Positions 1 through 64,000 of a DNA stretch of 64,000 bases are shown piece by piece. Below the pieces are notes generated by a model. That model searched no databases and was not told the DNA's origin. It saw nothing but the letters and a program-made list of their open reading frames with translations. Numbering within the stretch: the stretch's first letter is position 1; each line of letters starts with the position of its first letter. Source of the stretch: Gordius sp. MW1 (Eukaryota; Nematomorpha; Gordioida; Gordea; Gordiidae); contig OZ038532.1 of the NCBI GenBank assembly GCA_964036665.1, forward strand, positions 7,998,001 through 8,062,000. The letters are read 5' to 3'. Position numbers and translations under genes: made by a program.

Positions 1-78
1 TGTCCACTCAAAATCTCATACAAAAGCAACGAATGTACATAAATAAAAGAATATGACTAAAGCAGTTAGGCACTCTAC

Positions 79-3000
79 CTCTAGTCAGACGTCCACGGAG
101 ATTGTTCAAAGTGGCGGCGACGCTGTAAATAAAGCATACAAGAAAATACATATAAGCCATCCTACCGAGTGCTAGCTAAAAAATGGTTTTTTACGAGCTA
201 AACGAGACTCACCATATTTCGTATTCCTTAAACGGACACAGGTTTTGAATTGAGCATTCCGTGAACGGACCACTTTGATATAAATAGTTGTTAAATTAAT
301 TAATTGTAAAACGATAAAAGCCAAAGCTAATTTAGCAATATATATGAATATAAGGCAAAATAAAATGTATGCTTTCATCCATATATAACGAGCAATTTAA
401 AGCGAATTCCAAAAGGATAAATTAACTTATAAAATATCTTGGGGAATCAAGCAGGGCCCTTAAATTGATGAGTAAACTGCGAGCAACATTCATCAATGTT
501 GTAAGTTTATTCTTAGAACGATTTTGATAGTGTCATATTCATCTCGTCGCGATCACTGGTTAAAATTAGCGTCTACTTGATAGATAAATGGTAATTTTGC
601 CCATTATTTGCTTAGAGTCCAAGTAAGTGAATCTATCCTTGCTGTTATAGACATGGTAACAAGACGGACATAATTTTTATACCCCCTGCTGGATATTCGA
701 CACATATATAAACCCATGCTCTTTTATGATTTTAGGGTTTTAAAATATAACAAGGACCATTTATATTAGTGGAATCGAAATTGAAAGTGACCTTCTTAAC
801 GCACCCACAATAATATTTCTCAGCAAAAAACCCTCTTTACACAACCCACCTATACACGCAAGTGCCGTCTCCGGGCTGGGCGTTAAGCAGCGAAGTGGCG
901 CTATCGCCGCCCGTCAAACCAGCTTGGTAGGGCGGCGGACAGAGTAAGCCAGCCGAAAAATTGCCCCGGCCAGGCCCACCCCTTTTGGAGGGGAAAGAGG
1001 CTCGGGTACTGGTGGTGGTAGTTGTAAATAGGTAAACGCGATAAATAGGAGCCGCGGGCAACGATATTAAGGTAGGCGTAGGAGTTCCTTGGTGATCCCG
1101 TTCCACTGGTGTGGACTCCGTTTTTTGGCCGTCTCGAGCCTGTTGAGCTGAATGGGTTTGTTCACTTTGGCCTACGGGTAAAGCCTTCCACCTAACCCTG
1201 GCACAACATTCGGTAATGTCGTACACCTAGGAATAAAGAAGGGCTCGAGTAATCGGATGTATTTATATGTGTTATTTACATTAGGCTGCGCTTTTATTTG
1301 ATTTTTTAAAGAAAAAGTTCGTTGTTTCTTGCAACTTTGAACTCGATTGTTTCAAAAAGTTGACGCACAGGGAAAAAACGATAAACATATTCGTGTTGAC
1401 CTTAAAAAACTCTATAAAAGTATGTTAATCATTTTACGTTTGATTTTACAAGACCATAATTTGTTGCCTAATGTAATTAAGTCCCGTTATCTCCTTTTAG
1501 CTCCAAAATTTTACTCGTTAAATGTGAAGTAATATATATGAGGCTAATTTAAATTAGGGACTTAACTGGAGCCTAACTAGGATGATTTAATTAGTGAGAA
1601 TGCGTATTATTCTAATTTAAAATAATGATTTATTAAACATTAGGTAGAAGTTTTAGCTAGTTAACAACTAAATTCCGAATGAATGTAGTATTAGTAAACT
1701 GCTAAAACTCTAAGTCAAAATTTGAGTTCTATTCTTTAAGATTTATGGCTCATGGTCTAACAACAACGGTGGGGGAAGTTAATTTTTACCCAAAAAAATG
1801 AAGTCGAGCCTCAATCAAATATAATTAAATTATAAAATTTGGCTCGTATTTAACATGGAAACAATTTTGACATCTCTAAAGTCTAAACGAGTATTTAGAT
1901 TGCGCACTTACCGTGACCTCTTGGATGCTGGATAGGATCAAAACTAACGGACTCACTTCTTCGTTTTCTGTGTCGTGCAAATAAATACAAAAAAAAGATC
2001 ATTCGGGAGCAAATTAAATTAATAAAGCTTCCGACAATTTATAATGCTGCAGTGTAGAAGAGGTACAAAATCTAGCCCACCTTGTCGCAAATGCTTAATA
2101 TGTATCCAATCTGCATGATTGTGTCAAGAGGCTTTATATAGGTGCGAAGAAGTAATATTAAAAGGCATGGCATTACGCTCCACCACCACACAACCCCATC
2201 GTAGGGCTTCGTGCTGGGGCTTTTATGGAGCATTCACACTAACTAGTGTTGTGAAAACGGCTGTGTTTTGTTAACCAAAGGTCGACCAAACAAAACCCAG
2301 CCGTTTTAATAACACTAACCGTTCGTGATGACGCGCGAAGCCAAAAAAAAGCGAAGCGAATTTTTGGGCTAATTTATCAATTCATTCATTCATTCATTCT
2401 TTTTCTCAATATCTTTATATTTATCGTGAACTTTATCATATTTCAATGGTATTCATTAATAAGATCGTAATTGTTCTATAAACATATAAAATTATATAAA
2501 AAATACATACCAAATTCAATTTTTTAACATCGCGCGAAAAGTACAAAATGATTTGTATATTTTGGTTCGCTTTTTGCCGCGGGCGAAAATAATCGTCTGC
2601 GGTTTCACTCTATTTAGATTTACAATTGTTATTTTGGTGCGAATTAATTCGCAATTCGCATCACGAACGCCCCGTAACACTAGAGAGGGAGGAGAAGTAA
2701 GTACCTGCGTGATTAACGCTGGATTCCGCGTCGCTACCCAGCCCATAATCCGGCGATTCCGGTATCCTGTGGTGGTGGTGCGTGGGGTGCGAGCTGCTGC
2801 TTTGAGCGTGGTTTCGCCGCTTGGCGTTGCTGTAGTCCGTTGGTCTGCGTCGATCTCTACGCTCGTCGTCATCATCGTCGTCGGAGCCGCCGTTTGAATT
2901 GTTTCGAGCACCTGCTGCTCGAACGGAGCCATTAGGCCCGGAGCCCTTGTGGGAGCCGTTAGCGGTAGTAGTGGTAGAGTTGTTAGAGCTTTTGCTTGTG

Positions 3001-6000
3001 GTGGTGGTTGTGATGCTCGATTTACGGCCACGTGACCCGTTATGTTTCGCGTAGTTGCCTCCATTACCGTTAAAACCGTTACTGTTGATGATGTCATTGT
3101 GGCCGTACTCGTTATAGGTCACGCAATTTTTGCTAGCAGCAGCGCCCGTGACGTTGTTAACTACGTCCCCGGCGGGTCCGTAATCCAAGTGAGGGGCGGC
3201 GTAGTACTGAGCTTGATTTGCTGGGTGGTGATGGGGGTCTATGAGATAGGTTGGTGGGGGTAGTGGGGGGAGAATAAAATGGTCGCCCCCCAAAAGCTGA
3301 TGGTGGTGTGGGGGTAGGAAAAACGGAATGGGTTCGAAGAGGGGCGGGCCCTGGGGTGGTCCCAAGGGCGGCTGGTGCGCATTAAAGAGGTAAGGGGTAG
3401 TCGCGCTACAGTCAGACGAATTGGACGACAATAAAAAAATTGGTTCGGAGAGTGATTCGAAGGGGGTCTCACCCTCGGGCAATCCTTCACCGACGGGGAC
3501 GATGGAGTCGGGATGCTGGGAGTAAAAGGGCGGGATGTATGAATGCGGGTGGTTGGGGGGTGGTAACATAAATGTGGTAGGGGAGGGTCTTGATGCATTA
3601 GCGTAAGAATTGTGGGGCCCTATGAGGTGGTGGGAGGTTAGGGGGGGTGGGGTGTAGCAGAAGAGAACAAATGTGCCCTCTTGATCTAACGGAAGAAGGC
3701 GAGGGAGGGGGCTAGGTAGGCAATCCGGGCACATAATCATGGGGGTGGGGGAAGAAGGGGTGAGGCAGCAAGAGGGAGGAGGAGGTGGAGGTAGAACGGG
3801 CCCAACGATAAGTGTGTTGTTAAGGGGTGGGGAGGGGGCAAAGCCCCCCAAGGATACATCTTGATGATATAGGGGCAACTCGTTATGGGCTTGGTCGCAG
3901 CACATAACCATCTCGTCACGGAAGGGACAGCACAGGTTTGTTAGGACGGGTGACGTGACCAAACGCATCGCGGCAGCAGCGGCTACGTTGTCTAAAAATC
4001 GCGGATTTATTGGAATATACGTGGGAACTTAAATACTTACCATTAATATTATAGCCCATAGTATTTTTCTAAATAATTATAGTTTATCGAGCGGGAAAGG
4101 GGTGAGTAATCATTTGGTTTCCATTTACCCACCCAAAGTGTTCAACCGAAATTTTTTGGTAGTAAATAAATAAACTCATTCTCAAAAAAATTCATTCTTA
4201 CCGTACTGATCGTTGAGAGGTGGTTTGTTGGGGTAGGGTCGGTGGTTATCCTTTTTCCTCATCTTAAATTGGAATTTAGGCAAGGCGGCCCCTGTCAAAA
4301 GGGCGTTGTTGCTTTTAGAAGACGACACGAGGACACCCGAAATGGTGCAAGCAGGAGGGTTCGGAAAGTATGAATTATCATGGGGTAAAGGCAAGCCAAG
4401 AGACAATTTAGGGTCGATGATGGAAAATATCAGTGGACTGATCGGGTTTGAGCTGGGAGGTGATTGAAGGTGATCGTACCAGGGAGTAGGGGTAGGATAC
4501 GAAGGTGCCAGCAGTCTTTCGCCCATGACTTCTAGGGGGTAGGAAGGGCCGTGGGGTAGTATGGTTTGCGAAACTGTATATAATGATCCAAGCAAAATTC
4601 GAGGTATATAAACTTTTCCAGTCGGTTTTATGATTAAATATAGATAGAAAGATGAAAAATGTATAAAAATTGAGAGGCGTCGGTGTTTGTAGCCGTTGGC
4701 GTAGCCGGGGGGGGGGACCCTAAATGACGAAAAAAAAATTTCAATGCAAAACCCTTAAAAATTAAAAAAAATTATGTTTGCCCCCCCCAATTAATTTTAA
4801 ACGTTTCGCCCCCCCCCCTAATCCGAAATCTGGCTACGCCCATGTTTGTAGCTGATAAGTATTGCATAGGGGTCTAGTATAACGACAGGTATGGGTAACC
4901 AAACTGATATTTAAGTTGAATTAAACAGGCTGTTATTAATTAAGATGTTCGTGAAAATTTTAAAATAGCTTAGAAATTTAAGTTTATTTTTATTTTAAAT
5001 TATTCCAGATGATCGTTAATTTCAAGCAGTTTTAGAGCAAAATACTGAATATACGTCAAATTAAAAATATTTAAAAAAAAAATCATCACATAAAATTCCC
5101 AACGGGCACTTATGTATAAATAAAAAACATTGACTAAACCAGTTCTTACGTTTTAGCAGTCTGTCTTTGTCAATCAAGCCGTCCATCAGATTGAGCATGG
5201 GTAGGGGAGGCAGGTGTAGAGAAAGCAATAAGGGGATCGAAGGAGGAATTGGTAGGTTGGCAAAATTCCCACTCAAATTTTTTAATCCATTTTCATAATC
5301 TTCTTGCTATATTAAAAGTTATCATTAGTTGTTTATTATATTCATAAATATAAAAAAAGTTGAATAAAATGATTAGAAATAAAATAAATTATAGTTTAAA
5401 ATAAAAACATGCAATATAATTTGGCGTCTACTTACGGAAAAGGGAAATGGTCCAAGCAATGCCGTGTTGTTCATAACCACATTGGCATCGTTAGAAGCAT
5501 CGGAGTAAGCACTTCCCCATTTAACCTCGACTAAGTAATAAAAAATATGTGTTAGGTTTTAAAAGGCCATGGGCGTAGCCAGCATTGGGATTAGGGGGGG
5601 GCAATAATGATCTATGAAGGGGCAAAAGGATGATTTTTTAAAATTTTAGCCATGATTTTAATAGATTTCAACAAACTTTTTAATTTAAAGATCAAAAATT
5701 TTAATCAATTTTCACTACACCCCCCCCCCCCCCCACAAGTTGGTATATTGGGTACACTCATGCACAGAAATATCCCCAAAAAAACAGAATATAATATTGA
5801 TAATTTTGAATCGTTACCACCACCATTGCAGTATTCGAGAGCAGGGGCTGGGGTCGGTGGGTAGACGAGCCAAGAAATGATATCGGGCCCGCCGCAATCA
5901 GCTGTTTGGACCTCAGCCCGGTCCGTTGCCTCAATTTTAGGTGACTCGTAGGGTACTAAAGCTAAAGCGTCGCCCGCCCCCTCAGATGGTTCGGGTTCGG

Positions 6001-9000
6001 TTTCCTTATCGTCGTCGAGGAGGAGAGCGTTAGACTCAGGGTCCGCATGGTCGTGGAGTGGGGTAGTAAGTGAAATGCTGCAAAAATCTTGGCCTTCCAT
6101 GTCCGATGATTCACAAGTACCGTTAGGGATTGAAATCTTTTTGCCCACGGCTAGATCGCGCGAAAATAAAGCGAGGATGTTGTTAAAACAATTGTAATTT
6201 ACAGGTGAAATGCTAATTTTTGATAAAAAGTCTGTTTAAGAGCGCGTTAGGTATTGCTAAAATTAGTCGCATGAGAGTTCGGGTCGTATGAGAGTTCGGA
6301 ATAGTAAGGCTCAAACAGTAGTAAACATTAAACAGCGGCAACCGGCATAAATGATAAACCTTTAATAAGAATATCGGGTTCGAATAGCTCGCTTAAATCA
6401 ACAATGCCACATCATACTATGTTTTGGCCGATTCATATTCGAGCAAACTTGTTTTTCACAAGTAAAAAACACGTGGAGTGTTTAAAGGGTATTTAACAAC
6501 AACTTATACCATATTTATAATAGCCATGGGCGTAGGCAGGGTAGGAATTAAAGGGGGGGGGCAATAATGATTTGGGGAGGGGCAAATTCCATTATTTTAA
6601 ATTTTAACCAAAATTATTATATAAAATTTTGAAAAAATTTATGGGTTCGTCCCTTCCTGCTACCCCCTGACTACGCCCTTGATAATAGCTAATACCTCTG
6701 CATTTAATGTCGGACAGGCTGTTAAGCCATTAGATAGAGAAATAAGGTATTCTTAATACAAATTACAATGGAAAAACGATAAAATTGGCCAAAGGTTCAT
6801 TTAAAAGGAGGTGCCGTCGTTCCTATTTTCCTCTTCAGTTAAAATTCTAAATCAGAGATCATGTCATAAAATTTTGAAACATAGCATGAAAGTGAAAATG
6901 ATATAAACCCGATATAAAAATGGGAGAAATTTCTTTTTTAACCAATGTTTTGTTAAGGGTGTTTTCCGTGAAAAGAAGTGACTGCGCCGATAAAATGAGT
7001 CGGCCCGAGGCACAATATATACCAAGAACGAGTATACAAGCCCTCGAAAAACAGTGTAAAGTCTCAACATTTTTCAATGCCATCCAATCCTTTGGTTGCG
7101 CCGCCTTCCGCCTTAAAAGCTAATAAAGCATATTCATGGGCGTACGCAGGGGGGGGGGCTTTACGAAAAAAAAATTTTTAATGCAAAAACATTGAAAAAT
7201 TAAAAAATATGTTTTGCCCCCCTCTAAATGAACTTTTAAACGTTTTGCCCCCCCCCCCTAATTCAAAACCTGGGTACGCCCATGAGCATATTCCCACACT
7301 TTGAAATGTTAAGGTGACATTATCAAAATTTTGAGCGAAAAGATAGTAGTCAGCCAACAATTTGAAGCCTGACGAACTCATAAAAGTCAAGCTATTTTGA
7401 TGACTCCATTAAATGCCATGATCCATGGGCGTACCCAGGTTTTGAATTAGGGGGGGGGGGCAAAACGTTTAAAAGTTTATTTAGAGGGGGGCAAAACCCC
7501 TGGGTACGCCCATGCCATGATCTGATCGACAATACAAAATAATCTACTCAAGTGCCTACTAATAAGCTATTTCGACTAAGGGCATAATGACTAAAAGATT
7601 AAAATGAAACATCAAAGCGGCGCAGTTGCGTAGGATTATGTTAGAATATGCTCCTAGAAATGTAAAGTTGTGGAGGCTACATAGTTGAGACTAAAAAACA
7701 CGAGATTTTAATATAGCAGGGTATAGTATATTAATGTAATAAAACAACGCTCCTCAACCTCTATATAAGTATTAAAGCTCGTATTACAGGTAGTGTCATG
7801 GGCGTAGGCAGGGGGGGGGCGGCTGCCCCCTTAATTAAAAAAAAAATTCCAATATAAAAACCCTTAGAAATTAAAAAAAATATGATTTGCCCCCCCCCCT
7901 AATTAGCCAGAGGAGGGCAGCCGGACCCCTGCCCCCCCCCTAATTTGCCAGGGGGGGGCTGACTGCCCCCACCACTGCCTAATTGGGGGAGTTGCGTTTG
8001 CTCTCAGGAAAATTTTTGGATGTCGAGACCTTTCTTTTTTGCTCTCGGGAAATTTTTGGATTTGGATAGTCGAGACCTTCTTTTTTTGCTCTCAGGAAAA
8101 AAATAAATTTAATCTGCCCCCCCCCCTAATTCAAAACCTGGCTACGCCCATGGGTAGTGTTATTGTAAAAACGGCCGGGTTTTGATTTATTGATCTTTGG
8201 TTTGGTCTGTTTTTCAAATTTCGACTAAGCCTAGAGGTCGTCCAAGAATTTATGCTTAGTCGAGCAAAACCAAAGGTCAGTCTACTTATTTCTTTAATCC
8301 CTTAGGGCTAATAAAAATAAAACTTATCCGATTAACGTCTTAAAGAACATACATTACGCATCGTTATTGGGCAATTTGAGGTAAAATACACAACCTAAGG
8401 GCGCAGCGCACATTTATTTTGAGTCCGCACCATGAGTACAAAAATTTCGGGCCTAATGACACGTGATTTTTTCCGATTATCATGGGCGTATCCAGCATTA
8501 GAGAGGGGGCAATAATCATTTAGGGATGGGCAAAATGATCATTTTTTAAAATTTTAGCCATCATTTTAATAAATTCCAACAATTTTTTGGATTTAGAGGG
8601 GGAGCTCCCCCACCCCTCCCTAAGCCCATGCCTGTTATAATAAAAAGCGCGTGACAAATTGTCGTTACCTATAGTATAGGTGTCCGCGACTGCTTTTAAA
8701 GAGGTTAATATGGTATGGTAAAAAAAACATGGTAAAAACTTAGAAGTTCAAGCGAAGAAGCCTATGTGATTCGCACGACTTCGAGAGTAAGTCACGTATC
8801 TCATTCTAACCTCTAATCTCTCCGTTGCAGCAGGGTGCGGTGTTGGGGGGAGGCGAGGCTGAGGCCGCAGTTTTGAGGAGGCAAGGGGTAGAATACATTT
8901 TGTGAAAGGAGGAGCCAAGCGGTCCGGGGGTGGAGCTAGTTTTGTGGGTTTGTAGATCATCCGTCGCAATCCGACCTACCACCACAGCCTTGTGGTGCAA

Positions 9001-9081
9001 GTTGACTATGGAGCCGGTGGGTAGGGGATGGTGCAGCGATTTACAGGTATCGGACCTCATGACGTCGCAAGTGGCGTTCAT
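79..9081 (-). CDS. FNDC3-like protein with Pro-rich N-terminus and FN3 domain (5' part of gene, runs off left edge)
   Basis: Nine coding exons join in compatible phases: 9081-8811, 6150-5818, 5530-5436, 5306-5150, 4573-4202, 3991-2705, 1967-1912, 1226-850 and 122-79, about 997 codons so far. The chosen start (MNATCDV...) has in-frame TAG and TAA just upstream, after a possible 5'UTR acceptor. Residues up to about 850 are low-complexity: Pro-rich tracts, His runs, an Asn/Ser/Thr region and an Asp run (DDDDDDE). Exons 7-9 read as a fibronectin type III domain: LILSSIQEVTVYDI, then CCARVRWKAL with the B-strand Trp, IYRVYLF for strand C, and ATLNNL. In order and spacing this resembles the first FN3 domain of the FNDC3 family, membrane-anchored FN3 proteins with a Pro-rich N-terminus. 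The exon structure is seen directly; the family name is inferred from one domain. Remaining FN3 domains and any C-terminal membrane anchor would lie beyond position 1. Introns carry many MITEs. Donor 1 (GTTAGA) is weak. Confidence 0.7.
123..849. other. Intron 8 of the FNDC3-like gene, no further feature
   Basis: AT-rich sequence between the exons ending at 850 and beginning at 122. The acceptor beside 122 (TTTATTTACAG on the minus strand) is strong. The short ORF at 172-378 has no coding character. Confidence 0.5.
2244..2317. mobile_element. Family A MITE, short palindromic copy
   Basis: A 74-bp inverted repeat beginning TAGTGTTGTGAAAACGGC and ending GCCGTTTTAATAACACTA, with AAAGGTCGACCAAACAAAAC between. 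The same motifs recur at 8155, 10241, 19499 and 45405, so this is a dispersed family. It lies in intron 6 of the FNDC3-like gene. Confidence 0.7.
4694..4844. mobile_element. Family B MITE, copy B1
   Basis: Terminal inverted repeats CGTTGGCGTAGCCGG and CTGGCTACGCCCATG flank poly-G and poly-C tracts and an AT-rich core. An exact 8-bp TSD, TTTGTAGC, is at 4686-4693 and 4845-4852. It sits in intron 4 of the FNDC3-like gene. Confidence 0.9.
5568..5740. mobile_element. Family B MITE, copy B2 (right end degraded)
   Basis: Starts CATGGGCGTAGCCAGCATTG, followed by poly-G, CAATAATGA and the AAAATTTTAGCCATGA core. It fades in a poly-C run near 5735 without a recognisable right terminal repeat. It is in intron 2 of the FNDC3-like gene. 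Confidence 0.75.
6525..6681. mobile_element. Family B MITE, copy B3
   Basis: CATGGGCGTAGGCAGG at the left and CTACGCCCTTG at the right, with an exact 8-bp TSD, ATAATAGC (6517-6524 and 6682-6689). It lies in intron 1 of the FNDC3-like gene. Confidence 0.9.
7135..7284. mobile_element. Family B MITE, copy B4
   Basis: Ends CATGGGCGTACGCAGG and CCTGGGTACGCCCATG, exact 8-bp TSD AGCATATT (7127-7134 and 7285-7292). Intron 1 of the FNDC3-like gene. Confidence 0.92.
7424..7514. mobile_element. Family B MITE, copy B5 (91 bp)
   Basis: Short internally deleted copy with ends CATGGGCGTACCCAGG and CTGGGTACGCCCATG. Exact 8-bp TSD CCATGATC (7416-7423 and 7515-7522). It is only 139 bp from B4. Confidence 0.92.
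7797..8152. mobile_element. Family B MITE, copy B6 (356 bp, longest copy)
   Basis: Ends CATGGGCGTAGGCAGG and CCTGGCTACGCCCATG; exact 8-bp TSD GGTAGTGT (7789-7796 and 8153-8160). The interior carries extra G/C-tract blocks and two repeats of TTTTTTGCTCTC(A/G)GGAAA. The TSD copies the first bases of the adjoining family A element, so B6 landed at its edge. Confidence 0.92.
8155..8285. mobile_element. Family A MITE copy
   Basis: Begins TAGTGTTATTGTAAAAACGG, with CGGGTTTTG, GTCTGTTTTTCAAATTTCGA, ACTAAGCCTAGAGGTCG and AAAACCAAAGGTCAG in order, matching the copies at 10241 and 19499. The right end is not clean. Confidence 0.6.
8481..8630. mobile_element. Family B MITE, copy B7
   Basis: Ends CATGGGCGTATCCAGC and CCCTAAGCCCATG; imperfect 8-bp TSD CCGATTAT / CCTGTTAT (6 of 8), as expected for an older insertion. 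It is 181 bp downstream of the end of exon 1 of the FNDC3-like gene on the minus strand. Confidence 0.85.
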
Positions 9082-9730
9082 AGCTTACTACCTAAATTTG
9101 TCGAGAATAAAAGAGGCTATTGAAAAAATATTCCGAAAGGAGGGTATAATTTAAAACAAACCTTTCGATAAAAGAGTGATAAACGTAAAAAGATTAACAT
9201 TTTCAGAGCGCAAAGAAGGGTTAGGAAAAAAATATGTGTTCTATGTATATTAAAAAAAGTATTACTGCCTTACGCCCACGCGATAAACGTTCCGAGAATT
9301 AATTGCAAAACAAAAACGCGCTCGCCCATCGATATATGCGAGCATCGTATGACCCTCAAACCCCACTTGTCTTCTCTTATACCTAATAAATTGATTTTTC
9401 GAAATAAAAATTGTAATAAGCAGGCAGGCAAGCAGGCAGGTAAGGGTAGAGTATGAATCATCGCTTATGGGTAGGGGAGAGAGATTAAAGGCCGAGTGGG
9501 CGTGGAGGTAAATAACGTTTAGGTAGGTTGTAAGAAGAGATCATGACGTGGGTAGAGGGAAAATCTCACACATTAAAAGCATCGATATGGGAAATAGAAA
9601 TAGTAAAGGAGCCCGACCCAACAAACACTACGATGAACTGCGTACTATGACGCAGTCGACTGGTTGGTCCCAAACCATACGAAACTAGGGGAGAATTACG
9701 GGGTTCTTAAAATAATGATCATGCTATATT
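9082..9730. other. Upstream flank of the FNDC3-like start codon
   Basis: AT-rich, with a short GCAGGCAGGCAAGCAGGCAGG-like microsatellite near 9420. On the minus strand it contains a possible 5'UTR splice acceptor (CAAATTTAG) just before the start exon, so the promoter is probably farther upstream. No core promoter element is recognised. Confidence 0.35.
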
Positions 9731-9960
9731 ATGCTACGCAATTTATGGGCTCGCTTTGGGTTGTCCGTCCGTCCTGTCCAACTTGTAATTTTTCAATAAT
9801 TGCGGGGGAAACTTATATGAATTTTTAATGGCAGTGGACTTATGCAATTTGCTTTCGCAACTAGACTAGGTAACGACCGCTTGGCTTAAATTTTTGAAGA
9901 ACAAAGGGGCTAGGTGTAGAAGCAAACATTCGGCCCAAGTTTGAAATTTTTTAGGGACCT
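9731..9960 (+). repeat. Family J repeat, copy 1
   Basis: GCAATTTATGGGCTCG, GGTTGTCCGTCCGTCC, AACTTGTAATTTTTCAATAA and GGAAACTTATATGAATTTTT match, in order, the reverse strand of 20945-21290 and in part 29040-29390. The first block is also the end sequence of the CCAAT-array unit at 17221. Confidence 0.6.
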
Positions 9961-10240
9961 CGAAGGTATTTGCACACAAATAATTCAATTTTTTTCGTTT
10001 ACAGCTCCCTCCCCTCTACTTCGCTCTCTAAATTGTAAAGATGTGGAAACAAATTTCGTAAACAAACGTTTATTTATAGTATTGTGTTCGTGTTAACTAG
10101 CGCAAGGTGGACGAGGAAGTCAAACAGCAACGTTCTTATACGGTGTTATGGGGGCGCGACTATGGCAAGTTTTCGATCTCTGGGAAGGAGGAAAGGAAAC
10201 CTTTAGCTTACTTAGGTATTGTACAATTCAAACAACACTT

Positions 10241-10925
10241 TAGTGTGGCAAAAACGGCTCGGTTTTGCTTGGTCGACCTGTGGTTTTAATTAGAGATGCA
10301 CCGATATTACTATTTTATGCCGATACCGATACCAGCCGATACTTAAGATTTTTTTGCCGATACCGATACCATGCCGATACTTATAATAAAAAAAATTTTT
10401 ATACTAAAAAATATATGCAAATTAAATATTATGAATTAAGTCACATCCAAATTTTGGTAGATCAGAATTTTGACGATAAAACAATTGTGAAGAAATATTT
10501 ATAGCCAATCAAATGAAACAATTTTCAAAAAATTTAAAAAGTCCTCTATTTTTTAATGGTAGGAGATACTATAAATATTATTTTTTGAGTTTCATCTTGA
10601 AAAAGGTATCGGCTTGGTAATTGCCGATACTAGCAAAGTATCGGGCCGATTCTTTTGGCAAGGTATCGGCGCCGATACCATGCCGATACTTGGTGTATCG
10701 GTGCATCTCTAGTTTTAATAACTAAAACTAACGGTCGACACTGGTCTGTTTTTCAAATTACGACTAAGCCTAGTGGTCGAATGAGAAAAATATGCTAAAA
10801 AATCTATATGGTCTGTTCATGTATAGTCGATTAAAACCAACGGGCGATCAAAACCAAAAACCTTTAGGTCTGTTTAGGTTTAATCGCCTAAACTAAAACC
10901 AAAGGTTGACCAAACAAGGTTTTGA
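10241..10925. mobile_element. Family A MITE interrupted by a hAT-type MITE
   Basis: Starts TAGTGTGGCAAAAACGG, then GGTTTTGCTTGGTCGACC. It resumes after 10719 with TTTTCAAATTACGACTAAGC and ends near AAAGGTTGACCAAACAAGG. The interruption has an 8-bp TSD, so family A was there first. Confidence 0.7.
10291..10711. mobile_element. hAT-type MITE, 421 bp, nested in a family A element
   Basis: Perfect 16-bp terminal inverted repeats TAGAGATGCACCGATA / TATCGGTGCATCTCTA and an exact 8-bp TSD GTTTTAAT (10283-10290 and 10712-10719). Inside, GCCGATACCGATACC-type motifs repeat next to both ends, like hAT subterminal repeats. No transposase; the short ORF at 10265-10504 is a translation of these repeats. 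Confidence 0.93.
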
Positions 10926-11694
10926 GAGATTAATTTTTTGGTCAAATTTACCCTCATTTATTTCCAACTCACTATGGACCATGAGTTATTATTGGAGCTT
11001 ATAAAAACTCGCCAGTTAAACTTCTAATATAAATAATCATTCCATTTATTAACATAGGAGTGCAATATAAATGCTCAAAGATGCAAGTTCAATCAGATAG
11101 GCATCATTTAAAAATAGCAATCATTTTTAGAATTAAGTATTGAGAGAAAGCAACGTTTGGCTGCGGGCTCAGCTAAAGTATAGGAGGATTTATCGAATGG
11201 AGTAGTCACTAGAATAAAGTTTATTACTCGAAACTTTAGAATTGTGTTTGGGATTACAAAATAAAGACTTTGCTGCACGACTTTGTAAGGTGCATTTACA
11301 ATATGTGTATGAAAGGGTAACATTATAATATCATTCTTTAACGCTCTGCAAAATATCTAGTCTTAACTCTCAATGCTATCTCATCTTAACAAAATTTAAG
11401 AAATTATCTCATTGATAAATGAGGGTATTAAATCTCACGAAAAATTACACAATTTTATTTACAACTGGGTTTGCAACAGGATGCTGCTGCTTGAAAGAGA
11501 CAGGACCTACATAATTTGAAAGAAAATGACTAATTAGCTGTAGGCAATATAGAAACACGCTCAATTTTAGGATCATTTTATAGGCATTATGGTTCATTTC
11601 GAATAAACGCTAGCTAATTCAGTCATTGCGACAGTAGGCAAAAACTTAAAGGATTTTAATATTGATTCATAGTAGTTTAGACGAATTATCACAT

Positions 11695-11836
11695 CCATGG
11701 ACGTAGCCGGGATTGGGGCTTGAGGGGCAATTATGCTTCGGGGACGAGCAACATCATAATGTTTTGAAATTTGAGCTACAATCATACTAAAGTTAGGGGG
11801 GGACAGTGGCACCTCATCCCCTTGGCTACGCCCATG
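11695..11836. mobile_element. Family B MITE, copy B8
   Basis: Ends CATGGACGTAGCCGGG and TTGGCTACGCCCATG, imperfect TSD ATCACATC / GGCACATG (6 of 8). Confidence 0.85.
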
Positions 11837-11987
11837 GGCACATGTATTATGTCGAAGTTTAACTCGCCCTAATTTTAATATTATATGGAGTTAAAACTTA
11901 AAATTTTAACCAATTCGATACTTATTGACCATAAGTTAACACTTTCTACAACTAAAGACAATGTTTCTAATCAAAGATATTTTGAAT

Positions 11988-12600
11988 TAAAGATCTGCAA
12001 GGGCAGGCCCGGCGGGTGGGTACGGACGGGCTTAACAACTGATGGAACGGACTTGAGCCAGAGATTATATAAACGGTCATGCAATTACAAAGGCTTTTAA
12101 AAGTTAGACAATTATATAAATATATGATTAAATTATTAAATATATAGATTATTGATTGCTTAATTTTTTTAACCTCTAATGTTTGTATATCCTGTCGCAT
12201 TCATTCCTTTTTCAAGCGCTTAATTTGACTTTAAAACAATTTTATTCTATTTGCTATAGATTTTTGTTTGCATAATTAAAGATAATAGTTTTATATATTC
12301 TTTTATAAGCAAGTTTAATTAATTAATTACAACCAAAATTTTTGTGTTTAATTTTATCACAAATTTTACTGGTATACTTATTATTAGTGCCATATAATCT
12401 ATGTTTTTTTTTATATATATGTCAAAATATAAAATTCGGAGTTTTAAAAAAATTACAACGGGCTTGGGCGGGCCAAACGGGTATGGGCTGGCCGATAAAT
12501 TTGAGGGACAGGCCTAAAGTGTTAAAAAATTAAGGGCGGGCTCGGACGGGCCTTGAACTTTTGAAAATGGGTTCTAAAAACGGGCCGTTGTAGATCTCTA
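11988..12600. mobile_element. Non-autonomous hAT-like element, family K, 613 bp
   Basis: Left end TAAAGATCTGCAAGGGCAGG, right end CCGTTGTAGATCTCTA; near-matching 8-bp TSD TTTTGAAT / CCTTGAAT (6 of 8). Both subterminal regions are rich in GGGCGGGC, GGCCCGGC and ACGGGC motifs while the core is AT-rich. The copy at 20443-21750 shares the terminal layout. No transposase ORF. Confidence 0.7.
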
Positions 12601-12608
12601 CCTTGAAT

Positions 12609-13131
12609 GCCTCGCGAAAGATTGAAAAGTGTATGTAATCTCCTATGGACTTAGCGGAACTTTTACCACATACATTGCGATGATGATATAACGTTAATTT
12701 TATACGGGACCACAACGGTCCCTACCCCCTCAATTTCACCACCCATCATAGTAATGAGCAGGGCGGTCGGGGGCACGTAGCAATTCATTTAAGCTAATAA
12801 TCCCCGACTGAATATTAATTAAGGCATTAATAAGTCGTGGTCGTGGTGGTGGTACAAGGTTTCACAGCCATGCCGCCTACCAAATTAGCTTACCACACAC
12901 GCATTGCGTTGTGACGGAAGGAAGGGTTTTAATTAAAATTCAAATTACGACAATTTACAGGCTGGGTTTGCGTGGCATACTAATTAAGGAGAGCCCTCCT
13001 CGTTTTAAAATTGGATGGACTACTAAGAGGCGAGCGGGCGGGCGAAAGGTAATTAGCTGGACGAGGGAAGCAACAAACATAGGCACAACGCGAAGATAGT
13101 GATGTAATGAGGGAATATTAATAAGGGGCAC
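12609..13131. other. No gene recognised
   Basis: Mixed-composition unique-looking sequence with a GTGGTGGTGG stretch near 12845. Short ORFs on both strands at 12911-13218 overlap and have no recognisable product. Confidence 0.35.
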
Positions 13132-13289
13132 CATGGGCGTAGCCATGGGGGGGGGGGGCATGGAGGGGCGGCTGCCCCCCTCTAATTTCAAAAAATTGTT
13201 AAAATTTATTAAAATCATGGCTAAAATTTTAAAAAATGATCATTTTGCCACTCCCTAAATCATTATTGCCTCCGCGGCCTACGCCAATG
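13132..13289. mobile_element. Family B MITE, copy B9
   Basis: Ends CATGGGCGTAGCCATGG and GCGGCCTACGCCAATG with an exact 8-bp TSD AGGGGCAC (13124-13131 and 13290-13297). The core is in the reverse orientation relative to B2. Confidence 0.92.
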
Positions 13290-13879
13290 AGGGGCACTCT
13301 CGACCGAAAAAAATGTTTGGTGAGTTTATTATCGCCTAAAAGTTTTCTCTGTCCAACGGTCATAGTTGTTTGGGAGTTATATTGTAGAACCATAAAAAGT
13401 GTGGTTTTTACGCCGTTTACCTTTTTAATTAATAGACGCGGTTAAAAAACGTAGGAAATATGGTCTAAATGTATAATATAAATTATTAATAGATTAAATT
13501 AAACCTTTTTAAAACCCATTATATCCGTGTATTTAAGGATATAAAAATTTTTTAATTATCGACCAAACCGGTATTTTATTTCGAGCTCGAAACTCTTTTC
13601 GAATGAAATGTGTAAAATTCAAAAGTACCAAACTTTTTATAATAAAAGCAAATTGAAATAAAATAATCAATAAAAACGTGGTTTGGGGGGGGGGGAGCAG
13701 TAAATTACATTAGGGGCTAGCATGATACAGGTTAGTCTATTCAGATGATGGTTGTGGGGATTAAACCTTAAGGCGAGATAGTTACGGTTAATGAATAATA
13801 ATAATTAAAAAATCCACGAGAAGCAGGCATCGTAATTAGCTTAGGCCCGGCGAAATATGTTAATTGCCAAATCTCAAAC

Positions 13880-14083
13880 TAGAGGCCAGGGGGGGGGGTG
13901 ACCCGAAACCCGACCCGAACTCAGGGTCAGGGTAAAATTATTAACGCTTTTTTTTGTCGGGTCGAGTTCGGATTGAATAATTTAAAAATGCTCAAGTTGA
14001 TAATTTTTAACGTCTTTGGGTCGGGTTAAAGAATTTAAAGCGCCTACGGGTCAGGTTCAAAAAAGTGATTTTACAGGCCTCTA
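13880..14083. mobile_element. hAT-like MITE, 204 bp
   Basis: Ends TAGAGGCCAG and CAGGCCTCTA with an exact 8-bp TSD TCTCAAAC (13872-13879 and 14084-14091). The interior is built of GGGTCGGGTT / AACCCGACCC motifs. Confidence 0.92.
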
Positions 14084-14449
14084 TCTCAAACCACCATTGC
14101 CTTGGGTAGGATAGGCAAAAGTTTGTAAAAAAAACCCTTCAATTTATATTAATCACTCGATGTAAGTAGGACGACTGTCCCTTCTAAATTTGGAGAGTGG
14201 CTCCTCCAAGCATTAAAAATTCACTTATAAAAATAAAAGGCGTATTATTTGTTAATAAAATCACTAAGATTGCTGAGACATTCTTAAACTTTCCATTCAA
14301 CGCGTGACACAAAACAATGTTTTTTAAAAAAGATCGAAGCCCCCCCCCCTTTAAAACTTCGTAATTCCGTAATGAAAGCAACGTTATTTGTGCAAATTCT
14401 TGAATTCCCAAGTCTCTAACCACAAACAAACAAAACAACTTACACTCAA

Positions 14450-14720
14450 CCCGATACCTACCTACCTACCTACCTGAATTAACCTACACACACAGAGTAA
14501 GTAGTAGTAGCTCGTGCTGATAAAGTAAACAAAGTCACGTGTCGCCTCAGCCTGGCCTCCTCGTGCCGTGTCTCGAACACGCTCACCGCAGCAGTGTATT
14601 ATAATTACTTAACTGCAAAGACTCGCTCTTCCAGAGCATCTGGGTGCAGCCGGTGCGCATTAATAAGCGAATCGCGATGCGAGGTGGTAAATAGGAGTTA
14701 TATACATTATATATCTCATA
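14450..14720. promoter_or_regulatory. GC-richer block with CCTA microsatellite; possible regulatory region
   Basis: After a CCTACCTACCTACCTACC run come a GTAGTAGTAG tract, an E-box CACGTG near 14535, and CGCATTAATAAGCGAATCGCG. Base composition is clearly higher in GC than its surroundings and no repeat family explains it. It could be an upstream promoter or 5'UTR exon of the FNDC3-like gene; this is only inference. Confidence 0.25.
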
Positions 14721-14791
14721 TACACCACCCAGACCCACAAACAAACTAATATGATGTTCGTTCTAGGCTAATTGTGCGGTAGTGCTATGTG

Positions 14792-14925
14792 CATGGGCGT
14801 AGCCAGCATTGGAATCAGAGGGGGGGGGGCATAAAGATTTAGGGAGGGGCAAAATCATCATTTTTGCAATTTAAGCCATAATTTTAATAAATTTCAACAA
14901 AAGTACGGATTTAGAGAGCCTTCCA
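14792..14925. mobile_element. Family B MITE, copy B10 (truncated right end)
   Basis: Starts CATGGGCGTAGCCAGCATTG and keeps poly-G, GGGAGGGGCAAAATCATC and the core, then loses similarity after AGAGAGCCTTCC. A poly-C tract near 14950 may be its remnant. Confidence 0.75.
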
Positions 14926-14975
14926 TTTGTGGGTTGTTGCTGTTTAACGACCTACCCCCCCCCCCCCCCCAATCA

Positions 14976-16214
14976 AACTAGAAGGAGAACTACTAACTGC
15001 TGTGATGACAGAGTCGATGTCGCAAATCTACTCACCTTTGTACCTCATTCCCTTCCCCAAGCACAACGCGACACAACCCTCTCCTCATTTCGAGTGACGT
15101 AGAAAGAGTTTGATTAACATCAAGATAGGGAAGGGGGGGGGAGACTTTACCCTCAACAAGAACTAGGATGTAATGCAAGAGGTGCGGGTGGAAGTGGCTG
15201 ATGGATCGGAAAAAAAGATATTGATCGAATTGACCTAGTGGAACGCGGCGTTGACTTTTATACGAATGGGCGCGCGTTACAATTATATAAAAATCAAAGG
15301 TGTGCTTTAATTACTTTCAAACCCGGGCCCAATTATGAAATCCATATACGTGACCGGTGATAAAATTTTGGAGAAGAGGAGACGAAATTATTACTCGAAT
15401 GTGTAATACTTCATATAGGTCGTACATGCAACATAAACTTGAATTAGAGCAAAACACTTGAGAGAGTAGTTAGGATAAATTAGCCACCATAATAAAATGG
15501 CATTTTAAAGAGTCGGACTAGGACATTTTAAAGTGTGGGCTCAGGGGACAAATAAGCTTTGACAAATTAATAACACAACCCCATCAATCAAGCCAACATC
15601 ATAGCCATTAAAATCTATCAAAAGGACGTATGTTCTATGCTTAGGCTATCTTTGAAAAACGCTCTTAAAATATTTTTAGGCTCTTGCCTATAGGGAAGGC
15701 GTAGCAAAAATGTAATTAAAAGTTATGTTATTTTCCCAGATTCGACGCTTATAATCAAAATTAGGGGAAAACAAAGTAAACAAGTAGTGTATGTTCGCTG
15801 TGAAAATGCGAGTTCAACAATTTAATAAAAAGGTTTGGCAAGCAACACAACACACGAAGGCATGGGAAACGTATTAATTAAAACAACAAAAACTCTCATC
15901 GAACCGGATACTATTATAAGTATTGTAACAACAATAATTGTTAAACATTTGTTAAAGTTGATAATTCCAAATAACAATCAAATGGTTAAAATAACGCCTA
16001 CGCCTCCAACATGGTAAATTAGACAAGCTAACTTATAACAAATTATACTATAATACAAAAAATTCCTGAGATATTGAACGAGTAGATGCTATCTTTAACG
16101 AGCAAAAGCAAAATCACCACTGTCCCACACTTTGATAGAGTGAGAAAGCTAGGGAAGTATAATTAATTAATTACTGAGATTTTAAAATGTGAATTTAAAC
16201 TTGATATCCTCTTG
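14976..16214. other. No gene recognised
   Basis: AT-rich, largely unique sequence. The ORF at 15835-16017 consists of AT-rich simple codons and has no family resemblance. Confidence 0.35.
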
Positions 16215-16387
16215 CATGGGGGTAGCCAGATTTGCAACAAGAGGGGGAGGGGCAATATGAATTACGGGGGGGGGGGCAAAATGATGATTTTTTGAAGTTT
16301 TAGCCTTAATCACATTAAATTTTGACGATTTTTTGGATTTAAAGGGGATCAGCCGCCCCTCCCTGCCTAACTCTGACTAATCCCATG
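16215..16387. mobile_element. Family B MITE, copy B11
   Basis: Ends CATGGGGGTAGCCAGA and CTGACTAATCCCATG, imperfect TSD TCCTCTTG / TACTCTCG (6 of 8). Confidence 0.82.
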
Positions 16388-17220
16388 TACTCTCGATAGA
16401 TAAGATATAATGCTAAGGGACTAGAATTCTTCCTGGAACGCCTGGAACACTCAAAATGAGGTATCGATGCATTCGACCAAAGTTTAACTGACAAAATGTC
16501 TATGAATGTCTATGAATATTTAACGAAAATGCTCCTTGAGAGGGGTTTAGAGAGACGAAAACGTTAGGGTTAGAGTTAGATGCACACATTTAATTCGACA
16601 AATGCATTTTCGTAGATATTTATTTGTTTTTTGCTTTTTTGTCAATTGCAACTGAATCCAAAATGATACGCTGGTTTAACTTTTTATAGACTTTTTGTGT
16701 CTAAAACTCAGTTTTAAATTAATGATATCTTGAATTTTGCCAATTGCACTTCCAATCATCGGGCCCCAGTCTAGTTGCCAATGCTGAGTCAATGATTAGA
16801 ATGAATGCGCGACGATCGCGTTGTCATGTAATCGCTCGAAGTCTCAAAGAGCGATTTAACAGGAACATCATCGCCGCTTTTAACATAGTGAGCCGTTATA
16901 TATTTATAATAAACAGGTATACCATGTATGTGTGCTTAAAAGCCACTCACCACGGCTGGCTAAATATTCTCAAAGGGAGAGCCGGGGGGGGGGGTGAGGC
17001 AATCCTTTATTTTATTATAGAATAGCCTTCTTTAAATTGATAGGAAAAAGATCTCCCGAAGAAAAATACTCAGCAAGTTTTCTTTTGCGCCAAAAAATAG
17101 GAATTTTAATTGCCAAATACAATTATAAGGCATTTTCCGACACCTGGCCTCTGGCCCTCGATGAAGATGAAGAGTAGTCACGCTTTTTATTTATCTATTT
17201 ATTGATCGTGTTTTATATTA

Positions 17221-19118
17221 ATTGCTATGCAATTTATGGGCTCGTTTTTGGTTGTCCGTTGATGTCCGTCGTCCGTTGTCTGTCCGTTACCCTATCTATT
17301 TGCATTGGGTATATTAGGTTATCGATTTTTAATTGCTATGCATGAGAAAGAGGTGCCCCACCCCTCATCTCTATCTCCCTCGCTGTGTTATTTTTAGAAT
17401 TAATGCATAATAGGTGCCCCACCCCTCATCTCTATCTCTCTCGGTGTGTTATATATAAGATTTGTTAAATTATCTATTATATAAACATAAATAAAAGTTG
17501 TTTACTTTTAATTGCTATGCAATTTAACTAGTTATATAATAAGCATAAATAAAAGTTGTTTACTTTTAATTGCTATGCAATTTAACTAGTTTTTGTTATA
17601 TAATAAACATAGATAAAAGTTGTTTACTTTTAATGCTATGCAATTTAACTAGTTATATAATAAACATAAATAAAAGTTGTTTACTTTTTAATTGCTATGT
17701 AATTTAACTAGTTTTGGGGTTAGAATCCCGGAGTTTTTTTTGACTCTTATGATTGTTCTTGTTACTATCATTGATAATAAGAATTTTTGGCCGTCCGCTG
17801 GCTGCTGACCAATGAAAAAAATGACCATTGGCCAAAATGTGAATCGAAATTATTTTTTTCGTTTTTTTTTGACTATTATGATTGTTCCTGTTTCTACCAT
17901 TGCTATTATGACTTTTTGGCCGTCCGCTGGCTGCTGACCAATGTTATATAATAAACATAAATAAAAGATGTTTACTTCTAATTGCTATGCAATTTAACTA
18001 GTTTTGGGGTTAGAATCCCGGAGTTTTTTTTGACTCTTATGATTGTTCTTGTTACTATCATTGATAATAAGACTTTTTGGCCGTCCGCTGGCTGCTGACC
18101 AATGAAAAAAATGACCATTGGCCAAAATGTGAATCCGAGTTTATTTTTTCGTTTTTTTTTACTATTATGATTGTTCCTGTTACTACCATTGCTATTATGA
18201 CTTTTTGGCCGTCCGTTGGCTGCTGACCAATGGAAAAAATGACCATTGGCCAAAATGTGAATCGAAATTATTTTTTTCGTTTTTTTTTGACTATTATGAT
18301 TGTTCCTGTTCCTACCATTGCTATTATGACTTTTTGGCCGTCCGCAGGCTGCTGACCAATGGAATAAAATGACCATTGACCAAAATGTGATTCGAAAATT
18401 GTTTTTTCGTTTTTTTTTGACTATTATAAATTTATATCCACTTTTACCGTGTCCTGCCTGCTGACCAATGGAAAAAAATGACCATTGGCCAAAATGTGAT
18501 TCGAAATTTTTTTTTCGTTTTTTTTTTACTATTATGAATTTATATCCACTTTTACCGTGTCCTGGCTGCTGACCAATGGAAAAAAATGACCATTGGCCAA
18601 AATGTGTTTCGAAAATTTTTTTTCCGTTTTTTGGCTATCATTGACTTATAGAGTATCTGTGGGTACTGACCAATAGAGAAAAAGTGACCATTGGCCAAAT
18701 TTTTGATTTTTTTAATTAAAAATTGTTCAAATTCAACAAAAAAATTCTCCCAACAATTCTGCAAATTCTTAACATTGTGTTGTTTTATAATATAATGTTT
18801 GTTAGACCCATAATCACTAAAGGCCATAAAAACTAATGTAATACGCAACTAGATGCAAACACTAAATCTAACCCTTGCCTATATTACATTTTGCCGTTAT
18901 TACATTTTGCCTATAATGGAAAATTTGTATAAATAATTTATTAATCATTAGGCATTTAATACCCCCCCTATAGGCATTCTCGCCCCTTCCCACCTTTCTC
19001 GCCCATAAATTGCATAGCAAATATGATACATTTATACGAAGTACAGATGAGTCGTCCCCCCTTCCCTTTCCCTCTTCCCTTCCCTTCTCCCCCTTCCCAC
19101 GAGGGCCGAAGGCCCGAG
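17221..19118 (+). repeat. CCAAT-hairpin array unit (family D), single copy
   Basis: Three parts. (i) 17221-17460: ATTGCTATGCAATTTATGGG, CCGTTGTCCG repeats and two copies of GAGGTGCCCCACCCCTCATC. (ii) 17460-17720: tandem repeats of about 60 bp built on TTGCTATGCAATTTAACTAG. (iii) 17720-18720: tandem repeats of about 115 bp, each with CCAATGG, an A-run loop and CCATTGG, then TTTTTTCGTTTTTTT and GACTATTATGA. The distal end is an AT region, CTTTCTCGCCCATAAATTGC, and a hairpin GGGCCGAAGGCCC. The right arm of the 31.3-34.7 kb locus is the same unit. No transposase or complete terminal structure is seen. Confidence 0.8.
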
Positions 19119-19498
19119 TTTTTTTATATATATAGATTTTACCTAATAAAGATTTTTAACTTTAAAATAAAAAAAATTAAGATTGCAATTTACACATAAC
19201 CCATTCCTTATCTAAGCTACTGCCCTTTCTCGCTTTCTTGAAATGTTGAAACTTGGTGCCATTACATCGATATAAACCTTATACCGACTCGCGTCTGTAC
19301 ATGAGTGCTGTGGGGAGTTCGAGGTTTCGCTAATAGACTTATGGCTCAACAAGACTAATGGTCGACTTCCAACTGTTTTTCAAGTTTCGACCGAGCCTAG
19401 AGATCGACTAAACAAAACCCAGAAAATTTTCAGTCCCAATCCAGGCTACTACTCCCTTTTTCTAAAGTAATTCAAGGACCCTCGTCTATCTATAACTT

Positions 19499-19676
19499 AG
19501 TGTTTCAAAAAGACGTGGTTTCGTTGGTCGACATTTGCTTCCACTAGGCCTAACGGTCGACTCCGGTCTATTCTTCAAATTTTGACTAAGCCCAGAAGAG
19601 GTCGACTATGAAAAACTTAGGTTTAGAAGGTAGAGTAGACCATACAAAACCCAGGTCTTTTTACAACACAACACTA
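19499..19676. mobile_element. Family A MITE copy
   Basis: AGTGTTTCAAAAAGACGTGG at the left, GGTCGACTCCGGTCTATTC and CAAATTTTGACTAAGCC inside, and AAAACCCAGGTCTTTTTACA then ACACAACACTA at the right. A second related half-copy precedes it at 19320-19430. Confidence 0.6.
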
Positions 19677-20290
19677 CTACTATACCTGAAATTATTTCAT
19701 CTCCTCGAGCCTCGACCTAGTATAGAATCTATATTAAATTAAAAACTCAAAATGAAAGGGCGTAAGCTGCACTTATTAAAGCTACTTTGCCAAAATAGTT
19801 TAGAGTTTAGCCTAATTTTGACTAATATAAATGATTTTTTCCGTTCTGAATTAATTTTTTTGACGATTACATTTTATAGGCTATGTATTAAAGATAAGTC
19901 TCCGACTTTGGACGACCCCGGGTCAACGACTAGCGAAATCAGTGCAGTGCCAGCAAACGACGCCGCACCAGGAACACTCAAGGAGAACAGAAAGGGAGGA
20001 GTTTGATTGAAAAAAACAAAGAGAGAAAACAGAGATTTCGAGTGGAGTAAAAAGAAGACTGGGGAGGGGCGAGGCAACTTTTCTTAATGATGATCATGAT
20101 AAGAGCCATGGGATGAGCAGAGAAATGCCAGAAGAAGCAGCGAAAGTGAAATTGCTATTAAGCAGCTTTCATACTTCTGCTTATCACATGCGTAGTTTAA
20201 AAGCTTTTGCACTAATCTTTTTTTTAATTTATTTTAAGGTATAACCACTATAAAAAAGAATAGATACAAACTCAAATGAATATATAAAGG

Positions 20291-20426
20291 CACGGGCGTA
20301 TCCAGGGAGGGGGGCCGCCCCCCCCCCTAAAAAAAAATTTCCAATGCAAAAAGCCTTAAAAATTAAAAAAAATTATGTTTTGCCCCCCCGCCCCCCCTCT
20401 TAATCCACAACCTGGCTACGCCCATG
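20291..20426. mobile_element. Family B MITE, copy B12
   Basis: Ends CACGGGCGTATCCAGG and CCTGGCTACGCCCATG, imperfect TSD TATAAAGG / TAGAGAGG (6 of 8). Confidence 0.85.
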
Positions 20427-20442
20427 TAGAGAGGATTGGGAT

Positions 20443-21750
20443 TAGAGGGGGGGGGCGTAAAACGGGCCTGTTTAGGTGAATAGGCCCGCCCGTAATAAAA
20501 ATTTAAAAGCCCGGGCCTGGCCCGTCAAAATATTAAATTATAAGCCCGGGCCCGGCCCGCTAATTTTACAAAAAAATTTTTATTTTTATTGTTTAATTTT
20601 TTATTGATTGGTAAACAATATGTATGTGTTATGTTAATTAAAATAATAAATAGGTAATTCCCTGTCAGTCGAGTTCTTCTATCTTTTAAGAAACTACCTA
20701 CATAGAAATTTTTTTTTACAAGTGGCACATTGGGATATATAAAACCATATAAGCCAAATAAACTTATAAACCCTTACTTAAGGTTAGTAGAATGTTTTTA
20801 ATATAATTACTTAGCTTCTTGGCTTTTTCACTATTTGAATAATTAGTTATTGATATAAAATGAAAAAAAAAGTGATGTTTTACAAAAGTAACTTGAAGAA
20901 ATAAAATTTAGAATTTGCTTTTAAATTTGTTAATCATAATAAGTATATAAATTTTGGCATTTGACCGGGGTCAGATAGAGTAGATGTTAGCAACGGTCAG
21001 TATTAATTTAATGGGAATTATAACCAGTTTCGCAATTATCCAATATTTAGCAACAACCTAGACAAGTTGCCCAAAGAAATTCATTAAATCAGTCGGGCAC
21101 AAAAACAATAATGGGATTTGAGCTTGGGCGAGGTCGAAAAAAAGTAAAGCCAATCAGCGGTTATGTCCACAGCCATTAAAAACCCGTATAAGTTTCCACG
21201 GCAATTACTGTAAAATTACAAGTTGCACAGGACAGGACGGACAACCAAAAGAGAGCCCATAAATTGCATAGCAATTAATATAAATAATCTTATATAATAT
21301 TAAATTAATTTACTCAATATTGCTAGGGGGTATAAATGGAGAGGCAAGAATGGGCAACTGCCTCCCTCCAAATCCAAAAATCCATACGTAAAAAACATGT
21401 TTTGCTCTATCTAACTAAATGCCCCCCTCTAAGTTAAATTAGCTCCGCCCATGAGATCACAGATATAAATTACTAACATTTATAATGCGGGTTAAGATAT
21501 CGATGAATTAATGAACTAGGATGGAAATAAAATTTAACTTTCTTTGTTAATTCAATATATACATTAAATAGTTATAAATTAAAACACTTTCTTTTATACT
21601 AAACATAATAATTGATTTTGTAACGGGCTTTTAACGAGCCGTCAGTATAACTAGGCCCGGCCCGAACCCGTTAGGTTATATAACGGCCAGTCGTTTTATT
21701 TTCAAGCAAAAGCCCGTCCAAGCCCAGCCCGCGGGCCGTGCAGGTCTCTA
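20443..21750. mobile_element. Family K hAT-like element, disrupted copy
   Basis: Left part TAGAGGGGG then AAAACGGGCCTG and AAGCCCGGGCCTGGCCCG; right part AGCCCAGCCCGCGGGCCGTG followed by CAGGTCTCTA. Both ends are in GGCCCG-rich subterminal repeats around an AT core, as in 11988-12600. A family J segment (20945-21290) sits inside. No TSD was found and the left end is uncertain. Confidence 0.5.
20945..21290 (-). repeat. Family J repeat, copy 2
   Basis: Read on the minus strand: TTGCTATGCAATTTATGGGC, GGTTGTCCGTCCTGTCC, AACTTGTAATTTTACAGTAA, GGAAACTTATACGGGTTTTT and, farther in, GCAACTTGTCTAGGTTGTTG. Aligns with 9731-9960 and 29040-29390. Confidence 0.6.
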
Positions 21751-21825
21751 ATAAATACTGCCTTAAAAATAGAGAAACATTCAGGCCCACCAGCTCCCTT
21801 AGATAAGGCACGAGCGCGATGTAAA

Positions 21826-21980
21826 CATGGGCGTAGCCAGGGAGTGGCCCCCTCTAAATCTAATATATTCCTCAAAATTTAATATAATTACAACTAAAAT
21901 TATTAAAAATTACCATTTTGCCCCTCCCTAAATCATTATTGCCCCCCCCCCATCTAAAATCGATCCTGGCCACGCCCATG
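21826..21980. mobile_element. Family B MITE, copy B13
   Basis: Ends CATGGGCGTAGCCAGG and CCTGGCCACGCCCATG with exact 8-bp TSD GATGTAAA (21818-21825 and 21981-21988). Confidence 0.92.
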
Positions 21981-21988
21981 GATGTAAA

Positions 21989-22480
21989 CAAGGCGAGAGC
22001 CAAGGGGGTGGGGGGTGGCAACCTAGTCAAGGCGAAGCAACTAGCTAACTCGACCCACGGGCGACATGCTCCAATTACTTACTACACACACATAACTTAC
22101 TCTACTCACTCCACTACCTATCTCTACGCAGCCACAACACACGCGCACATAAATATACCTACCTGGGAAGGAGTTTGAGGTGACACTGTTACCCATGTTG
22201 CTGCGCGACAGGCGACAATAAAAAATTGTTGTTTTATCCTCCTCACTTACTACTACTACTACGACACTCCTCACTCAAACCGCATGCGGGCGGGCTGAGT
22301 GATTGGGTGACACAAGCCTAGGTGCATACATACTTACACATAAATACAACATCGCTATAACCTATTTTCTCTCTCGTTTTCGGTTTGTGTGTGCGTAGTA
22401 TTACATAGTATAACAGGATTGCCGCGCGTGCGGTGGAATTCGTGTTTAAAATGAGGCACAGTAACGCGATGCGAAAGGCA
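21989..22480. promoter_or_regulatory. GC-richer unique block, possible promoter or 5' exon
   Basis: Contains ACTTACTACTACTACTAC, CCGCATGCGGGCGGGCTGAG and CCGCGCGTGCGG in an otherwise AT-rich region and belongs to no repeat family recognised here. Overlapping ORFs on both strands (21918-22178 and 22041-22274) have no product. It may be an upstream promoter of the minus-strand FNDC3-like gene; this is inference only. Confidence 0.25.
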
Positions 22481-23828
22481 AAGTTAGAAAAGACAATTAA
22501 AAAAGGTAATCAAAGACCAGATAAGCCCGGACCGGCGCCCGAATGGGCAACTGTCGTAAATTGGAATTTTCGAGAGAGCACCTCAATAATCGGGTGAATC
22601 GGGCTCAATAATTTCTATTTTATTGTATAATATTTGTTAATCCTAATTTTCATCCAAAAAAACGGTAATTAAAAATAAATTATTTTGGAAAATATTACAA
22701 GATTACCGCTTAAAATAATTCCGGTATGGCCGACCGGGCGGGATCCGGGTACAAAATTTTTAACAAATTCGACCTCTGGAATATATGCCTGTCTGTGGTC
22801 ATCGTGCTAGAATTTCATTTAGAAGTGCTAAAAAGGAAAAACTTTAAAAGTAGTAATGTTTAGTGGAAATAGATAAGGAACTCGTCCATCAACCTAAACG
22901 TTAAGACTTAGGTGGAATCAAATCCAAAATTAAGTAATCCTTGAGTTCCTAAAATATTTCATAAACAACAGTTCTTTTAACTATGAATAGTAGATAAATG
23001 CGCTCATTTCTTTTACCTTTATACCCTCCCCCCCCCCGGGCCTCTAAGAAGACACTCGTCTTGTCACCCGAGGGTAGTACATGAGATATGAGATGGGATG
23101 CCATCATAAAAAAGGAGAGATAATGTTTTTACCAGCAGCAGCAACTAAGTTCACTTGGTAGAGTAAGTAGAGATAGAGAGAGATGTCATCATACCACTTT
23201 ATATATAGAAAGTAACGTTGGAACGCCATAAATGGGCAAAAACGTCCCCTTTTTAGGTTAATTTTACGAGGTTTTACTGGGCAAAAATATATTCACATAG
23301 AGCCCTCGTCCGAGCAGGATGCTTATTATCAATCTACACCTCAAATTTTAGCTTTATAAAATAGGGCGCTTTAGGGGGAAAAATCAAATTTAACCTAAAA
23401 TACGTCGAGATTATTATAAATTGAAAAGGAATTAAACGATATTTTATAATAAGCCGGGCCTGAAAAGGACCATATAAAAGCGCGGACCGGGCCTGGGTCT
23501 AAATATTAAGAATAATTTTAATTTACTTGGCCTTATACTAAAATTATATGGAATAGGAACAAATTTAATAGCTCGAAGGTAAAAAGTAATATATTTATTT
23601 AAACAAAAATCTGGGATTTAAACATAAAGGGTATAATTCGAGGATATAGTTGAGTATTAACTTTTATGTTTGAAAGTTGCGCAAATTATAGATGCTCTCC
23701 GAGGATGAAAGAAGTTAAAAACTATGGTAAGATTTCCTAAATATTTCCATGCAAGATAATCCTGATTCCTCTTGGATTAGTCATCCACCTATAAGCAATC
23801 CTGTTGAGGTGTGCAACCTAGAGAAATG

Positions 23829-23995
23829 CATGGGCGTAGCCAAGGGGGGGGACAGGGATAGGCGGCTGGCCCATCTAAATCCAAAACACCTTTAAAATTT
23901 AATGTAATTATGGCTAAAACTTCAAAAAATTATCATTTTGCCCCGCCCTAAATTATTATTGCCCCCTTCTAATTTAAATCCTGGCTACGCCCATG
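23829..23995. mobile_element. Family B MITE, copy B14
   Basis: Ends CATGGGCGTAGCCAAGG and CCTGGCTACGCCCATG with the usual poly-G, CATTTTGCCCC and core. Its flanks (GAGAAATG / AAATTATA) do not give a convincing TSD. GGGCCTG-rich family K fragments lie on either side at 23440-23540 and 24390-24450. Confidence 0.85.
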
Positions 23996-24801
23996 AAATT
24001 ATATATAGGTGAGGAACCTGCTGAAGCAGATATAAATATTTCAATTTGGGAGGGTGAAGTCGCAGAAAAGATTAAAACTCTAGTGAAGTTGACACCTATA
24101 TCGGATTTAATCTAAAACCTAGGAATGTTCAGTTAGATGTGATTTTATGGTGGAAAGAACATCAACCTGTGCTAAATAATTCAACAAAAATAGTTATTAA
24201 ATTTTTGTCATTTTTAAACGACAAATTAAATTAATTGCCATGTGCAAATTTTATAATTTCTGATCAAAACCGATGTTATATGATCTAGCTTAGGAACTTT
24301 ATGAACGGTACAAAATGTATTTCATACAAAAATAAATAATTTTTAAACAACGTTGATTTGTTTATACTAGTACGTAATTTTATTTGCGGGCTAGGTGCGG
24401 GTCGAGGCAAATTATGTGTGGGGGTATGGGCCGGGGTCGGGCCCGGGCCTGAACCTGAAATTTCGCCCCTTACACGTCTCCCTAATTCTGACCTTCGCGA
24501 TGGGCTAAAGGGTAGTTCGCATTTTGCAGCGCGTATACGAAATTTACTTCGATAAAAAATAATTACGGTTCAACTTTAATTTACAAACAAACTCAAAATA
24601 TAAATTTTAATTTATATAACTATGCCTTCTAAAAAATTTAAAACGACATTTGACGAAAAAGAACTTATAATTTGAGTAAAAATAAGAAATATCATGTATC
24701 TGCTTCTGAAAAATGTGATAACTATTTTTAAAAACCAACAATTTTATTTTTTTGCAGGCCGATATCAAAAACATTTTCTGTTTAAATTTCAGCGTAGCCG
24801 C

Positions 24802-24972
24802 CATGGGCGTAGCCAGGGGGTGGTAGGGAGGGACGACTTCGCCCCCTCCCTTTAAATAGAAAATTTCTTAAAAATTATTAGAAATAGCTAAAATTTCCAA
24901 AAATTATCATTTTGCCCCTCCCTAAATCATTATTGCCCCCCCCCTCTAAATCCAAGCTTAGCTACGCCCATG
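24802..24972. mobile_element. Family B MITE, copy B15
   Basis: Ends CATGGGCGTAGCCAGG and TTAGCTACGCCCATG; 8-bp TSD GTAGCCGC / GTAGCAGC (7 of 8). Confidence 0.9.
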
Positions 24973-24980
24973 GTAGCAGC

Positions 24981-27672
24981 AATATTAAATTTTCGGTTAA
25001 AGCCAAAACACATTTATCTGAAGCCTAGTTTATTTCTCGTCTTGGTTCCATATATAATAAATCTAACGATCTTCTTTATTACGCGAATTAGCATTCTTAC
25101 ACAAAATCACACATTTTTAACCGAGAGGGGTTGTCAACTTTGATGAAATGAACAGGTGCAAGTGTGTATGTATATATTTGAAAGCTAATGAGTGGGCTCT
25201 GTTCATACAGTGCCGACAGCATAGTGAATTCAAGACGAAAAGTGCTTGTCAATTATTAATAAAAAATAAATCAAAATAGATATTTTTAGTTGTGAAAATA
25301 AACTTTTTAACAATTAAAAAAATAAATAAATTAAAATAAATATTTTTAGTTGGTAGAAGATTGCAATGAATGCGAGGGGGGATGGCATTTAAACAGTGTA
25401 AATCCGAAACTTGAATCAAATCGCAAATTTTATAACCCAGTTTGCTATTTATTAAAAAAATTTGTTAGATTTTAGGGGAATGGCAAAATAAAAAATTGCA
25501 TCTCAAGAGGAGTATTTCCATGAAAAATAAGATCTTAACGGGAAGGCGCAAATCACACTAATAAAGATAATTGTATATTTTTGGAAATTAATATAATTCA
25601 GAAAATAAAATCTATGTGTAATAACTCTCTTATATATAAGTTTTGCGATGTTTTAAGTATCGTTCTAGAAAAGAATGCGAAATGTAACTTTTTGACAGAA
25701 TAAATTTTTATTCAATAGATACAAAAAAAGATTTTTTAAATAAAGCAGGAGCAGGTCTTTGCACCATCCTTCCCAAATTCCATATGCATTTCAAAAATTT
25801 CTTCCCACCTCTCTTGTTTAAATAATCAATTTAATTTCCTCCTCTTCAATTACTCACTCACTATGCTCCCCTCTCAACTCTGCTAGTCTTAAAAGTATAA
25901 TCTCTAAATTCTTGAGTATTTTTGAAAGTAATTCCTTCTCATACATAAACAAAAGAATATGTAAATAGCATATATATATATTCAAATGTATCCCTTCTGC
26001 CTGCATGCTAAATGCTCAAGCTGTTGCTTCATTTAATGATGTTTTGGAAGAAGTTTGGTTTAAATAAAACCTCATCAAATATCAAAACTGGCTGAAGAAA
26101 TTAAATTAAAATCTCTTATTTATAAATTAGTTTATACATTCTTCTTTTAGACAAACAACCATTAAGTTTTAAGCCCATTTTTACATTTATTGAATGTCAA
26201 AGCTGATATCATGAAACTATTATTAGAATATAAATTATCAAAAATTTTAATCTAAATCATACAATTTTTTGATACACAAATAAATTATTGTAGTAAAATT
26301 AAAACACCTTTAATTTTAAAAATTGAGTTGCCTTGCATATAATAATATTTTTATATAAGAAATGATCAATAGATCAAAATATAAATCTAAATCAAAGAGG
26401 CAATAATAATTGCATAATTAAGTTGAAATTAAACCACATTTAGTTTTAAAAATTAAGTTACCTCGCATATTATAACGTTTTTAAACAGGGAATTTTAGAT
26501 ATATACAATTAAATGTGCTATAATATTCCAGTTTTAATAGTCAAAAAAATAATAAGAAATCTATTATTGAAGATTCTAACAAAAAATATCACAATATATT
26601 TAATTCATACAATTTTTATATGATATAAATTGATATTTACCGTTTTATTGATTGAATTTGATGTAAAAATGCTCAATACTAAACAAAGCATATGGTAAAA
26701 TTAAATAATGCGATAGAAGTGTTTAAACATTTTGCATCTCAAGGAAAAGGAATTTGTTATGATCTCTATAATTAACACGTATAGAAAACAACTTTTGGGG
26801 TTTAAATTTGTTCATTTTATGACATAATAAATTATTCCAAATTTTTGAGCCTAAAGTATAGCTTGTAATGGAGGTAAGTATATTGGTTTAATGAGAACCG
26901 TAATTTCTCTTTATTTAGGGTATTAAGTTAGCATTTCAGTTAAATTAAATTTAAATATTAAAGTATCATGCTGTAAAATATTAGTAATAGTGCCTCAAGT
27001 GACAAGTAAATTACCGAACTGTATAGTTGATAGTGCCTCGGGTGATAAATAAATTTTTGTTAATTGGTATTAACTTAGATCATCGGAAGTATGTACACCA
27101 TTATCATTCTTTCGATCTTATTCTATTCCTGTACCGCATAACAATCATTATACCATTAGAACGCGAATAACAAACCATCCTATTTTGAAATGTATGTATA
27201 ATTTGACAGACAATAGCATATATTTTAAGGTTCAAATCACTAGCATTTTCTCATTTTTTTAATACTTTTTAAAATCTTAAAATAATATGTAACTAAACAT
27301 CCCAATTTAATATAGTTACTCAAAAATTGTAATAAATTGAGATGGCAGAAATAAAAAAAGATAAACATCGCCGACCTATAAAAGACGATTTGGAATGGAA
27401 TCAAATCCTGGAGTAAGAAGCTGTACATAATTTATATTAATCTGCGGTGAGGAGCAAATCGTTCAGGGACAGGTGATGAATTCAACAGATGTCTAGAAGC
27501 TTGTATATGTGAATCAGAAACCCTTTCTAACTGTGTGTACAGAAAGCAAATCACGAGACGATAATAGTTAATTTTCAAAGCAATGGAAAAAAAATACAAA
27601 AAATATTACAGGAAGAAAATAAAATTAATGGGAAATAACCACGTATAAAAAGATACCTGGTAAAATCATTGA
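24981..27672. other. Long AT-rich stretch, no gene recognised
   Basis: No repeat end, splice-linked ORF series or RNA gene could be recognised. A weak ATG-plus-donor at 27342-27412 is noted under rejected items. The sequence looks like decayed intergenic DNA or a very long intron. Confidence 0.35.
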
Positions 27673-29039
27673 TAGTGATGTGAAAAATCCTAAAAAAAAT
27701 TCGGTCTCGTCTAAGACGAGAATTTGAAAAATTGAGACGAGAATTTTGACCTTGAGACAAGACGATACGAGATTTTAATATCGAGATCTTGTTGTAAAAA
27801 TTTTCTTTATTGATCATCATAATTACGTCTAGTATATTTAGTTTGTATTTTGATATGTATGATTCACATTCAGGATGTTAAATATAAATTTATATAATTG
27901 GGATACATTAGATATTGTACAATTTATATACCCAGGTAAAATTAATCTAGAAATTAAATTTTCGTTAATTTAGCTTGTTCAATATAATATGAGTAGCTTT
28001 TGGGGCATAAATATAATTATTTCATTACATTTTTATATCTTTAGACATATAATTTAAACATATAGAAATAACAGGAATTTGTAAAGTTGTAAATATTACT
28101 TTTCATAGCGGGCACCCATAATTTTTAGGCAACAGAGGGTAATCACTTTTTGCGGACAGGTTATGCAAATAAAAATGCACCAAGCTCAGGCCGAGCTATG
28201 AGCAATGAACAAATATTTGGCTCAATATTTGCTTAAACAGGTGTTATTAATAACAATATTAGAGCGTTTATTTAAAATATTTAAAAAAAGGTTAATAAAT
28301 TATAATGTTAAAATTAAAAATATTTAAAAGATAAGTAATATCAGCTATAATGTAAAAATCCCTTACAGTATAAATGCAAGCGAATCGAATTTGGTCTAGG
28401 GCGAGGTCTAACTTTTTAGCAAGAAAAATGTATATTTGCTAGACTATTAAATTTAATACGAGCCTTAAGGAAAATTGTACACTATGTTGCGTCGACGCTA
28501 ATGCAAGCGTGAGGGAAGGGAGGAGACGAGTGACGTAAGGACACGTTCTGGGTAGGGGGCGGCCCAGGGGTTATCAGGGGGGGGGGGGTGCAATGGGGAG
28601 GGGGGGGGGGTGCAAAGAAGGGAACATAGGTGGCATTGGTCAAACTCTAAGCAGGGAGTGATAAAATATATACCTTTTTGGCCTAAAAGTTTGCCAACCA
28701 CAACATCAGTACGACAAATTTACATAATAGTCACAAAAATTAAGAATCAAGTGAGGCTCAGAAAAAGGACAAAATGGTTGATCTTTGGCTGACGAATAGT
28801 CATCATTTAATCTCAGCCAAAAAAAAACTTTTTCCCAAGAAAATGTATAATTAAAACTAAGGTACCAAAATGGTCAAAATCTGCGGGCATAGAAATGAAA
28901 TTAATGGCCGGGGCCAGACAAATTAAATTTTAACTGCGATCATTTATTATATAGGCGGCAAACATTATAGAAAAATATTAGTTTGGCCTCGAGCCGGGAT
29001 CAGAAAAATTAAATATTGTGAGACGAACTTAAAAAAGTA

Positions 29040-29390
29040 TGATCAATGAAAATAAGCTGCAAAAATAAATAGCAATGTAAGCAGTGGTCATCATTAATTT
29101 ACAGGGAATTTTTAATCAGTTGCACAATTATCTGTTGTAAAGCAACAACCTATACTAATTACCAAGAGAAATTTAAATATAAAGGTAATCAGACGGGCTT
29201 AAAATATTAATGTATATTCGGCTCGGGCGAGGTAGAAATAATTAAGGACCAGCGGTTATTAGTAAATAAATATGCGAAAGCAAGATAAAAGTCTATTGCA
29301 AAAGCATATGTCCACTGCCTTTAAAAATCCGTCTAAGTTTCCATAGCAATTCTTAATTAATTACAAGTTGGACACAATGCATGAAAAAGA
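29040..29390 (-). repeat. Family J repeat, copy 3
   Basis: GGTCATCATTAATTTACAGG, AGTTGCACAATTATCTG, AGCAACAACCTA, CGGCTCGGGCGAGGT and AATCCGTCTAAGTTTCC follow the same order as 20975-21215. The GTCCGTCC end is lost. Confidence 0.55.
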
Positions 29391-29594
29391 TAAGATAAAA
29401 TAGTAAAGTGGTGTACAAGCGATATTAATAACATGTTTTTAAAGGTTTTTGATTAAAAAAATTATTCGTCATTTTAATTTTGCAAAAATGTTTTATATAT
29501 ATGTTCAATTTATTAGCATAAAGCAACAAATATTGTGAAGACGAATTTTATAATCTAAAACAAAGAAAAATGTCTATATTTTATATATAAAATA

Positions 29595-29939
29595 CTAGAT
29601 GAACCCGGCAAACGTTGTTTTGCTTTGCCATTTACCCGGGTGTATTAAATTGTGTTGGAATTTTAGGGCATATATGATGATAAAGCGGTTATTGAAGTAA
29701 AAATAAAGTTTGACGTCAATATGTTCTACTTCCATTGTTCTATTTCCGTATTCAGTGCAACGCGTACGAATACTCGAACTATTGGACCGATTTGGCTCGA
29801 ACAAATCTTAAAACATGCTCCGGAGTGTGAGGAATAAACTGTGAGATTTTGAGCCAAATTGGTCTGGTAGTTTTCCAAAATTGGTGGCGGCATACATATA
29901 TACACACATATATACATAGTTTCATTTTTATACATAAGA
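29595..29939 (-). mobile_element. Non-autonomous Helitron, 345 bp
   Basis: On the minus strand it begins TCTTATGTATAAAAATG and ends in a hairpin (ACCCGGGTAAA...TTTGCCGGGTT) followed by CATCTAG, inserted between A and T. These are the classic Helitron termini (5' TC, 3' hairpin then CTRR, A/T target). It shares the block GGCTCGAACAAATCTTAAAA with the copy at 34704-35497. Confidence 0.88.
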
Positions 29940-30391
29940 TTTATCGAAACGTGTCGAGACTTCTCGTCGAGACCGAGATTTTTCTAGCGAGACGATACGA
30001 GATACTCATAATCGCACCTGGATTTTGTTATCGAGACCGAGACTAGATCGAAACCTAATGATAGACCGACAGGCTTAAAGATCGGATAAGCATATACAAA
30101 TTCGACGTGCAAGTAGCTGACACCTCTCAAAGCCGCAAGAGTAGAAGGGATATTAAATTTTTTTTTAAAGTTTATTTGTTAAAATTATAGATAAATTATA
30201 AAAGACGCGTCAAATAAAATTATAAACTATACTGAAATAGCTTCACCCAGAGGATCTTCCAAATTGGCCAAGAATCGGATAAAACGATTTAAAATTGTAT
30301 TTGGCTATAAGAATACCAAGTCTTTGTTTCAATAAAAAGGATACAGAATGTTTAGACGGGAGAGAACGTCTTCCTACCTCTTTAAAAAAAG

Positions 30392-31108
30392 CTAAGGCCT
30401 GTTTGCCAAAGGTGCCTGAACACTAAGCGACCAATGGAATAAAATTGTTTGAGAATAATAGGGCTCTGTATTTATTGTTTTACCCCTCTCGGCAACAACT
30501 AAAGAATCATTGTTGTTGTTAGAGGGGGCAAATAGGTCAATACAGGTGAAGTCCCATTTATGGTGAAGGCCGTTGCTCCTTGGGACAAAAAAAAATTTAT
30601 CAGGACGCATACGTCCCTCCAGGGAGGGGTCCGATAGCTCCAAGATGGATAGGATCGTTGCCCTCTTTAGAACACTTTGAATTAAGGCATTGTCCTTATT
30701 GTGTCGAACAAATTTAAATTTGTTGGCCAGGCAGTGTAAGGGATGCTTGGCTTGTTCGTCTATGAGTGTGCTGCAAATGCAATTTCCGCAAAAAAATGGC
30801 TTCGAAAATTTCACCCCAAGCCTGAGAGCTATGGGCGAAAGTTCCGAGTCCTCCAGCATCATCCCGTTGAGACAGCTTGGGTAGACTTCTAGCCATTCGT
30901 GACCTGAGCCATTAAACAAAAACGACCTTAAATTAGAACACTGGCTAGCATCGCTACTCGATATTAAATAATCAACGGAGCGCAACACGAGTCCGGCATC
31001 CCGATCTCTTTGTCGTGAGGTTTGTGGCAAAGGTGTTGCGGGATAGGTGTTGTTTACCCATATAGCTAAAGGTATGGGTAAAAGCGGGTGTTCTTCAACC
31101 GGGTACAA
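30392..31108 (-). pseudogene. C-terminal part of a mobile-element reverse transcriptase protein
   Basis: An open frame of 238 codons. It has GHEWLEVYPSCLNG, then ALRLGV, a Cys/His cluster CGNCICSTLIDEQAKHPLHC, and RMRPDKFFFVPRS...WDFTCIDLFAPS. This order (WL.ALP, ALR.R.G, CxC...H...C, RPD..., WD.TC.D) is what I know from the C-terminal region of a family of reverse transcriptase proteins common in invertebrate genomes; the RPD/WD motifs may belong to a nuclease-like fold. The matching RT half lies at 37497-38640 on the same strand, separated by inserted elements, so the two are probably halves of one split gene. The recall of the family is from memory. Confidence 0.65.
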
Positions 31109-31342
31109 CTTAAAAATGATAGGATTTGTATGATGAAATAAAGGAGACTAGAGATATTGAGTTAGGTGAGCGAATTCCTTAATTATCCGATAGCTATGAG
31201 TATTTAATTTGATATTTAAAATAGATTGTAAAATAGATTTAATAATTTGTTCGAAGAGGTTTAAAATTTCCGAATGTAAAAAGCACTTGAAGAGCGAAAA
31301 CAGTGCTGAATTTTTGAAATATTAAATAGATTATTATATAAA

Positions 31343-34300
31343 CTCGGGCCTTCGGCCCTCGTGGGAAGTGGGAGAAGGGAAGGGAAGAGGGGAAGGGAAG
31401 GGGGGACGACTCATCTGTACTTCGTATAAATGTATCATATTTGCTATGCAATTTATGGGCGAGAAAGGTGGGAAGGGGCGAGAATGCCTATATGGGGGTA
31501 TTAAATGCCTAATGATTAATTAATTATTTATACAAATTTTCCATTATAGGCAAAATTTAATATAGGCAAAATGTAATATAGGCAAGGGTTAGGGTTAGAT
31601 TTAGTGTTTGCATCTAGTTGCGTATTACATTAGTTTTTATGGCCTTTAGTGATTATGGGTCTAACAAACATTATATTATAAAACAACACAATGTTAAGAA
31701 TTTGCAGAATTGTTGGGAAAAATTTTTTGTTGAATTTGAACAATTTTTAATTAAAAAAATAAAAAATTTGGCCAATGGTCACTTTTTCTCTATTGGTCAG
31801 TACCAACAGATACTCTATAAGTCAATGATAGCCAAAAAACCGGAAAAAAATTTTTGATGCTCACTTTGGCCAATGGTCATTTTTTTCCATTGGTCAGCAG
31901 CCAGCACACGGTAAAAGTGGATATAAATTCAAAAGAGTAAAAAAAACGAAAAAAAATTTTCGAATCACATTTTGGCCAATGGTCATTTTATTCCATTGGT
32001 CAGCAGCCAGCGGACGGCCAAAAAGTCATAATAGCAATGGTCGGAACAGGAACAATCATAATAGTAAAAAAAAAACGAAAAAAATAATTTCGATTCACAT
32101 TTTGGCCAATGGTCATTTATTCCATCGGTCAGGAGCCAGCGGACGGCCAAAAAGTCATAATAGCAATGGTAGTAACAAACAATCATAATAGTCAAAAAAA
32201 ACGAAAAAATAAACTCGGATTCACATTTTGGCCAATGGTCATTTTTTCATTGGTCAGCAGCCAACGGACGGCCAAAAAGTCTTATTATCAATGATAGTAA
32301 CAAGAACAATCATAAGAGTCAAAAAAAACTCCGGGATTCTAACCCAAAAACTAGTTAAATTGCATAGCAATTAAAAGTAAACAACTTTTATTTATGTTTA
32401 TTATATAACATTGGTCAGCAACCAGCGGACGGCCAAAAAGTCATAATAGCAATGGTAGAAACAGGAACAATCATAATAGTCAAAAAAAAACGAAAAAAAT
32501 AATTTCGATTCACATTTTGGCCAATGGTCATTTTTTTCATTGGTCAGCAGCCAGCGGACGGCCAAAAATTCTTATTATCAATGATAGTAACAAGAACAAT
32601 CATAAGAGTCAAAAAAACTCCGGGATTCTAACCCCAAAACTAGTTAAATTGCATAGCAATTAAAAAGTAAAGAACTTTTAATTGCTATGCAATTTATGGG
32701 CTCGTTTTTTGTTGTCCGTCCGTCCGTCCGTCTGTCCGTCCGTCCGTCCGTCCACCCCTATCTATTTGCATTGGGTATATTAGGTTATCGATTTTTTAAA
32801 TTAATGCATGAGAAAGAGGTGCCCCACCCCTCATCTCTATCTCCCTCGCTGTGTTATTTTTTAAATTAATGCATAAGAGGTGCCCCACCCCTCATCTCTA
32901 TCTCCCTCGGTGTGTTATATACAAGATTTGTTAAATTATCTATTATATAATAAACATAAATAAAAGTTGTTTATTTTTAATTGCTACTTTTAATTGCTAT
33001 GCAATTTAACTAGTTATATAATAAACATAAATAAAAGTTGTTTACTTTTAATTGCTACTTTTAATTGCTATGCAATTTAACTAGTTATATACTAAACATA
33101 AATAAAAGTTGTTTACTTTTAATTGCTATGCAATTTAACTAGTTTTTGTTATATAATAAACATAGATAAAAGTTTTACTTTTAATGCTATGCAATTTAAC
33201 TAGTTATATAATAAACATAAATAAAAGTTGTTTACTTTTTAATTGCTATGCAATTTAAGTTTTGGGGTTAGAATCCCGGAGTTTTTTTGACTCTTATGAT
33301 TGTTCTTGTTACTATCATTGATAATAAGAATTTTTGGCCGTCCGCTGGCTGCTGACCAATGAAAAAAATGACCATTGGCCAAAATGTGAATCGAAATTAT
33401 TTTTTTCGTTTTTTTGACTATTATGATTGTTTCTGTTTCTACATTGCTATTATGACTTTTTGGCCGTCCGCTGGCTGCTGACCAATGTTATATAATAAAC
33501 ATAAATAAAAGTTGTTTACTTTTAATTGCTATGCAATTTAACTAGTTTTTGGGTTAGAATCCCGGAGTTTTTTTGACTCTTAAGATTGTTCTTGTTACTA
33601 TCATTGATAATAAGACTTTTTGGCCGTCCGCTGGCTGCTGACCAATGAAAAAAATGACCATTGGCCAAAATGTGAATCCGAGTTTATTTTTTCGTTTTTT
33701 TTTGACTATTCTGATTGTTCCTGTTACTACCATTGCTATTATGACTTTTTTGCCGTCCGCTGGCTCCTGACCGATTGAAAAAATGACCATTGGCCAAAAT
33801 GTGAATCGAAATTATTTTTTTCGTTTTTTTTGACTATTATGATTGTTCCTGTTCATACCATTGCTATTATGACTTTTTGGCCGTCCGCTGGCTGCTGACC
33901 AATGGAATAAAATGACCATTGGCCAAAATGTGATTCGAAAACTTTTTTTTCGTTTTTTTTTGACTATTATGAATTTATATCCACTTTTACCGTGTCCTGG
34001 CTGCTGACCAATGGAAAAAAATGACCATTGGCCAAAATGTGATTCGAAAATTTTTTTTTCGTTTTTTTTACTCTTATGAATTTATATCCACTTTTACCGT
34101 GTGCTGGCTGCTGACCAATGGAAAAAAATGACCATTGGCCAAAGTGAGCATCAACATTTTTTTCCCGTTTTTTTTGGCTATTATTGACTTATAGAGTATC
34201 TGTTGGTACTGACCAATAGAGAAAAAGTGACCATTGACCAAATTTTTTAATTTTTTATTTAAAAATTGATCAAATTCAACAAAAAATTTTTCCCAACAAT

Positions 34301-34661
34301 TCTGCAAATTCTTAACATTGTGTTGTTTTATAATATAATGTTTGTTAGACCCATAATCACTAAAGGCCATAAAAACTAATGTAATACGCAACTAGATGCA
34401 AACACTAAATCTAACCCTAACCCTTGCCTATATTACATTTTGCCTTTATTACATTTTGCCTATAATGGAAAATTTGTATAAATAATTATTTAATCATTAG
34501 GCATTTAATACCCCCCTATAGGCATTCTCGCCCCTTCCCACCTTTCTCGCCCATAAATTGCATAGCAAATATGATACATTTATACGAAGTACAGATGAGT
34601 CGTCCCCCCTTCCCTTCCCCTCTTCCCTTCTCCCCCTTCCCACGAGGGCCGAAGGCCCGAG
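31343..34661. repeat. 3.3-kb inverted-repeat (palindromic) CCAAT-hairpin element, family D
   Basis: Both outer ends carry the same hairpin, CTCGGGCCTTCGGCCCTCG at the left and its reverse complement at the right. The left arm (31343 to about 32680) reads inward through a CATCTGTACTTCGTATAAAT block, GGGTTAGATTTAGTGTTTGC, an ORF-like block, then the CCAAT-hairpin tandem array. The right arm (about 32680-34661) repeats these in inverted order and adds the GTCCGTCC microsatellite, GAGGTGCCCCACCCCTCATC pairs and the TTGCTATGCAATTTAACTAG tandem. The right arm equals the single unit at 17221-19118. The right end abuts the Gypsy LTR exactly. No transposase is found. Confidence 0.8.
31618..31857 (+). 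other. ORF-like block conserved in all three family D arms
   Basis: A frame beginning with TTG or an equivalent start is open for about 79 codons and includes AFSDYGSNKHYIIKQHNVKN and NCWEKFFVEFEQFL. The same frame is open at 18552-18848 and 34074-34391 (minus strand) with only a few changes (N/K, E/D, I/N). It runs into the CCAAT array. It could be a captured gene scrap or simply sequence conserved because the copies are young; I do not recognise a protein family. Confidence 0.3.
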
Positions 34662-34703
34662 TTATAATGATTAAGTTTTGTTTGTAATTTGTTTTATTTC
34701 TAA

Positions 34704-35497
34704 CTAGATGAACCCGGCAAACGTTGTTTTGCCATTTACCCGGGTGTATTAGCAGAATATATATCATCTTATAGATAAATTTCAATAGATTAAGAATATA
34801 TCAAATATAATTGGTAAGTGTTTATTATGCAAAATTTTTTTAACAAATAGTTAAAGAGGGTCCAAGGCCCAGGCCCATCCAAGAGAGAAAACCTGGCCCC
34901 ATGCCCCCCCAAGGGAAAAATTTTTGGCTCCCTGGCCCTTCAAGCAATTTTTTTTAATTTTTTGTAATTAAGAAACAATATCATAATTATAATTATTTGT
35001 TTCTGAATAATGTCCGAAGAACTGAGATATATCAACATTTATTGGCACTTTGATAAAAGAATTTTCATTTTTCTCCTTATTTAACGCGCAAAAAATGACA
35101 AAATTAGATTTTTTAATTTATTTAGCCACGCAGGAGGGGACACGACCGTCCAATATTGATACTAATTGACGTGAAAAATAAGCAAAAAATGACTTTGATT
35201 TAATGTTTCGAGTCGGTAAAAAGTTTCCATTTTCCGCAGCACATGCCTACATTTATCATCACACTACAAACGACAGATGCGCAGTACGTCATGAGGTTGA
35301 GTTTGATTGACATTTTATTAAACGTCAAAACGTATAAAACAAACTCGAAAACTACTGAACCGATTTGGCTCGAACAAATCTTAAAACATGCTCCGAAGTT
35401 TGGGGAATAAACTGTGAAATTTTGAGCCAAATCGGTCCGGTAGTTCTCCAAAATTGGTGGCGGCATATATATATACATAGCATTTTTATATATAAGA
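34704..35497 (-). mobile_element. Non-autonomous Helitron, 794 bp, inside the 3' LTR
   Basis: Minus strand: starts TCTTATATATAAAAATG, ends hairpin then CATCTAG. Removing it joins TTATTTCTAA to TTTACATG, reproducing exactly the sequence of the other LTR, so the insertion point (A/T) and both ends are proved. It shares ACATGCTCCG and AAAATTGGTGGCGGCATA with the copy at 29595. Confidence 0.95.
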
Positions 35498-35762
35498 TTT
35501 ACATGATAATTTAACAACAGCGATATATAGACGTGGTATCTCTCCACAAGGAATACATATATACATAATAAATAAATATCGTTAACAATAACGAATTTAT
35601 GATAAATCATATCACTACATTTCTCCCTTCATTACAAGTCAAGCTCTTCGTAAAGGTGCTTTCCGAATACTAGTAGAGGTTTTCGTCATCGTTGGGGCAA
35701 TGTATTTAAATTGTTTTCACTACAGACACCTCTACTAGGTTCCCTATACGGTATAGCTCTGA

Positions 35763-36270
35763 CTAAACTCTGGGGCTTAACTGATCGGCTTGTTTCCTTT
35801 TAAACCCTTCCTTCATACTAACATCGTAAGAATAATCTCCTTTCCATTCTTGGATTAAACCTTTGTACCATCCAGAACCCCTTTCTTTACGTATCCGAAC
35901 ATCATTTCTTAATTTAAAATCTCTAAATTTCCTTAGGTTTTCTTTCATTTTTTCTTTAGGATTTGGCCTAATAAAATCGAGCGCCGTGTTTCCAGGTATT
36001 TCATTTTGTAAAGTATTAATTGTTACTGCTTTAGGTAACGTCATTCCATAAGCTTTAATCCAATTTGAACCTGCTAAGTATAGAGATTTTGTTCCCAATT
36101 TCACATTTACTATTGCCTTTCCCATAGTTGGTACATAATGATTTCCATATGTTTTAATTATAGGACAAGGGTAAATATTTGGCTTGTTAAGTATTTTGCT
36201 TCATAATTTATTAAAGATACGGTTGCACCCGTGTCAAAAAGCATAGAAACATCTAATTTTTTGATTTTTA
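35763..36270 (-). pseudogene. Protease joined to C-terminal integrase tail (internal pol deletion)
   Basis: The protease motif DTGATVSLINYEAKY is near 36200-36245, followed in a shifted frame by MGKAIVNVKLG and GSNWIKAYGM, the rest of the retropepsin. Directly after this the frame continues with DFIRPNPKEKMKENLRKF and GSGWYKGLIQEWKGDYSYDV, which corresponds to the linker and chromodomain-like tail at the very end of Gypsy Pol. All of RT, RNase H and the integrase catalytic core is missing between them. Confidence 0.75.
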
Positions 36271-36276
36271 CCTTGA

Positions 36277-37328
36277 TTAGGGGTCTTTTGTTGTTGAACT
36301 TCTTATTCTCTTGTACGGTGTTGATAAGTTAATAATCCTGATATTTCTGCAATATATTTTAGTGAAATGATTTTTTTTGTTACACTTGTAGCAGGTTTTA
36401 TTGAATGCAGGGCATCTATTCAAAGGGTGAGTTTGTCCACATCTTGTACAATTCTTTATCAATTTTAAATTTGTTGGCTGATTTTGTTTTTCAAATATTG
36501 CATTTGATTTGTTTTTACTTATGCACTGTAATTTGTTGATATCTATTGATGGAAGTAATTCTTTGTTTGCCAATTCCATGCATTCAGCCATTTTATATAT
36601 ATCTTCAAATGTGATTAACTCTCCAGCTTGATTTATTGCTTCTGGCCAGCGTGTTCTTACCTCAAGCTCTAAAGTAGGATTGTTAACTCCATGCAGGAAT
36701 TGATCTCTAAGTCTTTCATCTAATAACTGAGTAAAATTACAAGTTTGTGATTTGGATTTTAATCGTGTAGTATAGCGGTTTCATTTTATAATTTTACACA
36801 TCCGAAAAAGTCAAGTCTTGCTTGGAAGATGGTAGCTTTTCTCTTAAAAATCTTTTTAATAACATCACTTTCTTCATTATACTTGAGGCATTTAATAATT
36901 GGATATATGAAGTTGCGAACTTTTTCAATATTTTGTATACCGAAGTATGCGAAAATTAAGGTCTTCCCCAGAGTATCAAACTTGTCTTTTTTCACTTTTT
37001 TGGATTCAAAGATATTCTCAATGGTAAAAGTAGAGGATAACTGACGATGTGTAATGTACGCTTAAGTTCTATTATACTGGTGGAGTAAAGACATGCAACA
37101 CGTGTTATTCCTTTTTCCTATCGCGTGATTGTTATTCCTTTTTCCTTATCGCGTACTTTATTTTTATCGCATGTTTCTGCGCGCGCGTTCCTTGTAAAGT
37201 GAATTGATTTCTAATAAAGTCGAATCGAATAGATTCAACAGTAAATATATAAGAATTAATATTATCCTCAATATTGTATGCAGGTAATGTAATATTACCT
37301 TCTGGCTCCACAATTGTCGACCGCGCCA
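36277..37328 (-). pseudogene. Gag of the Gypsy-type element (frame-broken)
   Basis: Starts right after the 5' LTR with MARSTIVEPEGNITLPAYN. A middle block has ESDVIKKIFKRKATIFQARL, typical of the capsid region of Gypsy elements. The end carries paired zinc knuckles, CTRCGQTHPLNRC and CYKCNKKNHFTKIYC. Frames at 37329-37132, 36995-36786 and 36591-36277 are separated by stops and shifts, so it does not encode one protein now. Confidence 0.75.
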
Positions 37329-37492
37329 TTATAATGATTTAGTTTTATTTGTAATTTGTTTTATTTCTAATTTACATGATAATTTAACAACAGCAACATA
37401 AAGACTTGGTAACTCTCCACAAGGAATACATATATAAATAATAATTAAATATCGTTAACAATAACGAAGTTATGATAAATCATATCACTACA
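37329..37492 (-). repeat. 5' LTR of the Gypsy-type element
   Basis: 164 bp. It is intact relative to the interrupted 3' LTR, which has about the same sequence with scattered substitutions and small length differences. The junction TTTCTAATTTACATG here is undisturbed and serves as the empty site for the Helitron in the other LTR. Confidence 0.85.
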
Positions 37493-37496
37493 AGTC

Positions 37497-38640
37497 TTAT
37501 TAAGTTCTAATTTTAAAATTGATTTGTAATCTTAATTTTAATAGCTTTAAAAGCTTCACGAGGATGACCACAAAGGGTGGCATCGTCTAAGTACCAAATA
37601 TCTAATGTTAAGTCGCATTCCTGCGACATTTTTTCCACAATCTATGAATATCTGAGCAAAATAATGGCGGACCCAATGGGTCGCCTTGTTGGATGCCTTC
37701 GGATGAATTTATTTTAAATCCCCAAATCTTAAAAAGGATGTTGAGCCAACTGAATCAAATTTAATTATCTGGAAAATTCTCGAGAAAATTTTCAATAAGG
37801 ACATCTCTACGAATGCAATTAAAAGCGTTGCCAAAGTCTAATTTGACCATGCAATGATCCAATGGTATGGCTTCGAGGGCTAGCCAAGCGGCATGACTAG
37901 CGGCTTCGCAGCCTTACTTTATTTCAAAACCTAATTGATGTGGACTTAGGTTTGTAGAAAGAATCGGATTAATTTATTACATTATCTTAGAAATGATCCT
38001 CCGATACTTCCCCAATTGAGATAGGTCTTAGGGAATTATCTGGCTTCTTAATAGCTATTAATTTGGCGCCAAACAAAATGAGTACTATTTCATGAGGTAC
38101 GTTCCCATTGACAATAAGGTTGCATATAGATGTTATGGCGTTTAGGAGGCATGTTGAATTATGATTATTAATTTTAAGTAAATCTTGGAGATATAAAGGG
38201 TGGATTCCTAAACCAGCTGAATTTAAGGGAAATGAGTTAATGGCTTCAGCGACCTCGGCGGAATCTAAGGATTTTTTGGATTTAGAGTAGGGATATTTAT
38301 CTGAGGATGACGAAGGAAAATGCCTTAAAATAAACTGGTTGTAGGTATTTTGTGTGCTTGGGGCCATTGTGTCGTTGCCATTGAACACCCTTAGGGCTCC
38401 TTTTGGATTAAAATGATTACGTTTGCTTAATACAAGCTTCACTGTTTCAATGATGATAAGAAAGCAGGTATTGTCTGGGTAGGGCATCTAAAGTAAGTAT
38501 AAAGTCTTTAATTTGTTTAGTTAGGTTTAAGTCTTCGGGCGGCCTGATAAAAATAATGTGATATGTGAATTTAAAAATTTTGTCCCAATCAGCAAGGTTC
38601 TTAGGAGGCATATTAATCAACTTGACTATCTGCATATAAA
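37497..38640 (-). pseudogene. Reverse transcriptase domain fragment, frame-broken
   Basis: Minus strand. The pieces include GAKLIAIKKPDNSLRPISIG, motif A (CMVKLDFGNAFNCIRRD, about 37850-37805), motif B (SSEGIQQGDPLGPPLFC, about 37705) and motif C YLDDATL (37592-37572). Stops and shifts break the frame, for instance beside GCEAASHAAWLALEAI. It is cut at 37492 by the 5' LTR of the Gypsy-type element. The C-terminal half of this protein type lies at 30392-31108. The fingers/palm motifs are clear; the element class (non-LTR or other) is not decided. Confidence 0.75.
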
Positions 38641-38696
38641 GTAAAAAATTTATGGATTAGATGAGAGAAAATTTGAAGGAAGAAAATGCCAAGTAA

Positions 38697-38870
38697 GGGC
38701 TCGTCTTAATATCGGATTCAGATTCAAATCGTGGGAATTTATCTTTGTCTAAATATCCGAATCAATTTCATGAGTCAAACACGGTTGTAATTATTGATAT
38801 TTTGTTTTTTGATAGATATAAACCTTTTTTTTGTCTATTTCAACTCTTGAGTTCAAATTTAAACTTTGTG
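38697..38870 (+). repeat. Family G repeat, copy 1
   Basis: GGGCTCGTCTTAATATCGG, AAATATCCGAATCAATTTCA and CTATTTCAACTCTTGAG match 45934-46105 in order. It adjoins the reverse transcriptase fragment. Confidence 0.6.
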
Positions 38871-40558
38871 GTTATGGGGAGACAGAAAGGTATGGTTATA
38901 TTAAGCAGAGGTATTAACAAAATTTTGTATGCTGTTAGGGTGTCGAGAGAATTCTTGAAACTACAGGTCTTTTAAGTTTGAGACAAAGCCGTATACCATA
39001 ACCTATATTATTTTAGTCGATGTTTGTGCCATTTAAATCACTTCAGTTAAATTCAGCCAAAAACATTTTTCCTGGATTTCTAACACAATAATTGACGTAA
39101 GTTAGTTGGGAAACCGTTCATTAATTTGTATAATGAAGGAATAGGGCAAATAGATAAAGATTGTTGATTTGAATAAACCTCAAAGGATTTAGTTAAAATA
39201 TTAGTACAAATTTTTTGTCCCTTAACAAATTGAGGTCTGGATTCAACAAAAACATTAAATTAGTTCTAAGAACTTGTTCGTTAATTGTTTCTTATAGATT
39301 TTATCTGAGTTGCAATATATTTGGTAGTCGAATTACCTGTTAAATGTCTAAATCTTGTTTTCGAATTTTTTGCATAGTAGAAATGCATAGCTGGATAATT
39401 GAAATCAAGTATTCAGATTGCCAACATGTACTGCCCCTATAATTTATTAAACTGCTATTTACTATTTGAAGTCCAGGTAATGTTGTGGGGAAGATGCTCA
39501 ATCAAGTATATTTTGACAAATGAACAAGTGAATTCGGAAAATGGAAATTGATTATTAAAAGCGTTTTTGTCGAAATTAATTTGAAAAGAGAAAAATATAT
39601 GAATTATTTATAAGTGTCTTAGTCTTTTATGCAACTATAAATACGCTTAATTATTTTATTTAAGAACATTTATTTACTAATCAAAATAATTAAGGCCCCT
39701 TGCTTACGCCACTGCCGTGGGAGTTTTAATAGCTCCATTAATATGGTGTCAGCCCTTTCGTGAACTTCATACAAATTTGTTTTTACTACTTGGGTTTTAA
39801 ACATCTCATATATTGTGATAATAAACAGCAAAATGAATATAGAATTTAGAACGGATAAGTAAATACGAAGATAGCAGACTCTTAATATATATGTTTAGTT
39901 CACGGTCAAAAATTATAGCGCGTGTAAAAGCTGGGACCCGCCGATGGCCTTGTATCATGCGACCACCAATAGATTAAAAATTATCCACTGTGATGAAAAG
40001 GGTAATGTTTAAAACAATTAGAGATTGGATTAGGTGCATTCTTGGAAGTAGCGAGCTCGAATTAGGTTTTGATAGAATAATTAATTTTACATTGTTTTTC
40101 ACCACTCTCCAGCCAAAGTCTATTTTTTTTTGTACCTCTGCCTCTATTGTCTTTCTGTCCTTTTTTATCCACCGTTACTGATACATCATGCATGATATAA
40201 TCCTTTACAAGTAATTATTTTGCTTAGAAATTGAATCGGTCGTGTTAGCTGTGGTTAAGTAGTTAAATCACTTAACTTTTACGCGCCTATGCAAATGAGA
40301 TAGCGTGTAGTATATGCAAACTAATTGTGGGAATAATGTTTAAAGTAATGGATGCGTGTGAATAAAATATAATGTAATGAGTTATGTGAATAAATGGGCA
40401 CCAATTAAAAGCAGACGAATATGTAAAAGGCACGGAGATGTGCAGTACATCGAACGGTCGGCATCCCTCATGCAAATTGAGAAGTGCATCGACAAGGTTA
40501 AAATAGCGAGAATTGGACTATCAGATATTTATTTTTCTTCTAGGAACATTTTAGTCCT
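38871..40558. other. No gene recognised
   Basis: AT-rich sequence with short overlapping ORFs of no recognisable family and no clear repeat ends. Confidence 0.35.
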
Positions 40559-41717
40559 GCAGGACGTAGTGATGCGGAAAAACCGAGAAAAATCTCGGTC
40601 TCGTCTCGTCTCGAAAAACATAGACGAGATGAGAATTTGAAAAATGGAGTCGAGATCGAGACGAGAATTTTGATGTCGAGACGAGACGAGACGATATTTT
40701 TTCGGCGAGATCTCGACTTTTTATTGATCGTTAGATTTTAGTAAATTATTGTGTATTTTAATTTGCATGATTTACATTTAAGGTATTAAGTGTAAATCAG
40801 TATGTATGGAATATATCTGATATTAAAAAAATTCCTAAGTGTAGTAAACATAATATATTTTTGCAAAAAATTTAAAATTTAGCAATCTTTAACCTAAGTA
40901 AGGTTGACCGGTATGTTAATAGTTTTATAATATCTTTATCACATATTTGTATCCATAGCGTTATTAAATATTACAAAATTTTGGGCTAAGAATGAGTTCT
41001 GATGGAAAAGGAAATATAACTAAAGCATATTTATATTTTGCAGTTACCCATCCTGCATAATGCGGTAATTATAAATTGGTGGTCAATCAATTTGAATAAT
41101 TAAGCAAGTTAAACTAAGGTGGCTTTAGATTTTTGAACACCCGCTTAACGATTTCAAAAGTCCAATAAAGTATTTAATGACACCGTAATAGATTAAATCT
41201 AAATCATCCATTTTTAGAAGTTTTTATGCTTCAACTAATAGTATACCTCCCAAATTTTTGAATTTTAATAAGACATTATGTGAACATAGTTTTGTCATAT
41301 GCATTACTTTTCACATTATACGCTGGGTTGGCAGGTGCATTTAAATTTATTATATTTCCATAATGGTGCAATATAAAATAAATACACGAATCCATACTGT
41401 ATTTGATAAATAACTATTTAATGGCAAAGTTAGTTAAAATTGGAAGGTAATTATTTGGAATATAAATTTGATTATAATGATTTCTGTCATAAATTTAAAT
41501 ACGTGCACTTTAAAGTTTAAAACCTTATCTTCTTAATCCTATAATAATGCTGCTTTTATTGTTGTTTTTACAACGTTTTGATATGCCCTTCTAGTCATCA
41601 ATTCTGTAAATAATAATAATCTTATCATTAAAAATCACTCACACTTTATGGTTTATAACTCTATAGTAAACATGCAATAAACAGTATGGGATATAAATGA
41701 TGATGGTAACAATAGAC

Positions 41718-42857
41718 TAGTGTTGTGACGGGCGCGCTAGAGAGCGCGCCCTAGGGTGTGCTGAGGGGTATTGTAGTCTTATGAAAAAGAGCCACACCCA
41801 CACTGTTAGTCTCCTTTTCTGGTGAAGACATTAAGTGTGGGTGTGTTGAGTACCGACCATTAGTTAGTCTACTATTTTTTCATAGAGACCCGATAGACCC
41901 TTAGATATATGCTAAGGGGGTGTTAGTGTTATTAGCTAGTTGTTTTTGTTATCATCATCAACACGACGTGTGCTGTTGTTGTGTGTGCAGTGCAGTCAAA
42001 TTTGTTAATCTAAGCTATTCTATCTATAAAGTGTAGGAAAACTAATATTAAATTAAAGATTTTTCTAAGTACCGGACAGGACATTCAACTTTTACTTTTA
42101 TTATAACAATTTAGTCAGGGGCGTACGTAGGATTGTTTAATTTTTTTTTTTGGGGGGGGGGGAGGGGGTGGGTGTAACCGGAAGGGAGGGTTACAATATT
42201 AAATAAATTGTATCTAAACTTGGTGTTTTTGTTATGCCCCTCCAAAAATATAATTTTCTTAAGCCCTTGTAAATTTTACACAAATTATAAATTATTTTTA
42301 TCTTTCGACTAATTTTTATCTGTAACAAGTAAAAGCAGAACATTCATTTTATTTTAAAAAATCATTTTTATCCAAAAACATGGTTACAAAAAAATTTAAC
42401 AATGAAACTTTTATAACCCCCTCCTTCAAAAAATCCTTCTTATGTTTCTAGGTTTTTATAAGTGTCTTAAAGTCTTTGATGTAACTAAACTATAATATTT
42501 TAACCCATTTAATTTAGTTATTAATCAAACAACTTTTCAGGAATTTCCTATTCCCCCCCCCTCATTTACGCCACTGATTTATCCACAGTGTTGCTATTTT
42601 ATGTTAAAAAAAGTAAATAGTACAACCCTCATGCCTTATTTGTTTCATCAATGTGATAATGTGACTAATGTAATGGCACATGTGGCGGTTCTATTTTCTA
42701 CAATTTAGGACCATGGGGGAGGGGATTAGTACAAAAAAAAGGGACCTTACACTAGGCAAGCGCGTCTTACGAGGGACCTTTATAAGGGTGTGGCTTCTTA
42801 GTCTCTTTCTTTCTATTAAGGCGTGGGTGTAAAATGGCGCGTCGCATAACAACACTA
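41718..42857. mobile_element. hAT-type element, 1.14 kb, nested in family E
   Basis: Ends TAGTGTTGTGACGGGCGCGC and GGCGCGTCGCATAACAACACTA, the latter read as CGTCGCATAACAACACTA at the right border. Exact 8-bp TSD CAATAGAC (41710-41717 and 42858-42865). Near both ends there are inverted GTGGGTGTG / CACACCCACA and AGACTAA motifs. No transposase. A family C element is nested inside. Confidence 0.92.
42116..42576. mobile_element. Family C element, 461 bp, innermost of the nest
   Basis: Left end CAGGGGCGTACGTAGG followed by T and G runs; right end CCCCCCTCATTTACGCCACTG. The right 140 bp is repeated in inverse orientation at 62507-62650. The flanks (AATTTAGT / ATTTATCC) do not give a clear TSD. 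Confidence 0.7.
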
Positions 42858-43936
42858 CAATAGACTTAGTCCATAAAGAAGCTTTAGCCTAGGTAAATAA
42901 AGGGTCTCAATTTGCTCATTTATGCAACTAAGTCAACTATAAGCGAACAGTTGACAGAAATAGTAAATTTGATACAAATTTTTTAATTTGCTAGAACAAT
43001 TAAATTTAATTTTCTATACTTCAAATTTATTATAGTCTTTAGTCTGCACTTTCCATAAAAATTGTTATTTTTATGAATTAATTCATATTTTTATATTGCC
43101 GAAGTCGTGTCCCGCTAAATCTTTGAAAAGTTTGTGCATTAAAGTTTTTTACAAAATATAAAAAATTGCCATTTGGATTTTTTAACACTCTTTAATATTT
43201 TTAATAAAACAGGAGAAATTTTTATTCCGTATATATTTTTTTTAAAAGTCGAGACGAGACGAGAATTCTCGTCGAGACGAGACGAGATCGAGATTTTTCT
43301 AGACCGAGACGAGACGAGATCGAGATTTTTATAATCTATCCCGAGACGAGACGAGTTTTTGTTTTCGAGCTAGACGAGCTCGAAACACTATGCAGGAGAA
43401 GATTTTATTTTTCTACCCAGGGCACCTTAGTCCTGCGGGTTGGGAAATATGTTTATTTTGCATCTTTAGAACACATTGGTCCAGCGGCAATTATCTAACA
43501 AGAGCCAAACGTCCCATAATCGATACTTTCATTTTGCACATAGACGTCACCTATTTTAGCCTATTGGTTGTAGGGGTAAATTTATCCGGCCATCGTCCAA
43601 TATTTACCTTATCCGATCGATATTATAATTATTTAACTACATCATCAATTGGGCCTTTTAATTTCTGTATTAAATAAAAGGAATGTGGACATAATATTGG
43701 TAGCCTTTTGTGGACTTAATATTGGTAGCCTTTTTGCGGACTTAATAGGTCGTGTCTCTAGTTTTATTAAACAATATGGGCTTTGAATTTTTGTCTCAGA
43801 TTATATACATTTATAAATTGATTGTACAAGTGACGTGTGAGCCGGATTGAGATTATATGGGTTAAACAATTTTAATTAAATATTTCGCTCAGTCGAGATT
43901 TATATAAAGGGCGTTGTGTCGAAAACATCTGGTCAA

Positions 43937-46900
43937 ATGCTAGTAAGCGTACGATTTAGTATTTAATTTATTTACTTTTAATTTAGCGTCGTTTTCTTGC
44001 AACTAAAACTTTGCCAAATGTTGTTAAGGAAAGTCAAACATTACGAGGAGAAAGTTTATCGAAAGCCATCCTTTTACGCGAGGCAGATTATACAGTAATG
44101 AAAATTAATTTGATTTAATATGCAATTATTAATTTTTTGCAGCTATCAAAAAGCAAAAACGGTCTTGTTCTATGTTCATGTGAAGATAATTCTCCCATTA
44201 GTAGAATTGGCGTAATAGTTAAAGCTGGATCAAGATATGAAAATTATGAAAAAGAAAATCTAGGTGTTTCACATTTATTAAGAATTACGTCATCATTGGT
44301 AGGTTTATACATGCAATATGCAATTTTTATAGGCTACAAAAAAATGTTCTCAATTTGGACTTTCTCAAAATTTGGATCATATTGGTTCAGCTTTAATGTA
44401 TAAATATTTAATATTAAATTGAATAATTTTTTGGTTCATAGGGTTGCATCTACCAGGGATCATTTTATGTATTTTATGCAATGCAAAAGAGATGAAATGT
44501 AACATTTAATGTTAACTTTAATACTAATAATATTTAGGCCAATTGCTATGCAATATCTTTCTTATGTTATAACAACGCCAGCATTTAAGCACTGGGAAGT
44601 TCGAGATAATATGTATAAATTATCTGATGATTTACATATGGTTGCTCATGAACCAGAAACTAGTAATATTTTATATCTATTGTTATAATGGAATATTATA
44701 TTTACAATTTTTCATTATCACCTGCTTTATTACCGCTTTAATTATAACAAATTTACCTGTTATTAGGGCTTATTGAGAAAATACATCGCATATCATTTCG
44801 TAATGGTCTAAATAATTCACTATTTACCCCTAAGTCAATGATAGGAAAACATACTTGTGGAATGGTAATTTTAATTATATTACTGAATTATAATGTTATA
44901 GCCTGTTACTGTTAGGTATAAAAAGGTTATTATTTTAAAATGGCATTTGTTGTTCACCTTAAATTTGTATTATGCAAAGAGTTTTTTTAATGAAAAATAA
45001 TTATAAGTATACTTATTGCTATGTATATTAGTCTTTTAAATTGTTTGTTTCATATTTTCCCAAAAAAGTTTTATAAATTTTGTAGTGTTTTTGATTTAAT
45101 ACACTTGATAGTAAATAACACTTTAAAATAAATTAAAATATCAAACTCTAATATCTTTTTAGCTACGAGACTATCACTCCGAACAATTTGCCGCAAACAA
45201 TATGTCTATCATTGGTTTAGGCATGAACCATGGAACGTTGTCAGAACATGTGTATAAATATTTCTCACAAGTTAAGCCTGGCGTTGACACTATCTTTGAA
45301 CGTGAACTCGATGAAAAATTACAAATTTGGGACAAAACAAACGATAAAGCAATAAAAACCTTTTTCCCTGGTCAGTTAAAATTGTTTAAATCTCTTATCA
45401 AGGGTAGACAGTAGTAGACAGCTGGGTTTTGCTTGGTGAATCTTTGGTTTTAGTCAACTAAACATAAACGGACTAAAGGTTTTTTGGTTTGTTTTTCTTA
45501 ATCGACCTCTATGTTTAGTCAAAATTTGAAAAACAGACCAGGATCAACCGGTTTTAGCTAAACTAAAGGTCGAACAAACAAAAACCAGCCGTTTTAACAA
45601 CACTGGACAATACTGTTTGATTATTTTGGCCTCTTTTTTACGTATGCGATTATTTTGACTTGTCTTTAATATATGTTTCTCAAATGGCTTTGTAAAGATC
45701 TAAAGAAAACTAAATAAAGCAATTATCATTGTGCTTTTTTTAAACATTGTTTGTTAACGTCCAATTATAGTATTGTATTGTGCTATTTTAAACAGGTGAA
45801 ATACGAAAGTACAACACGGAACCTTTGGTCAGGGCTCTACTTGTTTCAGAAGGGGGAAGGTATATAAATATGTGACTGATCATTAGTTGCATAATTTAAT
45901 TTCATGCATTAGTATTAATTTTATTAAATCTTAGGGCTTGTCATAATATCGGATTAAGATTCAAAACGCGCGAATTTATCGTTGTCTAAATATCCGATTC
46001 AATTTCATGGGTCAAACTAAGTTGTAATTATAAATATTATGTTTTTCGAAAGTTAAAAAAGCATTTTTGTTTATTTCAACTATTGAGATTAAATCCAAAC
46101 TTTGCTGATACCTAAAAATTTAAAAACTTATAACATTTTAGCTTAGGAAAAATTTTGCATCTTACAAAATCGCTGTTATGTTAGGCGTCTGAAATGTAAA
46201 TCTGCTGCTGAGAATTCGAAGTTAAGACATGGCTATGTTATAACCCGTTCGACGATTTTTGCTGCGTAGCAAAATCCGTTATTAAGGCATGCTTTTAAAA
46301 TTGAATTGTACATTATAAGCAAAAGATTCTTTTGAAATATATGCTTTGGAAATATTGTATAATTTAAAAGATTTCTTGTCTTGTTTCGTTTTATCCTAGC
46401 TTAAAAAATACCAAAGAAATGTTGTGTTACGCTCTGCTGCAAAAGGTAATCGGGCTCGGGCCCCACGTTAAATATGGTTCTCTACAAGCTTCGGGAAAAT
46501 TGGCTCAAGCCTGTGCCGCCTCTAAATTGGACCCCGATAGATCTCCTTTTACGGTTTCCACTATTTCGCACACATTCATGAAAAAATAACGAATGAGTAG
46601 AGCTAAGTTTTTTGATTTTTGAAGAATTTATAACCTAAAAATGTTTATGTTTTTTTGAAAATAGTGATTAAGACGATTTTATTTGGAACTTATACGGCAA
46701 CCCCGAAATTTACTTTAAGAAATTTGAAATGTATCCAATTAATAAAATTCAGATTTTTATACTTTTAGAGAACATATTACCTAGAAACTTGTTCTGTAAA
46801 TAGTCATAAAAACGATTTCTTCGAATATTATACAGTAACTCCGAAATTTATAGTATAAGAAACTCTAAATGTATATAATAAAACTAAATAAATGAATGAG

Positions 46901-49118
46901 TAGAGCTAACTAAGCTTTTAATTCGTTTGAAGAATGAAAAACTTTAAAATTTTTATATAACGAATTTTCCGAAATTGAGTTTAAAATTTTTTAAATGTAT
47001 TTAATTAATAAAACAAATTAATAATTTAAGCGTGTATTATTTTTGTTGCAAGGTTTCCTGTTATAACGCCAATTACTCTGATACTGGCCTGTTTGGAGCT
47101 TTTGTGGTAGGTCAACCCAACGATATGGATAAATTGCTGCGCTGCGTAGTTAATTTGTACCGAGAGCTGGGTCGTTCAGGCGTAACTGATCAGGAGCTGA
47201 ACAATGCCAAGTATAGTTATACCCTCTTTTAGCTTATGTTGATAACAAAATTAAAAAATTAATTAAACGAATTTAGCGAAAACACTCGTTTTTTAAAGTA
47301 AACTAGAAGCGAATTGGAAAGCCAATAACAAACAATTTTTTTGCTTATGAAATTCTTTTGCGAAGCGTTTAATTAGTAGTATTCAATTACACTACCGCAC
47401 GTTTAGGACTTTGTTGAAATCATCTTACCTCATGTCGATGGAAAATACGTTGTCGAATTTGGAGGAAGTCATGTTACAGACGTTCTTGACCCACCAAGTG
47501 GCTAAGCCTGACAAAATAATGGGAATCATAGACGGGATAAGTGCCGACGACGTTTCTAAGGTCTGCTTAATAGTGCGATATACAAATTTTTAGTGTTACG
47601 CTCATAAACCTGTGTTGTAACGGGTAGGTCTTATCCCTTGAATTCTCATTGAATTAACATCATAAGTTCTTGTTATCATCCCTTTTCCTCCTTAGAATTA
47701 AGCACTTAATTTTGTATTCTTTCTTTCACTCTTTTTGTTCAATAATCTTGGTTTAATTGAGGCTTGAGGTCATCCCACCGCTATCACCATTTATTAGAAA
47801 TAATAAGGTAAGGATAATGATTTATTAAGTTGTAATAAAGAGCAAATGATATACAAATAAAAGTTGTACTAAATTAACTATTCTTCTTTCACGTATTACA
47901 TATACGACACTTAGTTAATTACCTTGGAAGTTATATTCCACAATTACAATCCAAAAATTTAATTTTAAATAAATTAACATCTGCAACAGTAAAATGGAAT
48001 CGGAGATTATGACAGAATCACAGGTCTTTAACGAAATAAAAAACTTAATTTCAGCGGATGACTAAAACTAAAGATCGACCAAACAAAACACTATCATAGA
48101 CTAGTAATACAATCGCTTGCCAAATCAGTTGTTAGTTATTGAGTAAGGGCTGTAGGCCGCCATGTCTAAGATATATATTAACAGACTAACCGCCTTTCAT
48201 TTTGTTCAATGTAATGTTAAACTTACGCGTGGAAAGATTATCGTTTAATGTTTTCATTGTTCCTTCTTTCGTAACTTTCGCAATTTTTACTATTCAAATG
48301 CGCTCATTGAAAAATCCTCAACCACAATGGTGGAGCCTTAGTTACATAATGAATTTAATGCAGAAATCAGCTGTTGGTGCCAGTCTATTGTATTTTTAAT
48401 TTATGGTTACACCCTTACTTGATAACCTTTATTTTTCTTTTTTAAGTTGACTATAATGGAGATCTTTTTAAAAGGGGGTGGAGTATGTTTGAAAACACGG
48501 TAGATATTATTTCTACGCCGTTGGTTTTCAAACCTTTTACTTCCAGCGTTTAAAATTGTTTATAATTTAGTTGTTTACTCAAAAATCATTAAAAACTTGA
48601 TGTTTTTGAATGAGCCAATATCATGAATGGATTGAAACTTAGAAACAATTTTCAGACTAAGACCTGCGCGGGTCCTCGAAATGTTTGACACTAAAAGTAA
48701 AAATAAAATTGGTTGCGTTTGGGTTAAGCGAATTGACTTTACAGCATCCTGTCATGCATTTTCACAATAAAACGTTTAAAAATAGTGGTTGTCTTTATTA
48801 TTTTAGTAATGCTGGTGGCTTTAAACATATTTCGATCTAACATTTGCAAAAAAATATAGGGTACCCGTTAAAATTCAAATTTTTATTGGATTGTCTGGTC
48901 GGGTTCTTAGCTTCGCGCTGGTTTTAGGAAATTACTTAAACTTTTAAATTAGGATAATGCCTTAGCTAAGTCTAGCAAAATAATCATTGCTAATATTTGA
49001 ATCCGCTTTAATTTTATAACATTAGGTGGCGAAGAAAGTAATTGGTACTCAAAAATGTTCGTTAGCTGTTAGTGGAAACTTGAAGAACACCCCCTACCTA
49101 GATCAATTGTTGGCTTGA
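43937..49118 (+). CDS. UQCRC2: Cytochrome b-c1 complex subunit 2, mitochondrial (core protein 2)
   Basis: Core protein 2 of respiratory complex III, on the matrix side of the inner mitochondrial membrane. Thirteen exons join in phase: 43937-43942, 43987-44094, 44143-44298, 44333-44397, 44442-44498, 44538-44662, 44767-44864, 45163-45403, 45796-45859, 46400-46553, 47053-47210, 47407-47560 and 49026-49118, giving 492 residues (the bovine protein is about 453). The first exon is only six bases (ATGCTA). MLRRFLATK is a fitting mitochondrial presequence. [77 protein letters not shown] and [14 protein letters not shown] match the M16 core-2 family. The HxxEH zinc motif of active M16 peptidases is replaced by VSHLLR, as usual for this subunit. 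Donor 10 (GTTTCC) is weak. A poly(A) signal lies at 49318. Confidence 0.95.
45405..45605. mobile_element. Family A MITE copy in UQCRC2 intron 8
   Basis: AGCTGGGTTTTGCTTGG, CTTTGGTTTTAGTC, AAAATTTGAAAAACAGACC, AAAGGTCGAACAAACAAAAA and CAGCCGTTTTAACAACACTG follow the family A plan. It begins at or beside the splice donor (45404), so the left terminus is lost or overlaps it. Confidence 0.7.
45934..46105 (+). repeat. Family G repeat, copy 2, in UQCRC2 intron 9
   Basis: GGGCTTGTCATAATATCGG, AAATATCCGATTCAATTTCA and TTTATTTCAACTATTGAG match 38697-38870 in the same order and spacing. Confidence 0.6.
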
Positions 49119-49317
49119 ATAGCATCATTTTGCGATATTGTCCACTAAACGCACATATAAAAATTATAAAAGCATCTAATGATTATAGACTTCCTTTTAA
49201 TTTGTTGTGCACGTAATTTATCTTTTCCGTGATTTTAAAAATGATTACTTGAAATATTAAAGTTGCTTTGTTAAAAAGAATTACATGGAATGTTGTGATG
49301 ATATACATATAATATAG

Positions 49318-49323
49318 AATAAA
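49318..49323 (+). other. Poly(A) signal of UQCRC2
   Basis: AATAAA, 200 bases after the UQCRC2 stop codon; the first on the plus strand after it that I see. Confidence 0.5.
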
Positions 49324-49850
49324 TTTTATGGAAAAGGCTTATCAAACCGTTTGTTTTCTGCTGTTGAAATAGAGCAATGTGTGCTATAGGAATTTAGAAT
49401 AAAAACTTGAGTTTTGCAGTTATAAAGAGGACTATTAGTAATTGTGAAAGGCAACTTGTTCAGGGAAATGTACAATTTTTGACACTGTTTCAAGCCTAAT
49501 TTCTAACACATTGGATTATATATTTTTAATCGTTTAATTTTATACAATTAATATTAATTTAGCATTATAAATAGGCAAGGTTATTTTAGTAATGGTCTCA
49601 TGGGATTGATAAAGAAAGTGGGAGGAAAGGCATTCCAATATTTCGGTCTTCTTGTGAACATTATGGAGAAAAAATGAAAAAAGGCGCTTTAAAATAAGGC
49701 GTAATGAGGGTAAAGTGGTAACTACAAAAGTTGGTAGAACGAATAATAAAAAAATATGTGTTAATACCAATATAGCCTTTTAATTATATTGTTTTGGAAT
49801 CTTTTGTATTGTATGTATGTGTATAATTCCACAAACCTTTATTAATCAAA

Positions 49851-50024
49851 TCATTTAGTTATTATTTTAAAATTAGTATCGAAATCATTTTTAATTTGAT
49901 CCAAGAATCTCATCGAATCTTCATATAGTTGTGACATGTTACCAAGTGCTGCTTCCAGCTTGGCGTTTTCTTTTATCAAATTTTCCAAATGTGATGACAA
50001 ACGTTTAATGTTCGAGTTTGAATT
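49851..50024 (-). CDS. Possible terminal exon of an unidentified helical protein
   Basis: Minus strand: an acceptor-like TTTATTTCCAAAG is followed by an open frame of 57 codons ending at 49851. It contains SHLENLIKENAKLEAALGNM and SQLYEDSMRFLDQIKNDFD, which has coiled-coil heptad character and a natural amino-acid mix. A poly(A) signal AATAAA (49843-49838 on the minus strand) follows the stop by eight bases. The end of the frame (IKNDFDTNF) loosely recalls the KxDL motif of small lysosome-complex subunits, but the similarity is too weak to name. No upstream exon was found. It would be convergent with UQCRC2. Confidence 0.45.
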   Translation of the reverse strand, partial: NSNSNIKRLSSHLENLIKENAKLEAALGNMSQLYEDSMRFLDQIKNDFDTNFKIITK

Positions 50025-50572
50025 CTTTGGAAATAAATTTACAAACAATTATTGCAATTTTAACCAATTCTTTGACGATTTTAAAATTAGCGAATAAACT
50101 ATAGTATTCTCGCATATTAAAACTTGAAAAATATAAGCCCGACCCTCCCTAAAAAAAATGTCCTAACCATTGTCGTGCCCTAACTCTTTGGAATAAAAAT
50201 TTAAATTCTGGTTTAATTAGTTGGTTATGATAATACTAAAAATCTTATTCTTAAAATTGAAATATATTATTCTGCGAAATAATTCTTAGATTTCCAAAAT
50301 GAAGGAGCTTTTGCTGGTTCGTAACTAGGGAGGGGGAGGAGTTATAAATTAAGAAATATATATAAGTCCTTAGTCTTAATTTTGATGCTGTCACAATACA
50401 AAAAACTCGAATTTAGGTATTAATACAGCACGCAGGCCCCCATCATTTTTTTGAACACTTCTAGAACGAAATGTATATTTTCAAATTAATGCTTAAAAAC
50501 ATAAGTTGTCATACATTTTTATAACTATTAAGTAGAACTATTAAAGTTTATTTAAATAGGAACTAGTTTATA

Positions 50573-51894
50573 TCTATATATATAAAGTAAAGTGTATATA
50601 TGTATGTAAGGGCTAATCTCTGAAACTACCTGCCCGATTCGCACGAAAATTTACACCTAGGTTCCCAGGGCGGCCAGGGGTAAAATAGCTTTTTCAGATT
50701 TCTAAAATTCCTTTTAATTTTCAAGATATTGGGTTTTATGCGTTTTGACGTTCAATAAAATGTCAATCAAACGCACCTCCTCGCGTTCGTCGAAAATTTG
50801 AATATACAGACAGTTCTGTAGTAAAAGTGTATCACTTATAGTAGTTTGTAGTAAAACGTAATCTTTTCTTAACGGTGACAATATAAAATTTATGAATTAA
50901 ATTTCTTAAACGTCATCTTTTCTTAACGGTGACAAGACAACATAACATTTATGAATTAAATTTCTTAAACGTCATCTTTTCTTAACGGTGACAACATAAA
51001 ATTAATGAATTAACCTGAAATAAATAAAATTATAGATTATTTGAGAAAATATATAGGTGAAGAAGATGAATTTTTCTCATTATCATTAAATGAGATATTT
51101 TAAATGAGAAAGATGAAAGTATATATAATTTAAATGTAATATAAAATAGTCCAACGTTGATTATTCTGAGTAAATGCTATTAATATATAAATGTCATTAT
51201 TTATCTATCATTAATTTGAGATATTTAAATGAGAATAAATTCTGAAACTACCGGCCCGATTCGCGCGAAACTTTACCCGTAGGTTCTCAGGGCGGCCAGG
51301 TGTAAAATAGCTTTTTCAGATTGCTAAAATTCCTTTTAGTTTTAAAAATATCGGACATTTCTCGGCCTTTTGGTTTTAAAAAAGGGCTAAATTCTGAAAC
51401 TTCAGATCCGATTTGAGCGAAAATTTAGCCGTAGATGCCCAGATAGGCCAGGGGTAAAATAGCTTTTTCAGATTCCTAAAATACCTTTTTGATTTAAAAA
51501 TATTTGACATTTCCCGTCCAGTTTCATTTATAGCAGCATAAATATACAATAATGACGTCATACATACAAAGCTCAAGTTTTCTCGAATTAGATATTAAAA
51601 AGTATAATAAAAATGTTACAGTATACGGTTAAAATTATTGGGGTTTAACAGACTATTTAAATTAAATAAATAAAATTTAAATTATGCAGTTTTTGTCATT
51701 ATTATCACGTGGTCGATCATAGAAGCATATTTTTAATAATTATCCATCCTTCAATTAATTATTTTATTATATTAAAGAAAATATTATAAATTATTTCATA
51801 TATGACCCCATTTTAGATAAGTCTTATTAATAGCTTATACTTAATTAACCACTTAAGGACTGAGCCAAAGCAACGCTTGGCCGGGCACAGCTAG
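50573..51894 (+). mobile_element. Non-autonomous Helitron, 1.32 kb
   Basis: Starts TCTATATATATAAAGTAAAG and ends with hairpin GCCAAAGCAACGCTTGGC, then CGGGCACAGCTAG, inserted between A and T (flanks TTTATA / TAGTTTAT). Inside there are three copies of a block containing CTGAAACT, CCCGATTCG and GGTAAAATAGCTTTTTCAG (50620-50760, 51238-51370, 51391-51530) and three copies of a block with CGTCATCTTTTCTTAACGG (50860-51000). There is no Rep/helicase gene. Confidence 0.9.
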
Positions 51895-51899
51895 TAGTT

Positions 51900-52617
51900 T
51901 ATAAAAAAATATACGGTTTAAATTATTAACTAATTAAAGATAATATTTCTGTAAAAAACGAACTAATTCAAGTTTTAAAAGAGTACTAGTACAGTTTTTT
52001 TTCGTTCCAGAATTGTAAAATATACATAAATAAATATTTTTTTATCTTTGCTTTAACTAACTAGTAATTTTATGAATAAAAATTTTATCCTACGTTAACA
52101 AAAAATTTGCAGTAGACCAATGTAAAATTGCTCTTCATAAGGCCGACGAGCCCTTTATTTTTATTTTAAATTTGTCTAGTAGTGGCCCGATCCAAAAAAA
52201 ATTTCACTCCAACTCGCCCGACTTGAATTCCAACTTTAAAGCTGAAAATTGCATGTAAATATAAAATAAATCAAATGTTATTATTAAAATTTTACAGACA
52301 AATCATTATAATAGAACTTTTAATTTACGACCACCAAAATTAATTATATTATCGACTTTTCGAAATTTTCAATAAAATATACATCTATGAAAAGAATATG
52401 ATTAGGGTCAGGCTGATAACAATCGTTCGTTAGCTAAGGTTTGCTTCGGGCTCGGGCCATGGGATTATCAGGCACATCAGGCCTGATTATTTTATAGTAA
52501 AAAACCCCGGCCCAAAGTTCTCTTGAGGGTTTCAAACAGCCCTTTCAATGCTCTAATACGGATGATAAATTGTTCAACAATTTAACATAAATTATAAAAT
52601 GATAATATTTTATTTAA
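51900..52617. other. No gene recognised
   Basis: AT-rich flank of the Helitron; a GGGCTCGGGCC-containing stretch near 52450 recalls families J and K but has no ends. Confidence 0.3.
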
Positions 52618-52625
52618 TGTTTATA

Positions 52626-52799
52626 CATGAGCGTAGCCAGCATTGGGACTAGAGGGGGGTAATAATGATTTAGGGAGGGGAAAAATGATTATTTTTTGAG
52701 ATTTTAGCCATAATTTTAATAAATGCGACAACATTTATAATTAAGAGAGGGCAGCCGCCTCTCCTTGCCCCCTTCCCTCCCACTTGGTAAACACCCATG
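52626..52799. mobile_element. Family B MITE, copy B16
   Basis: Ends CATGAGCGTAGCCAGC and GGTAAACACCCATG, imperfect TSD TGTTTATA / TATGTATA (6 of 8). Confidence 0.82.
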
Positions 52800-52807
52800 T
52801 ATGTATA

Positions 52808-55800
52808 TATAGAATTACAATTGATAGAAATCAAAGGGAAGTAAATGGGAATCAATTAAATGATATTAACGTTTAATACGAAACGTTGTCCTCAAAGTTT
52901 AAAAATTAAATTTAAGTGTGTATTAATTTTAAATTATAGCTTTTTATATTTAAAGTCGTTAACAAATTTCTTCTAAATAATAATTTATGCACTGAATTAA
53001 TTCATTGTATGACTTAGTTCAAGTTCAAAAAACCATAGTTCAAGTTGTAGTCTAGTTCAAGTTATAGGTTCAATTTATATAATTGTTATTATATAGTTTA
53101 CAGGTCAGATAAAAGTGAACTAAAGCACTGAATTAAGCCAAGTGTTAAAATTTTAATGTAATACTTTATATTTTTGATCCAATAATCCGGATTCTATTTT
53201 TAGATCGTAACATATCTAGATAAATTAAATAGTTTACATTAAAATATAATATAATAGAGGTTCTATACAGATATTAATTTTGCGTAGCGTCCCCTTAAAA
53301 TGCTGCACTTACGATATAAATCCTCTTATAATTATGTTTAATCTTAATAAATTGTCATTCAAGTTAACTAATATACATTTAAATAAGTCTAAAATTGCCA
53401 CCGCTATTATATCTATCTTAAAAATTGTAATATTAGCATTTAATATATAAAAATCAAAGATACTAAACTTAATGTTATAATCTTGCCAGACTCATTCCGA
53501 GCTCTGCTGACCAAAGCTGTAATAAACATTTTTATAAATTTTATTGTTTACAACACTTATCCTGACTTAATTTGAACCAATTCTCTCAGACAATATTAAT
53601 ATAAATAATCTCCTAGTTTAATATTAATGCAATATGAAATATAAATAAGCATATTTTTTTACTTTATTCATTTCATATATTTCTGCATCAACTGTTTTTC
53701 CCTTTTCCTCTCTGACATCCATAATAAATTAATTGTTATAATATAAATAACTTAATGAAAGTCATAGATGCGTCATTATAGATCGTCTCCTAGAATAACG
53801 TCATATAACTCGATCTATTTATTAAGATCGACTTATAAAATTGAGTGCTGATATTTGCTTTACATTTACATCTTTAAGGCGAAGGGTTTAAGGAGAAAAC
53901 AAGTATTTTTATATATCTTCTGTCATTACATTGTTAAATTTTGTTGAAGCATGTTTGTGTTAAAAGTCATCTACATCAAGGTTGTGTACAAAAGTGGAAG
54001 TTTTTGTATATAAGGCAGTTTACAAATTTATTTCAAGATTATGAAGTATATTTCAAACAATTATTTATTGATCTTGAATTAATAGAAATGATGGAAATCT
54101 AGAAAACAAGTTATGTGAATATATTTTACCTGTCCAAACTTCAAAATTTAATTATGGTATCACATTTTCGCTCTCAATGCTTTGAATATATTGTATTTTA
54201 ATTTATTAAATTTGTGAGATATTTTTGCCTTTTTATGAATGTTTTCGTCCTAAGCTTAGGTCTAGATATCAATAAATATTGTGAAATTCGTGTTTTAATT
54301 TAACTGAGATCTTTATTTCGCCCACTCGCTACAACTTATTTGGCCTCAAAACACTGACTAAAATTTAGCGCAATAATTTTTATCAAGGCGAATTTAACCG
54401 TGGCAATTTAATAATTTTTGGAATTTACTATTTAGTCAAAATACATAGAATATCCACTAAAAGGAGAATAGTTTTAAATTAATATTAAAACAAAGTCAAA
54501 GCATTAAATGAAATTGGTTGATGCATGGCAAAGGCCCAAGCATTTAAGAAAGGAATCAAAAATGCCTTTAATTTGTTGTAAATAGTCGGGATGCGATCTC
54601 ATCAATCACTTCTAATATATGCGTCTGCAGCATGCAAAGCAAATGACTTTAACTTAACACTTGAATCCGACACATTTTAAATAGCCTATTTAGCTTTACG
54701 ATTATTGCTAGTGAATATTCTACTATTACGTTATGTATCATAGAAAATTTAAGCCTCGCTGGTTTAAAGGATTAATGTTTGCAACAAAGTTACCTCAGTG
54801 GCTATTAAAAACCCGTCGCTTTTTTTCTACAAATTATTCAGGCATGAGCTATATGTGGTATCCTCGCCCGCACCCCCTTACGTGTGTGTTGGCTCTTACC
54901 CCATATATTATTATTTACCGATCTCGCACAATGATATATATTAAAAATTGATAATTAATATATACGATCCCTCCACACACATACACACACACACACATAC
55001 GCGAAAGTTTTTACTCCTATTTTAGCTGATTAACGTTTTTTAGAGCTTTGTGTTATATATAGTATCATGTTCCAGTGGCGAAATAACGAAAAAAAGATCC
55101 GCGGGAACACGATTTAATATTTGAAGGGATATCAGGAATATATTGGGGGCGGCCGGTCAGGGAAAAAGGGGTTAAAAATACTCACGCGCGTACGCGGAAA
55201 TATACTTTAATTTCTTTCTTTACATCTTAGTTATTTTATATTCAGACAAAGAAAATTAAAAAGAATTATAAAATGATCGAAATATATAAAGTTCTCGATA
55301 CAGTACGCGTATACCAAATTCACTGATGCGTGTTGATAGAAATAATAATATATGAAAAAGGAATAACAAACACGTAAAAGCGCATGGGGGGGGAAGTAAC
55401 ACACACGAAGGGAATTAAATAAAAAGGAAAAGAGGTATACCACAATAAACCACACCACCTCTCCCTTTATCGAGAAGTCGAAGACATAATGTACTTTCGA
55501 TAAGGTCTAGGAGTTCAGTGTTGTTGAATGCAACTTTCTTTTATCTAAAGGTCGAGGCGGCCTATTTAATCTACAATCAAAGTCTGAACATTTGATACGT
55601 ACTATTAAAATTATAAATTTCAAACATCTGGCATCTAGTGCCAGCTCTGGCCTTTGCTCACACGACTGATTTATGTGTAAATCAGCGATAAAAAGGGTAC
55701 GTCATGGCTAACGGATTTTTTTCCAGCTATGTGACTCACCGGGCAACAGCCTCAACAAAAATTATAATTAATCTTTAATTGTCATTTTAAAAATTATCAT
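52808..55800. other. AT-rich stretch without a confident gene
   Basis: Contains a CA microsatellite near 54980 and a 29-base possible exon near 53486-53514 with splice-like borders on both strands, not assigned. The ORF at 54733-54951 is open but matches no family known to me. Confidence 0.3.
55401..55450 (+). repeat. Short direct repeat, left copy
   Basis: ACACACGAAGGGAATTAAAT followed by AAAAAGGAAAAGAGGTATAC and CACA; repeated at 59048-59095 with three differences. The two copies bracket the hAT element but are not its TSD. Confidence 0.6.
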
Positions 55801-55805
55801 TTCTT

Positions 55806-55815
55806 GCGCCTGCGC
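55806..55815. promoter_or_regulatory. NRF1-type palindromic site
   Basis: GCGCCTGCGC fits the GCGCNTGCGC core typical of metazoan NRF1-family promoters and is a rare CpG-rich word in this AT-rich area. No transcript start beside it is known. Confidence 0.25.
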
Positions 55816-56394
55816 AGTCCGCCAAGTAATAGTAAAAGAAAACGCGGTGGGGGGTCGAATATTGGTTAACAACATAATTTTCATATAATTGATATATGTG
55901 TATAATTCAAGTGTGTGTTTTCGTTATATTTATAATTTATATATGTGTATTATTCAAGTGTGTTTGTTCATTAATTTCTCTCTTCCCAAATATGATGAAT
56001 TTAGGCCTTGAGAATTAGTTACGGACAGAGCTGTTAAGAACTAGTTCATTTTGAACTAGTTCATAGAACTAGTTCATAGAACTAGTTCATTTTTTTCTGA
56101 ACTTAGAACTGAACTAGTTACCTTCCCAAAAATTTGAACTGTGAACTTGAACTAGTTCATTTTTTTAAGATTGAACTTGAACTTGAAATAGTTATTTTTT
56201 TTCTAATTCTGAACTTGAACTTGAACTATACAATGTAATTGAAATAGTTCATCACAAATATATTATTTAAAATAAATTTATAAGCCGAGTGTATATGCGT
56301 CAACAATTTGACGTGCATGGTCTTGTCGGTAATCATACAGACACACAGTAACCGCAAATTTTTGATTTTAAAAACACAAAATTTTTTAGAAAAG

Positions 56395-58475
56395 ATGGAT
56401 ACCATTTCTGAAGTAGATAATAGGAACGAGGCAGCTCAATCTACCTTTTTACCTTGGCCTTCAATGGAAGAATACTTCAAATATGTATCTTCAGATAAAG
56501 ATTCATTCAAAGTTAAGTGCAAACTATGCACTAAAGTTGTGGCGGCTTCAAGAACCTCAACAGCCAATTTATGGAGACATATAAAGGTAATAAGAATAAC
56601 GTATTATAATTTATAATATAAAATCTAGGTGTCTCACTATCAAAAACATGATGAGATTAAGAAGGCTGTCAAGAATAAGGCTGGAAAAAGTTGTGAAGCT
56701 AACAAAAAGTTAACACAGACCTTAATTGACAGGCCTTTAAACCAAAATTCCCCAATGGCCATTATCAAATATATAATCAATGGTAATCAACCATTTTCGC
56801 TATGTGATGATGAGCACTTCAATGAATTGTTGAGGGCTTTTAATCCAAAAGCAAAAACAATTTGTAGGCAAACACTCACAGGGAAGGTGATGAAATTTGC
56901 TGCAAAGATGAAAGATACAGTTAGAACAAAGTTAATGGCACCCAAGTATGTATGTACAACTGCAGACTGTTGGACAGCATTTAATAAGTACTTATTAATT
57001 TCTCTAAAATTGTCAATTTATTTTTTTTGTTAGGTCATTTATTGGGGTAACAGCTCATTGGATAGACGATGAGAGTCTTAAAAGAGTTGATGCAGTTCTA
57101 GCCTGCAAATGTTTAGAGGGGAGGCACTCTTTTGATGTTATATGCAAATCCCTTACTCAAATTTACAAAGAGTACCATATTCAAAACAAAAATATCTGTA
57201 CAATTACTGACAACGGATCTAATTTCGTTAAAGCATTCAGGTACTATTTATATAATTCTTCTTTCCTAACTTTTATATAGGATTTTTAATGAAAATGATG
57301 AGATGCAGGAGGAAGTAGTATCTCTTAAGGATATACTTGATCGGGCTGGTTTAGAGGGACATAATCAAAATGATTATGATTATCTACCCAAACATAAGAG
57401 ATGTGCTTGTCACACCCTAAATCTGATTGCTACAAGTGATGTTAACAAGCTTTTGAAAAACAATAATGCGTTTACTAAATTATATAATTCTTCATTCTGT
57501 AAGTGCCAGGCACTTTGGAACCTCAATAGCAGATACACATTATCGGCACAAACCATACGTAACCGTTTTGGGTGTAATATACCCTACCCTGTAGTAACTA
57601 GATGGAATTCAACATTTGATTCCATCTCTGTTATAATAAAAATGATTCAAAATAAGCCTAGTGATTTTCATACTCTCTGTGATGAATTGAGGCTTGAAAG
57701 GCTTTCTTTGGAAGAATCAAATTTTTTACAGGAATATCACTTAGTGAGTCATTATTTTAAATTTATTTAATTTTTTTAAGGTAATGGAGCCACTTGCTAA
57801 GGCCCTTGAAATTTTGCAGGGGCAAACATACATGTATATGGCTTATTATACACCTACCATAAGCCAGATTCAGTTATGTCTGCAGAATATGGTAAACTTA
57901 AAATGGGCTCAACCATTAAAAGATGCTATTTTGAAAGGAATAAACATCAGGTATCAAATATAAATGGATTCTAATATATAAATCATATGGTTTTAAGATT
58001 TCCTGATCTCTATGATGAGGAAAACATTATTGCAGCTGTCCTGCATCCAATTTTTAAGACAGACTGGGCTTGGATCCGGTCACCAGAAAATGTGGAGGAA
58101 AGGTCCAGAATCTTAAAAGCAATAAATTTACTAGTGCCTCAAACAACTGAAAATATGGAGGTGCATGATACACAGAATGGTTTAGATTTTTTTGATATAA
58201 TACGTGAGAATTCTAATAAAGAAACAATTGAAGACTATATTAAATTAAATAATACCTCATTCGATGTATTCGATGAATTTCCCAATCTAAAGCAAATTTT
58301 TATAAAATTTAATGTTTGCCTCCCATCTAGTGCTCCAGTTGAAAGGCTTTTCAGTCTGGGAAAGCTTATATTTGGAGATAAACGTACTTGTTTATTAAAC
58401 GATAATTTTGAGAACAATATTTTATTAAAGTCCAATGGACATCTACTTTCACATGATTTTTATTGTAAATTATAA
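56395..58475 (+). CDS. hAT family transposase (BED zinc finger, hAT C-terminal dimerisation)
   Basis: Six exons in phase, 622 residues: 56395-56586, 56629-56987, 57034-57240, 57281-57743, 57781-57950 and 57998-58475. All five introns are 37-47 bases with GT-AG ends. The N-terminus is a BED finger (CKLC, LWRHIK, then H after splicing, residues about 45-70). The RNase H-like core has TTADCWTAF, TITDNGSNFVKAF and the CACHTLNLI motif, followed by VVTRWNSTFDS, AAVLHPIFKTDW and the C-terminal SAPVERLFSLGKLIFGDKR region used for dimer formation. No stop or frameshift is present. A poly(A) signal AATAAA is at 58491. This start is preferred because it precedes the BED domain in the usual way. Confidence 0.95.
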
Positions 58476-58490
58476 TTGTATATTGTTTGT

Positions 58491-58496
58491 AATAAA
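58491..58496 (+). other. Poly(A) signal of the hAT transposase gene
   Basis: AATAAA, 16 bases after the transposase stop codon and still within the element. Confidence 0.5.
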
Positions 58497-59047
58497 GATT
58501 TTAAACATTGTATAGTTGATGATTTTGTTATATATGAATATTTCCTTAAATTAGATTTTCAAATATATAATAAACTATGAAATTTATTTAAAATTTTGGA
58601 TAGCTCTCAAAAAAACTGATTTTAATTTAGGAATCATTGCCTAAATTAAAACTTTATCATATTTAAAAAAATGAACTGAACTTTGAACTGAACTTTAACT
58701 AGTTATTTTTAATTGAACTATTAACTTGAACTAGTTACATTTTTTCCTACATGAACTTGAACTTGAACTAGTTACTTTTGAAAAAAAAATGAACTTGAAC
58801 TTGAACTAATGATTTTTTCAAATTGAACTATGAACTTGAACTAGTTCGTAACATAGATGAACTTTAACAGCTCTGGTTACGGATGATTTTAATTGGTCTT
58901 TTTATTTGAATCATCTGTTTTCGGTGGATTTCATATCCTTGAGTGTTTTGTTTTTATTTAGTTGTTGAGTAGTTTCTTCTCTTCGTTTTTTTTCATTCGT
59001 TAAGTATTGCCATCTGTTATTGGATAACTTCGTTGTTAATTTACGCC

Positions 59048-59095
59048 TAACACACACGAAGGGAATTATATAAAAAGGAAAACAGGTATACCACA
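59048..59095 (+). repeat. Short direct repeat, right copy
   Basis: ACACACGAAGGGAATTATAT followed by AAAAAGGAAAACAGGTATAC and CACA; partner of 55401-55450 in the same orientation. Confidence 0.6.
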
Positions 59096-59239
59096 TATAG
59101 TTAAAACAATTTTTATTGCTTTTTGAGTGTATTTGAAAGAACGGAGAAAACTGGTACATAAAAACTCGTAAATAACTCATACAGGTTAAAAATAAATAAA
59201 TAAAAAATAATCTTCCCCCCTGTACGAGCGATATCAAAA

Positions 59240-60040
59240 AAATGTTTAGTTCCCGATATTAATAATATTTTTTTCCTTCGTTTGTCAATACCGATAAAAT
59301 GTGATTTGAATTAGAAGATATATAATCGCGAACTTATGCGCGGAACAAATATAATATAACTTTTTCGTTTGTTGATACATAAATAAATGTTTTAGAATTA
59401 ATTATTGGCGCCGGTAATATGGAATCGAACCACTTCGCTGTTAGGGCTAGGGAGGGGAAACTATTATAATAAACAACTTCTTAAGATTATATTGGGAGGG
59501 GAGACTCTTTATTGAAGGTATATAATAAAGTGAGGGAATAGAAAAGAGTTGTAAGAGTAATGAAGAAGTGTTTTAAACGCCTTTATATAATCGCGAATTG
59601 ATTGAATAATAAATCAATTACATTTAGCGGTGAATGCGAGTTATATGTGATTGGTCAATTAACGTCGCGAAGTAGTAAGGTAATGTAATGAGTCAATTAA
59701 GTTTCAAGACATAAGTAATATGCCGCGAGCAAAATAGTCATTGACGCAACACTACAGTTATGCCTAGTCCTTTCATAAAAGGAACCTTTCTATACTTATA
59801 TACATAGTATTTATAAACACTTATTACCAAAATCGGATTAACAATCGGCTATCCCATTCTTTGTTTCTTTGAAATCATATCAAAAACTAACTTAATATAA
59901 TTAAGGTAGACTTAAACAAACCTGACAAGTTGGGTAAACAATTTGATAAACTTGGATAAACATGCAGGTTTGTAATTAACATATGTAAAAAGTCAGAAAA
60001 TATTTCTGACAAATATTAAACGATAGCTGATTTCAAACGT
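59240..60040. other. Upstream region of NAA60, no other gene
   Basis: AT-rich, with several TATAATAAA/TATATAAT words, none clearly a promoter. No repeat family recognised. Confidence 0.35.
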
Positions 60041-60050
60041 ATGAACCTCT

Positions 60051-61502
60051 ATGCCCCAAGATATTAAATTTCGAAAACTGCTGCCTTATGATATAGATGA
60101 AATAAGATGCTTATGTCAGAAATGGTTTCCTGTAAGGTAAAATTGGCATAAATTTTTTTTAATTCTTTACAATGTTATTTTACTATACCAAATCCAAAAA
60201 AGCTTTTTCTTTAGAGAAACATATTCATCTAATAGTATATTAACTTTATAATAGATACCCTGATACATGGTACATAGACATCACTAATTCATCAAGCAAG
60301 TTGCATGTTGATTTAAGTTCCCGATATTATACTGAATGTGCAATTGAATCAACATCATCACAAATAGTTGGTATACTGGTTGCTGAACATAAGTTTCTAT
60401 ATGAATGCAATGTAGAAGATCTAAAGAATTTATTAAATTTCCTTAATAATCCTATGGAATCCACAAAAGTAAAAAAATTATTTTAAAATATAATTTATTT
60501 TAATATCCAAAACTTATTTTGTATAATATTGTTAATTTCTAGGTGGCCTATATCATGGTTCTAGGGGTGGCAGAAAATTTTAGAAATTTAGGAATAGCAA
60601 CAAATCTATTAAACAATTTGTTAGCTCATTTAATAAATTCTACTTGTCAAGAAACATTAAATTACTTTGCTTTCAGCCTCATTCCCAACACTTTAGAGGA
60701 AAATCAATTAAAACTTTTCCCCATGTCTTATAGAATTTTGCAAGATGTCTTGTTTGTATTTAAGTCAATTTTAACAATAACCAAAATTAAATGCCTCAAA
60801 TATTTTAGTCATACATCTTCATTACCTCCTAATTTGAGCACAAAGAGATCTGTAAAAGATTTTGATAATGGTTTAAAGCCCCAATTAAATTTAAACTTTA
60901 CATTATCTGAAGAAAAATCAAATCAGCATTCTTGTAAATGTATTTATCTCCATGTATTAGCTTCAAACCACAATGCAAGAAAGTATGTTTTATATAGATT
61001 TAATGTATAATTGTTAAAATAATGTCCTAAAAATTTTATTTTTGAATGCTGGATTTATTTATTTAAAGCTGTTTTGTCATTTAGTATATTAGTTTTATAA
61101 TATTAAGCTAAATTCTCTGTTTTACAAAGAAAGCTGTATTTACTGAGAAGAACAAAAAGTAATTTAAAGTTATAAACCCTCTAAATAATTTTCATCATTA
61201 CTTTTTAATGTTTGCTCACTAAAATTTACAAATTGCAGACATTCTGTCATTATTTTTGACCAGTCTTGCTATTTTTTGCTAGATTTTATGAAAAGCACAA
61301 GTTTAAACGCCACAACTTTCTACCCAACTACTACAACGTTCCCTCTGGTTCTGGTCATGCATATTCCTATGTTCTTTACATAAATGGTGCTTCTGCACCC
61401 ACAAATATAAACAATCACACATTAAATGCCCTCAACAAAATGACAAACTTAGTGCATTGGCCCACCTCACTTCAAAACTCATCCAAACATCATACTCACT
61501 GA
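60051..61502 (+). CDS. NAA60: N-alpha-acetyltransferase 60 (GNAT family), insertion-bearing
   Basis: NAA60 acetylates N-termini of membrane proteins on the cytosolic face of the Golgi. Four exons join in phase: 60051-60136, 60255-60468, 60543-60982 and 61283-61502, 319 residues (human protein 242). Matches include KWFPVR-YPDTWYIDIT, SSQIVGILVAEHK, KVAYIMVLGVAENFRNLGIA (the acetyl-CoA R-x-x-G-x-A loop), KCIYLHVLASN, FYEKHKFKRHNFLPNYY and YSYVLYINGA. Between LLNNLLAHLIN and the strand CKCIYLHVL there are about 90 extra residues with no family counterpart. The C-terminus ends in TSLQNSSKHHTH and lacks the long amphipathic-helix tail of vertebrate NAA60. An upstream ATG at 60041 starts an overlapping 8-codon uORF. 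AATAAA at 61503 overlaps the stop region. Confidence 0.92.
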
Positions 61503-61508
61503 AATAAA
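61503..61508 (+). other. Poly(A) signal of NAA60
   Basis: AATAAA starting on the base after the NAA60 stop codon. Confidence 0.5.
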
Positions 61509-62500
61509 ATTAAGCCCACTCAAATTTAACGTGATTCGTTTTGATTAAACAATGTAGTCTTAAAACTGAATAACAGTGACAAAATGTTAAAACTTCCCAT
61601 TAGTGGGAGGGATACAGGCTGTGTTAAAACTTTTATAAAGAAATCCCATCATATTTAGGGCTTGAATTTGCAGCACGTCTTTAAAAATGTTATTGTTTTT
61701 GATCTTGTTTTTGAACTAAATTATTACTAGTCTGAATAATAGTTTTTTAGGATTTGCACCTTATTCTAAACGAAAATTTAGGAATTATATTACCTATCTG
61801 CAATATGTGGGAAATTTAACGCTCTAATATAATATGCCAACCCTGGCAATAACCATATCAATCCAATTTGAGCCCACTCTATGTACACTTGATTACGGCT
61901 CTAGAATTTATAAAATTTTGTGTAAAATTAAAAGCATTGGATGAGATGCTTTCTAATATATTATGACACCATTATGAAATTCGCATTTATTTGTCATGTA
62001 CTGTATAGGTGAAAATAGCAGTATACAATTAACCGGTGATATTTGTTTCTGATATATATAATCATACAAAATTTATATACGCATTATCTTCACACCATGA
62101 TTGTTAACATTCTATTATATGTTGCAATTAATGTATAACATATTTATTTGTAAATTATGATATTTTGGTGCTTCAATCATAATAATATTTAATAAAAACT
62201 AACAAAATGGTCGATTTTTGGTATTAGCTTATCCAAATTTTTAATGTAATTAAGTTCACGTTAATATTCTTTCGTTTCTTCCTGTTAATTTCAGTTCAGA
62301 TTGCAGATTTTGAATGTTAACAGTACATAATGGAAGCAATATAGTGCAGAGATATGCAAATAATAAATTTTTTAACCTAAACCATGGAGGGTTATATAAT
62401 TCAACAACGATACTATTCAAAATAGTTATAAAGCGCACCAATTGGCTACAAGCGTAAAAGTAAAGAAGATCACGTGATTTTTGCCAAATAGCCATTGGTT
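61509..62500. other. No gene recognised
   Basis: AT-rich sequence after NAA60. No splice-linked ORFs or repeat ends are seen. Confidence 0.35.
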
Positions 62501-62506
62501 AAAAGC

Positions 62507-62650
62507 AGTGGCGTAAATGATGGGGGGGACATGGGAATTCCCCCCCCCCCCTGTTTTTTGATTAATAATTAAATTAAATGGGTTAAAATATTATAGTTTA
62601 GTTACATCAAAGACTTTAAGACACTTATAAAAACCTAGAAACATAATATA
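62507..62650 (-). mobile_element. Family C element, right-end fragment
   Basis: CAGTGGCGTAAATGATGGGG and a poly-C run, then AATTAAATTAAATGGGTTAA and TAGTTACATCAAAGACTTTA through AAAACCTAGAAACATA, the inverse of 42440-42576. Similarity stops there, so it is a truncated or differently organised copy. Confidence 0.65.
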
Positions 62651-62799
62651 TGCATCTAATTTTTTCAATTTAATTTTTGACAAATGCGTTGTAAAATGTC
62701 CGAATATGATTGTGAAAATTCCTATGAAAAATAACTTGTTTGAACATTTATTTCCCGTAAAAACACCAGACCGCCCCACGAAGTAGATAACTAAGCGAT

Positions 62800-63380
62800 T
62801 ATTATAATGTTCCTCATTTTATATAATATTAATATTTTTATCATTTATCAAAATCATATTTGTCTACAATTTTCTTCTAGAACCCATCACGGTTTGATAA
62901 CTAATTTGCCTGCCAAGGCCAGCCAAAATCCTTTAATTGCCCATATGACGATTTTAAATTTCAAGAATTAATTTTGTCTTATTTTCAAATATTTTTGATC
63001 TAATTATAGAATTTTTATAAATAGAAAGGTGACAAAAAAATAGTAAATTATATAAAAAACCTCATTATGGTGCCCGCCACGGCCTACTTAAAAATCTTAA
63101 TTTAGAATGGTAGCCTGCCCTACCCCTTAGCCGAGTGGGCCCAGCAGCGAGCCCGACTTTTTGGTCGTTTAATTTTTACTTTTAATTACAAATAAAATGG
63201 GGGGAATTTTTTTGCCAGATTTCACCCCCCTCGTGAAAATCCTGGTTACGCGCTTCACGTTGTACAATTTTTAGCCAGTCATTATGGTATCTTTTTCAGA
63301 ATAAAGCTTTTCCCCACTCATCGCAATGATACAATACATAACAGAGCGTACATTTTGCATAACAAACAGCCAGATGGCCC
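62800..63380. other. No gene recognised
   Basis: AT-rich; CACCCCCCTCGTGAAAATCC and GGTTACGCGCTTCACG near 63225-63255 look like the end of an old family B/C-type MITE. Confidence 0.3.
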
Positions 63381-63394
63381 GACATAATTCTCAC

Positions 63395-63640
63395 TTAAAA
63401 ATATGTCTTTTTTAAAATGTGACAGTGTAAATTTATCTATATCATACTATATTAAACGGCCTTGATTTTTGACAATATGTTCCGAGTCCTGGAAAAACTA
63501 ATGGCGCAATGAGGAAAAAATTTGTAGTAACCTTAATAAAATACTTTCGGTATACGCTCCTCTGCAATGGCCAAGTCAAAGTTGTCATTGTTAGGTAAAA
63601 GAGGATTTTCAAGAAAATACGAAAGAGCATTCAAGGTCAT
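63395..63640 (-). CDS. Possible first two exons of a minus-strand gene (weak COG2-like signature)
   Basis: Exon 1, 63640-63545, begins with ATG in a good context (AAAGAAAATGA) and encodes MTLNALSYFLENPLLP and NFDLAIAEERIPK; donor GTATTT. Exon 2, 63446-63395, follows acceptor TTTAATATAG and encodes YDIDKFTLSHFKKDIFL; donor GTGAGA. The phases fit. The D-[FY]-D-[VI]-D-x-F...[KR] pattern recalls the N-terminus of Golgi COG complex subunit 2, but the downstream conserved exon was not found, so the name is only a suggestion. Confidence 0.35.
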
Positions 63641-63857
63641 TTTCTTTGTTGGCACTTGTTCGTCTGTCGAAATAAGGCAATTTTGAGAAGGTATATTAAG
63701 CTAACCTATTCTTAACCTCATAGTCATGGCCACTCATTATGGAAGCACAAGATCGAGCAGCATTTGTAAAAGGTGGTTACCCATCTAAAACTAGGGCAAA
63801 AGTTTTAATGGTGTGATAATACAACTAAATCGATAAACTCCTTGCTTTGCTCCTTCT

Positions 63858-64000
63858 CATGGGCGTAGCCACCATTGGAATTAGAGGGGGGCAATAATGA
63901 TTTAGGGAGGGGCAAAATGAACATTTTTTGTAATTTTCGCCATACAATTTTCAACAAATTTTTAGATTTAGAGGGGGACAGCCGTCCCTCCCTGCCCCCC
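63858..64000. mobile_element. Family B MITE, copy B17 (cut by window end)
   Basis: CATGGGCGTAGCCACCATTG, GGGGGGCAATAATGATTTAG, the core, and TTAGAGGGGGACAGCCG; the right terminal repeat would lie beyond the window. Confidence 0.85.

What the first reader, a model, noticed from the sequence alone, without database searches (positions are those of the whole stretch)
31343..34661. A 3.3-kb palindrome of CCAAT-hairpin arrays
Two roughly 1.3-2.0 kb arms in opposite orientation share, in the same inward order, an outer hairpin GGGCCGAAGGCCC, several unique blocks and a tandem array whose 115-bp unit itself folds (CCAATGG, A-run loop, CCATTGG). A single arm occurs at 17221-19118. The arrays put dozens of CCAAT/ATTGG words close together. 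It has no transposase, does not look like a plain MITE, and could be a foldback element, a Helitron-derived array or an amplified regulatory or origin-like sequence.
Basis: partly seen in the sequence, partly recalled or inferred. Interest (0 to 1): 0.72.

Follow-up and report, generated by a model that had tools for sequence, protein, structure and literature searches.

The report
Two head-to-head rolling-circle transposon copies
The 3.3-kb palindrome is two copies of one very abundant, protein-free rolling-circle transposon lying head to head, one of them cut short where the other begins; it is not a new kind of foldback element, although the hairpin at the end of this transposon closely resembles a published centromere motif of root-knot nematodes.

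Summary
Each arm is a copy of one non-autonomous Helentron-type (HINE/DINE-1-like) element: 5' end T(A/T)TT|AATTGC with a 20-bp subterminal repeat, (GTCC)n, tandem 58-bp and ~107-129-bp (CCAAT) arrays, the same 20 bp inverted near the 3' end, and terminal hairpin GGGCCGAAGGCCC-GAGT next to T's. The unnamed 212-Mb eukaryotic genome holds 7,890 matches to the 5' end and 4,766 to the 3' end; reversed controls 0. 17218-19119 is a complete single copy. The palindrome is a complete copy (32680-34662, +) abutting an opposite copy lacking its 5' part (31342-32679, -). The same junction occurs at 18 places with varied sequence on both sides; at 8 of 18 the interrupted repeat resumes after the inner copy's 3' end, so these are self-insertions into a T-run of the 58-bp repeat. 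The window copy lacks that resumption, so its last step is inferred. CCAAT stems show no sign of maintained pairing (at most 2 of 198 units changed at a shared pair). No autonomous partner was found; the 20 best Rep loci are canonical Helitron type. Unexpected lead: the terminal hairpin matches 18 of 19 bases of the Meloidogyne holocentromere '19-bp box'.

The parts
32680..34662 (+). Complete element B (right arm), 5' AATTGC ... GAGT 3'
   Evidence: 5' and 3' termini located; same termini in 15 full-length copies of 1,130-2,073 bp in held sequence, two of them in the window
31342..32679 (-). Element A (left arm), opposite orientation, lacking its 5' part; ends at the T4 of a 58-bp repeat (AACTTTT)
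32673..32701 (+). Head-to-head junction AACTTTT|AATTGCTATGCAATTTATGGGC; middle of a long perfect-looking hairpin
   Evidence: same junction at 18 loci with at most 2 mismatches, the window included; strand folds at -20 kcal/mol, z -7.8
32682..32701 (+). 5' subterminal inverted repeat TTGCTATGCAATTTATGGGC, 2 nt from the 5' end
32714..32753 (+). (GTCC)n microsatellite
32791..32918 (+). 61-bp tandem repeat, 2 copies
32936..33258 (+). 58-71-bp repeats holding the T4 insertion target and subTIR-like TTGCTATGCAATTTAACTAG
   Evidence: the target word is present 7,582 times genome-wide at up to 2 mismatches
33259..34184 (+). ~107-129-bp CCAAT tandem array of B (limits approximate)
31834..32633 (-). 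~107-129-bp CCAAT tandem array of A (limits approximate)
34549..34568 (+). 3' subTIR of B (inverse of the 5' subTIR), 94 nt from the 3' end
34646..34662 (+). 3' terminal hairpin GGGCCGAAGGCCC + GAGT of B
31346..31358 (-). 3' terminal hairpin of A
31441..31460 (-). 3' subTIR of A
17218..19119 (+). Complete single element S, with a paralogous empty site in L064

Best explanation
The arms are two copies of one non-autonomous Helentron-associated element (HINE, DINE-1-like). Such elements are thought to be copied by rolling-circle replication from the 5' end to the 3' hairpin by a Rep/helicase supplied in trans, and to insert into T-runs (established for the family in print, not shown here). The element's own 58-bp repeats contain such T-runs (AACAACTTTTATTTATG), so copies insert into one another; an insertion on the opposite strand gives a head-to-head palindrome. 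Shown: element anatomy, defined ends, copy number, T-run targets, and 8 pairs of junctions that mark nested insertions at exactly this target. Inferred: that the window's palindrome arose the same way and then lost the interrupted copy's 5' part, by deletion or by recombination between the inverted arms; and that a Helentron, not found here, mobilises the family.
For: Ends and copy number: 7,890 matches to the 28-base 5' end and 4,766 to the 27-base 3' end, controls 0. Target: TTAA before TTGC in 47 of 49 non-redundant 5' ends in held loci; T at +1 in 93%, +2 in 91% and +3 in 84% of 43 3' flanks. Empty site for S: paralogue GTGTTTTATGTTTTTCATAATAAG in L064, interrupted in its T-run in the window with no duplication beyond T's. 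Self-insertion: junction at 18 loci with at most 2 mismatches, 20 with at most 3; the interrupted target resumes after a 3' end (GAGT|TTTATTTATG... and near variants) at 24 places, and 8 of the 18 junctions pair with one of these on the same strand 1.8-5.6 kb away; the intact target is present 7,582 times. From T-run frequency alone about 4 (T>=3), 10 (T>=4) or 25 (T>=5) hits are expected, so no special attraction is needed. At a further junction (C4:8749432) the interrupted element's 5' part also lies beyond the inner copy. Tandem 3'-to-5' junctions: 77. Architecture as published for HINE/DINE-1 (PMC4067079 and PMC7492417, passages).
Against: In the window the interrupted copy's 5' part was not found in either flank, and a genome search with the joined flanks gave no convincing empty site, so this locus needs a second event. 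8 of 18 junctions, the window among them, have no exact partner, and 2 pair on the opposite strand. At C4:8749432 the inner copy has no recognisable 3' end within the 2.4 kb read and a stretch of the target repeat stands on both sides of it, which a plain insertion does not give. The 150 bp before the junction are 99% and 94% identical between the window and two other loci (L094, L090), so register alone does not prove that all events are separate. No autonomous partner: a Rep 4.4 kb from a matching 5' end shares only about 75-80 bp with the family, and the 20 best Rep loci carry the canonical Helitron signature RGLPH, not the Helentron RGSPH (signature from PMC4067079). The 3' subTIR lies 94 nt from the 3' end, against 38-60 in the mite HINEs.
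Confidence: 0.82

Rival explanations
1. A true foldback (FB/Galileo/Tetris-like) transposon in which the whole palindrome is the mobile unit with long inverted terminal repeats.
For: Long inverted arms with tandem arrays and identical outer ends. The outer-arm sequence next to the junction is 99% identical at L094 (150 bp). Tetris, a foldback with tandem repeats, is described in a passage of PMC7492417.
Against: Single elements with a distinct 5' end occur throughout the sample (15 full-length 5'-to-3' copies in held sequence; 7,890 matches to the 5' end). Across the window and 8 other junctions the 150 bp before and 170 bp after the junction are 46-99% and 68-96% identical; at L094 the inner copy differs from the window's (86-88% in the aligned blocks) and the outer element continues beyond it. 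No TSD at S.
Confidence: 0.05
2. The palindrome is a recombination product: a nested inverted insertion followed by inversion between the two inverted arms, giving flipped isomers.
For: At 2 of 18 junctions (C3:7309976 and C3:17855421) the resumed target lies at the 3' end of the truncated arm on the opposite strand, as an inversion between the inverted arms would produce; in L099 the complete copy ends in unrelated flanking sequence.
Against: In the window neither 3' end is followed by the resumed target; the flank TTATATAATAA is too short and AT-rich to count. At one of the two loci (L097) the other arm has no recognisable 3' end within the 2.35 kb read.
Confidence: 0.25
3. Assembly artefact: a false inverted duplication of a single copy.
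For: Palindromes are a known assembly hazard (recalled); no reads were available.
Against: The arms differ in length and sequence (93% over 922 bp and 85% over 1,314 bp); the junction type recurs at 17 other loci.
Confidence: 0.03
4. The CCAAT arrays are a selected regulatory (NF-Y-like) or structural device for host or element.
For: 26 CCAAT/ATTGG words in 3.3 kb against 13.9 expected; the right half TGACCATTGGCC is well kept.
Against: Perfect stem in 66 of 198 units; changes in the left half only in 118, right half only in 3, both halves in 11, of which 2 touch a shared pair; one unit folded gives z -1.2. Variants seem inherited by unit position, so the counts are not independent events.
Confidence: 0.08

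Closest known systems
HINE / DINE-1 (non-autonomous Helentrons; PMC4067079, passages seen)
   Same: Palindromic subTIRs 2-4 nt from the 5' end and near the 3' end, 3' stem-loop, microsatellite, optional tandem repeats, T-rich target without TSD, very high copy number.
   Different: 20-bp identical subTIRs; 3' subTIR 94 nt from the end; hairpin 4 nt from the end (8-35 in the mite families); several different arrays in one element; autonomous partner not identified here.
Cg_HINE elements of Pacific oyster (PMC7492417, passages seen)
   Same: GTCY/GTCC microsatellite in the left flank of several elements, satellite-like central arrays, 3' palindrome, oligo-T targets.
   Different: Subterminal repeats normally 11-12 bp; their monomers were not compared with these arrays here.
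Meloidogyne holocentromeric 19-bp box (sequence printed in PMC10630426, passage; original paper PMC8097292 not held)
   Same: TCGGGCCTTCGGCCCTCGC against TCGGGCCTTCGGCCCTCGT here: 18 of 19 bases, including 5 of 6 bases outside the hairpin core.
   Different: There it is conserved in CenH3-associated tandem repeats (passage of PMC9673304); here it is the transposon's 3' end, once per element.
Tetris / FB foldback transposons (recalled; Tetris named in a passage of PMC7492417)
   Same: Inverted arms with tandem repeats.
   Different: Here the palindrome is not the mobile unit.

Membership tests
Helentron-associated element (HINE/DINE-1) | Subterminal inverted repeats of at least 11 bp near both ends, one 2-4 nt from the 5' end | tested here: met
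   20-bp identical subTIRs, 2 nt from the 5' end and 94 nt from the 3' end
Helentron-associated element (HINE/DINE-1) | Stem-loop near the 3' end | tested here: met
   GGGCCGAAGGCCC 4 nt from the end; 4,766 matches genome-wide to the end word that holds it, control 0; 5-bp stem in the fold, although the 111-nt region as a whole folds no better than shuffles (z -0.8)
Helentron-associated element (HINE/DINE-1) | Insertion into T-rich sequence with no target-site duplication beyond T's | tested here: met
   TTAA before TTGC in 47 of 49 5' ends, T-rich 3' flanks in 43, one paralogous empty site, 8 nested insertions into a T4 target
Helentron-associated element (HINE/DINE-1) | GTCY-type microsatellite and central tandem repeats (common, not obligatory) | tested here: met
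   (GTCC)n at 32714-32753 and arrays
Helentron-associated element (HINE/DINE-1) | No coding capacity | tested here: met
   No stop-to-stop ORF of 120 aa in the palindrome; a 218-aa reading across the S array is repeat translation
Helentron-associated element (HINE/DINE-1) | Autonomous Helentron partner with the same termini (Rep/helicase with endonuclease) | tested here: inconclusive
   150 Rep matches scored of 714 candidates; the 20 best, the only ones read, are canonical Helitron type; one candidate near a matching 5' end not convincing
Foldback transposon | The palindrome, with both inverted arms, moves as one unit with a TSD | tested here: not met
   Single elements with their own 5' end are the unit; both sides of the junction vary between loci; no TSD at S
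MITE | Terminal inverted repeats with fixed-length TSD | tested here: not met
   Inverted repeats are subterminal; the two ends differ; no TSD at S
Centromeric 19-bp box of Meloidogyne | Association with CenH3 | not testable with these tools
   No chromatin data; only sequence similarity

The most novel reading that the evidence does not exclude
The CenH3-associated '19-bp box' of Meloidogyne holocentromeres is the 3'-terminal hairpin of a Helentron family. That is, the conserved sequence of an animal repeat-based holocentromere would be a rolling-circle transposon terminus, spread as scattered short arrays by aberrant rolling-circle replication. It matches this element's terminus at 18 of 19 bases, including 5 of 6 bases outside the self-complementary core.
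Probability: 0.28. Interest if true: 0.8.

Novelty: new member of a known kind. Interest (0 to 1): 0.38.

Why it matters
It explains a striking palindrome as an ordinary outcome of a very abundant rolling-circle transposon hitting its own T-rich internal repeats, and supplies the termini, target and one empty site for annotating thousands of copies. The lead with wider reach is the near-identity between this terminus and the Meloidogyne centromere box: if it holds, transposon termini, not independent selection of a protein-binding box, could have seeded an animal holocentromere. In plants, some Tyba holocentromere repeats have already been linked with a Helitron (passage of PMC10048060).

Tried and rejected
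Foldback element, plain MITE, satellite without ends, origin-like or regulatory array: see rivals. Rfam: 0 matches at gathering scores in the window. ARAGORN (bacterial settings): no tRNA gene in the window or in 6 loci, although a T-arm/B-box-like word recurs in the element. Autonomous partner: one Rep (C1:3257635) with a listed exact 5' end 4.4 kb upstream (C1:3253186); the stretch after that 5' end shares only its first 75-80 bp with the family; not accepted. Empty site for the palindrome: a 341-base join of its flanks found a high-copy repeat that starts about 30 bp outside the right end, and four of 41 listed matches cross the join by 2-18 AT-rich bases; not accepted. Host identity: no (TTAGGC)4, two internal (TTAGG)5; not resolved. 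Pfam on 9 window ORFs gave one GNAT acetyltransferase and one sub-threshold hAT dimerisation match, of no help for identity. Literature: no passage that I saw links the Meloidogyne box to Helitron or Helentron ends (searches; passages; PMC4595182 does link other satellites of C. elegans to Helitrons); the defining paper PMC8097292 is not held, so it may say so.

Full report
What is there. The window lies at C6:7998001-8062000 of an unnamed eukaryotic genome of 211.8 Mb in 12 contigs. The inverted arms are as described: 472 nt at 97% complementarity at the outer ends and many shorter pairs inside, with tandem arrays of about 58-71 and 107-129 bp. Read in detail, the right arm (32680-34662, +) is a complete element of about 1.98 kb. 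The left arm (31342-32679, -) is the same kind of element in the opposite direction, cut short on its 5' side. The copy at 17218-19119 is a complete single element. No stop-to-stop ORF of 120 aa lies in the palindrome. There are no Rfam matches at gathering scores in the window.

Anatomy of the element. From 5' to 3': T(A/T)TT|AATTGC, in which TTGCTATGCAATTTATGGGC is a 20-bp subterminal repeat whose core is nearly palindromic; (GTCC)n; two 61-bp repeats; 58-71-bp repeats; the CCAAT array; the same 20 bp inverted, 94 nt from the 3' end; a C/T-rich stretch; GGGCCGAAGGCCC; GAGT; then T's. In 49 non-redundant 5' ends from held loci (not counting those chosen by the junction search) TTAA precedes TTGC in 47. 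In 43 3' flanks T stands at +1, +2 and +3 in 93, 91 and 84% (that call's 5' table also contains 3' subTIRs, so I use for the 5' side). Genome-wide, the 27-base 3' end has 4,766 matches and the 28-base 5' end 7,890, at up to 2 mismatches, with 0 for the reversed controls. Fifteen full-length copies in held sequence, two of them in the window, are 1,130-2,073 bp long with 4-7 array units.

Empty site. The flanks of the single copy S match a paralogous stretch of L064 that has no insertion there. The empty paralogue reads GTGTTTTATGTTTTTCATAATAAG; in the window the element sits inside the T-run, with no duplication other than T's. This fits published HINE empty sites, where T's flank both ends and no target modification is seen (PMC4067079, passages).

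How the palindrome formed. The junction word AAAGTAAA(C/G)AACTTTT|AATTGCTATGCAATTTATGGGC occurs at 20 places at up to 3 mismatches; 18 of them, the window included, have at most 2 mismatches and are the same junction; the two with 3 mismatches look different. I read about 150 bp on each side of 8 of the other 17; all 8 have an element of the family in antisense upstream. The sequence on the two sides varies: over the window and these 8, identity is 46-99% in the 150 bp before and 68-96% in the 170 bp after the junction. The window shares its upstream register with two of the 8 (L094 99%, L090 94%) but not its inner copy (86% and 83% downstream). So the set was not amplified from one palindrome, although register alone does not separate every pair. 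The left side is the interior of the family's own 58-bp repeat, whose intact form AGTAAACAACTTTTATTTATGTTTATTATATAAC is present 7,582 times at up to 2 mismatches.

Test of self-insertion. If a junction is a self-insertion, the rest of the repeat must follow the inner element's 3' end. A search for GGCCCGAGT, 0-5 bases, then the rest of the repeat gave 24 places; 8 of the 18 junctions pair with one of them on the same strand 1.8-5.6 kb away. Two more (on C3) pair on the opposite strand; their sequence fits a nested insertion followed by inversion between the two inverted arms, an inference from two loci, at one of which the other arm has no recognisable 3' end. The other 8, including the window, have no exact partner. 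One of those 8 (C4:8749432) I read 2.1 kb further: the interrupted element's 5' part does lie beyond the inner copy, but the inner copy has no recognisable 3' end there and a stretch of the target repeat stands on both sides, so a plain insertion is not the whole story. From T-run frequency in the window, 7,890 insertions would hit these targets about 4 (T>=3), 10 (T>=4) or 25 (T>=5) times, so the 18 need no special attraction. Direct tandem junctions, a 3' end followed by a 5' end within 6 bases, number 77.

What stays open for the window copy. I did not find the missing 5' part of the left arm in either flank, and joined flanks gave no convincing empty site. The right flank belongs to another high-copy repeat from about 30 bp outside the element. 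Insertion followed by loss, or by rearrangement through the inverted arms, is therefore inferred, not shown. Long reads were not available.

The CCAAT hairpins. Of 213 array units collected from held sequence (76 distinct), 198 could be parsed; 15 were dropped because they did not fit the pattern. The seven-base stem is perfect in 66; the left half differs alone in 118, the right half alone in 3, both in 11, of which 2 touch a shared pair. Variants seem inherited by unit position, so these are not independent events, but there is no sign that pairing is maintained. One unit folds at z -1.2, the 3' end region at z -0.8. The very stable fold is the junction itself (z -7.8), a by-product of placing two 5'-type sequences head to head.

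Autonomous partner. The genome has many Helitron Rep domains: 150 scored of 714 candidates. The 20 best, all that I read, carry RGLPH, which PMC4067079 gives as the Helitron signature, against RGSPH for Helentrons. The partner of this family is therefore not identified; it may be among the candidates not read, or lost.

A lead outside the question. A literature search for the element's own words returned one paper, PMC10630426, which prints TCGGGCCTTCGGCCCTCGC as the 19-bp box used to mark Meloidogyne centromeres (passage). PMC9673304 (passage) describes the box as conserved in five divergent tandem-repeat families associated with CenH3. The terminus here is TCGGGCCTTCGGCCCTCGT: all 51 matches to the first 18 bases in held loci (some loci overlap) end in T, and the exact C form occurs 8 times genome-wide. 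Thirteen of the 19 bases are the hairpin core, on which the paper was found; of the remaining six, five agree, for which chance is about 19 in 4,096 (my arithmetic, even base composition). Shared ancestry, shared constraint on rolling-circle termini, or coincidence all remain possible. The host here is not shown to be a nematode. I saw no statement of this link in the passages seen or in the search listings, but the defining paper is not held.

Verdict. A real and well-described observation; a new family of a known kind (HINE), with the palindrome best read as self-insertion followed by a further change at this locus. The interest lies in scale, in the recurrent self-targeting, and above all in the testable link to a centromere motif.

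Noticed in passing
31346-31358, 34646-34658, 19103-19115: The 3' terminal hairpin with its flanks matches the published Meloidogyne holocentromere 19-bp box at 18 of 19 bases.
   Followed up: partly
9731 (+) and 21276-21230 (-): Two further 5' ends of related Helentron-like families with a similar subTIR but different bodies.
   Followed up: no
element interior, e.g. 33258-33280; L002:2834; L099 about 1630-1710: A tRNA T-arm/B-box-like word GGTTMGAATCCCGG recurs inside and beside the elements (108 matches at up to 1 mismatch in held sequence), suggesting captured tRNA- or SINE-derived sequence; ARAGORN finds no intact tRNA in the window or 6 loci.
   Followed up: partly
C3:7309976 and C3:17855421 (L097-L100): Two loci where the interrupted target follows the truncated arm's 3' end on the opposite strand, as inversion between inverted arms would give.
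   Followed up: partly
C4:8749432 (L094, L103): Head-to-head junction whose outer element resumes beyond the inner copy, but with a stretch of the target repeat on both sides and no recognisable 3' end of the inner copy; unexplained.
   Followed up: partly
34692 onward: A different high-copy repeat starts about 30 bp outside the right arm; it occurs in series spaced about 5.1 kb on C1 and C8, which looks like tandem copies of a roughly 5-kb element.
   Followed up: no
57975-58475 (+): hAT-like dimerisation region just below Pfam's cut-off, with ORFs at 56629-57770 in the same direction.
   Followed up: no
60543-61010 (+): Exon-like ORF with a GNAT acetyltransferase match.
   Followed up: no
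   Followed up: no
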